Of a DNA stretch of 41,385 bases, positions 1 through 41,385 are shown piece by piece (position 1 is the first letter of the stretch; every line of letters starts with the position of its first letter). The DNA is taken from positions 1-41,385 of the forward strand of contig MNVG01000024.1 of assembly GCA_001871495.1 (NCBI GenBank), written 5' to 3'. The notes beneath the pieces were generated by a model. That model saw nothing but the letters and a program-made list of their open reading frames with translations, made no database searches and was not told the DNA's origin. This DNA is from Candidatus Micrarchaeota archaeon CG1_02_51_15 (GTDB lineage Archaea; Micrarchaeota; Micrarchaeia; Norongarragalinales; UBA8480). A program made the position numbers and the translations under genes.

Positions 1-271
1 CTTGCACGCGCAGCAAGCTGTTGTCCAGCACTTCGGTTTCAAGCACGAGATTGTCGTTCAGTCCTCTGGCCGCCGCCATTCCCGTTAGTTGGCCCGGATT
101 GGCCGATTCCGAGCCGGCTTGGCTCTTCAAGTAATTGACAAATTCCCTTGAAGTCAGAGTATTGCCCGAAGGAGATGCGTTTAAGAAAAACAGTGCGCAA
201 GCTCCGCCTGCTAACAAAACCACGGCGCCAATCAACAATAATTTTCCACTCGGCGCGTTTAATCCACTCAT
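1..271 (-). CDS. Membrane-anchored or secreted protein, N-terminus only (runs off the window start)
   Basis: Reverse-strand frame from ATG at 271 reads MSGLNAPSGKLLLIGAVVLLAGGACALFFLNASPSGNTLTSREFVNYLKSQAGSE... without a stop to base 1; clear N-terminal hydrophobic segment. Missing from the ORF track because it is open at the edge. Confidence 0.75.
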   Translation of the reverse strand, partial: MSGLNAPSGKLLLIGAVVLLAGGACALFFLNASPSGNTLTSREFVNYLKSQAGSESANPGQLTGMAAARGLNDNLVLETEVLDNSLLRVQ

Positions 272-531
272 TCAAAATCCCTCTTTGTTTTATTTTTATG
301 CAACGAATTTCATTAATATGGAACTTTCCTTGGGTTTTCTTGAAAAACCCGTGTTTTTGGTTTCTTTAAACCTGTTTCCGGCGTTAGGGCACCCCCCAGT
401 CGCCACAGCCCAGTGGTTTTTATATTTGCCGAACTTTTTCCACAAAGTTGCTCCAGTGCACCCCAAAATCGTTTCATTAATATGAAATCCGTTAAAACAC
501 CTCGAAATTCATTTCAAGAATATGGAAAACG

Positions 532-1002
532 TTAGTGTAGTTTGACGCCGAATGGCAACTTGGAGAAAACGGTTTTCTTCAACTGCGTTTCCAACGCAGC
601 CAGTTTTTCAAGTGCTTTTTCAGCAATTGCCTTCCTTGCTTCAAGCAGTTTAACCTCTTCCGTAAGGCCTTGTTTTGTCGCGTGGTTCAGCGCCGTGCCC
701 ACTCCCTTCAAGTGGAATTCCAGTATTCCCTTGCTTACGCGCAAGTCTTGTTTATAATCACGACTCGGTTCTTCGCTAAAAACAGGCGGTTTTTTGCCTC
801 CGAGCTTAAAGCGCTCGAGAACGCTTGCAATGTGTTCTTCACCTAATACCTTAGCGCCTTCAACGGGCGTTCTTGCAGCAAAATACCTTACGCCGGGCCC
901 GAACAGCCGTTCTTGCACTAAATCGCCTTTTTCAGCGTACCAGTGGCCGTGCTCAAGCATGATTTTCCTTGTTTGTTCAGTTAACCGTTCCAAGCCATTC
1001 AC
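532..1002 (-). CDS. Hypothetical protein, 156 aa
   Basis: Complete ORF, charged helical composition, no recognised family. Confidence 0.6.
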   Translation of the reverse strand: MNGLERLTEQTRKIMLEHGHWYAEKGDLVQERLFGPGVRYFAARTPVEGAKVLGEEHIASVLERFKLGGKKPPVFSEEPSRDYKQDLRVSKGILEFHLKGVGTALNHATKQGLTEEVKLLEARKAIAEKALEKLAALETQLKKTVFSKLPFGVKLH

Positions 1003-1074
1003 TCCCTTCGCATTTAAGCAATCAATTATTTAACACTTCATTAAGTTCACCCCAATATAAACCGATTTGATTGC

Positions 1075-1599
1075 TTAGGTTTTTGACGCTGTTTCATATT
1101 CGATTATTTTATTCACCCGCAGGCCATGCCTCCCGCCACTAAAAGGAGTGGACAGAAAGGCATCGACCATAGTGGTTGCGTAATGCGAAGGATCGCATTT
1201 TTTGGCAAGCGAACGCGAACCCAAACACAATACGTTTGCGTCATTGTGTTCACGCGCAAGGACGGCTTCTTCAACCGAGTTTGCCAAAGCAGCCCGGATT
1301 CCGTCAACCTTGTTAGCGCAAATGCTCATTCTAATACCGGTTCCGCAAACCAAGACTCCAAAATCCGCTTCCTTACAGGCAACCTTTGAAGCAACTGCAA
1401 AAGCAAAGTCAGGATAATGCACGGATTCAAGAGAAAAAGCGCCGACATCAATCACTTCAATGTTTTTTGCAGACAAATGAGACCTAATCCCCTCTTTTAA
1501 CTCAAAGCCCGCGTGATCAGAGCCCAAAACAATTTTCAAAAACAACAACCCCTCGTTCTTATTCGTATGAACCAGTATTTTTTGCGCACAATTCCCCAA
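1075..1599 (-). CDS. rpiB: Ribose-5-phosphate isomerase B (RpiB/LacAB family)
   Basis: KIVLGSDHAGFELKEGIRSHL...DVGAFSLESVHYPDFA...GVLVCGTGIRMSICANKVDGIRAAL...EHNDANVLCLGSRSL. True start is probably a TTG near 1539-1545, after a GAGGGG Shine-Dalgarno-like sequence. Confidence 0.9.
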   Translation of the reverse strand: MGNCAQKILVHTNKNEGLLFLKIVLGSDHAGFELKEGIRSHLSAKNIEVIDVGAFSLESVHYPDFAFAVASKVACKEADFGVLVCGTGIRMSICANKVDGIRAALANSVEEAVLAREHNDANVLCLGSRSLAKKCDPSHYATTMVDAFLSTPFSGGRHGLRVNKIIEYETASKT

Positions 1600-1795
1600 A
1601 GTCTTCCAAACGCAGTAACCTCCACCCCGCCTTAACTCACATTACAGGCAGCCTACCTTCACTTCAAAGACGACAAAACAGACATAAAACCAACTTCATA
1701 CTAATATGAACACATTTAATTTAAGTAAATTGTTATTATTATCTTTACTTAATTATTATACTTTACGTTGTTTATTGCATTTACTTAGTAAATAA

Positions 1796-2041
1796 TTACT
1801 CCGGTTTTACAAAGCCCTTATAGTGCAGCGAAAAGGATTTCATAGGGTCTGAAGAAGCCGGTTTTTGGGCTTCAGGAGCAGGCCGTGAAAGCGCGCGGGA
1901 AACCATCTTGTCGCGCACTCCGAAGAGGTAAACTATGGCATCGTTCAAAGATGTTTTCTTCTTGTACTGAAGCTGCAAGTGAGCTGAAATCTCGTGCAGT
2001 TTCTGATAGGTTTCGTCGCTTACCCGAACCAATTTCGCCAT
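1796..2041 (-). CDS. Small putative ribbon-helix-helix type DNA-binding protein
   Basis: MAKLVRVSDETYQKLHEISAHLQLQYKKKTSLNDAIVYLF resembles the RHH/VapB-type N-terminus. Start chosen at the internal ATG (2041). Confidence 0.6.
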   Translation of the reverse strand: MAKLVRVSDETYQKLHEISAHLQLQYKKKTSLNDAIVYLFGVRDKMVSRALSRPAPEAQKPASSDPMKSFSLHYKGFVKPE

Positions 2042-2152
2042 ACTACCAATCACCCTATATTTTGCTAATTTAGTTAACAAAGTAACCGAATTAAGTAAGT
2101 TAACTTAATATAAATACTTTACTATTCGATTTTCTTATTAGTATGAACTAAA

Positions 2153-2587
2153 TTATTTGGAGTGGTGCTCGATTAATTTAAGTATTTCTTTGTAATTTCT
2201 CTGGCGAGCCAAGTCTGCTGGAGTATGGCCGTCTTCGTTTTTTAGGCGAGGGTTTGCCTTATTTTCAAGCAATACTCTTGCAGCGTCCATGCTGTTGAAT
2301 AATACTGCATCGTGTAAGGGAGTATTGCCTTCGGAGCCCGAATAATTTGGGTTCGCCTTGTTTTCTAGCAAGAATCGGACCATTTCCGAGTTGTTTTGCC
2401 ACGCGGCATACTTTAATGCAGTTTCGTGCGATAACCAATCGCGAGCATTGGGATTAGCACCTTTTTCAAGCAATTTGCCTGCCCGCAACAAATCTTTTTC
2501 TTCAGCAGCGTCCAAAAACTCTGCATTCAATTGAACCCGCTTATTTTTTCGCGGCGGTCTCGACACCCTATCCATAATCAACGGCAT
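2153..2587 (-). CDS. Ankyrin-repeat protein
   Basis: Repeats such as GANPNARDWLSHETALKYAAWQNNSEMVRFLLENKANPNYSGSEGNTPLHDAVLFNSMDAARVLLENKANPRLKNEDGHTPADLA. Confidence 0.9.
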   Translation of the reverse strand: MPLIMDRVSRPPRKNKRVQLNAEFLDAAEEKDLLRAGKLLEKGANPNARDWLSHETALKYAAWQNNSEMVRFLLENKANPNYSGSEGNTPLHDAVLFNSMDAARVLLENKANPRLKNEDGHTPADLARQRNYKEILKLIEHHSK

Positions 2588-2663
2588 GATTTATCCTCGC
2601 TATTGACTACCTTGAAGTATTTTAACAAGCAGGCAAGGATTCGGCGAAGGATTTTAACCCTGT

Positions 2664-3208
2664 TTGGTTCAAGGTTTGCCTATAGGCAATGCCGCTAAGG
2701 CCTTCGCGTGGATAGTCAGGATGTTGAGGAAAAAAGGAATTCCAGTTCGGGTTTCCGGAGGCCTCGCAGCACGGGCCTACGAGTCGAAACGGCCGCTCTA
2801 CGACATTGTGCGAAATGTTGACCGACATTTCGACAACGTAGTTTCGCCTCGGGCGAAACGTACGTTGACTTGGATATTCCTGACGAGGAAATAAGCACGG
2901 TCCGGCGCAGCGTAGATAGGAAGCGCGTTGTTTTCGACCCCAAGCGTTTCAAAGACGAGAACTGAAACCTTCCGTTGCTGACCTTGAAGTGCTGCGGGCA
3001 GTTGATTGACGTTAGCGGCGCTAGCCAGAAAGTGTTCGACAAAAAGACGTACAAATGGAGCACCGCAAAAATCGACTTCGAAAAATGCAGCATGAAAAAA
3101 ATCTTCGACCTAATCGTCCCCGTAATTCCGCTGAAGCAGCTCGTCGCTTACAAGAAAAAACTCGGCAGACCGACTGACTTTGAAGACGTTAATTTCCTTT
3201 TACGGTGA
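2664..3208 (+). pseudogene. Disrupted nucleotidyltransferase-fold protein
   Basis: Fragments VRVSGGLAARAYESKRPLYDI (frame 1), then YVDLDIPDEEISTVRRSVDRKRVVFDPKRFKDEN* (other frame), then after TGA NLPLLTLKCCGQLIDVSGASQKVF...IPLKQLVAYKKKLGRPTDFEDVNFLLR; together these resemble a MNT/LnuA-like nucleotidyltransferase. Confidence 0.65.
2834..2867. repeat. Perfectly paired hairpin element (15-bp stem, one bulge) inside the broken nucleotidyltransferase gene
   Basis: CAACGTAGTTTCGCC-TCG-GGCGAAAC(G)TACGTTG; preceded by a second hairpin CGAAATGT-TGACCG-ACATTTCG at 2811-2832. Confidence 0.85.
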
Positions 3209-3288
3209 CGGAAAAACCTGGCTATTGATTAGTCTCTGCAGGAGTTTTGCGCAATTCCTTCCAGTCCTTGAAAGTAGAAGCCCCGCGT

Positions 3289-4986
3289 TTACAGTATCCC
3301 CTTGAGTTCGTAGACTTGAACCGGCTCGCTTTTTCCCTTGACTAGCAGGGGAGCGAGCTTGTCTGCTGCAACGTCGGACGATACTTGTTCATACATTGCT
3401 TTTGAAACGAGGACTTGGCCTGGCTTGGCGTTGGATTCCAATCGCGCTGCAAGGTTGACGTTGTCACCAATTACGGTGTAGTTCATGTACTGCGGGCTTC
3501 CGAGGTTGCCTACTACCATTTCGCCGTAATTCACTCCGATTCCCAGTTTGAATTGGACTTCCAGCCCGGCTCTGGCCCACTTGCGGTTCAACTTAACAAG
3601 TTCGCGCTGCATTTCCAAAGCGGCTTGTACGCAGCGGAAACAGTCGCCGCGACGGGTAATCGGGGCTCCGAATAACGCCATTATGGAATCGCCGATGTAC
3701 TTATCTATTGTGCCGCCGTACTTGAATATTATTTCAGTCATTACTGCAAAGTACTCGTTCAGAAACCCGACTAGTTCCTTGGGATCCATTTTTTCAGCCA
3801 AAGGAGTGAAGCCGCGGAGGTCGGCGAACATTACCGCGACGTTTTGGCGCTTTCCTCCAAGCCCGAGCGACTCGGGGTCTTTAAGCAACTCGTTTACCAC
3901 GCTCTCGGAAACGTAGCGCTTGAAGGCGTTGCGCAACTTGCTTTTCTCGCGTTCTTGGAAAACCGCGTTATCTGCCTGGCTGGCTATTGCAGTAAACAGC
4001 TTCGCGTCTTCGGCTGAAAAATTGCGTTTGTTCTTCTTGCTTGAAACGACAAACGCGCCCATCACCGTTCCTTCAGCGGAATAAATTGGAGCAGAAAGTG
4101 CGGCGCGGGTTTCGCTACGGCGGATTTCGGTTGCGTCGAAGTGCTTTTGGTTCTTGTCCAAGTCCGCGTAATTGGATACCTTGGTTTCTTTTTCAATCGA
4201 GTCTTCGGCGATTTCACGTAGCAGCAGGTAATCCGAGCGCTGGAAACGCGAGCGCGCCGCGTCGTTTGCAGCCGCCACTTCGAGTTTCTTGCCTTTCTTC
4301 AAAAAGATAACGCCTGCTTCCGCACTCAAGGTTACTACAAACTCGTCGATCACGCGGTGCAACAACTCGGTAAAGTCAGGCACTTGATCTATCAACTGGT
4401 CTATCTTGTAAACCAAACGGAGTTCTTTGTTGCGGCGCTCGACTTCGCCAAACAAGTAAGAGTACTGCAGCGGCTGTTGAAGCTGGTCGACAACTGCGGA
4501 CAAAAGTTTTTCGTCTTCCAAACTGAATTCACGCGCGCCCATCTTGTTTACCGCGCCGAAAACCGCAAGCGGAAGACCTTCGCCGAACGTATAGGCGGGA
4601 ACAGTGATTATGGAACGCACGTACGGAGTGATTTTTCCACTCACGCGGATTGGAGAATGTTTTTTCAGCGAAAGCGTGCACGGTTTCCGCAATGGCTTGT
4701 AGCCGCTGGCTGCGTAGATACTGCGCAGACGGTCGGTGACCGCAATCATTTCAAGACCTTCAGAAGACTTGTCGAAAGAAAAAACGAACGCCTGTTCCGC
4801 GTCCAACGTTTTTACCAAGTAGTGAAGCACGCGGTCCATTACGTCGTTCTTGTCGGAAACCGTCTTCTGGATTTCATTGAGCTTACGGTAAAGAAAAAGT
4901 TCCTTGTCCTTCAAATCGCGCGCGAAAAGCTTGGCTTCCTCTTTTTCATTGCTTCCCGCTTTATTGGCAGTCAAAACCCGCTTCAC
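3289..4986 (-). CDS. GAF-GAF class III adenylate/guanylate cyclase
   Basis: Catalytic core MFADLRGFTPLAEKMDP...GGTIDKYIGDSIMALFGAP...YMNYTVIGDNVNLAARLES retains both metal Asp residues and the Lys/Asn/Arg positions; two upstream GAF-like segments (DAEQAFVFSFD..., SAEAGVIFLKK...). Confidence 0.92.
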   Translation of the reverse strand: MKRVLTANKAGSNEKEEAKLFARDLKDKELFLYRKLNEIQKTVSDKNDVMDRVLHYLVKTLDAEQAFVFSFDKSSEGLEMIAVTDRLRSIYAASGYKPLRKPCTLSLKKHSPIRVSGKITPYVRSIITVPAYTFGEGLPLAVFGAVNKMGAREFSLEDEKLLSAVVDQLQQPLQYSYLFGEVERRNKELRLVYKIDQLIDQVPDFTELLHRVIDEFVVTLSAEAGVIFLKKGKKLEVAAANDAARSRFQRSDYLLLREIAEDSIEKETKVSNYADLDKNQKHFDATEIRRSETRAALSAPIYSAEGTVMGAFVVSSKKNKRNFSAEDAKLFTAIASQADNAVFQEREKSKLRNAFKRYVSESVVNELLKDPESLGLGGKRQNVAVMFADLRGFTPLAEKMDPKELVGFLNEYFAVMTEIIFKYGGTIDKYIGDSIMALFGAPITRRGDCFRCVQAALEMQRELVKLNRKWARAGLEVQFKLGIGVNYGEMVVGNLGSPQYMNYTVIGDNVNLAARLESNAKPGQVLVSKAMYEQVSSDVAADKLAPLLVKGKSEPVQVYELKGIL

Positions 4987-4998
4987 CTTTTTTCGCGC

Positions 4999-5616
4999 CT
5001 ACTCATCGTACTCGTCGCGCACGGCAGTGCTCTCGACGTTCAACGAGATTTCACTCTTGTAAGTCAGGTTGTCACCTACGTAACACTGAACAGTAAGCTT
5101 GTACTTGGAAAACATTATGCCGCTCGGAAGGCTGGCGTACAAGTCGAAAATCACGGTCTGGGCCTCGTCGGGATTAAGTTGGGACAAGCAGTACTCAAGC
5201 ACGTTGTGCTCGGGGTCTTCAGTGTACGAACAGCCAAAACGCGTGATGTGAAGCACTTTAGGTGAAATAATGCGCAAGATTGCCGTCGACGCAGGCGCCT
5301 TGCCCACGTTAGTGGCAGTAATAGTGAGCCTACTGTTTTCACCGCTGTGGATCACGGTTGCCTCGCGAATCACGTCCAACTCGACTTTAGGAGTGCCCAA
5401 CGCATTAATCCCCTCGGCAGTAAGGTTATATGCTTTTCCAATCATTCCGGTTGCAAGCACGTAACCCTGCTCGATGAGCACGCTGACGTCCCGCTCGACC
5501 TGCTCTCTAGAAAAGTCCAGCGTACGCGCTATGCCAGGCAATTTTACCGTACCTAAACTGATTGCGTGCAGGACGTGTTCCTGCGAAACCGAAAGCGACT
5601 GCTTCATTCCCCCCAT
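4999..5616 (-). CDS. Winged-helix N-terminal domain fused to an Ig/CARDB-like beta domain
   Basis: SVSQEHVLHAISLGTVKLPGIARTLDFSREQVERDVSVLIEQGYV...LTAEG (wHTH), then REATVIHSGENSRLTITATNVGKAPASTAILRIISP... (CARDB-like). 12 nt upstream of the cyclase, same strand. Confidence 0.7.
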   Translation of the reverse strand: MGGMKQSLSVSQEHVLHAISLGTVKLPGIARTLDFSREQVERDVSVLIEQGYVLATGMIGKAYNLTAEGINALGTPKVELDVIREATVIHSGENSRLTITATNVGKAPASTAILRIISPKVLHITRFGCSYTEDPEHNVLEYCLSQLNPDEAQTVIFDLYASLPSGIMFSKYKLTVQCYVGDNLTYKSEISLNVESTAVRDEYDE

Positions 5617-6107
5617 TCCTCCTCGGGCCCTTTACTATAAATACGCCGACAAGAGTTTTGCCCTCGACAAGTTAAAAAGGTTTCTTAAAAAAAACCGCGC
5701 GATAGGCTTTTATTCGACGGAAACCTTGATTTAACCCGCGCACTTCCTCGGAGAGGGGGAAACAGAGTGCAAATGCAGGATTGGCACGCAAGAAATTTCG
5801 TTTCCAACGCGAAATGATTTTGGCGGCTCGCCTCGGCTTAGCCCGATTGTGCGTAGCCGTTGGTCTTTACGCAAAAAGAAACGGAAGGAAAAGACTTTCT
5901 AGAAAGTGGAGTCAAGAACGGTTTTTGATTGCGCAAGAGAAAGCCGTTCGCTCGCCGGCACTGCCGCGCGAAAAAATTCATGCGGGCGCTGAACCCGCTC
6001 ACCAAGGTTCGACTCCAGGCCATGAAAAGCAAAGCATGAATCTACGCCCCCCTTTTTCTTCGCCTTGCTTTTAGCACCGAATTGCCAAATTGGGAGATAA
6101 TGCCGTT

Positions 6108-7052
6108 TTGAACAAACTCCTTGCAATCGCATTAATCGCACTTTTGTCAACAGGCTGCATGCAAACCACGCAGGACGTCCCTCTTAAAACACGCGCGCAA
6201 GCAATTCCCGAAAACGCGCAAAAAATGCTTCCTCCAACCGACGGCCGCCCCCCGGTAATGCACTCAAACGAATGGAACCAACCTCTGCCAATAGGCGCGC
6301 CAATCAATACTGCGGGCGCAGAAGACTCGCCGTTCATCACCCAGGATGGAAACACGCTTTACTTCTTCTTCACCCCCGACGTCCACGTGCCGGTTGAAAA
6401 ACAAGCGTTTGACGGAGTAACAGGAATATGGGTTGCAACCAAAAACGGAAGTGCATGGAACGAACCCACGCGAGTGGTCCTCCAAGAAAGCGGGAAACTC
6501 GCGCTAGACGGCTGCGAGTTCGTCCAAAGAAACCGCATTTAGTTCTGTTCAGCCCGCGAAGGATACGCCGGGATCCACTGGTTCACCGCCGAATCCAAGG
6601 AAGGAAAGTGGACGGCCTGGAAAAACGCCGGCTTTCCCGCAGAATACGAAGTAGGCGAACTGCACTTCAACGCCGACGGAAGCCAAGTCTACTTCCACTC
6701 CGCAAGGCAGAGCGGAAAAGGAGGGCTGGACCTCTGGGTTTCAAGCAGGCAAGGCAACCTGTGGACGGAACCCGAAAACCTCGCGGCGCTCAACTCGGCG
6801 GAAAACGAGGGCTGGCCATTCCTGCAGCAGGACGGAAGCGAACTGTGGTTCACGCGCACCCTCAACGGAACTCCTGCAATATACCGGGCGCGGAAAGAAG
6901 GAAGCAGTTGGAACGAACCCGAACTAATAGTTTCCCAATTCGCAGGCGAACCCGCTTTAGACGAAGAAGGCAATCTTTACTTCGCGCACCACTATTACGA
7001 GAACGGGCAAATGATTGAAGCAGACTTGTACTACGCGGAAAGAAAAAATTAA
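6108..7052 (+). pseudogene. WD40-like/TolB-type beta-propeller lipoprotein interrupted by one in-frame TAG (6540-6542)
   Basis: Lipoprotein signal MNKLLAIALIALLSTGCMQ; PD40-like repeats on both sides of the stop in the same frame: ...LDGCEFVQRNRI*FCSAREGYAGIHWF...ELHFNADGSQVYFHSARQSGKGGLDLWVS...ENEGWPFLQQDGSELWFTRTLNGTPAIYRA...; natural TAA end at 7052. Confidence 0.8.
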
Positions 7053-7059
7053 GCAAAAC

Positions 7060-7413
7060 TTACCGGGTTACGTTGACAACGCCTCTCAAAAGAGGGTGCA
7101 GCACGCAAACGTAGTCGTAAACCCCAACTGAATCGAAGCGCTTGGAAAAACTATCTCCTTTCCTTAAGACGCCGGAGTCGAACCTGCCTTCGGAAGTCGC
7201 AGTGTGCGGCGTAGAGTCGTCGTTCACCCAGGTCACTTGCGTACCCTGCCTGATATAGAGCTCGGAAGGAACGAAACCCGCTCCAGTAATGTAGACTACT
7301 TTCGAAAAAGGACCTTCGGTTGGAACGGGGCGTTTTGCAAACTGTTCTTCAAGGCACCCGCTGAACAAGACAATTGCAAGCCCAAATGCAAACAAAGGCA
7401 ACAAACTGCGCAT
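7060..7413 (-). CDS. Cupredoxin (plastocyanin/amicyanin-like) lipoprotein
   Basis: Lipobox LFSGC; GFVPSELYIRQGTQVTWVNDDSTPHTATSEGRFDSGVLRKGDSFSKRFDSVGVYDYVCVLHPLLRGVVNV. Confidence 0.9.
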   Translation of the reverse strand: MRSLLPLFAFGLAIVLFSGCLEEQFAKRPVPTEGPFSKVVYITGAGFVPSELYIRQGTQVTWVNDDSTPHTATSEGRFDSGVLRKGDSFSKRFDSVGVYDYVCVLHPLLRGVVNVTR

Positions 7414-7507
7414 GAACTGCTATAAACGCAAGGCTTGAATAAAATTGCTTGTGCGCAAACGATAAATAGGTGAAAGCACTATCTTGGATTAAGAGGTGAA
7501 TTTTGAA

Positions 7508-8047
7508 ATGTTTCCTTTTATGAACAAAAAACGCAGGAACCCGTTCGGGTTTCCCGATTTTGACGACTTCAGAATGGATTTCGACAAAATAGAAGAAGAA
7601 ATGCAGCGCATGATGCAAGAAGCCCAGAAAGGCGGAAAGTTCGCACAAAACAGTCCGTTCGTCTACGGCTTTTCCATGCGCGTAGGTCCTGACGGAAAGC
7701 CGGTTGTAAACGAGTTCGGCAACGTTCCGCGCACCAATGCCCAAGGCAAACCACGGGAGTTGGAAGAACGCGAGCCCCTAGTCGACGTAATCAACAAGCC
7801 CAAGGAAGTCAGCGTAATAGTCGAACTGCCCGGAGTAGACAAGCACGACATCAAGCTGGAAGCAAAAGGCGAAACCCTATCGGTACGGGTGGGCACCAAG
7901 GCACGCAAGTACGCGAAAGACATTGCACTCCACACCAAAGTCAAGCCCGAGTCGGCCAAAGCCACGTACAAAAACGGAGTGCTGGAAGTCACGCTGGACA
8001 AGATTGCGCCAAACGTTGAAAAAAAACGGGAAATAAAAGTCGAGTAG
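7508..8047 (+). CDS. Hsp20/alpha-crystallin family small heat-shock protein
   Basis: LVDVINKPKEVSVIVELPGVDKHDIKLEAKGETLSVRVGTKARKYAKDIALHTKVKPESAKATYKNGVLEVTLDK. Confidence 0.92.
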   Translation: MFPFMNKKRRNPFGFPDFDDFRMDFDKIEEEMQRMMQEAQKGGKFAQNSPFVYGFSMRVGPDGKPVVNEFGNVPRTNAQGKPRELEEREPLVDVINKPKEVSVIVELPGVDKHDIKLEAKGETLSVRVGTKARKYAKDIALHTKVKPESAKATYKNGVLEVTLDKIAPNVEKKREIKVE

Positions 8048-8110
8048 ACAGTTGAAACTTGAAAACCAGAACGGTTCCAAGACTTACCGGTCGGCAGATA
8101 ACCGTGGAAC

Positions 8111-8302
8111 GTGCCGCCCAAAATACTCGAGATACTCATGTCCTACAGACGCGGTTTGCCGCCGTATTCCTCGCTTTCCCGCGCGCAACGCAAACAACTA
8201 ACAATGGAAGAATACGGCCGAGATTTGAAGGAATCGGAAAAATACAGGAAAGAAAGTGCGAAGGTACTGCACTTATTCGGCCGAGTTCAAATGCGGTTGT
8301 GA
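8111..8302 (+). CDS. Small hypothetical protein
   Basis: 63-aa ORF in a gap between convergent genes; charged composition; weak support. Confidence 0.3.
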   Translation: MPPKILEILMSYRRGLPPYSSLSRAQRKQLTMEEYGRDLKESEKYRKESAKVLHLFGRVQMRL

Positions 8303-8351
8303 CTCCAAAAAAAACAAACCCGAACTGCTTAAGTTCAAACAGAAGTGACGC

Positions 8352-9257
8352 CTACTTCAGCGGATGCCTATTAAAGTGAGGGTGGCGGTGCTTGGCGCGG
8401 TGAGGGTGGTTGAATTCGCTTATTGCAAGCCCTGCTGCAAAAACGGTTACTGCCCCGCCAAGAACCACTTTCGACGAAACAACCTCCCCAAATGCGACGA
8501 AACCCACTATTGAGTAAATGAACGGCGCGCAAAGCCTAATCATGGAAACCACGCGGATGGGCGCTTTGGAAAGCGCGTAATTACGCAGGTTATCTCCTAG
8601 GACCAAGTCGAAAAACGCAAGTCCCAACACGAGAACCGCAAGGTAAGGCGTAAACGAGGGAAACGGCTCTAAAACCAAGGCAATTGGAAACAGGATTGCC
8701 GAAGCCCCGAGGAACACGAACGCAACCATTAACTCGTTGAACTCACTACGCAAACAACGCGCAAACAAATACACTGCCACTATGCAGGCAACAGAAAGCA
8801 AAGCGAACGTCATTGCAAGAGGATGGACCGTAGACGCTTTACTTACTAAAACGATGCCCGCAATCGCGGCGACAACGGCTGCGCCGGTTCTCCAAGAAAC
8901 CGTTTCCTTAAGAAACAACCAAGCAGCAGCAGGCGCCAGCGGAATCGACAGCGCGCCGATGAACGAATACGTCCCCAACGTCATCGAAGTATAAGCGTAG
9001 ATTGCAAACGTGCTCAACAAAGCCGTGCCAAAACACAATCCGTAAAAGTGAGGGTCGTGAAAAAAGCCGTCGTGGCGTATTTTCTTGAACCTCGCGTAGG
9101 CAAACAAAACCAGGCCTGCAATCAGGTAAGAAATGCAAATCGCCCAAACCAAGGAAAAGCCTTCGAACGAAAGCAACTTGCCTAAAACGCTTCCAAAAGA
9201 CCAGAAAACCACTGCCGCCACAATCGCGGCGCCCCCCATGGCTATGTTATCCCCCAA
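8352..9257 (-). CDS. EamA/DMT-superfamily transporter
   Basis: About 10 hydrophobic segments in two halves, ...FIGALSIPLAPAAAWLFLKETVSWRTGAAVVAAIAGIVLVS..., ending in a His-rich tail. Confidence 0.85.
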   Translation of the reverse strand: MGDNIAMGGAAIVAAVVFWSFGSVLGKLLSFEGFSLVWAICISYLIAGLVLFAYARFKKIRHDGFFHDPHFYGLCFGTALLSTFAIYAYTSMTLGTYSFIGALSIPLAPAAAWLFLKETVSWRTGAAVVAAIAGIVLVSKASTVHPLAMTFALLSVACIVAVYLFARCLRSEFNELMVAFVFLGASAILFPIALVLEPFPSFTPYLAVLVLGLAFFDLVLGDNLRNYALSKAPIRVVSMIRLCAPFIYSIVGFVAFGEVVSSKVVLGGAVTVFAAGLAISEFNHPHRAKHRHPHFNRHPLK

Positions 9258-9324
9258 AATAGATTACCTTCAAAAACGGAAGGCGGCCGGCGTTAAAAAG
9301 CACGCCCCTAACCAAGCCGAACCG

Positions 9325-9609
9325 CTAGCACCCTTTGATGAATCCGTCCAACTCCTCTTCGTCGGAAGGAAGCCGTATTCCCTTGCGCGCAGCGACGGAA
9401 CGGAGGTTGGAGATAAAGCGTTGATTCCATTCATCCTGCGAAAACGGCAGGCCGACGGGCGCCTTTGAAGCCTGCACAAGCCGTTCGACGTCTTCAACCG
9501 AAAAACGCGACAACAGCTTTCGAACAGCCGAATCGATTTTGCCGCGGCGGGGAGTAATCGCCTGAAACATGCAGTAAACCGGGGACTCTACGAGCGCGCG
9601 AAACCGCAC
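9325..9609 (-). CDS. Hypothetical protein
   Basis: 94-aa ORF directly downstream of 9614-10126, GTG start; no family recognised. Confidence 0.45.
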   Translation of the reverse strand: MRFRALVESPVYCMFQAITPRRGKIDSAVRKLLSRFSVEDVERLVQASKAPVGLPFSQDEWNQRFISNLRSVAARKGIRLPSDEEELDGFIKGC

Positions 9610-9613
9610 GGCT

Positions 9614-10360
9614 TCAAGCAGGCGGCTTGCGCACGCGCCAAATTTCTTCCGAATACGGAAACGCGTTGAAGTGCTCGTCGAAAACGCGTTTTACTGTTAT
9701 TCCTTTTGATGCGAGCTCTTTCTTGACTCCGCCGACGGCCAGAATATTGCTCATCAACGCGTGCGAAACCGGAGTGTACGCCCTGCCCAACTGCACCAAC
9801 ACCCTCACCTCCTTTTCCCGGGCCAACCCGGGAAATTCCCGCAACAACACTCTAATGCAACCTTTGAGGCTTTCGGCCATCGCCTTGTCGCGCAAAGCCG
9901 CCCCCTTTTGCATCGACGCATACTTTTTTTCCATTGCGTCGAGTGCAAGCCGCGTGTTTCCGGCCATCAACGCGTTCAAGCGCAGTTCGTTTTTGACTAT
10001 AGACTCGCGGTAAAGACCGTGAAGACGGGAAAGCTCTTCCTCCGAATAGGCTTCAATGGAATGCAGCCTCAAACCCCGCGATCTTAAGACTATCCCGTTG
10101 ATTCCTTTCAAGAATTCGTCTTGCAACGCCAGGCGCGTGCACTGGTTTCCCGCCTTCCTTGCGGACTCTATTTAACGATTTAATTTCGCAAACCCCTCGG
10201 TCCTCTGACGCGGCGTCAAACCTACCCCTTCCAACGCCAGCACATGCGGCCTGAATTTTTCAATGTGCTTGCCTAGTTTCTCGGCATCTTCCTTTCCCGC
10301 ATGGTAACCGAAGTAAATCAACACCTTTATACGCGGAGTTTCCCGCTTCGTTTCAATCAA
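9614..10360 (-). pseudogene. Hypothetical protein split by an in-frame TAA (10172-10174)
   Basis: ORF 10360-10172 (KVLIYFGYHAGKEDAEKLGKHIEKFRPHVLALEGVGLTPRQRTEGFAKLNR*) continues in the same frame through IESARKAGNQCTRLA into ORF 10126-9614. Confidence 0.6.
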
Positions 10361-11383
10361 TCAAAACCATTTTTTCAACTGCGATTGTTCGGAAGACGCG
10401 GGTTCCTTGAAGGCCTTCGCCAGCGCGGAGCCGACGCGCTCGCGCGAAAAATCGTGTTCGTCGCACATGAACTGCAGCAACGCCGAACGGTCGGGCTCGC
10501 GGAACTGCATTTCCGACTTGGGGACTGAAACGCGGGGCGGGTTGTTGAACAGTTCGAACACGGGCTTCCAGTCCATTTCCTGATTCAACACGGAAAGGAT
10601 CGAGTCGAAAGAATCGTGCTCTAAAACGAGCTTGAGCGACTTCTTGGGGCCGATGCCGCGGATTCCGGGGTCGAAGTCGGTTCCACAAAGCATTCCCATC
10701 CACACCAGCTTCTCGCGCGTTATTCCTAACTTAGTTAGGTTTTCCTGCAGGGAGTATTCCTCGGGAACCACGTCCACGTAGGCGTTACGACGAGGCAGCT
10801 TGCGCCTTCCTGCAATCGTGATGTTGCGCACGAGCAGCGACGCACCGAAAAGCAGGGAGTCGAAGTCCTGCGAAGCAGCTGCGTAAACCACTCCGTCGGC
10901 AGCCATTACCGAGCACTGTGCTTCGCCTTCAGAAGGGGCTTGAACCCAGGGAAGCCCCATTGCTTCCAGCAGGCGCTTGGAGTCTTCAATATTTTCGGAA
11001 GTGAGCCGCGCAGTGCGCTGGGCGAGGATGGCGGCTTCTTCGACTTCGCCGACTTCCAGCGCTTCGCGGCGCTGTTCTTCGGCCTCGTGCTTAACCTGCG
11101 CGCGGGCGGCGATAGTGGCGTACTTGAGGGGGTTGGGCTTGCCGTCGAAAACAAACACTGGCCGGATTCCTTTTTCGAGGAGGCTGCAGGTGCGGTAGAA
11201 CAAGCCGCTCAAGTGGGAAGTAACGCGGCCTTTGGAGTCCATTAACGGCGTGCCGTCGGGCTGCCTGATTATAGTAATGAATTGGTAAAGCGTGTTGAAA
11301 GCGTCTACTGCAAGTGTTTTTCCCGCAAGATCCGACAACGGCTTTTCGTGCTTTTTCAAAACGGGCTGAAGCGCTACCCCCAT
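10361..11383 (-). CDS. fen: Flap endonuclease FEN-1
   Basis: MGVALQPVL...LAVDAFNTLYQFI...FDGKPNPLK...APSEGEAQCSVMA...AAASQDFDSLLFG...GTDFDPGIRGIGPKKSLKL; C-terminal PIP-box QSQLKKWF. Confidence 0.97.
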   Translation of the reverse strand: MGVALQPVLKKHEKPLSDLAGKTLAVDAFNTLYQFITIIRQPDGTPLMDSKGRVTSHLSGLFYRTCSLLEKGIRPVFVFDGKPNPLKYATIAARAQVKHEAEEQRREALEVGEVEEAAILAQRTARLTSENIEDSKRLLEAMGLPWVQAPSEGEAQCSVMAADGVVYAAASQDFDSLLFGASLLVRNITIAGRRKLPRRNAYVDVVPEEYSLQENLTKLGITREKLVWMGMLCGTDFDPGIRGIGPKKSLKLVLEHDSFDSILSVLNQEMDWKPVFELFNNPPRVSVPKSEMQFREPDRSALLQFMCDEHDFSRERVGSALAKAFKEPASSEQSQLKKWF

Positions 11384-11421
11384 TTGACCATCACGAAAGC
11401 ATTTTATTACGCGACGGCTTT

Positions 11422-11471
11422 AAAATGGTTGTAACCAAGAAAACCATTTTTTGCCCGCCGCCTTAGGCGGG
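11422..11471 (+). promoter_or_regulatory. Two consecutive stem-loops in the MBF1 5' leader
   Basis: AAAATGGTT (11422-11430)/AACCATTTT (11442-11450), then CCCGCC (11454-11459)/GGCGGG (11466-11471), abutting GGAGGAG. Confidence 0.55.
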
Positions 11472-11486
11472 GAGGAGAAAATTCCA

Positions 11487-11984
11487 ATGCGTGAAACAGA
11501 CTGCGATATATGCGGAAGACCCGCAATCGGAGAAGCGTTCGTCGAAGGCGCGCGAGTATGGGTATGCATGCGCTGCAGCCAACACGGTCGAATGATAACC
11601 CGCAAGCCCGCGCCTGCTCCAAAAGGAATGGGCACGGCAATACGCGCAAAACCCGTTGCCGCGCCGGAACTAGAACTCGCCGAAAATTACGGAACCCTAC
11701 TAAAAAAAGCCCGTGAAGGCAAGGGACTTAACCTAGAACAGCTCGGCCAACAAGTAGGAATAAGAGCGCAGGAAATACAACGCATGGAAGAACAAAAGCT
11801 TAAACCGCCTGAAAAAGACCGAATCAAACTGGAGTCTTTCTTGAAAATCAGGTTGATAGTGCAAGCAAGCGAAGCCGAGAAAAAACCCGAAGACCTTGCA
11901 AAAACGCTTGAAGGAATGCGCGGCCGCGGAGGCAACGCAGTGACGCTTGCAGACATGGTTGAAATAAAAATAAAAAAAAGCTGA
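11487..11984 (+). CDS. Archaeal multiprotein bridging factor aMBF1
   Basis: N-terminal zinc ribbon CDICGRPAIGEAFVEGARVWVCMRCSQHG plus HTH YGTLLKKAREGKGLNLEQLGQQVGIRAQEIQRMEEQKLKPPEK. Confidence 0.92.
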   Translation: MRETDCDICGRPAIGEAFVEGARVWVCMRCSQHGRMITRKPAPAPKGMGTAIRAKPVAAPELELAENYGTLLKKAREGKGLNLEQLGQQVGIRAQEIQRMEEQKLKPPEKDRIKLESFLKIRLIVQASEAEKKPEDLAKTLEGMRGRGGNAVTLADMVEIKIKKS

Positions 11985-11994
11985 TTAAACAACA

Positions 11995-13347
11995 TTGAAA
12001 AAAAACGACGAACCCAAACCCATTGAAAAACCGTTGCCCTACCTTGCAGCCGCCGTAATTACGACAGCTGCATTCTTCCTAATCGCATTCTCGGAACTCC
12101 CGGTTTACGCAAAGGCAGTAGCCTGCATAGCCTGTCTGGCAATCTGCGGAAAAGCACTCCAGATTGCAGGCGGTTTCATCGGAGGCTGGGGCGTAATAGT
12201 ACTCCGCGGACGCAACGGATTCAACGCAATGAAAATCCTCGCCCAAAAATTCGCTTCCCAAAGCACGGCATTATCCGAACTCGGACTAACCCTTTTCTTT
12301 GGGGCATTGTACGGCTGGAAACTCTTTGGAAAAAACCCCAAGAAACTCGCGGCCCACCTGCTGGTGCTAGTTTTTTTTGCCTGGGCATTCCAAATGACTG
12401 CAACAGGACGCGCAGACTTGACGCCGGTGTTCACGATAATAAGCGTCTTGTTCGGCTTGGCCGCAACGTTCTTCATAATAATCGCGATGAACGCGTTCTC
12501 AATAGGCACCAACTTCGAAACAGCCGCACCCGGCGCAATGCCTGCAATCCCGGGCCTGACTCTCCCAATTGAAGCCATTGCCTCGCTCGTAATACTGATG
12601 ATAGTACACGAAATGGCGCACGGAATACTGTTCTTCATAGAAAAACTCAAGGTAAAATCATCGGGAGTAATCCTGTTCGGATTCATTCCAATAGGCGCTT
12701 TCGTCGAACAAGACGAAAAACAATTCGAAAAAACCCCTATTGAAAAACGAAGGCGGGTGTTGGTTGCAGGAAGCACTGCAAACTTCCTTACTGCCTTTCT
12801 GTTCGTAATACTCTCGGTCCCGCTGGCAATAGCACTGGGCGCCACAAGCGGAGGCGTGTTCGTAAACACCGTATCCAACGCGTCAAACGCCTACGGCGTA
12901 CTGCCTGAAAACTCGACGATAATCGCCTTGAACGGAGTCCCGATTGCAAGCTCGACCGACTTGGGAAACGCAATGCAGCCTCTGGAAGCAGGCGAAGTTG
13001 CCCGAATACAAACCAAAGAAGGCGGCGACTATTCGGTTACGCTAAAAGAAAAAGGCAAGCTCGGAATAATAGTATCCAACACGCCAAAGCAAGGAATGGA
13101 ACTGCCCTACGCCGCGCTGGCACTGCTGTTTTCAGTAGCCAACCTCACCGCCCTCCTGAACTTAATGGTGGCGCTGTTCAACATGATGCCCCTGTTCATC
13201 ACAGACGGCCACTACATAATACGCGACGAACTCATCCACGCACTGGGCCCAAAACGCGAAAAACAAGCGTTACTATCATCAAAGGCAATTGCAATAATCT
13301 TCCTACTAATACTGGCGGTAAACTTCCTGCCTTGGCTAAAAGGATGA
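11995..13347 (+). CDS. Site-2-protease-like M50 metalloprotease with PDZ-like domain
   Basis: VILMIVHEMAHGILFF (HExxH), GSTANFLTAFLF, NSTIIALNGVPI (PDZ-like), NMMPLFITDGHYI; multiple transmembrane segments. Confidence 0.92.
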   Translation: MKKNDEPKPIEKPLPYLAAAVITTAAFFLIAFSELPVYAKAVACIACLAICGKALQIAGGFIGGWGVIVLRGRNGFNAMKILAQKFASQSTALSELGLTLFFGALYGWKLFGKNPKKLAAHLLVLVFFAWAFQMTATGRADLTPVFTIISVLFGLAATFFIIIAMNAFSIGTNFETAAPGAMPAIPGLTLPIEAIASLVILMIVHEMAHGILFFIEKLKVKSSGVILFGFIPIGAFVEQDEKQFEKTPIEKRRRVLVAGSTANFLTAFLFVILSVPLAIALGATSGGVFVNTVSNASNAYGVLPENSTIIALNGVPIASSTDLGNAMQPLEAGEVARIQTKEGGDYSVTLKEKGKLGIIVSNTPKQGMELPYAALALLFSVANLTALLNLMVALFNMMPLFITDGHYIIRDELIHALGPKREKQALLSSKAIAIIFLLILAVNFLPWLKG

Positions 13348-13362
13348 AAAAAAGGTTAGAAC

Positions 13363-13824
13363 ATGACTGGATCAAAACGAGGCAGGTCCGCGGAAATCCG
13401 CGAACCCGTCTTAAACCTGAAGGAAGCGATTGAAACCCGAGAACTCATAAAAACAGGCCTTCGGCTTACGCCCCATAAAACACTTGAAAGCGCGGCAAAA
13501 GAAATTGCAGCCCACTTCGGACCCGGAATTACGGCCGAGCACGTAATTGAAAAACTAAGACCGTATTACCCAGAACAAAAAGGACTCACGGCATTTACTT
13601 TCCTGCACACTGAAGAAGGCCGCAACCTCGACAATACAACTTACCAAAGGCCCAGGGCAATAATGGCAATCAAAGGCGGCCACGCCCTGATGGTTGAAAA
13701 CGCGCCCGCTTACCGAATAAACCCCGTTACCAGAAGAAAGACGTTGATTCCCCAACTTTTCCTAATGAAGCTCAGGCTCGAAGACGCAATTGAAATCAAA
13801 AACGCCCAACAAGAATTGCCGTGA
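13363..13824 (+). CDS. Hypothetical protein
   Basis: 153-aa ORF, coding-like composition, no family recognised. Confidence 0.65.
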   Translation: MTGSKRGRSAEIREPVLNLKEAIETRELIKTGLRLTPHKTLESAAKEIAAHFGPGITAEHVIEKLRPYYPEQKGLTAFTFLHTEEGRNLDNTTYQRPRAIMAIKGGHALMVENAPAYRINPVTRRKTLIPQLFLMKLRLEDAIEIKNAQQELP

Positions 13825-13846
13825 AAGAAAAGAACGCGAAGCCAAT

Positions 13847-14224
13847 ATGCCGACTGAAAGACCAATAGTCAGGCTTGCACGGAAAAATGAAAAGCAATGG
13901 CTTTACGAAAACCAGCACTTGTTCCAAGTCGGCTACCCGCTTGCGCCAAGCGGCCTCCGAAAAGAATGGCCCTGCTTTGTGATTTCAAAAAACGGAAGAA
14001 TACTCGGTTTTCACTCGCTGGAATTCCACGAAACCAACGGAGAAAATCACGCGTGGGTCGGCCACGCTTCCGTAGCGTCCGGCCTTGAAGGAAAAGGATT
14101 AGGCAGTCTTCTTGTAAAACACGCGAACACGCAGCTACTCAAAAAAGGATTTGCGGCCATCCACGTTTACGCAAACGAGCCGACTGCCAAAAAACTGGGC
14201 AAAGCAATGGTTTCAAACAATTGA
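13847..14224 (+). CDS. GNAT-like N-acetyltransferase
   Basis: FVISKNGRILGFHSLEF...WVGHASVASGLEGKGLGSLLVKHANTQLLKKGFAAIHVYANEPTAKKLGK. Confidence 0.65.
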   Translation: MPTERPIVRLARKNEKQWLYENQHLFQVGYPLAPSGLRKEWPCFVISKNGRILGFHSLEFHETNGENHAWVGHASVASGLEGKGLGSLLVKHANTQLLKKGFAAIHVYANEPTAKKLGKAMVSNN

Positions 14225-14276
14225 AGGAAAAGGGAAACACGCTCTTATCAACTAAATTGTCAAAAAAACGCGCCGA

Positions 14277-14426
14277 ATGAAAAAACGCGGCGAAAAAATA
14301 GTGGTTGAAAATACGTACTTGATTACGCGCGTGGAAATAATGCCTAAAGGCCGCAGAATACACTTAACCCGCGTGGAAAACGAAGCGCACGCAAATAAGC
14401 TAGTAAAGGCAATAGAAAACCTGTGA
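14277..14426 (+). CDS. Small hypothetical protein, 49 aa
   Basis: ATG...TGA reading MKKRGEKIVVENTYLITRVEIMPKGRRIHLTRVENEAHANKLVKAIENL; below the ORF-track length cut-off. Confidence 0.45.
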   Translation: MKKRGEKIVVENTYLITRVEIMPKGRRIHLTRVENEAHANKLVKAIENL

Positions 14427-14771
14427 ATCACGGAAGTGCAGGCGAAAAAGCAAAAACGGATTACGCGAGGTCCGCTTGCAACGCAGCAATGCACCGCCTG
14501 CTTTCAACTCTGGGCATTGCCACAAAAAAAACGCGGCGTAAACGAAAAACCCTATTACAGTTACTCCCAAATAGTTTCCAAACCTCTGGGCCTTCACGAA
14601 ATTATCGACGGCAAAAGTTTGAAAAAATTTTGCGAACGTCAAAACAAGTGCAAACAGACCTGCGCTCTCCGCAATTCAACGAAATACAGGAAACGAGAAA
14701 ATCGGCTACATTATACCTCAATGGCAGGTAACGCGCTATCATTGGATAACCGGCAGGACTGCAAACCGAAG

Positions 14772-15299
14772 TTAAACGACTTGTTCCGGCGTTAAACCCG
14801 CTTTTTCAGTAATTTCCTTCTCAAGCGCATATTCTTCGGGCTCCGACTCTACTATAAGCCGCATTACTTCCTTATCGCGCTTTCCATATCTTTCCTTCAA
14901 GTAATCAAACCGCTCGCTTACTGAAACCACGCAATCGTGCTTGACGCGCATGTCCGCGTAACGAACTAGCTTCTCTTCCAACGTGTCTTGCAACGGCGAA
15001 TGGCCGAGCTTGCAGTGCTTCAGAATTATCGAAGCAACTTCAGGGCAACCCAGTTCGGAAAGCATTTCCGCGCCAATCTCCCCGTGCTTTGAAGGCTCGC
15101 CGGAAGTCAAATGCTTGTCCAAATCATGCAACAACGCGCCTGCTTCGACTAACGCAACGTCTACGGAAAAGCCCCGCTCGCGCATGCGCAACGCAAGAAA
15201 CACGGCAACACGCCGCACTTGCTCGATGTGACGAAGTATGTTGTCAGGAACGCAATGCTCGCGCAAAAGACGCCTACAATGCTCTGTAGAAGGAATCAT
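14772..15299 (-). CDS. HD-domain metal-dependent phosphohydrolase-like protein
   Basis: HIEQVRRVAVFLALRMRERGFSVDVALVEAGALLHDLDKHLTSGEPSKHGEIGAEML...ILKHCKLG. Confidence 0.85.
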   Translation of the reverse strand: MIPSTEHCRRLLREHCVPDNILRHIEQVRRVAVFLALRMRERGFSVDVALVEAGALLHDLDKHLTSGEPSKHGEIGAEMLSELGCPEVASIILKHCKLGHSPLQDTLEEKLVRYADMRVKHDCVVSVSERFDYLKERYGKRDKEVMRLIVESEPEEYALEKEITEKAGLTPEQVV

Positions 15300-15380
15300 A
15301 ACGTAATATATTTGCGCGAAAAAGTTTTTTTAGGTAACGCCCTCTCCTTTTACAAACGCTTTTTAACAACCCGCCCGCCA

Positions 15381-15713
15381 ATGAATGCAAGCGAAGGGAT
15401 TATTTTGAGAAAAAAACTTTTAGCAGCAAGCATAGTACTTCTAGGCGTGCTCTGCATCGCAATAGGGTTATTCCAGTTCAACCAGTATTACACTACTTCA
15501 GCAGCAACGTCGCAGACGCTCAAACAGCTTGACGCCCTTTCAAGCGGAAACGCCGCCGAGTCAATAGGTTTTAGTACGGCCGACTTGGCAGCAACCCGAA
15601 CTGCAACGGAAAACACGCTGAATTCCCTTTTGTTCTCGGCATTCGCAGACTTTGCACTCGGAGCAATCCTGTTTGCAGCAGGTTACGTAATGACACCCCG
15701 CGAAAGCCACTAA
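15381..15713 (+). CDS. Small membrane protein with two hydrophobic segments
   Basis: MNASEGIILRKKLLAASIVLLGVLCIAIGLF...FALGAILFAAGYVMTPRESH. Confidence 0.65.
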   Translation: MNASEGIILRKKLLAASIVLLGVLCIAIGLFQFNQYYTTSAATSQTLKQLDALSSGNAAESIGFSTADLAATRTATENTLNSLLFSAFADFALGAILFAAGYVMTPRESH

Positions 15714-15781
15714 CGGAGATAAAATTAAAATGTGTCGATTGACAACCCGCGAAAGCCACTAACGGAGATAAAATTAAAATG
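15697..15781. repeat. Tandem 36-bp perfect direct repeat, 49-bp period
   Basis: CCCGCGAAAGCCACTAACGGAGATAAAATTAAAATG at 15697-15732 and 15746-15781. Confidence 0.95.
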
Positions 15782-17290
15782 ATTGACAAAAACAACGCAG
15801 TCACAATAACCCTCGCAATAGCAGTGATCGCAGTCGCAATAGCGATCGCCTTCGCAGCCACGGCGCCCACCAAACAAGTCAATGAAGCAACACTGAAAGT
15901 AAGCTGGGACATGCTGCAAAACCCCGAGCAAGCCTCTTCCGACAAGCCCAACGCAGTCGAAGTCACGGTATACCAATCGCAGGCACAAGACTACTACCAG
16001 CCCTTCACCCAAATGAAAATGCAGTACAACCAACAAGCCGGAATCGGCTTGGTTAAAGAAGTACGAACTGCCGAATTAAGCGGAGGCGCGTCGCTCTTAA
16101 AGCTCAAAAACACCGCGGCCTACATCGACGCCACCAGCGTCACGTTCAAAGACCTAACCGACCAAGGAACGCAGCTGCTTGAACAAAACTATGACTACGA
16201 CTTGATAAACGACCAGAAGCTACTGCAGAAGTACGTGGACAAAACCATTTCAGTACGGACTGCAAACCAAACCATCTCCGGAACCCTGTTGAGTTCAACC
16301 GGAGGCACGCTCGTCCTCCAAACCGCAACCGGAATAACCAGCCTCGGCAACTACGACCAAATAAACTACCCCGCCTTGCCCGAAGGGCTGATCACCACGC
16401 CCACGCTGACTTGGCTGCTGGCCAACACGCAAGCAGGCAAGCACGACTTTGAAGTCACGTACTTAACCAGCGGACTCGACTGGACTGCAAACTACGTTGC
16501 GACAACCAACGCAGACGACACGTCAATGCAACTAAGAGGATGGGTAAGCGTAACCAACGACGCGGGAACCACTTTCGAAAACGCGCAATTAAAACTCGTT
16601 GCAGGCGACGTCAACCTAGTACAAAACCAGGCAGTGCCCGCGCCCCGAATGTACGCCGAAACAATGGCAGTCGGCGCAGCCGACTCCAAATCGTTTGCAC
16701 AAGAACAACTGTTCGAATACCACCTCTACACGCTCGAACGGCCGACAACGCTCGCAAACGGTCAAGTCAAGCAAATCAACTTCTTCAACGCTGAAAACGT
16801 CAAAGTCGAAAAACAATTCGTGTTCGAACCCTCTTCAAGCTCTAAAGTCCAAGTAAAACTTAACTTTGAAAACAAGAAAAGCCAAGGGCTGGGACTGCCC
16901 CTGCCTAAAGGAAAAGTCCGAATGTACAAACCCGATTCGAGTGGGCAACTGCAGTTCCTCGGCGAAGACCAAATCGACCACACTGCCGAAAACGAGTCGC
17001 TAAAACTCGCAGTAGGCAACACATTCGACGTAGTGGCAGAACGCACGCAAACAGACAACCGCCAACGCGGCTCGTGCGCCCAAGAAAACTCTTACACCGT
17101 GAAAGTCCGCAACCACAAAACCGAAGCAATTAAAGTAGTAGTGGTTGAAAACGTCTGGGGAGACGTGACTATACTCCGTGAAAGCGCGTCCCACAAGAAA
17201 GAATCCACCTACAAGTACTCCTGGGAAGTACCGGTTCCGGCAGGCGGAACAACCGAACACACTTACACAATCGAACAACGGTGGTGCTGA
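15779..17290 (+). CDS. DUF4139-like surface/exported protein with N-terminal transmembrane anchor
   Basis: FEVTYLTSGLDWTANYVATTNADDTSMQLRGWVSVTNDAGTTFENAQLKLVAGDVNLVQ and a conserved C-terminal region (YTVKVRNHKTEAIKVVVVENVWGDVTIL). Confidence 0.85.
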   Translation: MIDKNNAVTITLAIAVIAVAIAIAFAATAPTKQVNEATLKVSWDMLQNPEQASSDKPNAVEVTVYQSQAQDYYQPFTQMKMQYNQQAGIGLVKEVRTAELSGGASLLKLKNTAAYIDATSVTFKDLTDQGTQLLEQNYDYDLINDQKLLQKYVDKTISVRTANQTISGTLLSSTGGTLVLQTATGITSLGNYDQINYPALPEGLITTPTLTWLLANTQAGKHDFEVTYLTSGLDWTANYVATTNADDTSMQLRGWVSVTNDAGTTFENAQLKLVAGDVNLVQNQAVPAPRMYAETMAVGAADSKSFAQEQLFEYHLYTLERPTTLANGQVKQINFFNAENVKVEKQFVFEPSSSSKVQVKLNFENKKSQGLGLPLPKGKVRMYKPDSSGQLQFLGEDQIDHTAENESLKLAVGNTFDVVAERTQTDNRQRGSCAQENSYTVKVRNHKTEAIKVVVVENVWGDVTILRESASHKKESTYKYSWEVPVPAGGTTEHTYTIEQRWC

Positions 17291-17508
17291 AACAACGAAA
17301 AACAACAGCCGTTGAACACGCTTGGCACGACAATACCGCGTGCCTCCCTTATTCGGAAGAAAACCCTTAAGGTTCCAAACTTAACCCTGCAAGGAAGTAT
17401 TCCAAGAAGGAAATAACGCGCCTAGATTATATGAGCACTTGGAGACAATTCGCAGAGGGCCAAAATTACAAGATGCACCAACACACCCGAAAGGACGCGA
17501 GGTAGCAG

Positions 17509-18667
17509 ATGCCTATGGGCGGACTAGCTGCCGAATCGATAAGAGACCGTTCCTCTGACCCAACGTTGGGCAAACTCAACAACAACCAGCTGAAGTTACT
17601 AATATCAATACTAGCATATAACCTTCCAGCGCATAATGCACGAAAAGAACCCGCGCAAAACAACCCAAAACAAGAACGCGCCCTAAAATCGGTAATAGCC
17701 GCAATCCCGGACGCATTGAAATACGTAAAACGCTCAGCGTTAGAGTATGAGCTAAAACAAAAAGTTTCAAGACGATTGACTGAACTATCAGATCACCTTA
17801 ACCACGTATTGTGGCAACCGCACGAAAATAGGTTATCGAAAGGGTTAACCGAAATTTCATACCAACTTCCAATTACCAAATGGGCCGAACTTGAACCCGA
17901 CGACCGACGCAACACAACCGCCGCCTATGCCGACCTAGCGACCCGAATAATGCAGGCACACCTGCCAACCGGTTCGAGCAACGTGCAAAAATTAAGCCAA
18001 AGACAGATGAAGACAGTAATATCCACCTTAACCTACGACCTTAAAGACGCGCTTGACGCTCGTACCCAAAAAGAATTCGTTCAACCCACCAAAAAACAAG
18101 AACGCCCTAACTTACGTCCGGAGTTTACCGACGGTCGTAACCGCAATAAAACTGGCACAAACGAAAATGAATCAAACCCCGTTAAACGATAAAATAAAAC
18201 GAGCCGCTTCAAAACGCCTAAACGAATTATCCGCGCATCTTGAAGGAATAAACGCGCAAGCACAAAGGATTCTAGCAACCCGAAACGAAATCAGGCAACG
18301 GACAAGCAAACTGAATTCGGCAACAACAAGAAATATCGCGAACATAGTAAGAACCACCCGCAACTTACCTGCACCCGAAGCTAAACCAGCCGCACTACCC
18401 CCACACCGGCGCCTAACCTGCCCAGAACGCCTTAGAAACCCAATTGAAGCACAAGCATTTACGGACAACGTTGAAGAAGCATTCAATAGAATCATCGTCA
18501 ATCAAGGAACTGAAAACAAAATGCCCAGTGCTAAGGGGACCGAAACGGTTTTTGAAGAAAACTTGGCGAGGCTAAGAGCAAAGCAGAGACTAAAACATGC
18601 ACAAGAACCGCGGTTCCAGCCTGGCCCTGCCAGAGGAAAAGAGAGTTCTGCAAATAGACGAGAGTAG
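17509..18667 (+). pseudogene. Helical protein with two internal repeats, split by an apparent 2-nt deletion near 18103; partner of the adjacent PP2C
   Basis: Repeat 1 KLNNNQLKLLISILAYNL...NPKQERALKSVIAA...LKQKVSRRLTELSDHL; repeat 2 KLSQRQMKTVISTLTYDL...TKKQER|ALTYVRSLPTVV...IKRAASKRLNELSAHL. DNA at the junction is CAAGAACGCGCCCTA in repeat 1 and CAAGAACGCCCTA in repeat 2. Confidence 0.7.
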
Positions 18668-18739
18668 CCTAAAAACGGGGGTGCATCTTCGGACCAAAAC
18701 GTTGCGTCGAAAACAAATAACAAGAGCGCTTAACCTAAA

Positions 18740-19519
18740 ATGACGACTTCTCGAATAACCCAAGGAAAAGAAATCCATCCAGAAGCCACGATATACACTG
18801 CAAGCTTAATAGGACAACGCAAAATACAGCAAGACGCTTTCAAAACCAACCGCGAAAACGGGGCGTACGTGCTTGCCGACGGAATGAGTCACGAAACCCT
18901 CGGAATACACGCGGCCAAAGCCGCTTGCAAGGCAATCACGGCCCAACCCAGCCACTCCGGATTCCAAAAAGCGTTCGACGACGTGCTTAAAACCCAACGC
19001 AGATACAACGAACCAAACATTGGAACAACCGCCGCGCTAGCCAAACTAGACAGTCACACCATACTTTTAGCGCATACCGGAGACACCAGAATCTACGAAC
19101 TTACCCACGAAGGAATCTTAACTCTCTTAACAAGAGACCACACGCTTGCACAACACCGCGCGGACCAAAACCAGGCAGTAACCGCCGACCAACACAGCAA
19201 ATTAACCAAATTCATAGGAACAAAACAACCCAACGCGTCGTATTATCCAAAAGGAGAAAGAGGACACGCCCAATTCGTGAAGGCGCTAGAAGACAGCGAA
19301 ATGCGTTGGCCGCCCAAAATTACGAGAATAGACCGCAATCAATACCGCGCAATCCTGCTCTGCACGGACGGACTGCACCGAACCCTAAGCCAAAAACAAA
19401 TTCAAGCCGTACTTAACCTAAAAGAAGGCAATCCAGCGGTCAGGTTGATCGAAAGACTGCCCAAAGACGCTTACGACAACGCAACCGCTACAGTAATTGA
19501 ATTGACTTCTAAAAAGTAA
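18740..19519 (+). CDS. PP2C-type (PPM) protein phosphatase, copy A
   Basis: GQRKIQQDAF, YVLADGMSHETLGIHAAKAA, GTTAALAKLDSHTILLAHTGDTRIYEL, TRDHTLAQ, LLCTDGLHRTLSQKQI, YDNATATVIEL. Confidence 0.9.
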   Translation: MTTSRITQGKEIHPEATIYTASLIGQRKIQQDAFKTNRENGAYVLADGMSHETLGIHAAKAACKAITAQPSHSGFQKAFDDVLKTQRRYNEPNIGTTAALAKLDSHTILLAHTGDTRIYELTHEGILTLLTRDHTLAQHRADQNQAVTADQHSKLTKFIGTKQPNASYYPKGERGHAQFVKALEDSEMRWPPKITRIDRNQYRAILLCTDGLHRTLSQKQIQAVLNLKEGNPAVRLIERLPKDAYDNATATVIELTSKK

Positions 19520-19525
19520 GGAAAA

Positions 19526-19864
19526 CTATTTTTCAAGCGACATTATTGCCTGCGCAATGTCGCCGTCGGCTTCCTTCAACGCTTGCTCGGCCGCTTCGCG
19601 CGAAGCCGACAGAACAGACTGCATCACCAAATCGACGTCGGACTGTCCCTTGTCTTCCTTGCCTGCCTCTTCCACGAAGTCGCCTGCAACCTGCAAGCTC
19701 TTCTGGCCCTGCATGTCAATAAGCGTAACCTGCGGGTTCTCGATAACCAACTTGGAACCATCCGGCTTTTCAACGATTACCCTCGAAGCTTCGATCGGCT
19801 CGTTCTTGATGCCCATCTGGTTCATTATCTTAGCCATTTGCGCGGGATTCATCTTCGGAAACAA
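19526..19864 (-). CDS. nac: Nascent polypeptide-associated complex protein (NAC)
   Basis: MNPAQMAKIMNQMGIKNEPIEASRVIVEKPDGSKLVIENPQVTLIDMQGQKSLQVAG plus C-terminal UBA-like EAAEQALKEADGDIAQAIMSL. Confidence 0.95.
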   Translation of the reverse strand: MFPKMNPAQMAKIMNQMGIKNEPIEASRVIVEKPDGSKLVIENPQVTLIDMQGQKSLQVAGDFVEEAGKEDKGQSDVDLVMQSVLSASREAAEQALKEADGDIAQAIMSLEK

Positions 19865-19956
19865 CGTTTAAAAACCTCCTGAAACTAACTAAAAGCAACA
19901 AGAATCAAGCGCCCAAGGAATAAAAACGCTTTGAGCAAAAATAGGAGGAACGGCAA

Positions 19957-20943
19957 ATGGCGAAGCGACCCCACGAGATATTCAAAAAAATACACAACGA
20001 TTTGAACGTAACCCCCCGCAGCCCTAAAGGTTCTAAACGAACAGCCAACGACGAATACCCTCACTTCAAGAAAACCACCCTTTATTCAAACATGGACTTC
20101 TGGAACCCGACAACTCCCGAACAAAAAAGCGAAGCAGACCAACACGCCGACGTTATTGCGAGCGTCGCTGCGAAAACAATCTTTGAAAGCGAAGCCGCAA
20201 GAAAACGATTTGTATCCGACTGGAAATCGAAAGACGTGATTCGCAGGCAATTACGTTCGGTCATAAGGCACTTACACGCTGCTCACTTGGCGCACATTGA
20301 CTTAATGCCGCATTCGCCCGGCGAGATTACTGCGCTTGGCCTCGCAAGGCATACGACCTCGTTTTACGAAGCGCTTGATGGCGTAGCAAGAGAAATACGC
20401 CCGAGAGAAAGGCTGCTTTCAAGAAAACTAAGCGACCTAGCTGATTTCATACAGCGCCTGAACGAACACCACGCAGCCCTTGCAATAAAACCGCCCAGCG
20501 TAATACAAGACGCGCAACCTGCAGTAGAAAAGACGCTTGACCGTAAAGTGCCGCTGTGGCCTAACAAGGAACAAATGAAACTGCTTGCGAAAGCAACGCA
20601 GGAAGTAGCCAAACACTCCGGACTAAGCACAGAAAGAGCCGAAAACGTGGCAGGCACCCTGCGAGAACTTTCCAACGCGGTGCTGGAATTACGAAGCCGC
20701 GAGCCCAAATCGGATTATTTGAAAACAACGAGATTACGCAAGGCAATTGAAACGCTTACAGAAACCAGAGAGTACTTGAATACAACCAAAACCAAACTGC
20801 TTCAAAGCCATGCAAAACAACGCGTGGTGGACGCAGCGCTGCACTGGTTGAATCACACTGAAAAAATTCGAAAAACTGCAGAAGAAAACCCGCGAAACTC
20901 GGGCCGCAGCCTAGCCGACCTTGGAAGAAAGGAGCGTGAATAA
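19957..20943 (+). CDS. Helical hypothetical protein, PP2C partner copy B
   Basis: Helical segments similar in spacing to the 17509-18667 protein (RLLSRKLSDLADFIQRLNEHH; RLRKAIETLTETREYLNTTKTKLLQSHAKQRVVDAALHWLNH). Stop overlaps the start region of the downstream PP2C. Confidence 0.7.
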   Translation: MAKRPHEIFKKIHNDLNVTPRSPKGSKRTANDEYPHFKKTTLYSNMDFWNPTTPEQKSEADQHADVIASVAAKTIFESEAARKRFVSDWKSKDVIRRQLRSVIRHLHAAHLAHIDLMPHSPGEITALGLARHTTSFYEALDGVAREIRPRERLLSRKLSDLADFIQRLNEHHAALAIKPPSVIQDAQPAVEKTLDRKVPLWPNKEQMKLLAKATQEVAKHSGLSTERAENVAGTLRELSNAVLELRSREPKSDYLKTTRLRKAIETLTETREYLNTTKTKLLQSHAKQRVVDAALHWLNHTEKIRKTAEENPRNSGRSLADLGRKERE

Positions 20944-21748
20944 GAATTTGCCTTCCCGAAAACCTTTGGAAACTAAACGAAGCCCTCGCGTTAAGGCGCA
21001 AGCCTTCAGCCACGTTGGAGGACGGAAAAACAACGAAGACCGTTTTCATGCTAAAACGGATTTGTTCGTGGTTGCAGACGGAATGGAGGGTTATCCAGGC
21101 GGCGAGCACGCTGCCGAAATCGCGTGCGAATCGTTTGCGGAAAAACACGGCGAAATAATCAAGTCAGGAAATCCAGGCGAAGAACTGCTCAAGACGTTCA
21201 GGCACGCACAACAAAAAATAGAAGAAGCACAGTCAAGTACTTCAAGCCACGGCGCAATGGGTTCGACTGTTGCGGCAGTCGCGCTCAAAAACGGGGTTGC
21301 GCACGCGGTTCACGCAGGAGACACCCGGGTTTACCACTACGATTGGGCTGAAAAGAAGCTCAAGCAAGTTACTGCCGACCACACGTGGGCCCAAGCGCTG
21401 ATTGACAAAGGACTTCCGATTACGAAAAACCACCCGGGCCACAGCCAACTCACGCAGTTTCTAGGCGGTCACAGGAATCGCGACTCTGTTTTCCTAAACA
21501 AAGCGGATTACAACCATTTCAGCGTAAGCAGGAACGATGCGATACTCATTTGTTCAGACGGCCTGCACTCGCTGTTGAGCGACGAGGAAATAAAAAAAGA
21601 AATTGCCAAGCCCCGCTTGACTTGGACTAACGTGGCCAAGGCGCTGGTTGCAAAAGCGCACAAGAAGGCGTTGGAGCAAGCCAGGCTGGAAGGAAAGAAA
21701 CCGCATCACGACAACATTACCGCGTTGTTCGTGCGTGTGAAAACGTAA
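20921..21748 (+). CDS. PP2C-type (PPM) protein phosphatase, copy B
   Basis: VGGRKNNEDRFH, FVVADGMEGYPGGEHAAEIA, GAMGSTVAAVAL, AVHAGDTRVYHYD, TADHTWAQALIDKG, ILICSDGLHSLLSDEEI, HHDNITALFV. Likely start is GTG at 20936, overlapping the previous stop. Confidence 0.94.
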   Translation: MEERSVNKNLPSRKPLETKRSPRVKAQAFSHVGGRKNNEDRFHAKTDLFVVADGMEGYPGGEHAAEIACESFAEKHGEIIKSGNPGEELLKTFRHAQQKIEEAQSSTSSHGAMGSTVAAVALKNGVAHAVHAGDTRVYHYDWAEKKLKQVTADHTWAQALIDKGLPITKNHPGHSQLTQFLGGHRNRDSVFLNKADYNHFSVSRNDAILICSDGLHSLLSDEEIKKEIAKPRLTWTNVAKALVAKAHKKALEQARLEGKKPHHDNITALFVRVKT

Positions 21749-21788
21749 GCCACTGTTTTTTATTGCAGTCGGCGCTAAGGATTTTGCA

Positions 21789-22214
21789 ATGGCAAGTAAA
21801 ACCGTTTTCTTAGAGCACACTGCGGACGTTTTGTTCGAGTCAAGCGGAGCTTCTTTCGAAGAGGCGCTTGAAAACGCGGCGCAAGCATTGTTTGAGACGA
21901 TTGCAGACCCTTCGAAAGTCAGGGGGAGTAATAGCCTGGACGTAGCGGTGCACGCGGTTTCGCTTGAAGAACTGGCCGTTGCCACGCTCTCGCGGCTGTT
22001 GTCGGAAGAGGATGCAAACGAATGGTTTTTCAAGAGCTTTCGCGTAACCGAATTTGCAAAAACCACGCGCGGCTATTCCCTAAAAGGAATTGTGGAAGGC
22101 GGGGATGCAAACCGCGAGGCCGGCCGCATGACGGTAAAAGCGGTTACGCACCACGAAACGCGCGTGACCCAAGAAGGAAACTCGTGGAAAATAAGGATTT
22201 TGCTCGACATCTGA
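21789..22214 (+). CDS. Archease
   Basis: FLEHTADVLFESSGASFEEALENAAQALFETI...DAN..., AGRMTVKAVTHHETRV, KIRILLDI. Confidence 0.93.
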   Translation: MASKTVFLEHTADVLFESSGASFEEALENAAQALFETIADPSKVRGSNSLDVAVHAVSLEELAVATLSRLLSEEDANEWFFKSFRVTEFAKTTRGYSLKGIVEGGDANREAGRMTVKAVTHHETRVTQEGNSWKIRILLDI

Positions 22215-22229
22215 ATGGAGGGAAATAAA

Positions 22230-22997
22230 ATGCCTGTAGCCAAAAAGTTCGTTTTGTGGGATTGGGAAGACATGTACGAGTACTCGCGGGTAGTCGCAGG
22301 AAAAATACGGTCCGACAAGTTCAGGCCCGATTTGATAATCGCAATCGCCCGCGGCGGCTACGTGCATGCGAGAAACCTCTGCGACTTACTGAGCGTAACC
22401 GACTTGACCAGCATTAAAGTCGACCACTGGGGAATCACTGCTTCCAAAGACATGCAAGGTGCGCGGTTACGCCATCCGTTCACTGCAAACTTACGGGGAA
22501 AGAACGTGCTTTTAGTTGATGACATTACGGACACTGGAGAAAGCTTCAAGACCGCCTTGCCTGCACTGAAAGCACTGGAACCTGCGGAATTGAAGACTGC
22601 AACGCTGTTCACGCTGGAAACCTCAAAGTTTACTCCCGACTACTACGCCGCAAAACGCGAGTGGGCATGGATGATCTTCCCTTGGAACTTCACTGAAGAC
22701 ATGACTTTCATTTTAAAGGAATTGTTTGACAAAGACCCTGCGCCCAAAACAACGGCGGAAGTTGCGCAGAAACTGGCGAAGAACAATGGGTTGCACGTGC
22801 CCAAACCCAAGTTGAACGACGTGCTAAACGAATTGGCGGCGCGTGGAGAAATTGCAGAAGCAATAGACGGCCACAACCGCCACGCCTGGTTTACAGCCGC
22901 AAGCAAGAGAGGGGGCATTAAAAATGGTGTCGGAAAAGCAAGTGCGGGACGCGCTAAAAAAGTGCCTATACCCGGAAATAGGAGAAAACCTCGTTGA
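22230..22997 (+). CDS. Phosphoribosyltransferase with C-terminal helical extension
   Basis: RPDLIIAIARGGYVHARNLCDLL...NVLLVDDITDTGESFKTALPAL (PRPP loop), WMIFPWNFTED. C-terminus overlaps the next gene by 74 nt. Confidence 0.9.
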   Translation: MPVAKKFVLWDWEDMYEYSRVVAGKIRSDKFRPDLIIAIARGGYVHARNLCDLLSVTDLTSIKVDHWGITASKDMQGARLRHPFTANLRGKNVLLVDDITDTGESFKTALPALKALEPAELKTATLFTLETSKFTPDYYAAKREWAWMIFPWNFTEDMTFILKELFDKDPAPKTTAEVAQKLAKNNGLHVPKPKLNDVLNELAARGEIAEAIDGHNRHAWFTAASKRGGIKNGVGKASAGRAKKVPIPGNRRKPR

Positions 22998-23226
22998 TTT
23001 AGGCCTAATTTATTTAGTGGACGTAAACGGGAACGACGTAAAAGTAAAAATGACGCTCACCACCCCGCATTGCCCGATGCACGCTTACATGACCAAGCAA
23101 GTGCAAGAAGCAGTGGAAGCACTTGAAGGAATAGGCAAAGTAGACGTGCAATTGGTTTGGGAACCTGCATGGACTCCTGAACTGATGAGCGAAGAAACCA
23201 AGAAAAGACTGGGCTTCACAAAATGA
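22924..23226 (+). CDS. MIP18/DUF59-family metal-sulfur cluster assembly protein
   Basis: VRDALKKCLYPEIGENLVDLGLIYLVDVNGNDVKVKMTLTTPHCPMHAYMTKQV...VQLVWEPAWTPELMSEETKKRLGF. Confidence 0.93.
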   Translation: MVSEKQVRDALKKCLYPEIGENLVDLGLIYLVDVNGNDVKVKMTLTTPHCPMHAYMTKQVQEAVEALEGIGKVDVQLVWEPAWTPELMSEETKKRLGFTK

Positions 23227-23420
23227 TTCCAAAAATGATGACTAGACAAGCGAAAGTAGACAAGGAATTATGCATAGGCTGCAGCCTCTGCACGCGCAGC
23301 TGCCCAAAAAGCTTCAAACTGGAAGACGACGGCAAAAGCACGGCACTTGCGCCTGCAAGCGACTCTGAAGAATGCGTGCAAAAAGCAATCGACGAGTGCC
23401 CTGTGCAAGCGATTTCGTGA
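23223..23420 (+). CDS. 4Fe-4S ferredoxin
   Basis: VDKELCIGCSLCTRSCPKSF...ECPVQAIS; ATGA overlap with the previous gene. Confidence 0.9.
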   Translation: MIPKMMTRQAKVDKELCIGCSLCTRSCPKSFKLEDDGKSTALAPASDSEECVQKAIDECPVQAIS

Positions 23421-23502
23421 GCGTAAACGAACGCATTCTGGCACGGCTGTCTGAAAGGAATAAAAGCACGGCTCGACCATTATTTTTAGACTTGATTTGC
23501 AA

Positions 23503-24438
23503 ATGGACTTGTTCGCAATTATACTGACGATTTTAGGGCTCTGCATTTTCGAGACGGTGTCCAGCATCGACAATGCAGTCATTAACGCCGAAATCCTTTC
23601 GAAAATGAGCGTTTGGGCAAGAAGGTGGTTCCTATTCTGGGGCTTGCTTATCGCGGTTTTCGTAGTGCGCTTCATACTCCCTTGGGCAATAATGTGGGCC
23701 GCCAACCCCTCGCTAGGCCCCGTGGACACGCTGATGGCAACTTTCAGCTCAAACCCCGCGGTAATGCACGCAGTAGAACAAAGCGCGCCCATGCTCCTAG
23801 CAGGAGGCGGTATATTCCTGATATTCCTTTTCTTCCACTGGCTATTCCTCGAACCCAAGAACTTCGGCCTGAAAGGCGAAAAATTCTTCTACGCCCAAGG
23901 AGTCTGGTTCTACGCGATTGTTTCAATAATCCTAGCAGCAGTAGTGTGGTTCGCCATTCCCATAAACCCCTTAATGGCCTTCGGCGCAGTAGTCGGCTCG
24001 ACGGCGTTTTTCATAACGCACGGCTTCAAACAAAACGCAGAACTCGCCGAAAAACAGATGCTTTCCAAAGCCGGAGGAATGAGCGACTTAAGCAAACTGA
24101 TGTACATCGAAGTAATCGACGCAACTTTTTCAATCGACGGAGTGCTCGGCGCGTTCGCATTCACAATGTCCGTGCCCCTAATAATGCTCGGCAACGGATT
24201 GGGCGCGCTGGTAGTAAGGGAAATGACGATACGCAACATCGAAAACGTCAAAAAATACGTTTTCCTCAAGAACGGCGCAATGTACTCAATCTTGGTTCTT
24301 GGAATAATAATGCTTGCCGACGCTTTTGGAGCCCACATTCCCGCATGGTTCTCGCCAATAGCTACAATGGGGATAGTGGGCTACTTTTTATGGAAGTCGT
24401 TTACACAACTGAAGGCAACAGCCCCTAAAACAGCGTGA
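23503..24438 (+). CDS. TerC-like/DUF475 integral membrane protein
   Basis: FETVSSIDNAVINAEIL...EVIDATFSIDGVLGAFAFT...IPAWFSPIATMGIVGYFLWKS; multi-transmembrane. Confidence 0.88.
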   Translation: MDLFAIILTILGLCIFETVSSIDNAVINAEILSKMSVWARRWFLFWGLLIAVFVVRFILPWAIMWAANPSLGPVDTLMATFSSNPAVMHAVEQSAPMLLAGGGIFLIFLFFHWLFLEPKNFGLKGEKFFYAQGVWFYAIVSIILAAVVWFAIPINPLMAFGAVVGSTAFFITHGFKQNAELAEKQMLSKAGGMSDLSKLMYIEVIDATFSIDGVLGAFAFTMSVPLIMLGNGLGALVVREMTIRNIENVKKYVFLKNGAMYSILVLGIIMLADAFGAHIPAWFSPIATMGIVGYFLWKSFTQLKATAPKTA

Positions 24439-24444
24439 TTTGAA

Positions 24445-24855
24445 GTGAAGACCAGAATCGTTGTCACTGCAGTAATCAAGAAAGGCAACTTGCTTCTATT
24501 CGGCAGGAAACCCGCGGGAGTCGAGCCATATCCGAACACCCTGCACCTGCTGGGCGGCGGCATCAAACAGGAAAGCGAATCCACGGAAGAAGACCTCCGC
24601 AGGGAAATCCGCGAAGAAGCAGGCATCGAAGTGAGAAACCTCCACAAAATCGGCTTTGACGAAGACTACGAGCCGGATAAACACGGCGAAACGACGCACT
24701 ATCTTTTCCTCCAGTACGAAACAGATTACGAAAGAGGAGAACCCAAAGCAGGCGACGACATCACGGCGCTGGAATGGCACGACAAGAGAGAATTGCCGAC
24801 CCTTGCGTTAAACCGCCCTTCAAAGAAAATGTTCAAAAAAATGGGTTGGCTCTGA
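24445..24855 (+). CDS. Nudix hydrolase
   Basis: Nudix box GGGIKQESESTEEDLRREIREEAGIEV; GTG start. Confidence 0.93.
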   Translation: MKTRIVVTAVIKKGNLLLFGRKPAGVEPYPNTLHLLGGGIKQESESTEEDLRREIREEAGIEVRNLHKIGFDEDYEPDKHGETTHYLFLQYETDYERGEPKAGDDITALEWHDKRELPTLALNRPSKKMFKKMGWL

Positions 24856-24901
24856 AATGAAACCCCATTTCCCAAACTACGAAAACTGCTAAGTCAACCT
24901 C

Positions 24902-25996
24902 ATGTCGTCAATAGGAGGAGCGCTTGGTTGGAAAAGCCCTTTCCCCCAACTCAAGCAACTGCCTGCAAGCGAATTGCGCCAAGCGCAGAACATCGTGCTC
25001 GTAGTGATTAACGGAATGGACGAGCGTTTCTTCCGCGAAACGAAGCCGCCGCAATCCTGCGCAAAAACCGGCGCAAGCCAATCACCTCAGTGTTTCCCGC
25101 AACGACTGCAACCGCATTCAGCACTTTTTACTCCGGACTTCCGCCGCCAATGCACGAAATAACCGGCTACTTGCTCCGCACGGGCCGCGGGGTTTGCGTC
25201 GCGCTGAAAATGCTTCCCAACGGCGCCAAGAAACAGTTGCCCGAGAAGGAAGTACGCAAGACCTTCAGCTTCACTCCTTTCTTCAAGCGCATCCGCGCGC
25301 CTTCCTTCGTAATCCTGCCGCGCAAAATCGCGGACAGCGCATTCAACATGATTGCTTGCACGGGCGCAAACCGAATAAACTACGAAGGATACGCCCAGTT
25401 CGTGGAAAAAACCGCGCAAGCCGCCCAAAGGAAAAAGGGAAAAACTTTCGTCCTCGCCTACGCCGAGGCACTGGACGTCGCCTGCCACTGCAAAGGCCCG
25501 AAAAGCAAAAGGGCGAAAACCGAATTCACCAAAATAAGCAACGCGTTGAAAAAACTCGCGAAAAAACTACGCAGCACCGGCGCAGTACTCCTTGTTACCG
25601 CCGACCACGGCCTCACCGGAATAAGGGAGAGGATACTACTAAACGACTTCCCGCAACTCACGGAAATGCTGGAACTGCCGCGCAGGCGACAGCCGCGCTG
25701 CAACTTGCTTAGTCAAAAAAGGAAGAAAAGCCGAGTTCGCGAAACTCACACGGAAACAACTGAAAAAATACTGCACAGTAGTTCCATCCGAGGAAGTACT
25801 GCGCCGCAAACTATTGGGTCCAGGAAAGCCGCATCCCGCGCTACGAAAGCGGATGGGCGACTTCGTCCTGTTCGCAAAACCCGGGCTGGAAGCAAGGGAC
25901 TTCGTCAAAGGAGAGACCATGCGGCGCACGAAAGGACAGCACGGCGGAACAACACGCGAAGAAATGGTCGTTCCACTGATTGTAATCAAGTGCTGA
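24902..25996 (+). pseudogene. Alkaline-phosphatase-superfamily (NPP/phosphodiesterase-like) gene with two frameshifts
   Basis: Fragments in three frames: NIVLVVINGMDERFF; TSVFPATTATAFSTFYSGLPPPMHEITGYLL...LLVTADHGLTGI; AGDSRAATCLVKKGRKAEFAKL...MGDFVLFAKPGLEARDF...KGQHGGTTREEMVVPLIVIKC. Shifts near 25040 and 25684. Confidence 0.8.
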
Positions 25997-26045
25997 AACC
26001 CACACCGGCAACGCTCTTTTTATTAGGACTGCGGATTATTATGCC

Positions 26046-26447
26046 GTGACAAACGACTTCATCGGCACTATAATCGAAGAGAGCCTAGAAGACAATACCG
26101 TATTGAAAAAAGTGAAAGTTCTGGCAACCAGAGTCGAAAAAGTCACCGCCAAGCACCAAACGCCTTGGCTGCAGCACTGGACGCTACACACAATCGAAGT
26201 ACTTGAAGACAAAGCGAAACGAATTGCCCAAGAAATCAGCAAAGTAATCGGCTCAAAACCCTGTTCAAGCACGGCCGGCTATTGGTACGCCGACTTCAAA
26301 AACGAGACGCGCCACTACATAATCTTCCGAAACAAGGTTTTCCACATCGACCGTAAAAGCAAGGAACAATACGAAACTGCAAGGCAATACGGCCTCTCGC
26401 TCGGAATACCCGAATACCAAGTAGACTTTCACCGCTTCTTGCTTTAG
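26046..26447 (+). CDS. Hypothetical protein
   Basis: 133-aa ORF with GTG start; coding-like; no family recognised. Confidence 0.65.
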   Translation: MTNDFIGTIIEESLEDNTVLKKVKVLATRVEKVTAKHQTPWLQHWTLHTIEVLEDKAKRIAQEISKVIGSKPCSSTAGYWYADFKNETRHYIIFRNKVFHIDRKSKEQYETARQYGLSLGIPEYQVDFHRFLL

Positions 26448-26522
26448 CACGAACAACCCACTGGCAAACCACTGGGAATGCGTTTTTTAACCGCCCGTGG
26501 CACTAAAAGTCTAGTTTTCCAG

Positions 26523-27692
26523 ATGAAGAACTTCAAGCGCGAGTTCCTCGCGCAACTCGAATCCAAGTTCCAGCACACCAAGTTCGCCACTGCCGGAGAG
26601 CACCTGCAAGGCGCAAGCCCGCCCTCGGTGTTCATTGGCCGTTTCGGTTACCCGAAAGTCTTTGTCGGTCCATTAATTCCAAACCAGTCCGGCGACACGC
26701 TGTTCATGGACTCGCCCGAACAATGGATTTCCCAAGGGAAGACAGCCTCCGAGATAGTGGACTTCCGAATGGGCCTGGTGCGCGGCAAACAGGCAGTAAG
26801 CATATGGGACGAGTCGCGCAAGGCCGAGCAAATGCGGGAAATTGCGTTGTCGCAGGTATCGCCGGAAGTCGACGCCACTTTTACCCACAAGCCACGCGGA
26901 AGCTTCTTCAACGACGACGCCCTCGCCTTCGGGCCCTCTGCGCTACTCAAGAAGCTGGAAGTAAACTCCGGCAAATGGGACCAAAAACTCGAAGTAATGT
27001 TTCACGACACCGACTGCCGCGCAACAACGGCAGTGCAGGAACTCTACGAAAAAGGCTCGACAGTATCGGCAATAACGCGGGCATTCAGCGTAGGCGCCTT
27101 CGGGCTTGAAAAAAATCGCAAGTTCGTTCCAACCAGATGGAGCATTACCGCAGTCGACTCTAACCTTTCTGAAAACCTTTTGGAAGAAGTGAAAATACTT
27201 CCGTTACTTGATAGGCCGCTGGTATTCAAGCACTCCTCCCTCTCCCAGACTTACGCCGTAATCCTCTTCCCGTCCCAGTGGCAGTACGACTGGGTGGAAG
27301 CGTTTTTTTCCAACGGACGCGATGCGACAACGTTCGGAGACGGCGAGGGCTTCGACCGCAAAAAAGAATACTCGTCGGTAGGCGGATGCTACTATTCGAC
27401 GCGGCTAGCGTTGTGCGAAAAAATGAATAAACTCGGAAAACAAGCAGGCGCGATAGTGCTGCGCGAGTGCTACTCCGACTACGTCCCGCTGGGAGTGTGG
27501 AACGTGCGCGAAAACGTACGGCACGCGCTGGCCCAGCCGCCCGTAGAGTTCAACGAGTACACTGCAGCAGTAAAACACGCTTTTGCCGCGCTAAAACTCG
27601 AACCGAAACACTGGGTACGCAACAGCAAAATCCTCCGCGAAGGGCCCAAAGCCCAGCCGCTGCAAAAGACGCTGGCGTGCTTCAACGCGTGA
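26523..27692 (+). CDS. nreA: NreA-like archaeal DNA repair protein
   Basis: PPSVFIGRFGYPKVFVGPLIPNQSGDTLFMDSPEQWI...VDFRMGLVRG...VPTRWSITAVDSNLSENL...NYF-like region FPSQWQYDWVEAFF, REC..DYVPLGVWNVREN; near-PIP tail QKTLACFN. Confidence 0.88.
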   Translation: MKNFKREFLAQLESKFQHTKFATAGEHLQGASPPSVFIGRFGYPKVFVGPLIPNQSGDTLFMDSPEQWISQGKTASEIVDFRMGLVRGKQAVSIWDESRKAEQMREIALSQVSPEVDATFTHKPRGSFFNDDALAFGPSALLKKLEVNSGKWDQKLEVMFHDTDCRATTAVQELYEKGSTVSAITRAFSVGAFGLEKNRKFVPTRWSITAVDSNLSENLLEEVKILPLLDRPLVFKHSSLSQTYAVILFPSQWQYDWVEAFFSNGRDATTFGDGEGFDRKKEYSSVGGCYYSTRLALCEKMNKLGKQAGAIVLRECYSDYVPLGVWNVRENVRHALAQPPVEFNEYTAAVKHAFAALKLEPKHWVRNSKILREGPKAQPLQKTLACFNA

Positions 27693-27707
27693 AAGCAAGA
27701 AACGAAG

Positions 27708-28703
27708 TTATTCCTTTGAAAGGAACCGTTGCTTGGGTTCCGAACTTATCAGCACGCTGTCATAGATTTTGATTATGTCGTTGAATTTTTCCTTTACGCC
27801 ATCCATTATCCCGAAGTATTCCTCGTAAGTCTTGGTTTCGAACATGAGCTCCATATCCCACGGCGCAAAAGTTATTACTATATTTATAAGGTTGGGCAGC
27901 CTCTTACAGTATTCAATGAAGTGCTTCTTTTTTTCTCGGTCGATGTTCTTGAAGAAAACGAAGGCCTTGCATGTGCAGAAGCCCATGCGCGACGGGTTCA
28001 ACAATACTTTGTACCCCTTGATTATCTCCCGTTTCTCCATTTCGCGGATGCGGTAGGCGACGACTTTCGGGCTTACACCCAGTTGTTCCGCAATATCGAC
28101 CAGCTTCACCCTGGAACTGTCCGCCATTATATCCAGAATTCGTTGGTTCTTTTCGTCCAGCGCGATTCGCCCCTGGGTTTCACCGAAATTAAATTCCACA
28201 GGGTTTAGAGTGTCATGGTAAAACCACCGCCGATTATATTGCAGGTTCTCCCTGCTTATCGACAACTCCTTGTCATGAATGTACTTGCTAAACTTGTCCA
28301 AGACCTGGTCGTGGATTATGAAAAACTCCTCGATCGTCTTTGCCCAAATCCCGAACATCATGTCCCACCTGCCCTTACAGACGCCTATCCAAAAAATGGC
28401 ATCGTTCCCCTTCAAGTAATTGATTAGCCTGCCGTAATCCCGCCTTGAAATGTTGCCCAGCCGCAAGTACACCTTGTACGCCATCAACCCGAAACGGTAA
28501 CTCGCAGGCACCGTATGGAATTTCAGGATAACCTTCTCGCTAACCAAGCGGTTGATCCGGTGGAAAACCACCTCCTTACTCAACCGCACCTTCCGCGCAA
28601 TTTCCCCGAGACCCGCCCGGCTGTCCTTATCCAACTCAAAAAGAATCTTCCTATCCTTCAAATCCAGCTTCGCTTCCACAGTCCAACTTAAGGCTAAATA
28701 CAT
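27708..28703 (-). CDS. Tandem Lrp/AsnC-type transcriptional regulator
   Basis: LDLKDRKILFELDKDSRAGLGEIARKVRLSKEVVFHRINRLVSEKVI and LDEKNQRILDIMADSSRVKLVDIAEQLGVSPKVVAYRIREMEKREIIKGYKVLL. Start at ATG 28703. Confidence 0.9.
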   Translation of the reverse strand: MYLALSWTVEAKLDLKDRKILFELDKDSRAGLGEIARKVRLSKEVVFHRINRLVSEKVILKFHTVPASYRFGLMAYKVYLRLGNISRRDYGRLINYLKGNDAIFWIGVCKGRWDMMFGIWAKTIEEFFIIHDQVLDKFSKYIHDKELSISRENLQYNRRWFYHDTLNPVEFNFGETQGRIALDEKNQRILDIMADSSRVKLVDIAEQLGVSPKVVAYRIREMEKREIIKGYKVLLNPSRMGFCTCKAFVFFKNIDREKKKHFIEYCKRLPNLINIVITFAPWDMELMFETKTYEEYFGIMDGVKEKFNDIIKIYDSVLISSEPKQRFLSKE

Positions 28704-28786
28704 TATTAATCTTTTCCTTTTGTTAAAAATGTACGGCATAATACTTAATTTAAAGCCAATACCAAGAGTATTACTGGCGAGTAGTA

Positions 28787-29850
28787 ATGGACGGACGAAT
28801 TTCCAGTAACAATGTGACTGCACATGGGGGACCCGGAACGCTGCCGAACGCGTTGAAAGAGCTGTGGTTCGAAACCGGGGGCAGCTGCCACCTACGGTGT
28901 TCGTATTGCTTTGCGGAATCAGGGGGGCTTGACGAGTCTCCTGACAACGTTTCAATAGGTCGCATTAAGGCATACTTGCATGAATTCAAGAAACTAGTAG
29001 GCGAGCGGATTGGGTTGGTTGGCGCCGGAGAACCTTTTCACCCCCGGAATATAAGGGACACCTTCGAGATACTTGATTTAGTAAGGCCACTGCAGCTTAA
29101 GACAACCGTATTTACTACTGCAGACCTGTTGGACGGGCGTTCGATTAAACAACTGGAACAGTATCCGAACCTGCTGCTGCTCGTAAAGTATAACAGCCGA
29201 ATCTGTGAAATCCAGGACGCGATGGTAAACGTCAAGGATACGCCGTGCGAAGGGACGCAGTAATGCGCGAATTGATCGCGCGGGGTTTTAACAATGGGCG
29301 GCTGGGCATAGTCACAAGCGTCTTGGAACAAAATGCTTTCGAAATGCCGGCAATTTTTAGGTACGCCCGGGACAATAAGCTGATATTCGACGCGGACATC
29401 CCTATTCCCCGTGGCAGGGGACGGAATTGCAACCGGGAAGAAATAGCGCGGCTTGCGAAACCGATCATATAACAATTAAGTAAAATAGACAAAAAGGAAT
29501 ACGACAACTCTTGGGAACCGCACGCAACGTACATCGCAAGCCCGCCGTGCACGCGGTTCAACCGGCACTTGTACGTCCGAAAGGACGGAGCAGTAATACC
29601 TTGCGTCGGTTCTCCCAACGTAATTCTAGGCAACCTTAAAATCGAGACTTTGGAACAAATTTGGGAAAAACCGCTGACTAGAATAATACGCGGCCACGAA
29701 TACACGGGAAAGTGCACTACCTGTAGGAATTATTTGGAGCGAAAATGCTTTTCCTGCCTCGGCAGGAGTACAGACGGCCTGTCGACCGAACAACTGCAGT
29801 AAGACGGCTGCGTAAAAACAATCGGATGCTTCCAATACAAGTCGAGCTAA
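28787..29850 (+). pseudogene. Radical SAM protein with SPASM-like C-terminus, interrupted by one frameshift and two in-frame TAA stops
   Basis: CHLRCSYC motif; frame change near 29225-29245 (GYAVRRDAVMREL); TAA at 29470-29472 and 29800-29802; C-terminal VRKDGAVIPCVGSPNVILGNLKIETLEQIW...GKCTTCRNYLERKCFSC. Confidence 0.8.
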
Positions 29851-29919
29851 TCAAATCAAGCTACTGAACGAATTGACCACACCAACAGGCAATAAAAACC
29901 GCCTCCCCCCAATACTATT

Positions 29920-30420
29920 ATGAAAGAGTATTTGGCGAAGCAAGTCGCTTCAATCAAGCAACGGGAAGCGAAGGCGTTGGAAGCGCTGAAGCAGGGCTTC
30001 GTGCGCGAGTACGTCGCAGTTGCGGACGCGGCGGTCGACAAGTTGCTTCTCCTCATTTTCGCTTCCAAAACAAGCCTCTCGGAATACCACGCGGAAACGC
30101 TTTACAAGACCGGCGCAACCGAAGGCGCAAAACTGGCCGAATTCCTGTTACAAACCGGCGCGCTTACCGAGAAGGAGAGGAACAAGGTGCGCGAGTTCAA
30201 GAACTACCGCAACTACGTGCTGCACCAGCACGAAGGCGAGTGGAGCGCGTTAATAATGAAGAACAGGGCGCTTGCCAAGCGGAGTTCGGACGCCGAACCC
30301 AGCGAGAAAGAATTGGAAACCCTCGGGTTGACCCCGGGGGATTTTGCGGAACACGCGGCCAAGCACTTGCAGGCAGCGCACGACCTAGTCGCGTTGCTGT
30401 GCAGCAAGGCAAGCGCGTGA
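29920..30420 (+). CDS. HEPN-like helical protein
   Basis: All-helical 166 aa with FKNYRNYVLHQHEG, matching the Rx4-6H HEPN ribonuclease signature (R-NYVL-H). Confidence 0.55.
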   Translation: MKEYLAKQVASIKQREAKALEALKQGFVREYVAVADAAVDKLLLLIFASKTSLSEYHAETLYKTGATEGAKLAEFLLQTGALTEKERNKVREFKNYRNYVLHQHEGEWSALIMKNRALAKRSSDAEPSEKELETLGLTPGDFAEHAAKHLQAAHDLVALLCSKASA

Positions 30421-30445
30421 ATAATTACGAGCCGTATTCTTTTTT

Positions 30446-31011
30446 CTAGGGAATTCCCGCTTTTTCGAATTCGCGCTTTAATTCCTTCTTTACCTGCAAA
30501 AGCAGCGGCTCAAGCTTCGGAAACGCCGCGGCGTCGGCGTAGTTGGGAATCAACCCTGGTCGGTCGTAAGTGCCGCCCCCGGCTTCAACCAACTGCATCA
30601 ACGTTTCGAGCTTGTCAAACGCCTTAACGAACTTTGCTTCCTCTGTTACGCCGGCCTTGTATTCCTGCCACGCGCTTGAAACACGACCGCCGGAATCCGA
30701 CGGCAGAAACGCCTTCAACTCGGCAACCGCCACCTCTTCCGCCTTTCTCTTGCTTTCTTTCGAGGCACGACTTCGGCAACCTCTACGAAATCAGTGTCGC
30801 CGGCAATGCATTCCAGCAGGTCGTGCACTAATGTAAGCTTAACTGCCTTGCTTGAATCCAGCCCGAATTCCCCTGCAACCGCCGAAGCCATTAACGCCAG
30901 CCGCCACGAATGCTCGGCAGAAGACTCGCGCTTGCCATCGACCTTAATGCAATGTCGGTATACGCACTTCAAGCCGCCGGCGCGACGAAAAAACTCGAAT
31001 AGCAAACGCAT
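30446..31011 (-). pseudogene. HD-domain nucleotidase (YfbR/HDDC2-like) split by a 1-nt indel near 30745
   Basis: N-part KRESSAEHSWRLALMASAVAGEFGLDSSKAVKLTLVHDLLECIAGDTDFVE..., C-part EVAVAELKAFLPSDSGGRVSSAWQEYKAGVTEEAKFVKAFDKLETLMQ. Restoring one A in the GAAAGG run joins the frames. Confidence 0.8.
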
Positions 31012-31029
31012 TCAACCCCTGAAACTGTA

Positions 31030-31338
31030 TTACCGCTTTGCAGTAGCGTCTCCTTTCATCATGAACTTTATGACAATGAATACTACTGCCGCAATTATCA
31101 CGAAGTCAATCAGCGCGCCTATAAAGTCGCCTATCAAAAACTTGACTGGCCCTAACTCAAGGACTGCCGCCCGCCAGTCGCCGCCCGGAATCACCGCGCC
31201 GACTACAGGCATGAGTATGTCAGTAACCAATGCATTAACCAACTTGGTGGAAGCAACGCCGATTACGAACGCAACCGCCAAACCAAGCACTTGATATTTT
31301 TTCAAAAACTCTTGGATAAAACCTATTTCCCAAACCAC
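31030..31338 (-). CDS. mscL: Large-conductance mechanosensitive channel MscL
   Basis: GFIQEFLKKYQVLGLAVAFVIGVASTKLVNALVTDILMPVVGAVIPGGDWRAAVLELGPVKFLIGDFIGALIDFVIIAAVVFIVIKFM. Confidence 0.93.
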   Translation of the reverse strand: MVWEIGFIQEFLKKYQVLGLAVAFVIGVASTKLVNALVTDILMPVVGAVIPGGDWRAAVLELGPVKFLIGDFIGALIDFVIIAAVVFIVIKFMMKGDATAKR

Positions 31339-31439
31339 CTGCGAATAAACTCGCCTCTCGTAAAATAATGAAACAAAGATTTATAACGCGCAACTCGGCA
31401 TATAAGCGGCTCCACTGAAATCCTTTTCGTGAGTTGGAT

Positions 31440-33440
31440 ATGTCATTGAATAAGTTACTGAAAGTTGCACTGATTTCAGCAGTTCTGCTGGTTTTAGCAG
31501 TTCCGTTAGCGCAAGCCGACGCCATTGCCTACACCCCTTCAACGCCGGCGTCAGGCATTGAAACCAACCAAACCAACCTGTTTGTCGAAGTGCAAATTAC
31601 AGGAACGCCAAGCAGCTTGGCCAACGCCGCCTTCAACCTGTTCCGCGCAAGCGACGACCTATCGACATCCGGCGTTGACCTCACGCCCACTGCATTCAAC
31701 TTAAGGCACTACACGCGAACCACTTACAACCAAGACCTTGCACTAGGAGCAGACCAGTCCGGTCTCGCCTACAGCCCGACTACGAACACCGTCTACTCAG
31801 TCAGAAACAGCATCAGCTCGATAAACGAATTATACCGAAACGGAACCTTGAAACGCGAAATAACCACCACTGGATTCCAAGACGTGGAAGCGATTACGTT
31901 CATCAACAACAGCGACGGCTACGACTGGTTTGCAATAACCGAAGAACAGCTTCAAAACGTCTCGATAGTCAGGATAAACGCGGCAACCGCAAGCATTTCA
32001 CGCGCGCAATCGTCCAACTACGACCTGCGATTGGGAACTTCACCCAACAACGGACTCGAAGGAATAGCCTACGACTCCAAGCGCAACGTGTTCTACGCGT
32101 TCAAAGAAAAATTGCCCATGGCCGCCTACCAAGTAAACATTTCCTCCGGAATTGCAGTAGTAACCACGCTCTTTAATGCGGAAGCAGTGTTCGCAGGAAT
32201 TGCCGCCGACCTTTCGGACGCCTACTACGACGCCAACACAGACAACCTGTTCATCTTGAGCCACCAAAGCAACAAGCTCATGCAAACCTACCTCAACGGA
32301 ACTATAATCAACTCGATTCCAGTCGGCCTCACTCAAGCCGAGGGAGTAACATTCGGCACCAACGGAGAAACAATGTGGATAATCTCCGAACCCGACAGAT
32401 GGAGTATATACCAAGCACAAAACTTCACTTGCTCGTACAACTTCACCTCGCTCGCCGACGGAACTTACAATTACAACGTAACCGCGCGTTACACTACAAA
32501 CGGTAGCGCCACTAGCGCAACCCGCGGCATAACAATAACAACCAGTACAAGACTGACACTGCAGAACGCAGTACTCAAAACGGAGAGCAATGCAAACCGC
32601 ACCAACGACGACCTACTACTCAACTGGAACTCACGCGACCCAAGCGGCCGCGCACTAAAAAACATTACGAATTGGTACCTCAACTCCATTCCCTTAACCG
32701 TCGTAAATCTTCCTTTTGAAGCGGAAAGCAATTCCGAAAGCACTAAAGAATACGTTTCAAACACCCTTGCAACCGTAACCGGTGCAGTTTGGAATCCGAT
32801 TGGGGGTCGTGATTCTTTTGGTGCTTACGAGTTTGACGGAAATTCGGGAATCGGTTTGAACAACGGAACTGGCTACTTGGAAAACTATACGTTCAGCGCC
32901 TGGGTAAAACGAAGTGTAGACGGACAACTCAACATATTCGCCAACGGAAACAACAACGGACAATACATCGGATTCCACCACACGCTCACAAACCAAGTAA
33001 TAGTAAGCTACAGAAACCCTGACGGAACACAAAAAACCTGCTACGGCAACACCCCAATAACCAACGACGGACGCTTCCACCACATCGCAATAACCGTACA
33101 AAGCACCGGCCGCATAGAAATATACGTCGACGGCACACAAGACACTTCACGAAACTGCCGCCAACCCAAAGACAACAGCGGATTCAACACAGCATACTCC
33201 ACAATCCAAACACTCGGCGCACACAGCAAACCCGCCTACAACTTTAAAGGAACACTAGACGACATCCAAGTCTACAACCAAGCACTAACCCCACAACAAA
33301 TAAACGCAATATACCACAACCAACCCATAATCTCCAACACCCAAACACAAACCGGACAAACATGGCAAGCATGTATAACGCCGAACACCGGCGTTAGTGA
33401 TGGAACCAACGTCTGCTCCAACACCTTGCTCGTACGCTAA
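31440..33440 (+). CDS. Secreted protein: SdiA-regulated/YjiK-like propeller domain plus LamG/ConA-like domain
   Basis: Signal peptide LKVALISAVLLVLAVPLAQADA; DQSGLAYSPTTNTVYSVRN...GFQDVEAITFINN; LamG YEFDGNSGIGLNNGTGYLENYTFSAWVKR...FHHIAITVQSTGRIEIYVDGTQ...KGTLDDIQVYNQALTPQQINAIY. Confidence 0.82.
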   Translation: MSLNKLLKVALISAVLLVLAVPLAQADAIAYTPSTPASGIETNQTNLFVEVQITGTPSSLANAAFNLFRASDDLSTSGVDLTPTAFNLRHYTRTTYNQDLALGADQSGLAYSPTTNTVYSVRNSISSINELYRNGTLKREITTTGFQDVEAITFINNSDGYDWFAITEEQLQNVSIVRINAATASISRAQSSNYDLRLGTSPNNGLEGIAYDSKRNVFYAFKEKLPMAAYQVNISSGIAVVTTLFNAEAVFAGIAADLSDAYYDANTDNLFILSHQSNKLMQTYLNGTIINSIPVGLTQAEGVTFGTNGETMWIISEPDRWSIYQAQNFTCSYNFTSLADGTYNYNVTARYTTNGSATSATRGITITTSTRLTLQNAVLKTESNANRTNDDLLLNWNSRDPSGRALKNITNWYLNSIPLTVVNLPFEAESNSESTKEYVSNTLATVTGAVWNPIGGRDSFGAYEFDGNSGIGLNNGTGYLENYTFSAWVKRSVDGQLNIFANGNNNGQYIGFHHTLTNQVIVSYRNPDGTQKTCYGNTPITNDGRFHHIAITVQSTGRIEIYVDGTQDTSRNCRQPKDNSGFNTAYSTIQTLGAHSKPAYNFKGTLDDIQVYNQALTPQQINAIYHNQPIISNTQTQTGQTWQACITPNTGVSDGTNVCSNTLLVR

Positions 33441-33470
33441 ACACCCGTAAAAAAAGCTTTGCATCACTTG

Positions 33471-33532
33471 TCAGAACTCAATATTTGTGCAACGCCTGCT
33501 GGCCTTGCGTCTCTCGAATTCGAGTTTGCCCC
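33471..33532 (+). repeat. Structured ~60-bp repeat, copy 1
   Basis: TCAGAACTCAATATTTGTGCAACGCCTGCTGGCCTTGCGTCTCTCGAATTCGAGTTTGCCCC; aligns with copy 2. Confidence 0.7.
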
Positions 33533-33582
33533 CTTTTTAGTACAGGTTTCCGGAACAAACCCTTCGGATTTGTACGGCATTC

Positions 33583-33658
33583 GAAGAGTTAGTAACTCTT
33601 CAATGTGCTGTCTTGCCCGCTGGCAAGACCAGTACATCTTTTTGCCTTGGGCAAAAAG
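33583..33658. other. Three consecutive hairpins in non-coding DNA
   Basis: GAAGAGTT-AGT-AACTCTTC (33583-33601), GTCTTGCC-CGCT-GGCAAGAC (33610-33629), CTTTTTGCC-TTG-GGCAAAAAG (33638-33658). Confidence 0.85.
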
Positions 33659-33717
33659 TTTGTTAATTCGAGTACGCGAACACCGCGGTGCGAGTGGGCG
33701 AGAATTAAAAAAGTACG

Positions 33718-33776
33718 TCAGAACTCAAGACCTGCGCAAACACTGCTGGTTTGCGAGCCTTGAGTTCGGTTGCCCC
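33718..33776 (+). repeat. Structured ~60-bp repeat, copy 2
   Basis: TCAGAACTCAAGACCTGCGCAAACACTGCTGGTTTGCGAGCCTTGAGTTCGGTTGCCCC; stems AACTCAAG/CTTGAGTT and CGCAAAC/GTTTGCG. Confidence 0.75.
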
Positions 33777-33914
33777 GCGTATCAGAACTCAAGATCCTCG
33801 TCATCGCACGCCTTGCCTTGAAAGACCGGGCGCGCTAGGAACTCATAATGGTTCATCATCGGTTAAGACAAAGGCGGCGAGAATTAATTAATGCCGCACA
33901 GCTAAGTACGCAGT

Positions 33915-34347
33915 ATGGCAGATGCAACAGCAAGGCAGTCCGGCGTCACGGTAAAGAAGTTCGGGATCCACGGCAAAGGCGTGTTTGCAGCCCGCGGCTT
34001 CACTAAAGGAGAAGTGGTAATAAAGTGGGACTTGTCGGAAACCGTTTCCCCAAGCGAAGAAACCGTGTTGCCCGAAAGAAAAAAAACGCTTCCTCACTTC
34101 CTTTGAAGGAAGGCTGTTCGTAATGCGGCCGCCCGGCAGGTTCGTGAACCACTCCTGCAGCCCCAACACGCACGCGAAAGACTTTTGCGACGTTGCCAAC
34201 AAAGACATTGCAGAAGGCGAGGAAATAACCGCGGACTACCGCGAGACCTCGCCAGGAGGTTTAAACGAATTTAAGTGCAACTGCGGAAGTAAGCGGTGCG
34301 GGAAAAGAATATTTTTTTTTGAACAAGTGAGCGCCGCCGGTTATTAG
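33915..34347 (+). pseudogene. SET-domain protein, frameshifted in an A8 run
   Basis: KKFGIHGKGVFAARGFTKGEVVIKWDLSE...PERKK|RFLTSFEGRLFVMRPPGRFVNHSCSPNTHAKDFCDVANKDIAEGEEITADYRET...FKCNCGSKRCGK. One fewer A at 34079-34086 restores the frame. Confidence 0.85.
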
Positions 34348-34450
34348 GTCAGGCCCTGTTCAATACCATCTAGTTAAGCCAAGCCCGTTTGCAGCTCTTT
34401 TTTAAGAACTCAATATAGCCAGTCCGCGCCTGCAAGCGACACTATTTATA

Positions 34451-35578
34451 CTAGGCAAGCCGCAGCGTCTTGATTATTTTTGGCGGACCCCGGAACTGAA
34501 GTTGGAACGAGGATGCCGGATAATATTCGGCGAGCTTTGATAGTGGCGCTTTCACGTGCTTAATCGTTTCTTTGTTAGGACGTATTGCGAACATACCTGG
34601 GAGTATGCTTTCAGGGTGCATAGCGTGCAATTCAACTTCAAAACCTTCTTGCTTTAAGCGCTTGGCAATCTCTTGCGCCAAAGGCACGAACAACAGGTGG
34701 CGATCAACGCCTTGCACCATTTGAAACGTATCCCTGACTTGGCACTGCTTTTCCTTTCGCGGAGCAAGCGCCGCGTTTACGAAATCATGCAGAACGTCCG
34801 CCACACGAATAGACTTGCTTATGCTTGACGCCCTCGCCTCCCCTTGCCGAGATACGCTCATTGGAAGGTTTTGCTTGTCTTCCCTTCGCTTCCAATGTCG
34901 GAAGTCGGGGTAGTCTCTAGAAATAACCAGCGTGCGCGGAACCTTGCCCTGCTGCAACAAGGCCCTTACTTCCCTTGCTTTGGCGGCAAGGCTTTCATCG
35001 GAAATGTCGACAGCTGCCGAATACTGCGGAATGCCTTCACTGCGCAGAAATCCTACTCGCAGTAATTTGCCAATTGAATCCCGCGTCGATTCATCCAGCT
35101 TATTCCCGTGATCGCTCAGCCAAAATTAAAGTATTACCCTACGCAGGTCGTACACGCGCTTCAGATTATAAACATCGTGGAGACTTGTTTTTTTGATTGA
35201 AATATTTTTTTGCAGCGGGTGCAGCAATAGCTTTACGCAGTTGCCTTCTTGTTCAACCAATATTTTGGCAAAAGCAGAGTTGGGCCCATCTCCATCTCTT
35301 GGCTCAATTGAACCATCATAGCCGCCCTGAAAGTACCATGCATAAAATCTAGCCAGTGAACCGGAGAAATTAGTGCGTTAAGGCGGCAAAAGCATCAGTG
35401 AAACATGGCAATACCGGTTACCTTCGGCAACATTTGAATCAAAACGGTAATCGCATTCTGCAAGCCGCGGGTTCAACAAGTTAAACGAATGCTCTTGCCT
35501 AAGCTTATCCACTGAAGCTGACTTAACGGTTTCCTGCATTATCCGATTGACGCGTCCAACTACGTTTTCAGCCGTCAT
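34451..35578 (-). pseudogene. Degenerate paralogue of the 38483-39550 gene, two in-frame TAA stops
   Basis: Single frame throughout: ...VDKLRQEHSFNLLNPRLAECDYRFDSNVAEGN..., TAA at 35378-35380, AWYFQGGYDG...NSAFAKILVEQEGNCVKLLLHPLQK..., TAA at 35126-35128, ...SIRVADVLHDFVNAAL...VQGVDRHLLFVPLAQEIAKRLKQEGFEVELHAMHPESILPGMF. Confidence 0.85.
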
Positions 35579-35650
35579 TCTAACACCTTAAACTCGTTCT
35601 TCAATACAAGTAACCCCATGTTTGCAGCAAGTCCGAGTCGCGGTTCCACC

Positions 35651-36922
35651 TTAACCTATGTCGGTGCGGTAGAACATGTTCGGAAGGACTATGTTCTGCA
35701 CGCGGGAGTAAGCCTGCTTGCGCGCGTCCTCCATTGTCGGCCCCGAACCGGTTACCACCAAGGCGTAGCCCGACTCTCCGGCAACGCGCCAATCTCCGTC
35801 CACGAGCTTGGTGTCGCACAAGTGCACGCCCGCCGCAGGCGGTCTCTTGAACATAATCACTGCGTCTTCCGAAAAGCGCTTGAAAGTACGCAAGTCGTGG
35901 AACGGAAAAGGCGGCACTGCGACGACTATTCCAACTTGAAATCCCTTGGAGGTCTTGAGTTCCGGCTTTCCGCCGACCGCAATGCCGTGCAGGAACCCGC
36001 CCCATTGGCTGGAAACGCCTTCCATTGCAATGCTGATGTGCGGATAGCCGAAGCGGCTTGTGAACTCTAACGGGTGAATGCCGCGCGAGTTTGCAATGCA
36101 GTTGATGTCCACGTAACCCACGTAGCCGCTTGCAGCCAGCTTCTCCCTCATTTTGTCGAGAGTGGCCTCGAACAACGCATTGGGCGGCGCCCAATACATT
36201 GCAGTGCCCATCTCTCCTGTAGCAGGCCCGATTTCGCCGGAAAACAACCGCTTGTGCTCGAAGTTAATGTTAATAGGAGTAATGAATTCATTGCCGTTGA
36301 AGAACGCCCCGACCGCAACTTCGACGCCTGACACAAAGCGCTGGAGTTGGAACGACTTTATTTTCTGCGCCCAGTTCTTCTTGTAATGCTCGAGGATTTC
36401 CAGCATGTCCTTGCCGTCTTCCTCCTCACCCGCAATCAACAGTTCCTTCTCGTTTTGCGCCTTGCCGCTGGGCTTAAGCACGTAACGGCCGGGGTTCTCC
36501 TTGATGAACTTGATTGCTGAATCGAAGTCCGAAAAGTCCCAGTGCGGCAAGACGTTCACGCCCGCCGAACGAAGTTCGTCCTGGCCGAACTCGCGGTCGT
36601 CCTCCAGCCGGTCGCAATAAGCGCTTCCGCCGACGACGGGCTTCCCCTGCTTCCGCAATTCCTCGGCCTCCCTGCCGAAACCCAAGTCGTTGAACACAAC
36701 TACGTCAGCCCAGTCCGCGTCCGCCTTCCAGTCAACGCTCTTGTCAACGAAGCCGTTGCAAACGTCCTTCTCGGCCGCTTCCTTGATGAAGTACCTAACG
36801 AAGTGGCCTTCCTTTTTGACCTGCCACGCCAAGTCGCCAATCAAGCCCTCCGTAGATACGAACAAAAACTTTTTAGCGCCGTCCACTGAAAAAAACCCCC
36901 TTAAGGTTACTATCCAACGCAA
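35651..36922 (-). CDS. ATP-grasp protein, phosphoribosylamine-glycine ligase (PurD)-like
   Basis: KFLFVSTEGLIGDLAWQVKKEGHFVRYFIKE...GRYVLKPSGKAQNEKELL...EVAVGAFFNGNEFITPININFEHKRLFSGEIGPATGEMGTAMYW...GYVDINCIANSRGIHPLEFTSRFGYP. Confidence 0.78.
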   Translation of the reverse strand: MRWIVTLRGFFSVDGAKKFLFVSTEGLIGDLAWQVKKEGHFVRYFIKEAAEKDVCNGFVDKSVDWKADADWADVVVFNDLGFGREAEELRKQGKPVVGGSAYCDRLEDDREFGQDELRSAGVNVLPHWDFSDFDSAIKFIKENPGRYVLKPSGKAQNEKELLIAGEEEDGKDMLEILEHYKKNWAQKIKSFQLQRFVSGVEVAVGAFFNGNEFITPININFEHKRLFSGEIGPATGEMGTAMYWAPPNALFEATLDKMREKLAASGYVGYVDINCIANSRGIHPLEFTSRFGYPHISIAMEGVSSQWGGFLHGIAVGGKPELKTSKGFQVGIVVAVPPFPFHDLRTFKRFSEDAVIMFKRPPAAGVHLCDTKLVDGDWRVAGESGYALVVTGSGPTMEDARKQAYSRVQNIVLPNMFYRTDIG

Positions 36923-36937
36923 TAAAATACAAGCCGT

Positions 36938-38203
36938 TCACTTGCGCTTCCTCTGCTCTACGCCGACAACCCGCGGCCTTGAAGCAACCGCAACCCGCGC
37001 GGCAACAGAAGGATTGTGAATTAACGCGGCAACCGTAGTGACTACGTTGGTCAAGACCACTATCAACAATACCGCGTCGGTAACCCCCGGAATTGATATC
37101 CCCCAAGCCGCAGGAACCAAGGAAAGCACTATTGCCGACAGCCCTGTGGGAATCACGAAAGCCTGCAGCAGGTAGTCTTCGGCCTTGGGCGCCAAGAGCC
37201 TCATCGAAACCACGCGCGCGGCCAGAATGCACGCCAGCGCGGCCAAAGAAAGTAGGAGCGTAGCAAACGGGACTCCGAAGTTGAACATTATCCCGATGTA
37301 AACGAAAAAGAAGGTACGCACGAAAAACACGACTTCATCCTCGAACGCGTATTCCTCCCTTTCCTTCAACGGCTTGGCCCCCGAAAAAATGCGGGCCAAC
37401 TCCCCGTAGTTACCTAAGACCACTCCGAGGGCAAGCACGGAAATGGCGCCGTTGCCTCCTGCGAACTCCACTCCCGAGTAAAGGAACACTGCAGCCGCCA
37501 GGGTAAGGATGTACTCGAAATTCTTTTCATCCAGCCGTTGAAGCACGCGATGCCACAACAATGCGGCCACTACTCCCGCGACCGCCGCAATCGCGAACGC
37601 CGACGCCAAAGTGTGCAAGGCAGTCGAAGCGTCCAGCGACTGCGCCGAAAGGAAGCGCAAGACTAAGATAGCGCAAACGCCGCTCAACGCGCCGCTAATG
37701 CTGGCCTCCAAGCTCAACGAAATCCGAGTGGCCTCGCTTGAACGCAAACGCGAAACCAACGCGCCGACAATGGTGGGGCAAGTGTCGCTGACCACGAACG
37801 CCAGGAAGGCCGCGTGAAGCAAATCCCAACCGAAAACAAAGTGCGCGACCAACGTAATGAGCGCTGACGATAGGAAGTAGGCGAAAAACGAAAAAACCGA
37901 ATTCGACGGGAGGATGGAGGCTACGCGCATTAAGTTGAAGCGCTGGCCTGCCGCAAGCATTATTATCACCAGCGCCAACGCTGCAGCAAAAGGCATTGCC
38001 TGGCCCAAAAGCGAAGTTCTTACCAAGCCCGTCAACGGCCCCAAAACCATTCCCAACGCGATTAACAGCAGGACGTCTGGAACGTGGGTCTTCTCGAACA
38101 GCTTGCCTGCCAAGTAACCCGCCACTATTATGAGCCCGAACAACGCGATTCCAAAAAGCAATTCAGACAAACTCTCCTTCCCCCAAAAAATACACGCGTG
38201 CAA
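36938..38203 (-). CDS. Cation:proton antiporter (CPA-type, NhaP/KefB-like)
   Basis: About 12 transmembrane segments; LIIVAGYLAGKLFEKTHVPDVLLLIALGMVLGPLTGL..., AFVVSDTCPTIVGALVSRL.., FVIPTGLSAIVLSL. Confidence 0.85.
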   Translation of the reverse strand: MHACIFWGKESLSELLFGIALFGLIIVAGYLAGKLFEKTHVPDVLLLIALGMVLGPLTGLVRTSLLGQAMPFAAALALVIIMLAAGQRFNLMRVASILPSNSVFSFFAYFLSSALITLVAHFVFGWDLLHAAFLAFVVSDTCPTIVGALVSRLRSSEATRISLSLEASISGALSGVCAILVLRFLSAQSLDASTALHTLASAFAIAAVAGVVAALLWHRVLQRLDEKNFEYILTLAAAVFLYSGVEFAGGNGAISVLALGVVLGNYGELARIFSGAKPLKEREEYAFEDEVVFFVRTFFFVYIGIMFNFGVPFATLLLSLAALACILAARVVSMRLLAPKAEDYLLQAFVIPTGLSAIVLSLVPAAWGISIPGVTDAVLLIVVLTNVVTTVAALIHNPSVAARVAVASRPRVVGVEQRKRK

Positions 38204-38216
38204 TGCTAATAAATAT

Positions 38217-38444
38217 CCCCACCCCTAGGGGTGGGGTATTTCGTTAGAATTCGGTTAGTTTGACACTTGACGTAATACTCGATGCCGAACAGCAGCGGAT
38301 TCAGTTATTGCGACTTGAGTCAGCCGCCGGACGCAGAATATGCAGAAAGGCAAACAAGTGCCGGCGGCCTTCGGACTTTGTTATCGTAACCGTCAAACTG
38401 AAGGCAATACTACGCCCTGCAGACCCCGCCCCAAGGAGCGGGGT
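38217..38444. mobile_element. Candidate MITE / structured element bracketed by two similar GC-rich hairpins
   Basis: 20-bp palindrome CCCCACCCCTAGGGGTGGGG (38217-38236) and ACCCCGC-CCCAAGGA-GCGGGGT (38423-38444), both followed by TATT; internal stems AGTTTGAC (38257)/GTCAAACT (38392) and GCCGCCGG (38323)/CCGGCGGC (38361). Confidence 0.5.
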
Positions 38445-38482
38445 ATTCTACGCAATAAAACAAGGCGTTTGAACCAAAAGCG

Positions 38483-39550
38483 TCAGGAAATCCGCACCGT
38501 CTTTACCGCAGTGGAAGGCAGGTCTTTGAAACGAAGTTCGAAACTGGATTCCGGAAAGCGCCAGGCAAGACGCGCAAGCGGCTGTTTTACCTTGCTCGCC
38601 GTAATTTGCGCCGGCGTTAACTCGAAAATTCCCGGCACTATACTGTCGGGATGCATTGCGTGCAACTCTACTTCAAAACCCTCCCGTCGCAAGCGCTCCG
38701 CAATCCTCTCCGCCAAAGGAACGAACAACAAATGACGGTCCACGCCCTGCGCCTTCTGGAACGGGTCAACTACCACTTCACGCTTGTGCTTGAAAGTCAA
38801 CGCCTCCTTAGCAAGGTCGTGCAATACGTCGGCAACCCTTATGCCCTTCCGTTCGCCAAGCTGCTTGCGCCTCACCCAATGCCTGAACCCCACGCTAGCC
38901 AACTCGCTTTCAGAAAATACCAAGCCACGCGGAACCCCTCCCTGCTGCAACAGCTTCAACACTGCCTTGGCTTTGCCGGCCAGGCTTTCGCGCGAGATGT
39001 CGATATTAACCAACGACTGCGGCAAGTCCTGCCGGTACAACTTATCTACCTCCAGCAATTCACTTGCCGCCCCTTGAAAATCCAAGCCAACTTTGCCGCG
39101 ATTCCGTTTTAACCAAGACTCGACCAAAGTCTTGCACCGGCTTGCTGTCCTGCGTGCTTCGGCACTGCCCCCCGCACCAGAGTCAATCACCACCGTCTTC
39201 TGAAGCGGATGCAACAACAACCGCAGCTTGCCGCCGTCCTGTTCAACCAACAGCTTTGCAAACGCGGAACCAGAAACCATCTCCTTATGAAGAGACGGAT
39301 ACCAACCCCTAGGAAAGTAATAGGTTGCGAAACAAGCGCTGGAATCAATTTCTTGCGAACCCTTCGGCAGAGACAAAACGAGCACTGCCTGACTATAACC
39401 GTTCCAAGACGCCACGGAAGAATGAAACGCGTGCCCCGAACCCGCCAGTCGCGGGTTCAACAGCTTGAAAGTCTTAGTTTCCTTAAGGCCATCCACGGAA
39501 GCGCCGCGAACAACTTCCTCGATTAAGCGGTCAACGCGCTTAACTCTCAT
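38483..39550 (-). CDS. Hypothetical protein, intact member of a local two-copy family
   Basis: Full-length 355-aa ORF; strong similarity to the 34451-35578 pseudogene (GIRVADVLHDLAKEAL...AQGVDRHLLFVPLAERIAERLRREGFEVELHAMHPDSIVPGIFELTP). Confidence 0.8.
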   Translation of the reverse strand: MRVKRVDRLIEEVVRGASVDGLKETKTFKLLNPRLAGSGHAFHSSVASWNGYSQAVLVLSLPKGSQEIDSSACFATYYFPRGWYPSLHKEMVSGSAFAKLLVEQDGGKLRLLLHPLQKTVVIDSGAGGSAEARRTASRCKTLVESWLKRNRGKVGLDFQGAASELLEVDKLYRQDLPQSLVNIDISRESLAGKAKAVLKLLQQGGVPRGLVFSESELASVGFRHWVRRKQLGERKGIRVADVLHDLAKEALTFKHKREVVVDPFQKAQGVDRHLLFVPLAERIAERLRREGFEVELHAMHPDSIVPGIFELTPAQITASKVKQPLARLAWRFPESSFELRFKDLPSTAVKTVRIS

Positions 39551-39571
39551 GGCTCGGGACTCCGCAATTGC

Positions 39572-40657
39572 TCACCGAGTGGTTTCGAATCCCTTGACTT
39601 GCGCGTACAAAGCCGCCGCTTCCTTATTCTTTTCAAAGTGCATGCGTACCGGCGCAATCAACGCGTCGAGCTCGATTGCAACCGCGTTCTTCAAGTCAGG
39701 CGGCGTCAGAGAACCCGAAACGAATTCCTTTTCCAGCTCCGCGTAAGAACAGTAGTCCACGCTACCGCCGTATTTTACCGGCCGTTCGACGTGCAACACC
39801 GGTTTAGCACGAAAGACTATTTCCTTCGCGTACTCCAAAATCGGATTACCGTTAACCTGCCGGGGAGGACAAAATGCCTTGTTTATCTTCCGCGTTATCT
39901 CCGCAACGGAATCGTGGACGAAAATGCAGGTGTCCGGCTTGCTCTTGCTCATTTTAGCGTCAATCTCGGCGTCAACGGAAAGCTCGTCGGATTGGCTCGC
40001 GCTCCCGATTCCCGAAAGCGACAAGAGCATCTTGTGGTGCACCGCAACCGGCTTCTTGAATCCCAGTGAAGGAGCGAGGTCGCGCGCAAGCATGTTGGCC
40101 TTGCGTTGGTCCATTCCCAGCTGGCAAATGTCGACTTCCATGTGGAACACGTCTGCAGCCTGCATTGAAGGATAGAACAACTGCGCGACTTGCTTAATGT
40201 CGCCCTCCTTTCTACCAGCGATTTGCATGCACTTGGTGGTGCGCGCGAGCGTGTGGTTCTTGGCAACCAAAAGCACTTTCTTCCAGTACTCGCCGTCGTC
40301 GAAATGCTCCTTGTGCCACACCACGTTAACCTTCGACAAGTCAACGCCCGTGGCTTTCCACACTTCCAAGAAGTATTTTCCGACCACGCGCACGCGCTCC
40401 AAGTCGCCGCCGACCTTGTTGTTAATCCAGGCAAACGAGTCAGCAAGCAGTAAATTGAGCCGAACACCTGCGTTTAGAAGCTGCTTGACCAGCAACGGCC
40501 GGTAAACACCGACAGGCAAGTGCGCCAAGCCCGAAGGTTCAAACCCGTCGTAAGCCAACGGGTGCGCGTTGGTTTCCAAAAGCTCTCGAAGCTCGGCTTC
40601 AGTCACCACTTCCTGCGCAATTCCCTTAATCAAATCAAAACACGTTTCAGAATCCAT
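39572..40657 (-). CDS. tyrS: Tyrosyl-tRNA synthetase (archaeal type)
   Basis: AYDGFEPSGLAHLPVGVYRPLLVKQLLNAG...LADSFAWINNK...QAADVFHMEVDICQLGMDQRKANMLARDLA...DAKMSKSKPDTCIFVHDS. Confidence 0.95.
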   Translation of the reverse strand: MDSETCFDLIKGIAQEVVTEAELRELLETNAHPLAYDGFEPSGLAHLPVGVYRPLLVKQLLNAGVRLNLLLADSFAWINNKVGGDLERVRVVGKYFLEVWKATGVDLSKVNVVWHKEHFDDGEYWKKVLLVAKNHTLARTTKCMQIAGRKEGDIKQVAQLFYPSMQAADVFHMEVDICQLGMDQRKANMLARDLAPSLGFKKPVAVHHKMLLSLSGIGSASQSDELSVDAEIDAKMSKSKPDTCIFVHDSVAEITRKINKAFCPPRQVNGNPILEYAKEIVFRAKPVLHVERPVKYGGSVDYCSYAELEKEFVSGSLTPPDLKNAVAIELDALIAPVRMHFEKNKEAAALYAQVKGFETTR

Positions 40658-40793
40658 TGTAACATCCCTGGAATTAATTTCACTGCGGCTTGTTTTAATA
40701 AAGCAATCCACGGCGACGATGCGCTGCAAAAACCCCTTGTTTTTAAAACGCCCCGCCCTTAGTTTTTATAATGGAAAAAGGAGGCTGTTTCGA

Positions 40794-41385
40794 ATGAGCG
40801 CACAAGGCGATCGGACAAGTAAGGAATTCGTTACGGGCAGAAGCTTGGTTAAAAAGTTAATAGGCCAACTTAACGGATTACTGGAAATAATGCGCAACCC
40901 AAGAGCCAATATTGAAAACCGCCGAAATGCAGCCGAAAAGCTTTCACTAACCCAACCCTTGGGTTATCCGACTTTGGTAAACGAACTGATTAACTCCAAA
41001 AGCTGGCAGTCAAGAGAAGCGGCGGCACACGGAGTCAAGCATTTTTTTGCCAAGCTCAAAACAGAAATCCGCCCGGGAACCGATTCACAAAAAATAAGAT
41101 TTGCTGAAAGAGAAAAAGTTGAAAAAAAGGCCGTATCCGCATTGGAGGAATCGCTTTCAAGAGACGAAATTTTCTATTCTTGGAAAGACCGGTCGAAAGA
41201 CAATCCGGAAGCAGCAGGAGAAATGCTTGCAAGCGAAGCGGCTGCAGAAGCGCTTGGAACCTTTGGAAGCAAGGGAGTTAACCCCCTTGAGAGAATAGGT
41301 TTGACGGACGCGCGGTGGGTAGTGCGCAGGGCAAGCGTTTCGGCTTTGGGCAACGTGGGAAAGGAGTTTACTGACGCGCGGCCGG
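40794..41385 (+). CDS. HEAT-repeat-like protein, C-terminus truncated by the window end
   Basis: Open frame from ATG 40794: MSAQGDRTSKEFVTGRSLVKKLIGQLNGLLEIMRN...SKSWQSREAAAHGVKHFF...IGLTDARWVVRRASVSALGNVGKEFTDARP. TATA-like TTTTTATAAT about 25 nt upstream. Missing from the ORF track because it is open at the edge. Confidence 0.7.
   Translation, partial: MSAQGDRTSKEFVTGRSLVKKLIGQLNGLLEIMRNPRANIENRRNAAEKLSLTQPLGYPTLVNELINSKSWQSREAAAHGVKHFFAKLKTEIRPGTDSQKIRFAEREKVEKKAVSALEESLSRDEIFYSWKDRSKDNPEAAGEMLASEAAAEALGTFGSKGVNPLERIGLTDARWVVRRASVSALGNVGKEFTDARP

Follow-up and report, generated by a model that had tools for sequence, protein, structure and literature searches.

A basic helical protein gene coupled to a PP2C phosphatase gene beside NAC in a Micrarchaeota archaeon, and a second, probably decaying cassette

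Introduction

What does a PP2C phosphatase do when the gene next to it encodes not a kinase but a helical protein? The question is posed twice by a 41,385-nucleotide stretch of the genome of Candidatus Micrarchaeota archaeon CG1_02_51_15 (hereafter the window; contig 39 in an assembly of 56 contigs and 1.13 Mb, archaeal by its NAC, archease, Nre and FEN-1-like genes, with a genome size and gene content that point to DPANN), in which the gene for the archaeal nascent polypeptide-associated complex protein (NAC) is flanked by two cassettes of identical gene order, hel1-PP2C1 and hel2-PP2C2, both on the plus strand. To our knowledge, the partners of archaeal PP2Cs are largely unknown, and an archaeal PP2C operon with a non-kinase helical protein offers a small, testable case of a reduced genome gaining and losing signalling parts; since the helical proteins are orphans, its significance is confined to this lineage so far. 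PP2Cs from archaea are scarce in databases, accounting for 439 of the 57,520 sequences of PF13672 in a 2024 census (PMC12088040).

The locus comprises the following features.

17509..18192, plus strand: hel1, first part; frame 1; basic, predicted all-helical orphan; repeat copy A and the start of copy B
17572..17814, plus strand: hel1 repeat copy A, KLNNNQ...HLNHVLW
17989..18256, plus strand: hel1 repeat copy B, KLSQRQ...HLEGINA; spans the frame change
18103..18109, plus strand: hel1 lesion; CGCCCTA against CGCGCCCTA in repeat copy A; two bases missing, frame shifted
18107..18667, plus strand: hel1, second part; frame 2; remainder of repeat copy B, then the C-terminus; ends at TAG 18665-18667
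18740..19519, plus strand: PP2C1; PPM-family Ser/Thr phosphatase by family match, metal ligands intact, fast-evolving; 72 nt 3' of the hel1 end
19526..19864, minus strand: NAC; TIGR00264 over cut-off; ancestral neighbour of archease
19957..20943, plus strand: hel2; single ORF; basic, predicted all-helical orphan; AGGAGG ribosome-binding site 8 nt 5' of the ATG
20407..20466, plus strand: hel2 segment ERLLSRKLSDLADFIQRLNE; weak likeness to the hel1 repeat motif (about 20 residues)
20936..21748, plus strand: PP2C2; PPM-family Ser/Thr phosphatase by family match; overlap of 8 nt between its GTG start and the end of hel2
21789..22214, plus strand: archease; ancestral divergent neighbour of NAC

Results

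Judged by family match and metal ligands, PP2C1 and PP2C2 are genuine PPM/PP2C Ser/Thr phosphatases. Both exceed the curated cut-off of PF13672, which is 24 bits (PP2C1, E 7.9e-11 and 42.3 bits; PP2C2, E 4.3e-15 and 56.3 bits), and both keep the aspartates of motifs 1, 2, 5, 8 and 11 when aligned with Bacillus Stp, so that the two PP2Cs with metal-binding Asp motifs which the first-pass annotation had recognized at 18740-19519 and 20936-21748 are borne out. The catalytic domain and all metal ligands are held in common with PPM phosphatases of the Stp1/PstP/tPphA type, the closest solved structures being cyanobacterial tPphA for PP2C2 (2j82, E 2.4e-24) and PppA for PP2C1 (6jkv); in contrast to that type, however, both are devoid of an adjacent kinase gene, are paired with a helical orphan and score well below the 230-bit cut-off of the NCBIfam Stp1/IreP equivalog NF033484 (135 bits for PP2C2 and 75.1 bits for PP2C1), which places them outside it.

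The window ORFs that were scanned yielded no kinase, in agreement with what had been noted of the surroundings of the cassettes, and a kinase domain in either helical protein, which the same annotation had held against its own proposal, was not detected in Pfam and NCBIfam profile searches. The arrangement resembles PP2C-kinase pairs such as Bacillus stp-pknB (e.g., rlmN-stp-pknB in L113) in that the phosphatase shares an operon with its presumed partner, but the partner of PP2C2 is not a kinase; no Ser/Thr kinase gene is adjacent, and kinase-like genes are located on other contigs. Over the whole genome, the Pkinase model retrieves Bud32 and RIO1 (named from sequence) together with a 288-aa protein on contig 18 that carries a kinase N-lobe (GEGSYGTVYLG...VAVKEF). 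It could be argued that the helical proteins are substrates, serving as phospho-scaffolds in a kinase-phosphatase switch that draws on a kinase from another locus, for instance the product of this contig 18 gene: PP2Cs generally act on Ser/Thr-phosphorylated proteins, and the 288-aa protein does exceed the PK_Tyr_Ser-Thr cut-off (26.7 versus 23.1 bits). The match is nevertheless to the N-lobe alone, with no C-lobe, and the gene displays no linkage to the cassette, and we consider this account unlikely.

The two phosphatases are closely tied to each other by phylogeny. They are sisters when 33 PP2C domains of the class are compared in a tree (support 96/83) and likewise in a 46-protein tree (99/96) that includes 13 outside references, namely bacterial, haloarchaeal and viral-contig PP2Cs, the latter being distant PP2Cs and the sole yield of an alignment scan of viral contigs. 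Since PP2C1 and PP2C2 are each other's closest relatives, the phosphatase genes are the product of a local duplication, and a branch about three times longer for PP2C1 (2.02) than for PP2C2 (0.64) indicates that this duplication is old and that copy 1 is the faster-evolving one; given the long branch and the skewed composition of PP2C1, a long-branch error in its placement is possible. In the 33-domain tree the pair has as its neighbours the PP2Cs of G003 and G006, both genomes of the same family (95/94), and its nearest neighbours are no longer resolved once the 13 outside references join. Those two PP2Cs differ from the ones studied here in that they carry a fused N-terminal extension of about 100 aa, are single-copy and do not lie beside NAC; the extension of G003 was considered as a hel homologue and rejected, as it bears no detectable relation to hel1 or hel2. 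PP2C is patchy in the class (30 of 246 genomes); the same-genus genome G001 (88% complete) yielded none, and a PP2C2 pattern scan of GTDB species genomes gave nothing that could be confirmed.

The comparison of NAC loci in 29 relatives and in the genome itself bears on how the cassettes came to lie where they do. Archease and NAC were found together in 17 relatives and are divergent in all of them, archease lying outside the fetched flank in the remaining ones. Of these 17, 14 have 63-483 bp between the two 5' ends; the distance is about 0.95-1.0 kb in G022 and G023, and 2243 bp in G010, where two unrelated genes intervene. G002-G006, the remaining genomes of the family whose flank could be read, all have the short spacing. 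The corresponding interval of the window measures 1925 bp and is occupied by hel2-PP2C2, which, judged against these relatives, is an insertion between NAC and archease. On the other side of NAC, which is the side that the comparison with G001 covers (its archease side is not assembled), this same-genus genome carries, at the position of hel1-PP2C1, a 480-aa gene and then a homologue of the window's DUF4139 gene. The short spacing in relatives and the gene found in G001 at the place of hel1-PP2C1 thus make both cassettes look like additions.

Additions that were not seen in relatives, and whose genes hel1, PP2C1 and hel2 slightly exceed the mean AT content of the window, might point to a mobile or defence element. 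We nevertheless regard such an origin as very improbable, because PADLOC retrieves no defence family except for a coiled-coil match and a generic PP2C match, PHROGs phage families give generic matches only, no hel2 homologue was found in viral contigs, and the cassettes have neither flanking repeats nor a tRNA.

The second cassette is an intact, translationally coupled gene pair (19957-21748): hel2 is a single open reading frame, and the 8-nt overlap of its 3' end with the PP2C2 start can be read directly in the sequence. The first-pass annotation had described a helical gene with an overlapping stop and start before each PP2C, and this description holds for hel2 only. Rather than being a single gene that meets PP2C1 at the ATGA of 18740, hel1 runs through frame 1 as far as 18192 and continues in frame 2 to the stop at 18665-18667; no helical frame ends at that ATGA, and the TGA at 18741 is a codon of the third frame, whose coding signal is weak and which could be reached only through a second frame change.

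The nature of the hel1 lesion is revealed by an internal repeat of about 85 aa, whose two copies are 42% identical (Smith-Waterman score 108 versus 30 +/- 5, with 0 of 1000 shuffles reaching it). Where copy A reads CAAGAACGCGCCCTA, copy B reads CAAGAACGCCCTA and is two bases short, and the similarity between the two copies at the protein level carries on past the frame change. Codon statistics are in keeping with this, as they indicate frame 2 from near 18105 and mostly until about 18580, with an ambiguous stretch at 18250-18340. The segments KQKVSRRL... and IKRAASKRL..., which had been quoted as matches between the two cassettes, turn out both to be copies of this repeat within hel1. Three other accounts were rejected: stop-codon readthrough from hel1 into PP2C1, since the two are in the same frame yet separated by two stops; TAG recoding, since TAA occurs besides TAG among the in-frame stops of the window, and TAG also serves as a terminator; and programmed frameshifting, since the loss of two bases relative to the gene's own repeat is the simpler account. 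As a separate observation, a TAG lies one codon 5' of the hel1 ATG and the same frame is open upstream from an ATG at 17431, so the gene was possibly longer in the past.

The first cassette is probably decaying, because the hel1 frame lesion and the long branch of PP2C1 are accompanied by other broken accessory genes nearby, i.e. the genes for a PD40 protein, interrupted by an in-frame TAG, for a type I phosphodiesterase, read in frames 2-1-2, and for a radical SAM protein, which has both a frame change and an in-frame TAA. That these three genes are broken while the housekeeping genes examined in the window are whole speaks for true decay rather than chance errors of assembly. Were the frame change an assembly or sequencing error, both cassettes would be intact and active, and this possibility, to which the fragmented assembly and the good coding potential on both sides of the frame change lend some credit, we hold to be rather unlikely: the other lesions of the window include in-frame stops besides frame changes and affect accessory genes only, the missing bases of hel1 fall in CGCGCC and not in a long homopolymer, and it is precisely PP2C1 that has the longer branch. 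The picture of two equal modules does not hold, the first being probably damaged.

Whether the helical genes were duplicated together with the phosphatase genes is less clear. Both proteins are basic (pI 10.35 for hel1 and 9.89 for hel2) and of similar composition, and single-sequence AlphaFold models predict both to be all-alpha, albeit with low confidence (pLDDT 52-54; hel1 modelled as read across the frame change); a Foldseek search with the low-confidence hel2 model retrieved no fold match. Searches with Pfam, NCBIfam, PADLOC and PHROGs returned coiled-coil-type noise only. The full-length proteins show no significant similarity to each other by Smith-Waterman or HMM comparison, and of the segment patterns said to be common to both there stands one short motif, the hel2 segment listed above, which was picked up by a profile built from both copies of the hel1 repeat. 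Its score is equalled by 41-60 of 3000 shuffles and by 0-1 of 223 real proteins, the resulting p of about 0.015 being generous as the motif was chosen after seeing the data. In profile searches the helical proteins thus come close to being unrelated, the outcome that had been named as fatal to the module, with one short motif remaining. On these comparisons the kinship of hel1 and hel2 would be weak, and a duplication of the helical gene is weakly supported; of the side-by-side duplication of a two-gene module, the phosphatase half is sustained by the sister relationship and the helical half hangs on that motif.

These comparisons give some weight to an account in which the PP2C gene alone was duplicated and the helical proteins are two lineage-specific orphans without kinship, encoded upstream by chance and with no common role. 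Their lack of full-length similarity, the shortness of a motif whose p is uncorrected for its selection, and the fact that basic, Ala/Leu-rich helical proteins resemble each other by composition all speak in its favour; conversely, the two genes have the same position and orientation, their products are alike in charge and in being all-helical by prediction, hel2 is tightly coupled to PP2C2, and the motif is matched by at most one of the real proteins. We take this account to be a serious contender, if somewhat short of an even chance.

No conserved co-occurrence of a helical protein with PP2C was found elsewhere, since neither hel2 nor hel1, the latter translated through its frame change, has a convincing homologue in 301 genomes of the phylum. 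The one weak match for each, in G213 and G184, was rejected (a 554-aa protein resembling GHKL-type ATPases and a 409-aa protein), and no PP2C lies near either in the stretch fetched. The hel1 repeat has no homologue in the 246 genomes of the class, and hel2 pattern scans of GTDB species genomes and IMG/VR viral contigs, which reach close relatives only, confirmed none.

Discussion

The coupled translation of hel2 and PP2C2 makes a complex of the two proteins the simplest reading, and the most likely role of the helical proteins, by analogy, would be that of a dedicated regulatory or targeting subunit of PP2C. In SpoIIE, the helical regulatory segment activates the PP2C: a long helix positions the two switch helices, by which the metal site is completed (PMC5468089). 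The likeness that we propose lies in a helical element controlling PP2C through its switch helices (PMC5468089); hel2 differs in being a separate orphan protein with no sequence similarity to SpoIIE and a putative regulatory role.

We therefore favour, at about even chances, a unit of basic helical protein and PP2C that was duplicated round NAC, its second copy being intact, its first decaying, and hel2 being a subunit of PP2C2. Such a lineage-specific unit would have arisen beside NAC and been copied locally, so that NAC came to lie between the two copies; copy 2 would have been placed between NAC and archease as an intact coupled operon, whereas copy 1 would have evolved fast, lost two bases that break the frame of its helical gene and probably entered decay. 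As a dedicated subunit, hel2 would position or gate PP2C2 in the manner of the helical regulatory domains of other PP2Cs, either by acting as a separate protein at the switch helices or by tethering the phosphatase through its basic surface, and the targets of PP2C2 would receive their phosphates from a kinase whose gene lies at another locus. A bolder version, which strikes us as improbable, would make hel2-PP2C2 a stand-alone archaeal holoenzyme, duplicated round NAC, in which the species-specific hel2 is an obligate targeting or gating subunit and the substrates are perhaps ribosome-associated or nucleic-acid-bound.

The genome encodes a third PP2C-like gene, on contig 8, in which three of the metal-ligand aspartates are gone (GHT, TNG and HN).

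Local duplication and gene uptake in relatives

Local duplication of PP2C is seen a second time within the order, in the related genome G016, where two PP2C genes stand in tandem (locus L057:7531-9602) and are sisters at 99/96. In another relative, G010 (locus L053:6634-8374), NAC and archease are separated by two unrelated genes, one of which looks like a membrane transporter, and the interval has therefore acquired genes more than once.

PP2C islands in a family of the same class

Four loci of family f18, which belongs to the same class as our genome, hold an island with PP2C-domain proteins of 750-1650 aa followed by several coiled-coil-rich genes (L103, L105, L106, L107); the adjoining genes look like secD/secF homologues. 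In L103 the island also includes a complete Ser/Thr kinase, which scores 169 bits against PF00069.

Phosphatase- and kinase-like genes elsewhere in the genome

L009:1411-2181 (contig 8): third PP2C-like gene, key metal ligands lost
L016 / L110:7145-8011 (contig 18): kinase-N-lobe orphan, 288 aa

The contig 8 gene, in which the metal-ligand motifs are altered (GDT to GHT, SDG to TNG and DN to HN), probably encodes a pseudophosphatase. The contig 18 orphan has a clear protein-kinase N-lobe (GEGSYGTVYLG, VAVKEF), and no C-lobe is recognisable in it.

Interrupted genes and a direct repeat in the window

6090-7020: PD40 beta-propeller-type gene, in-frame TAG at 6540
15691-15781: 42-nt direct repeat, copies 98% identical, spacing 49 nt
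24860-25990: Type I phosphodiesterase/pyrophosphatase gene, two frame changes (2-1-2)
28787-29780: Radical SAM gene, frame change near 29220 and in-frame TAA at 29470

Past its TAG, the coding signal of the PD40 gene goes on in an unchanged frame. Through the direct repeat, the DUF4139 gene's start region is present twice, ATG included.
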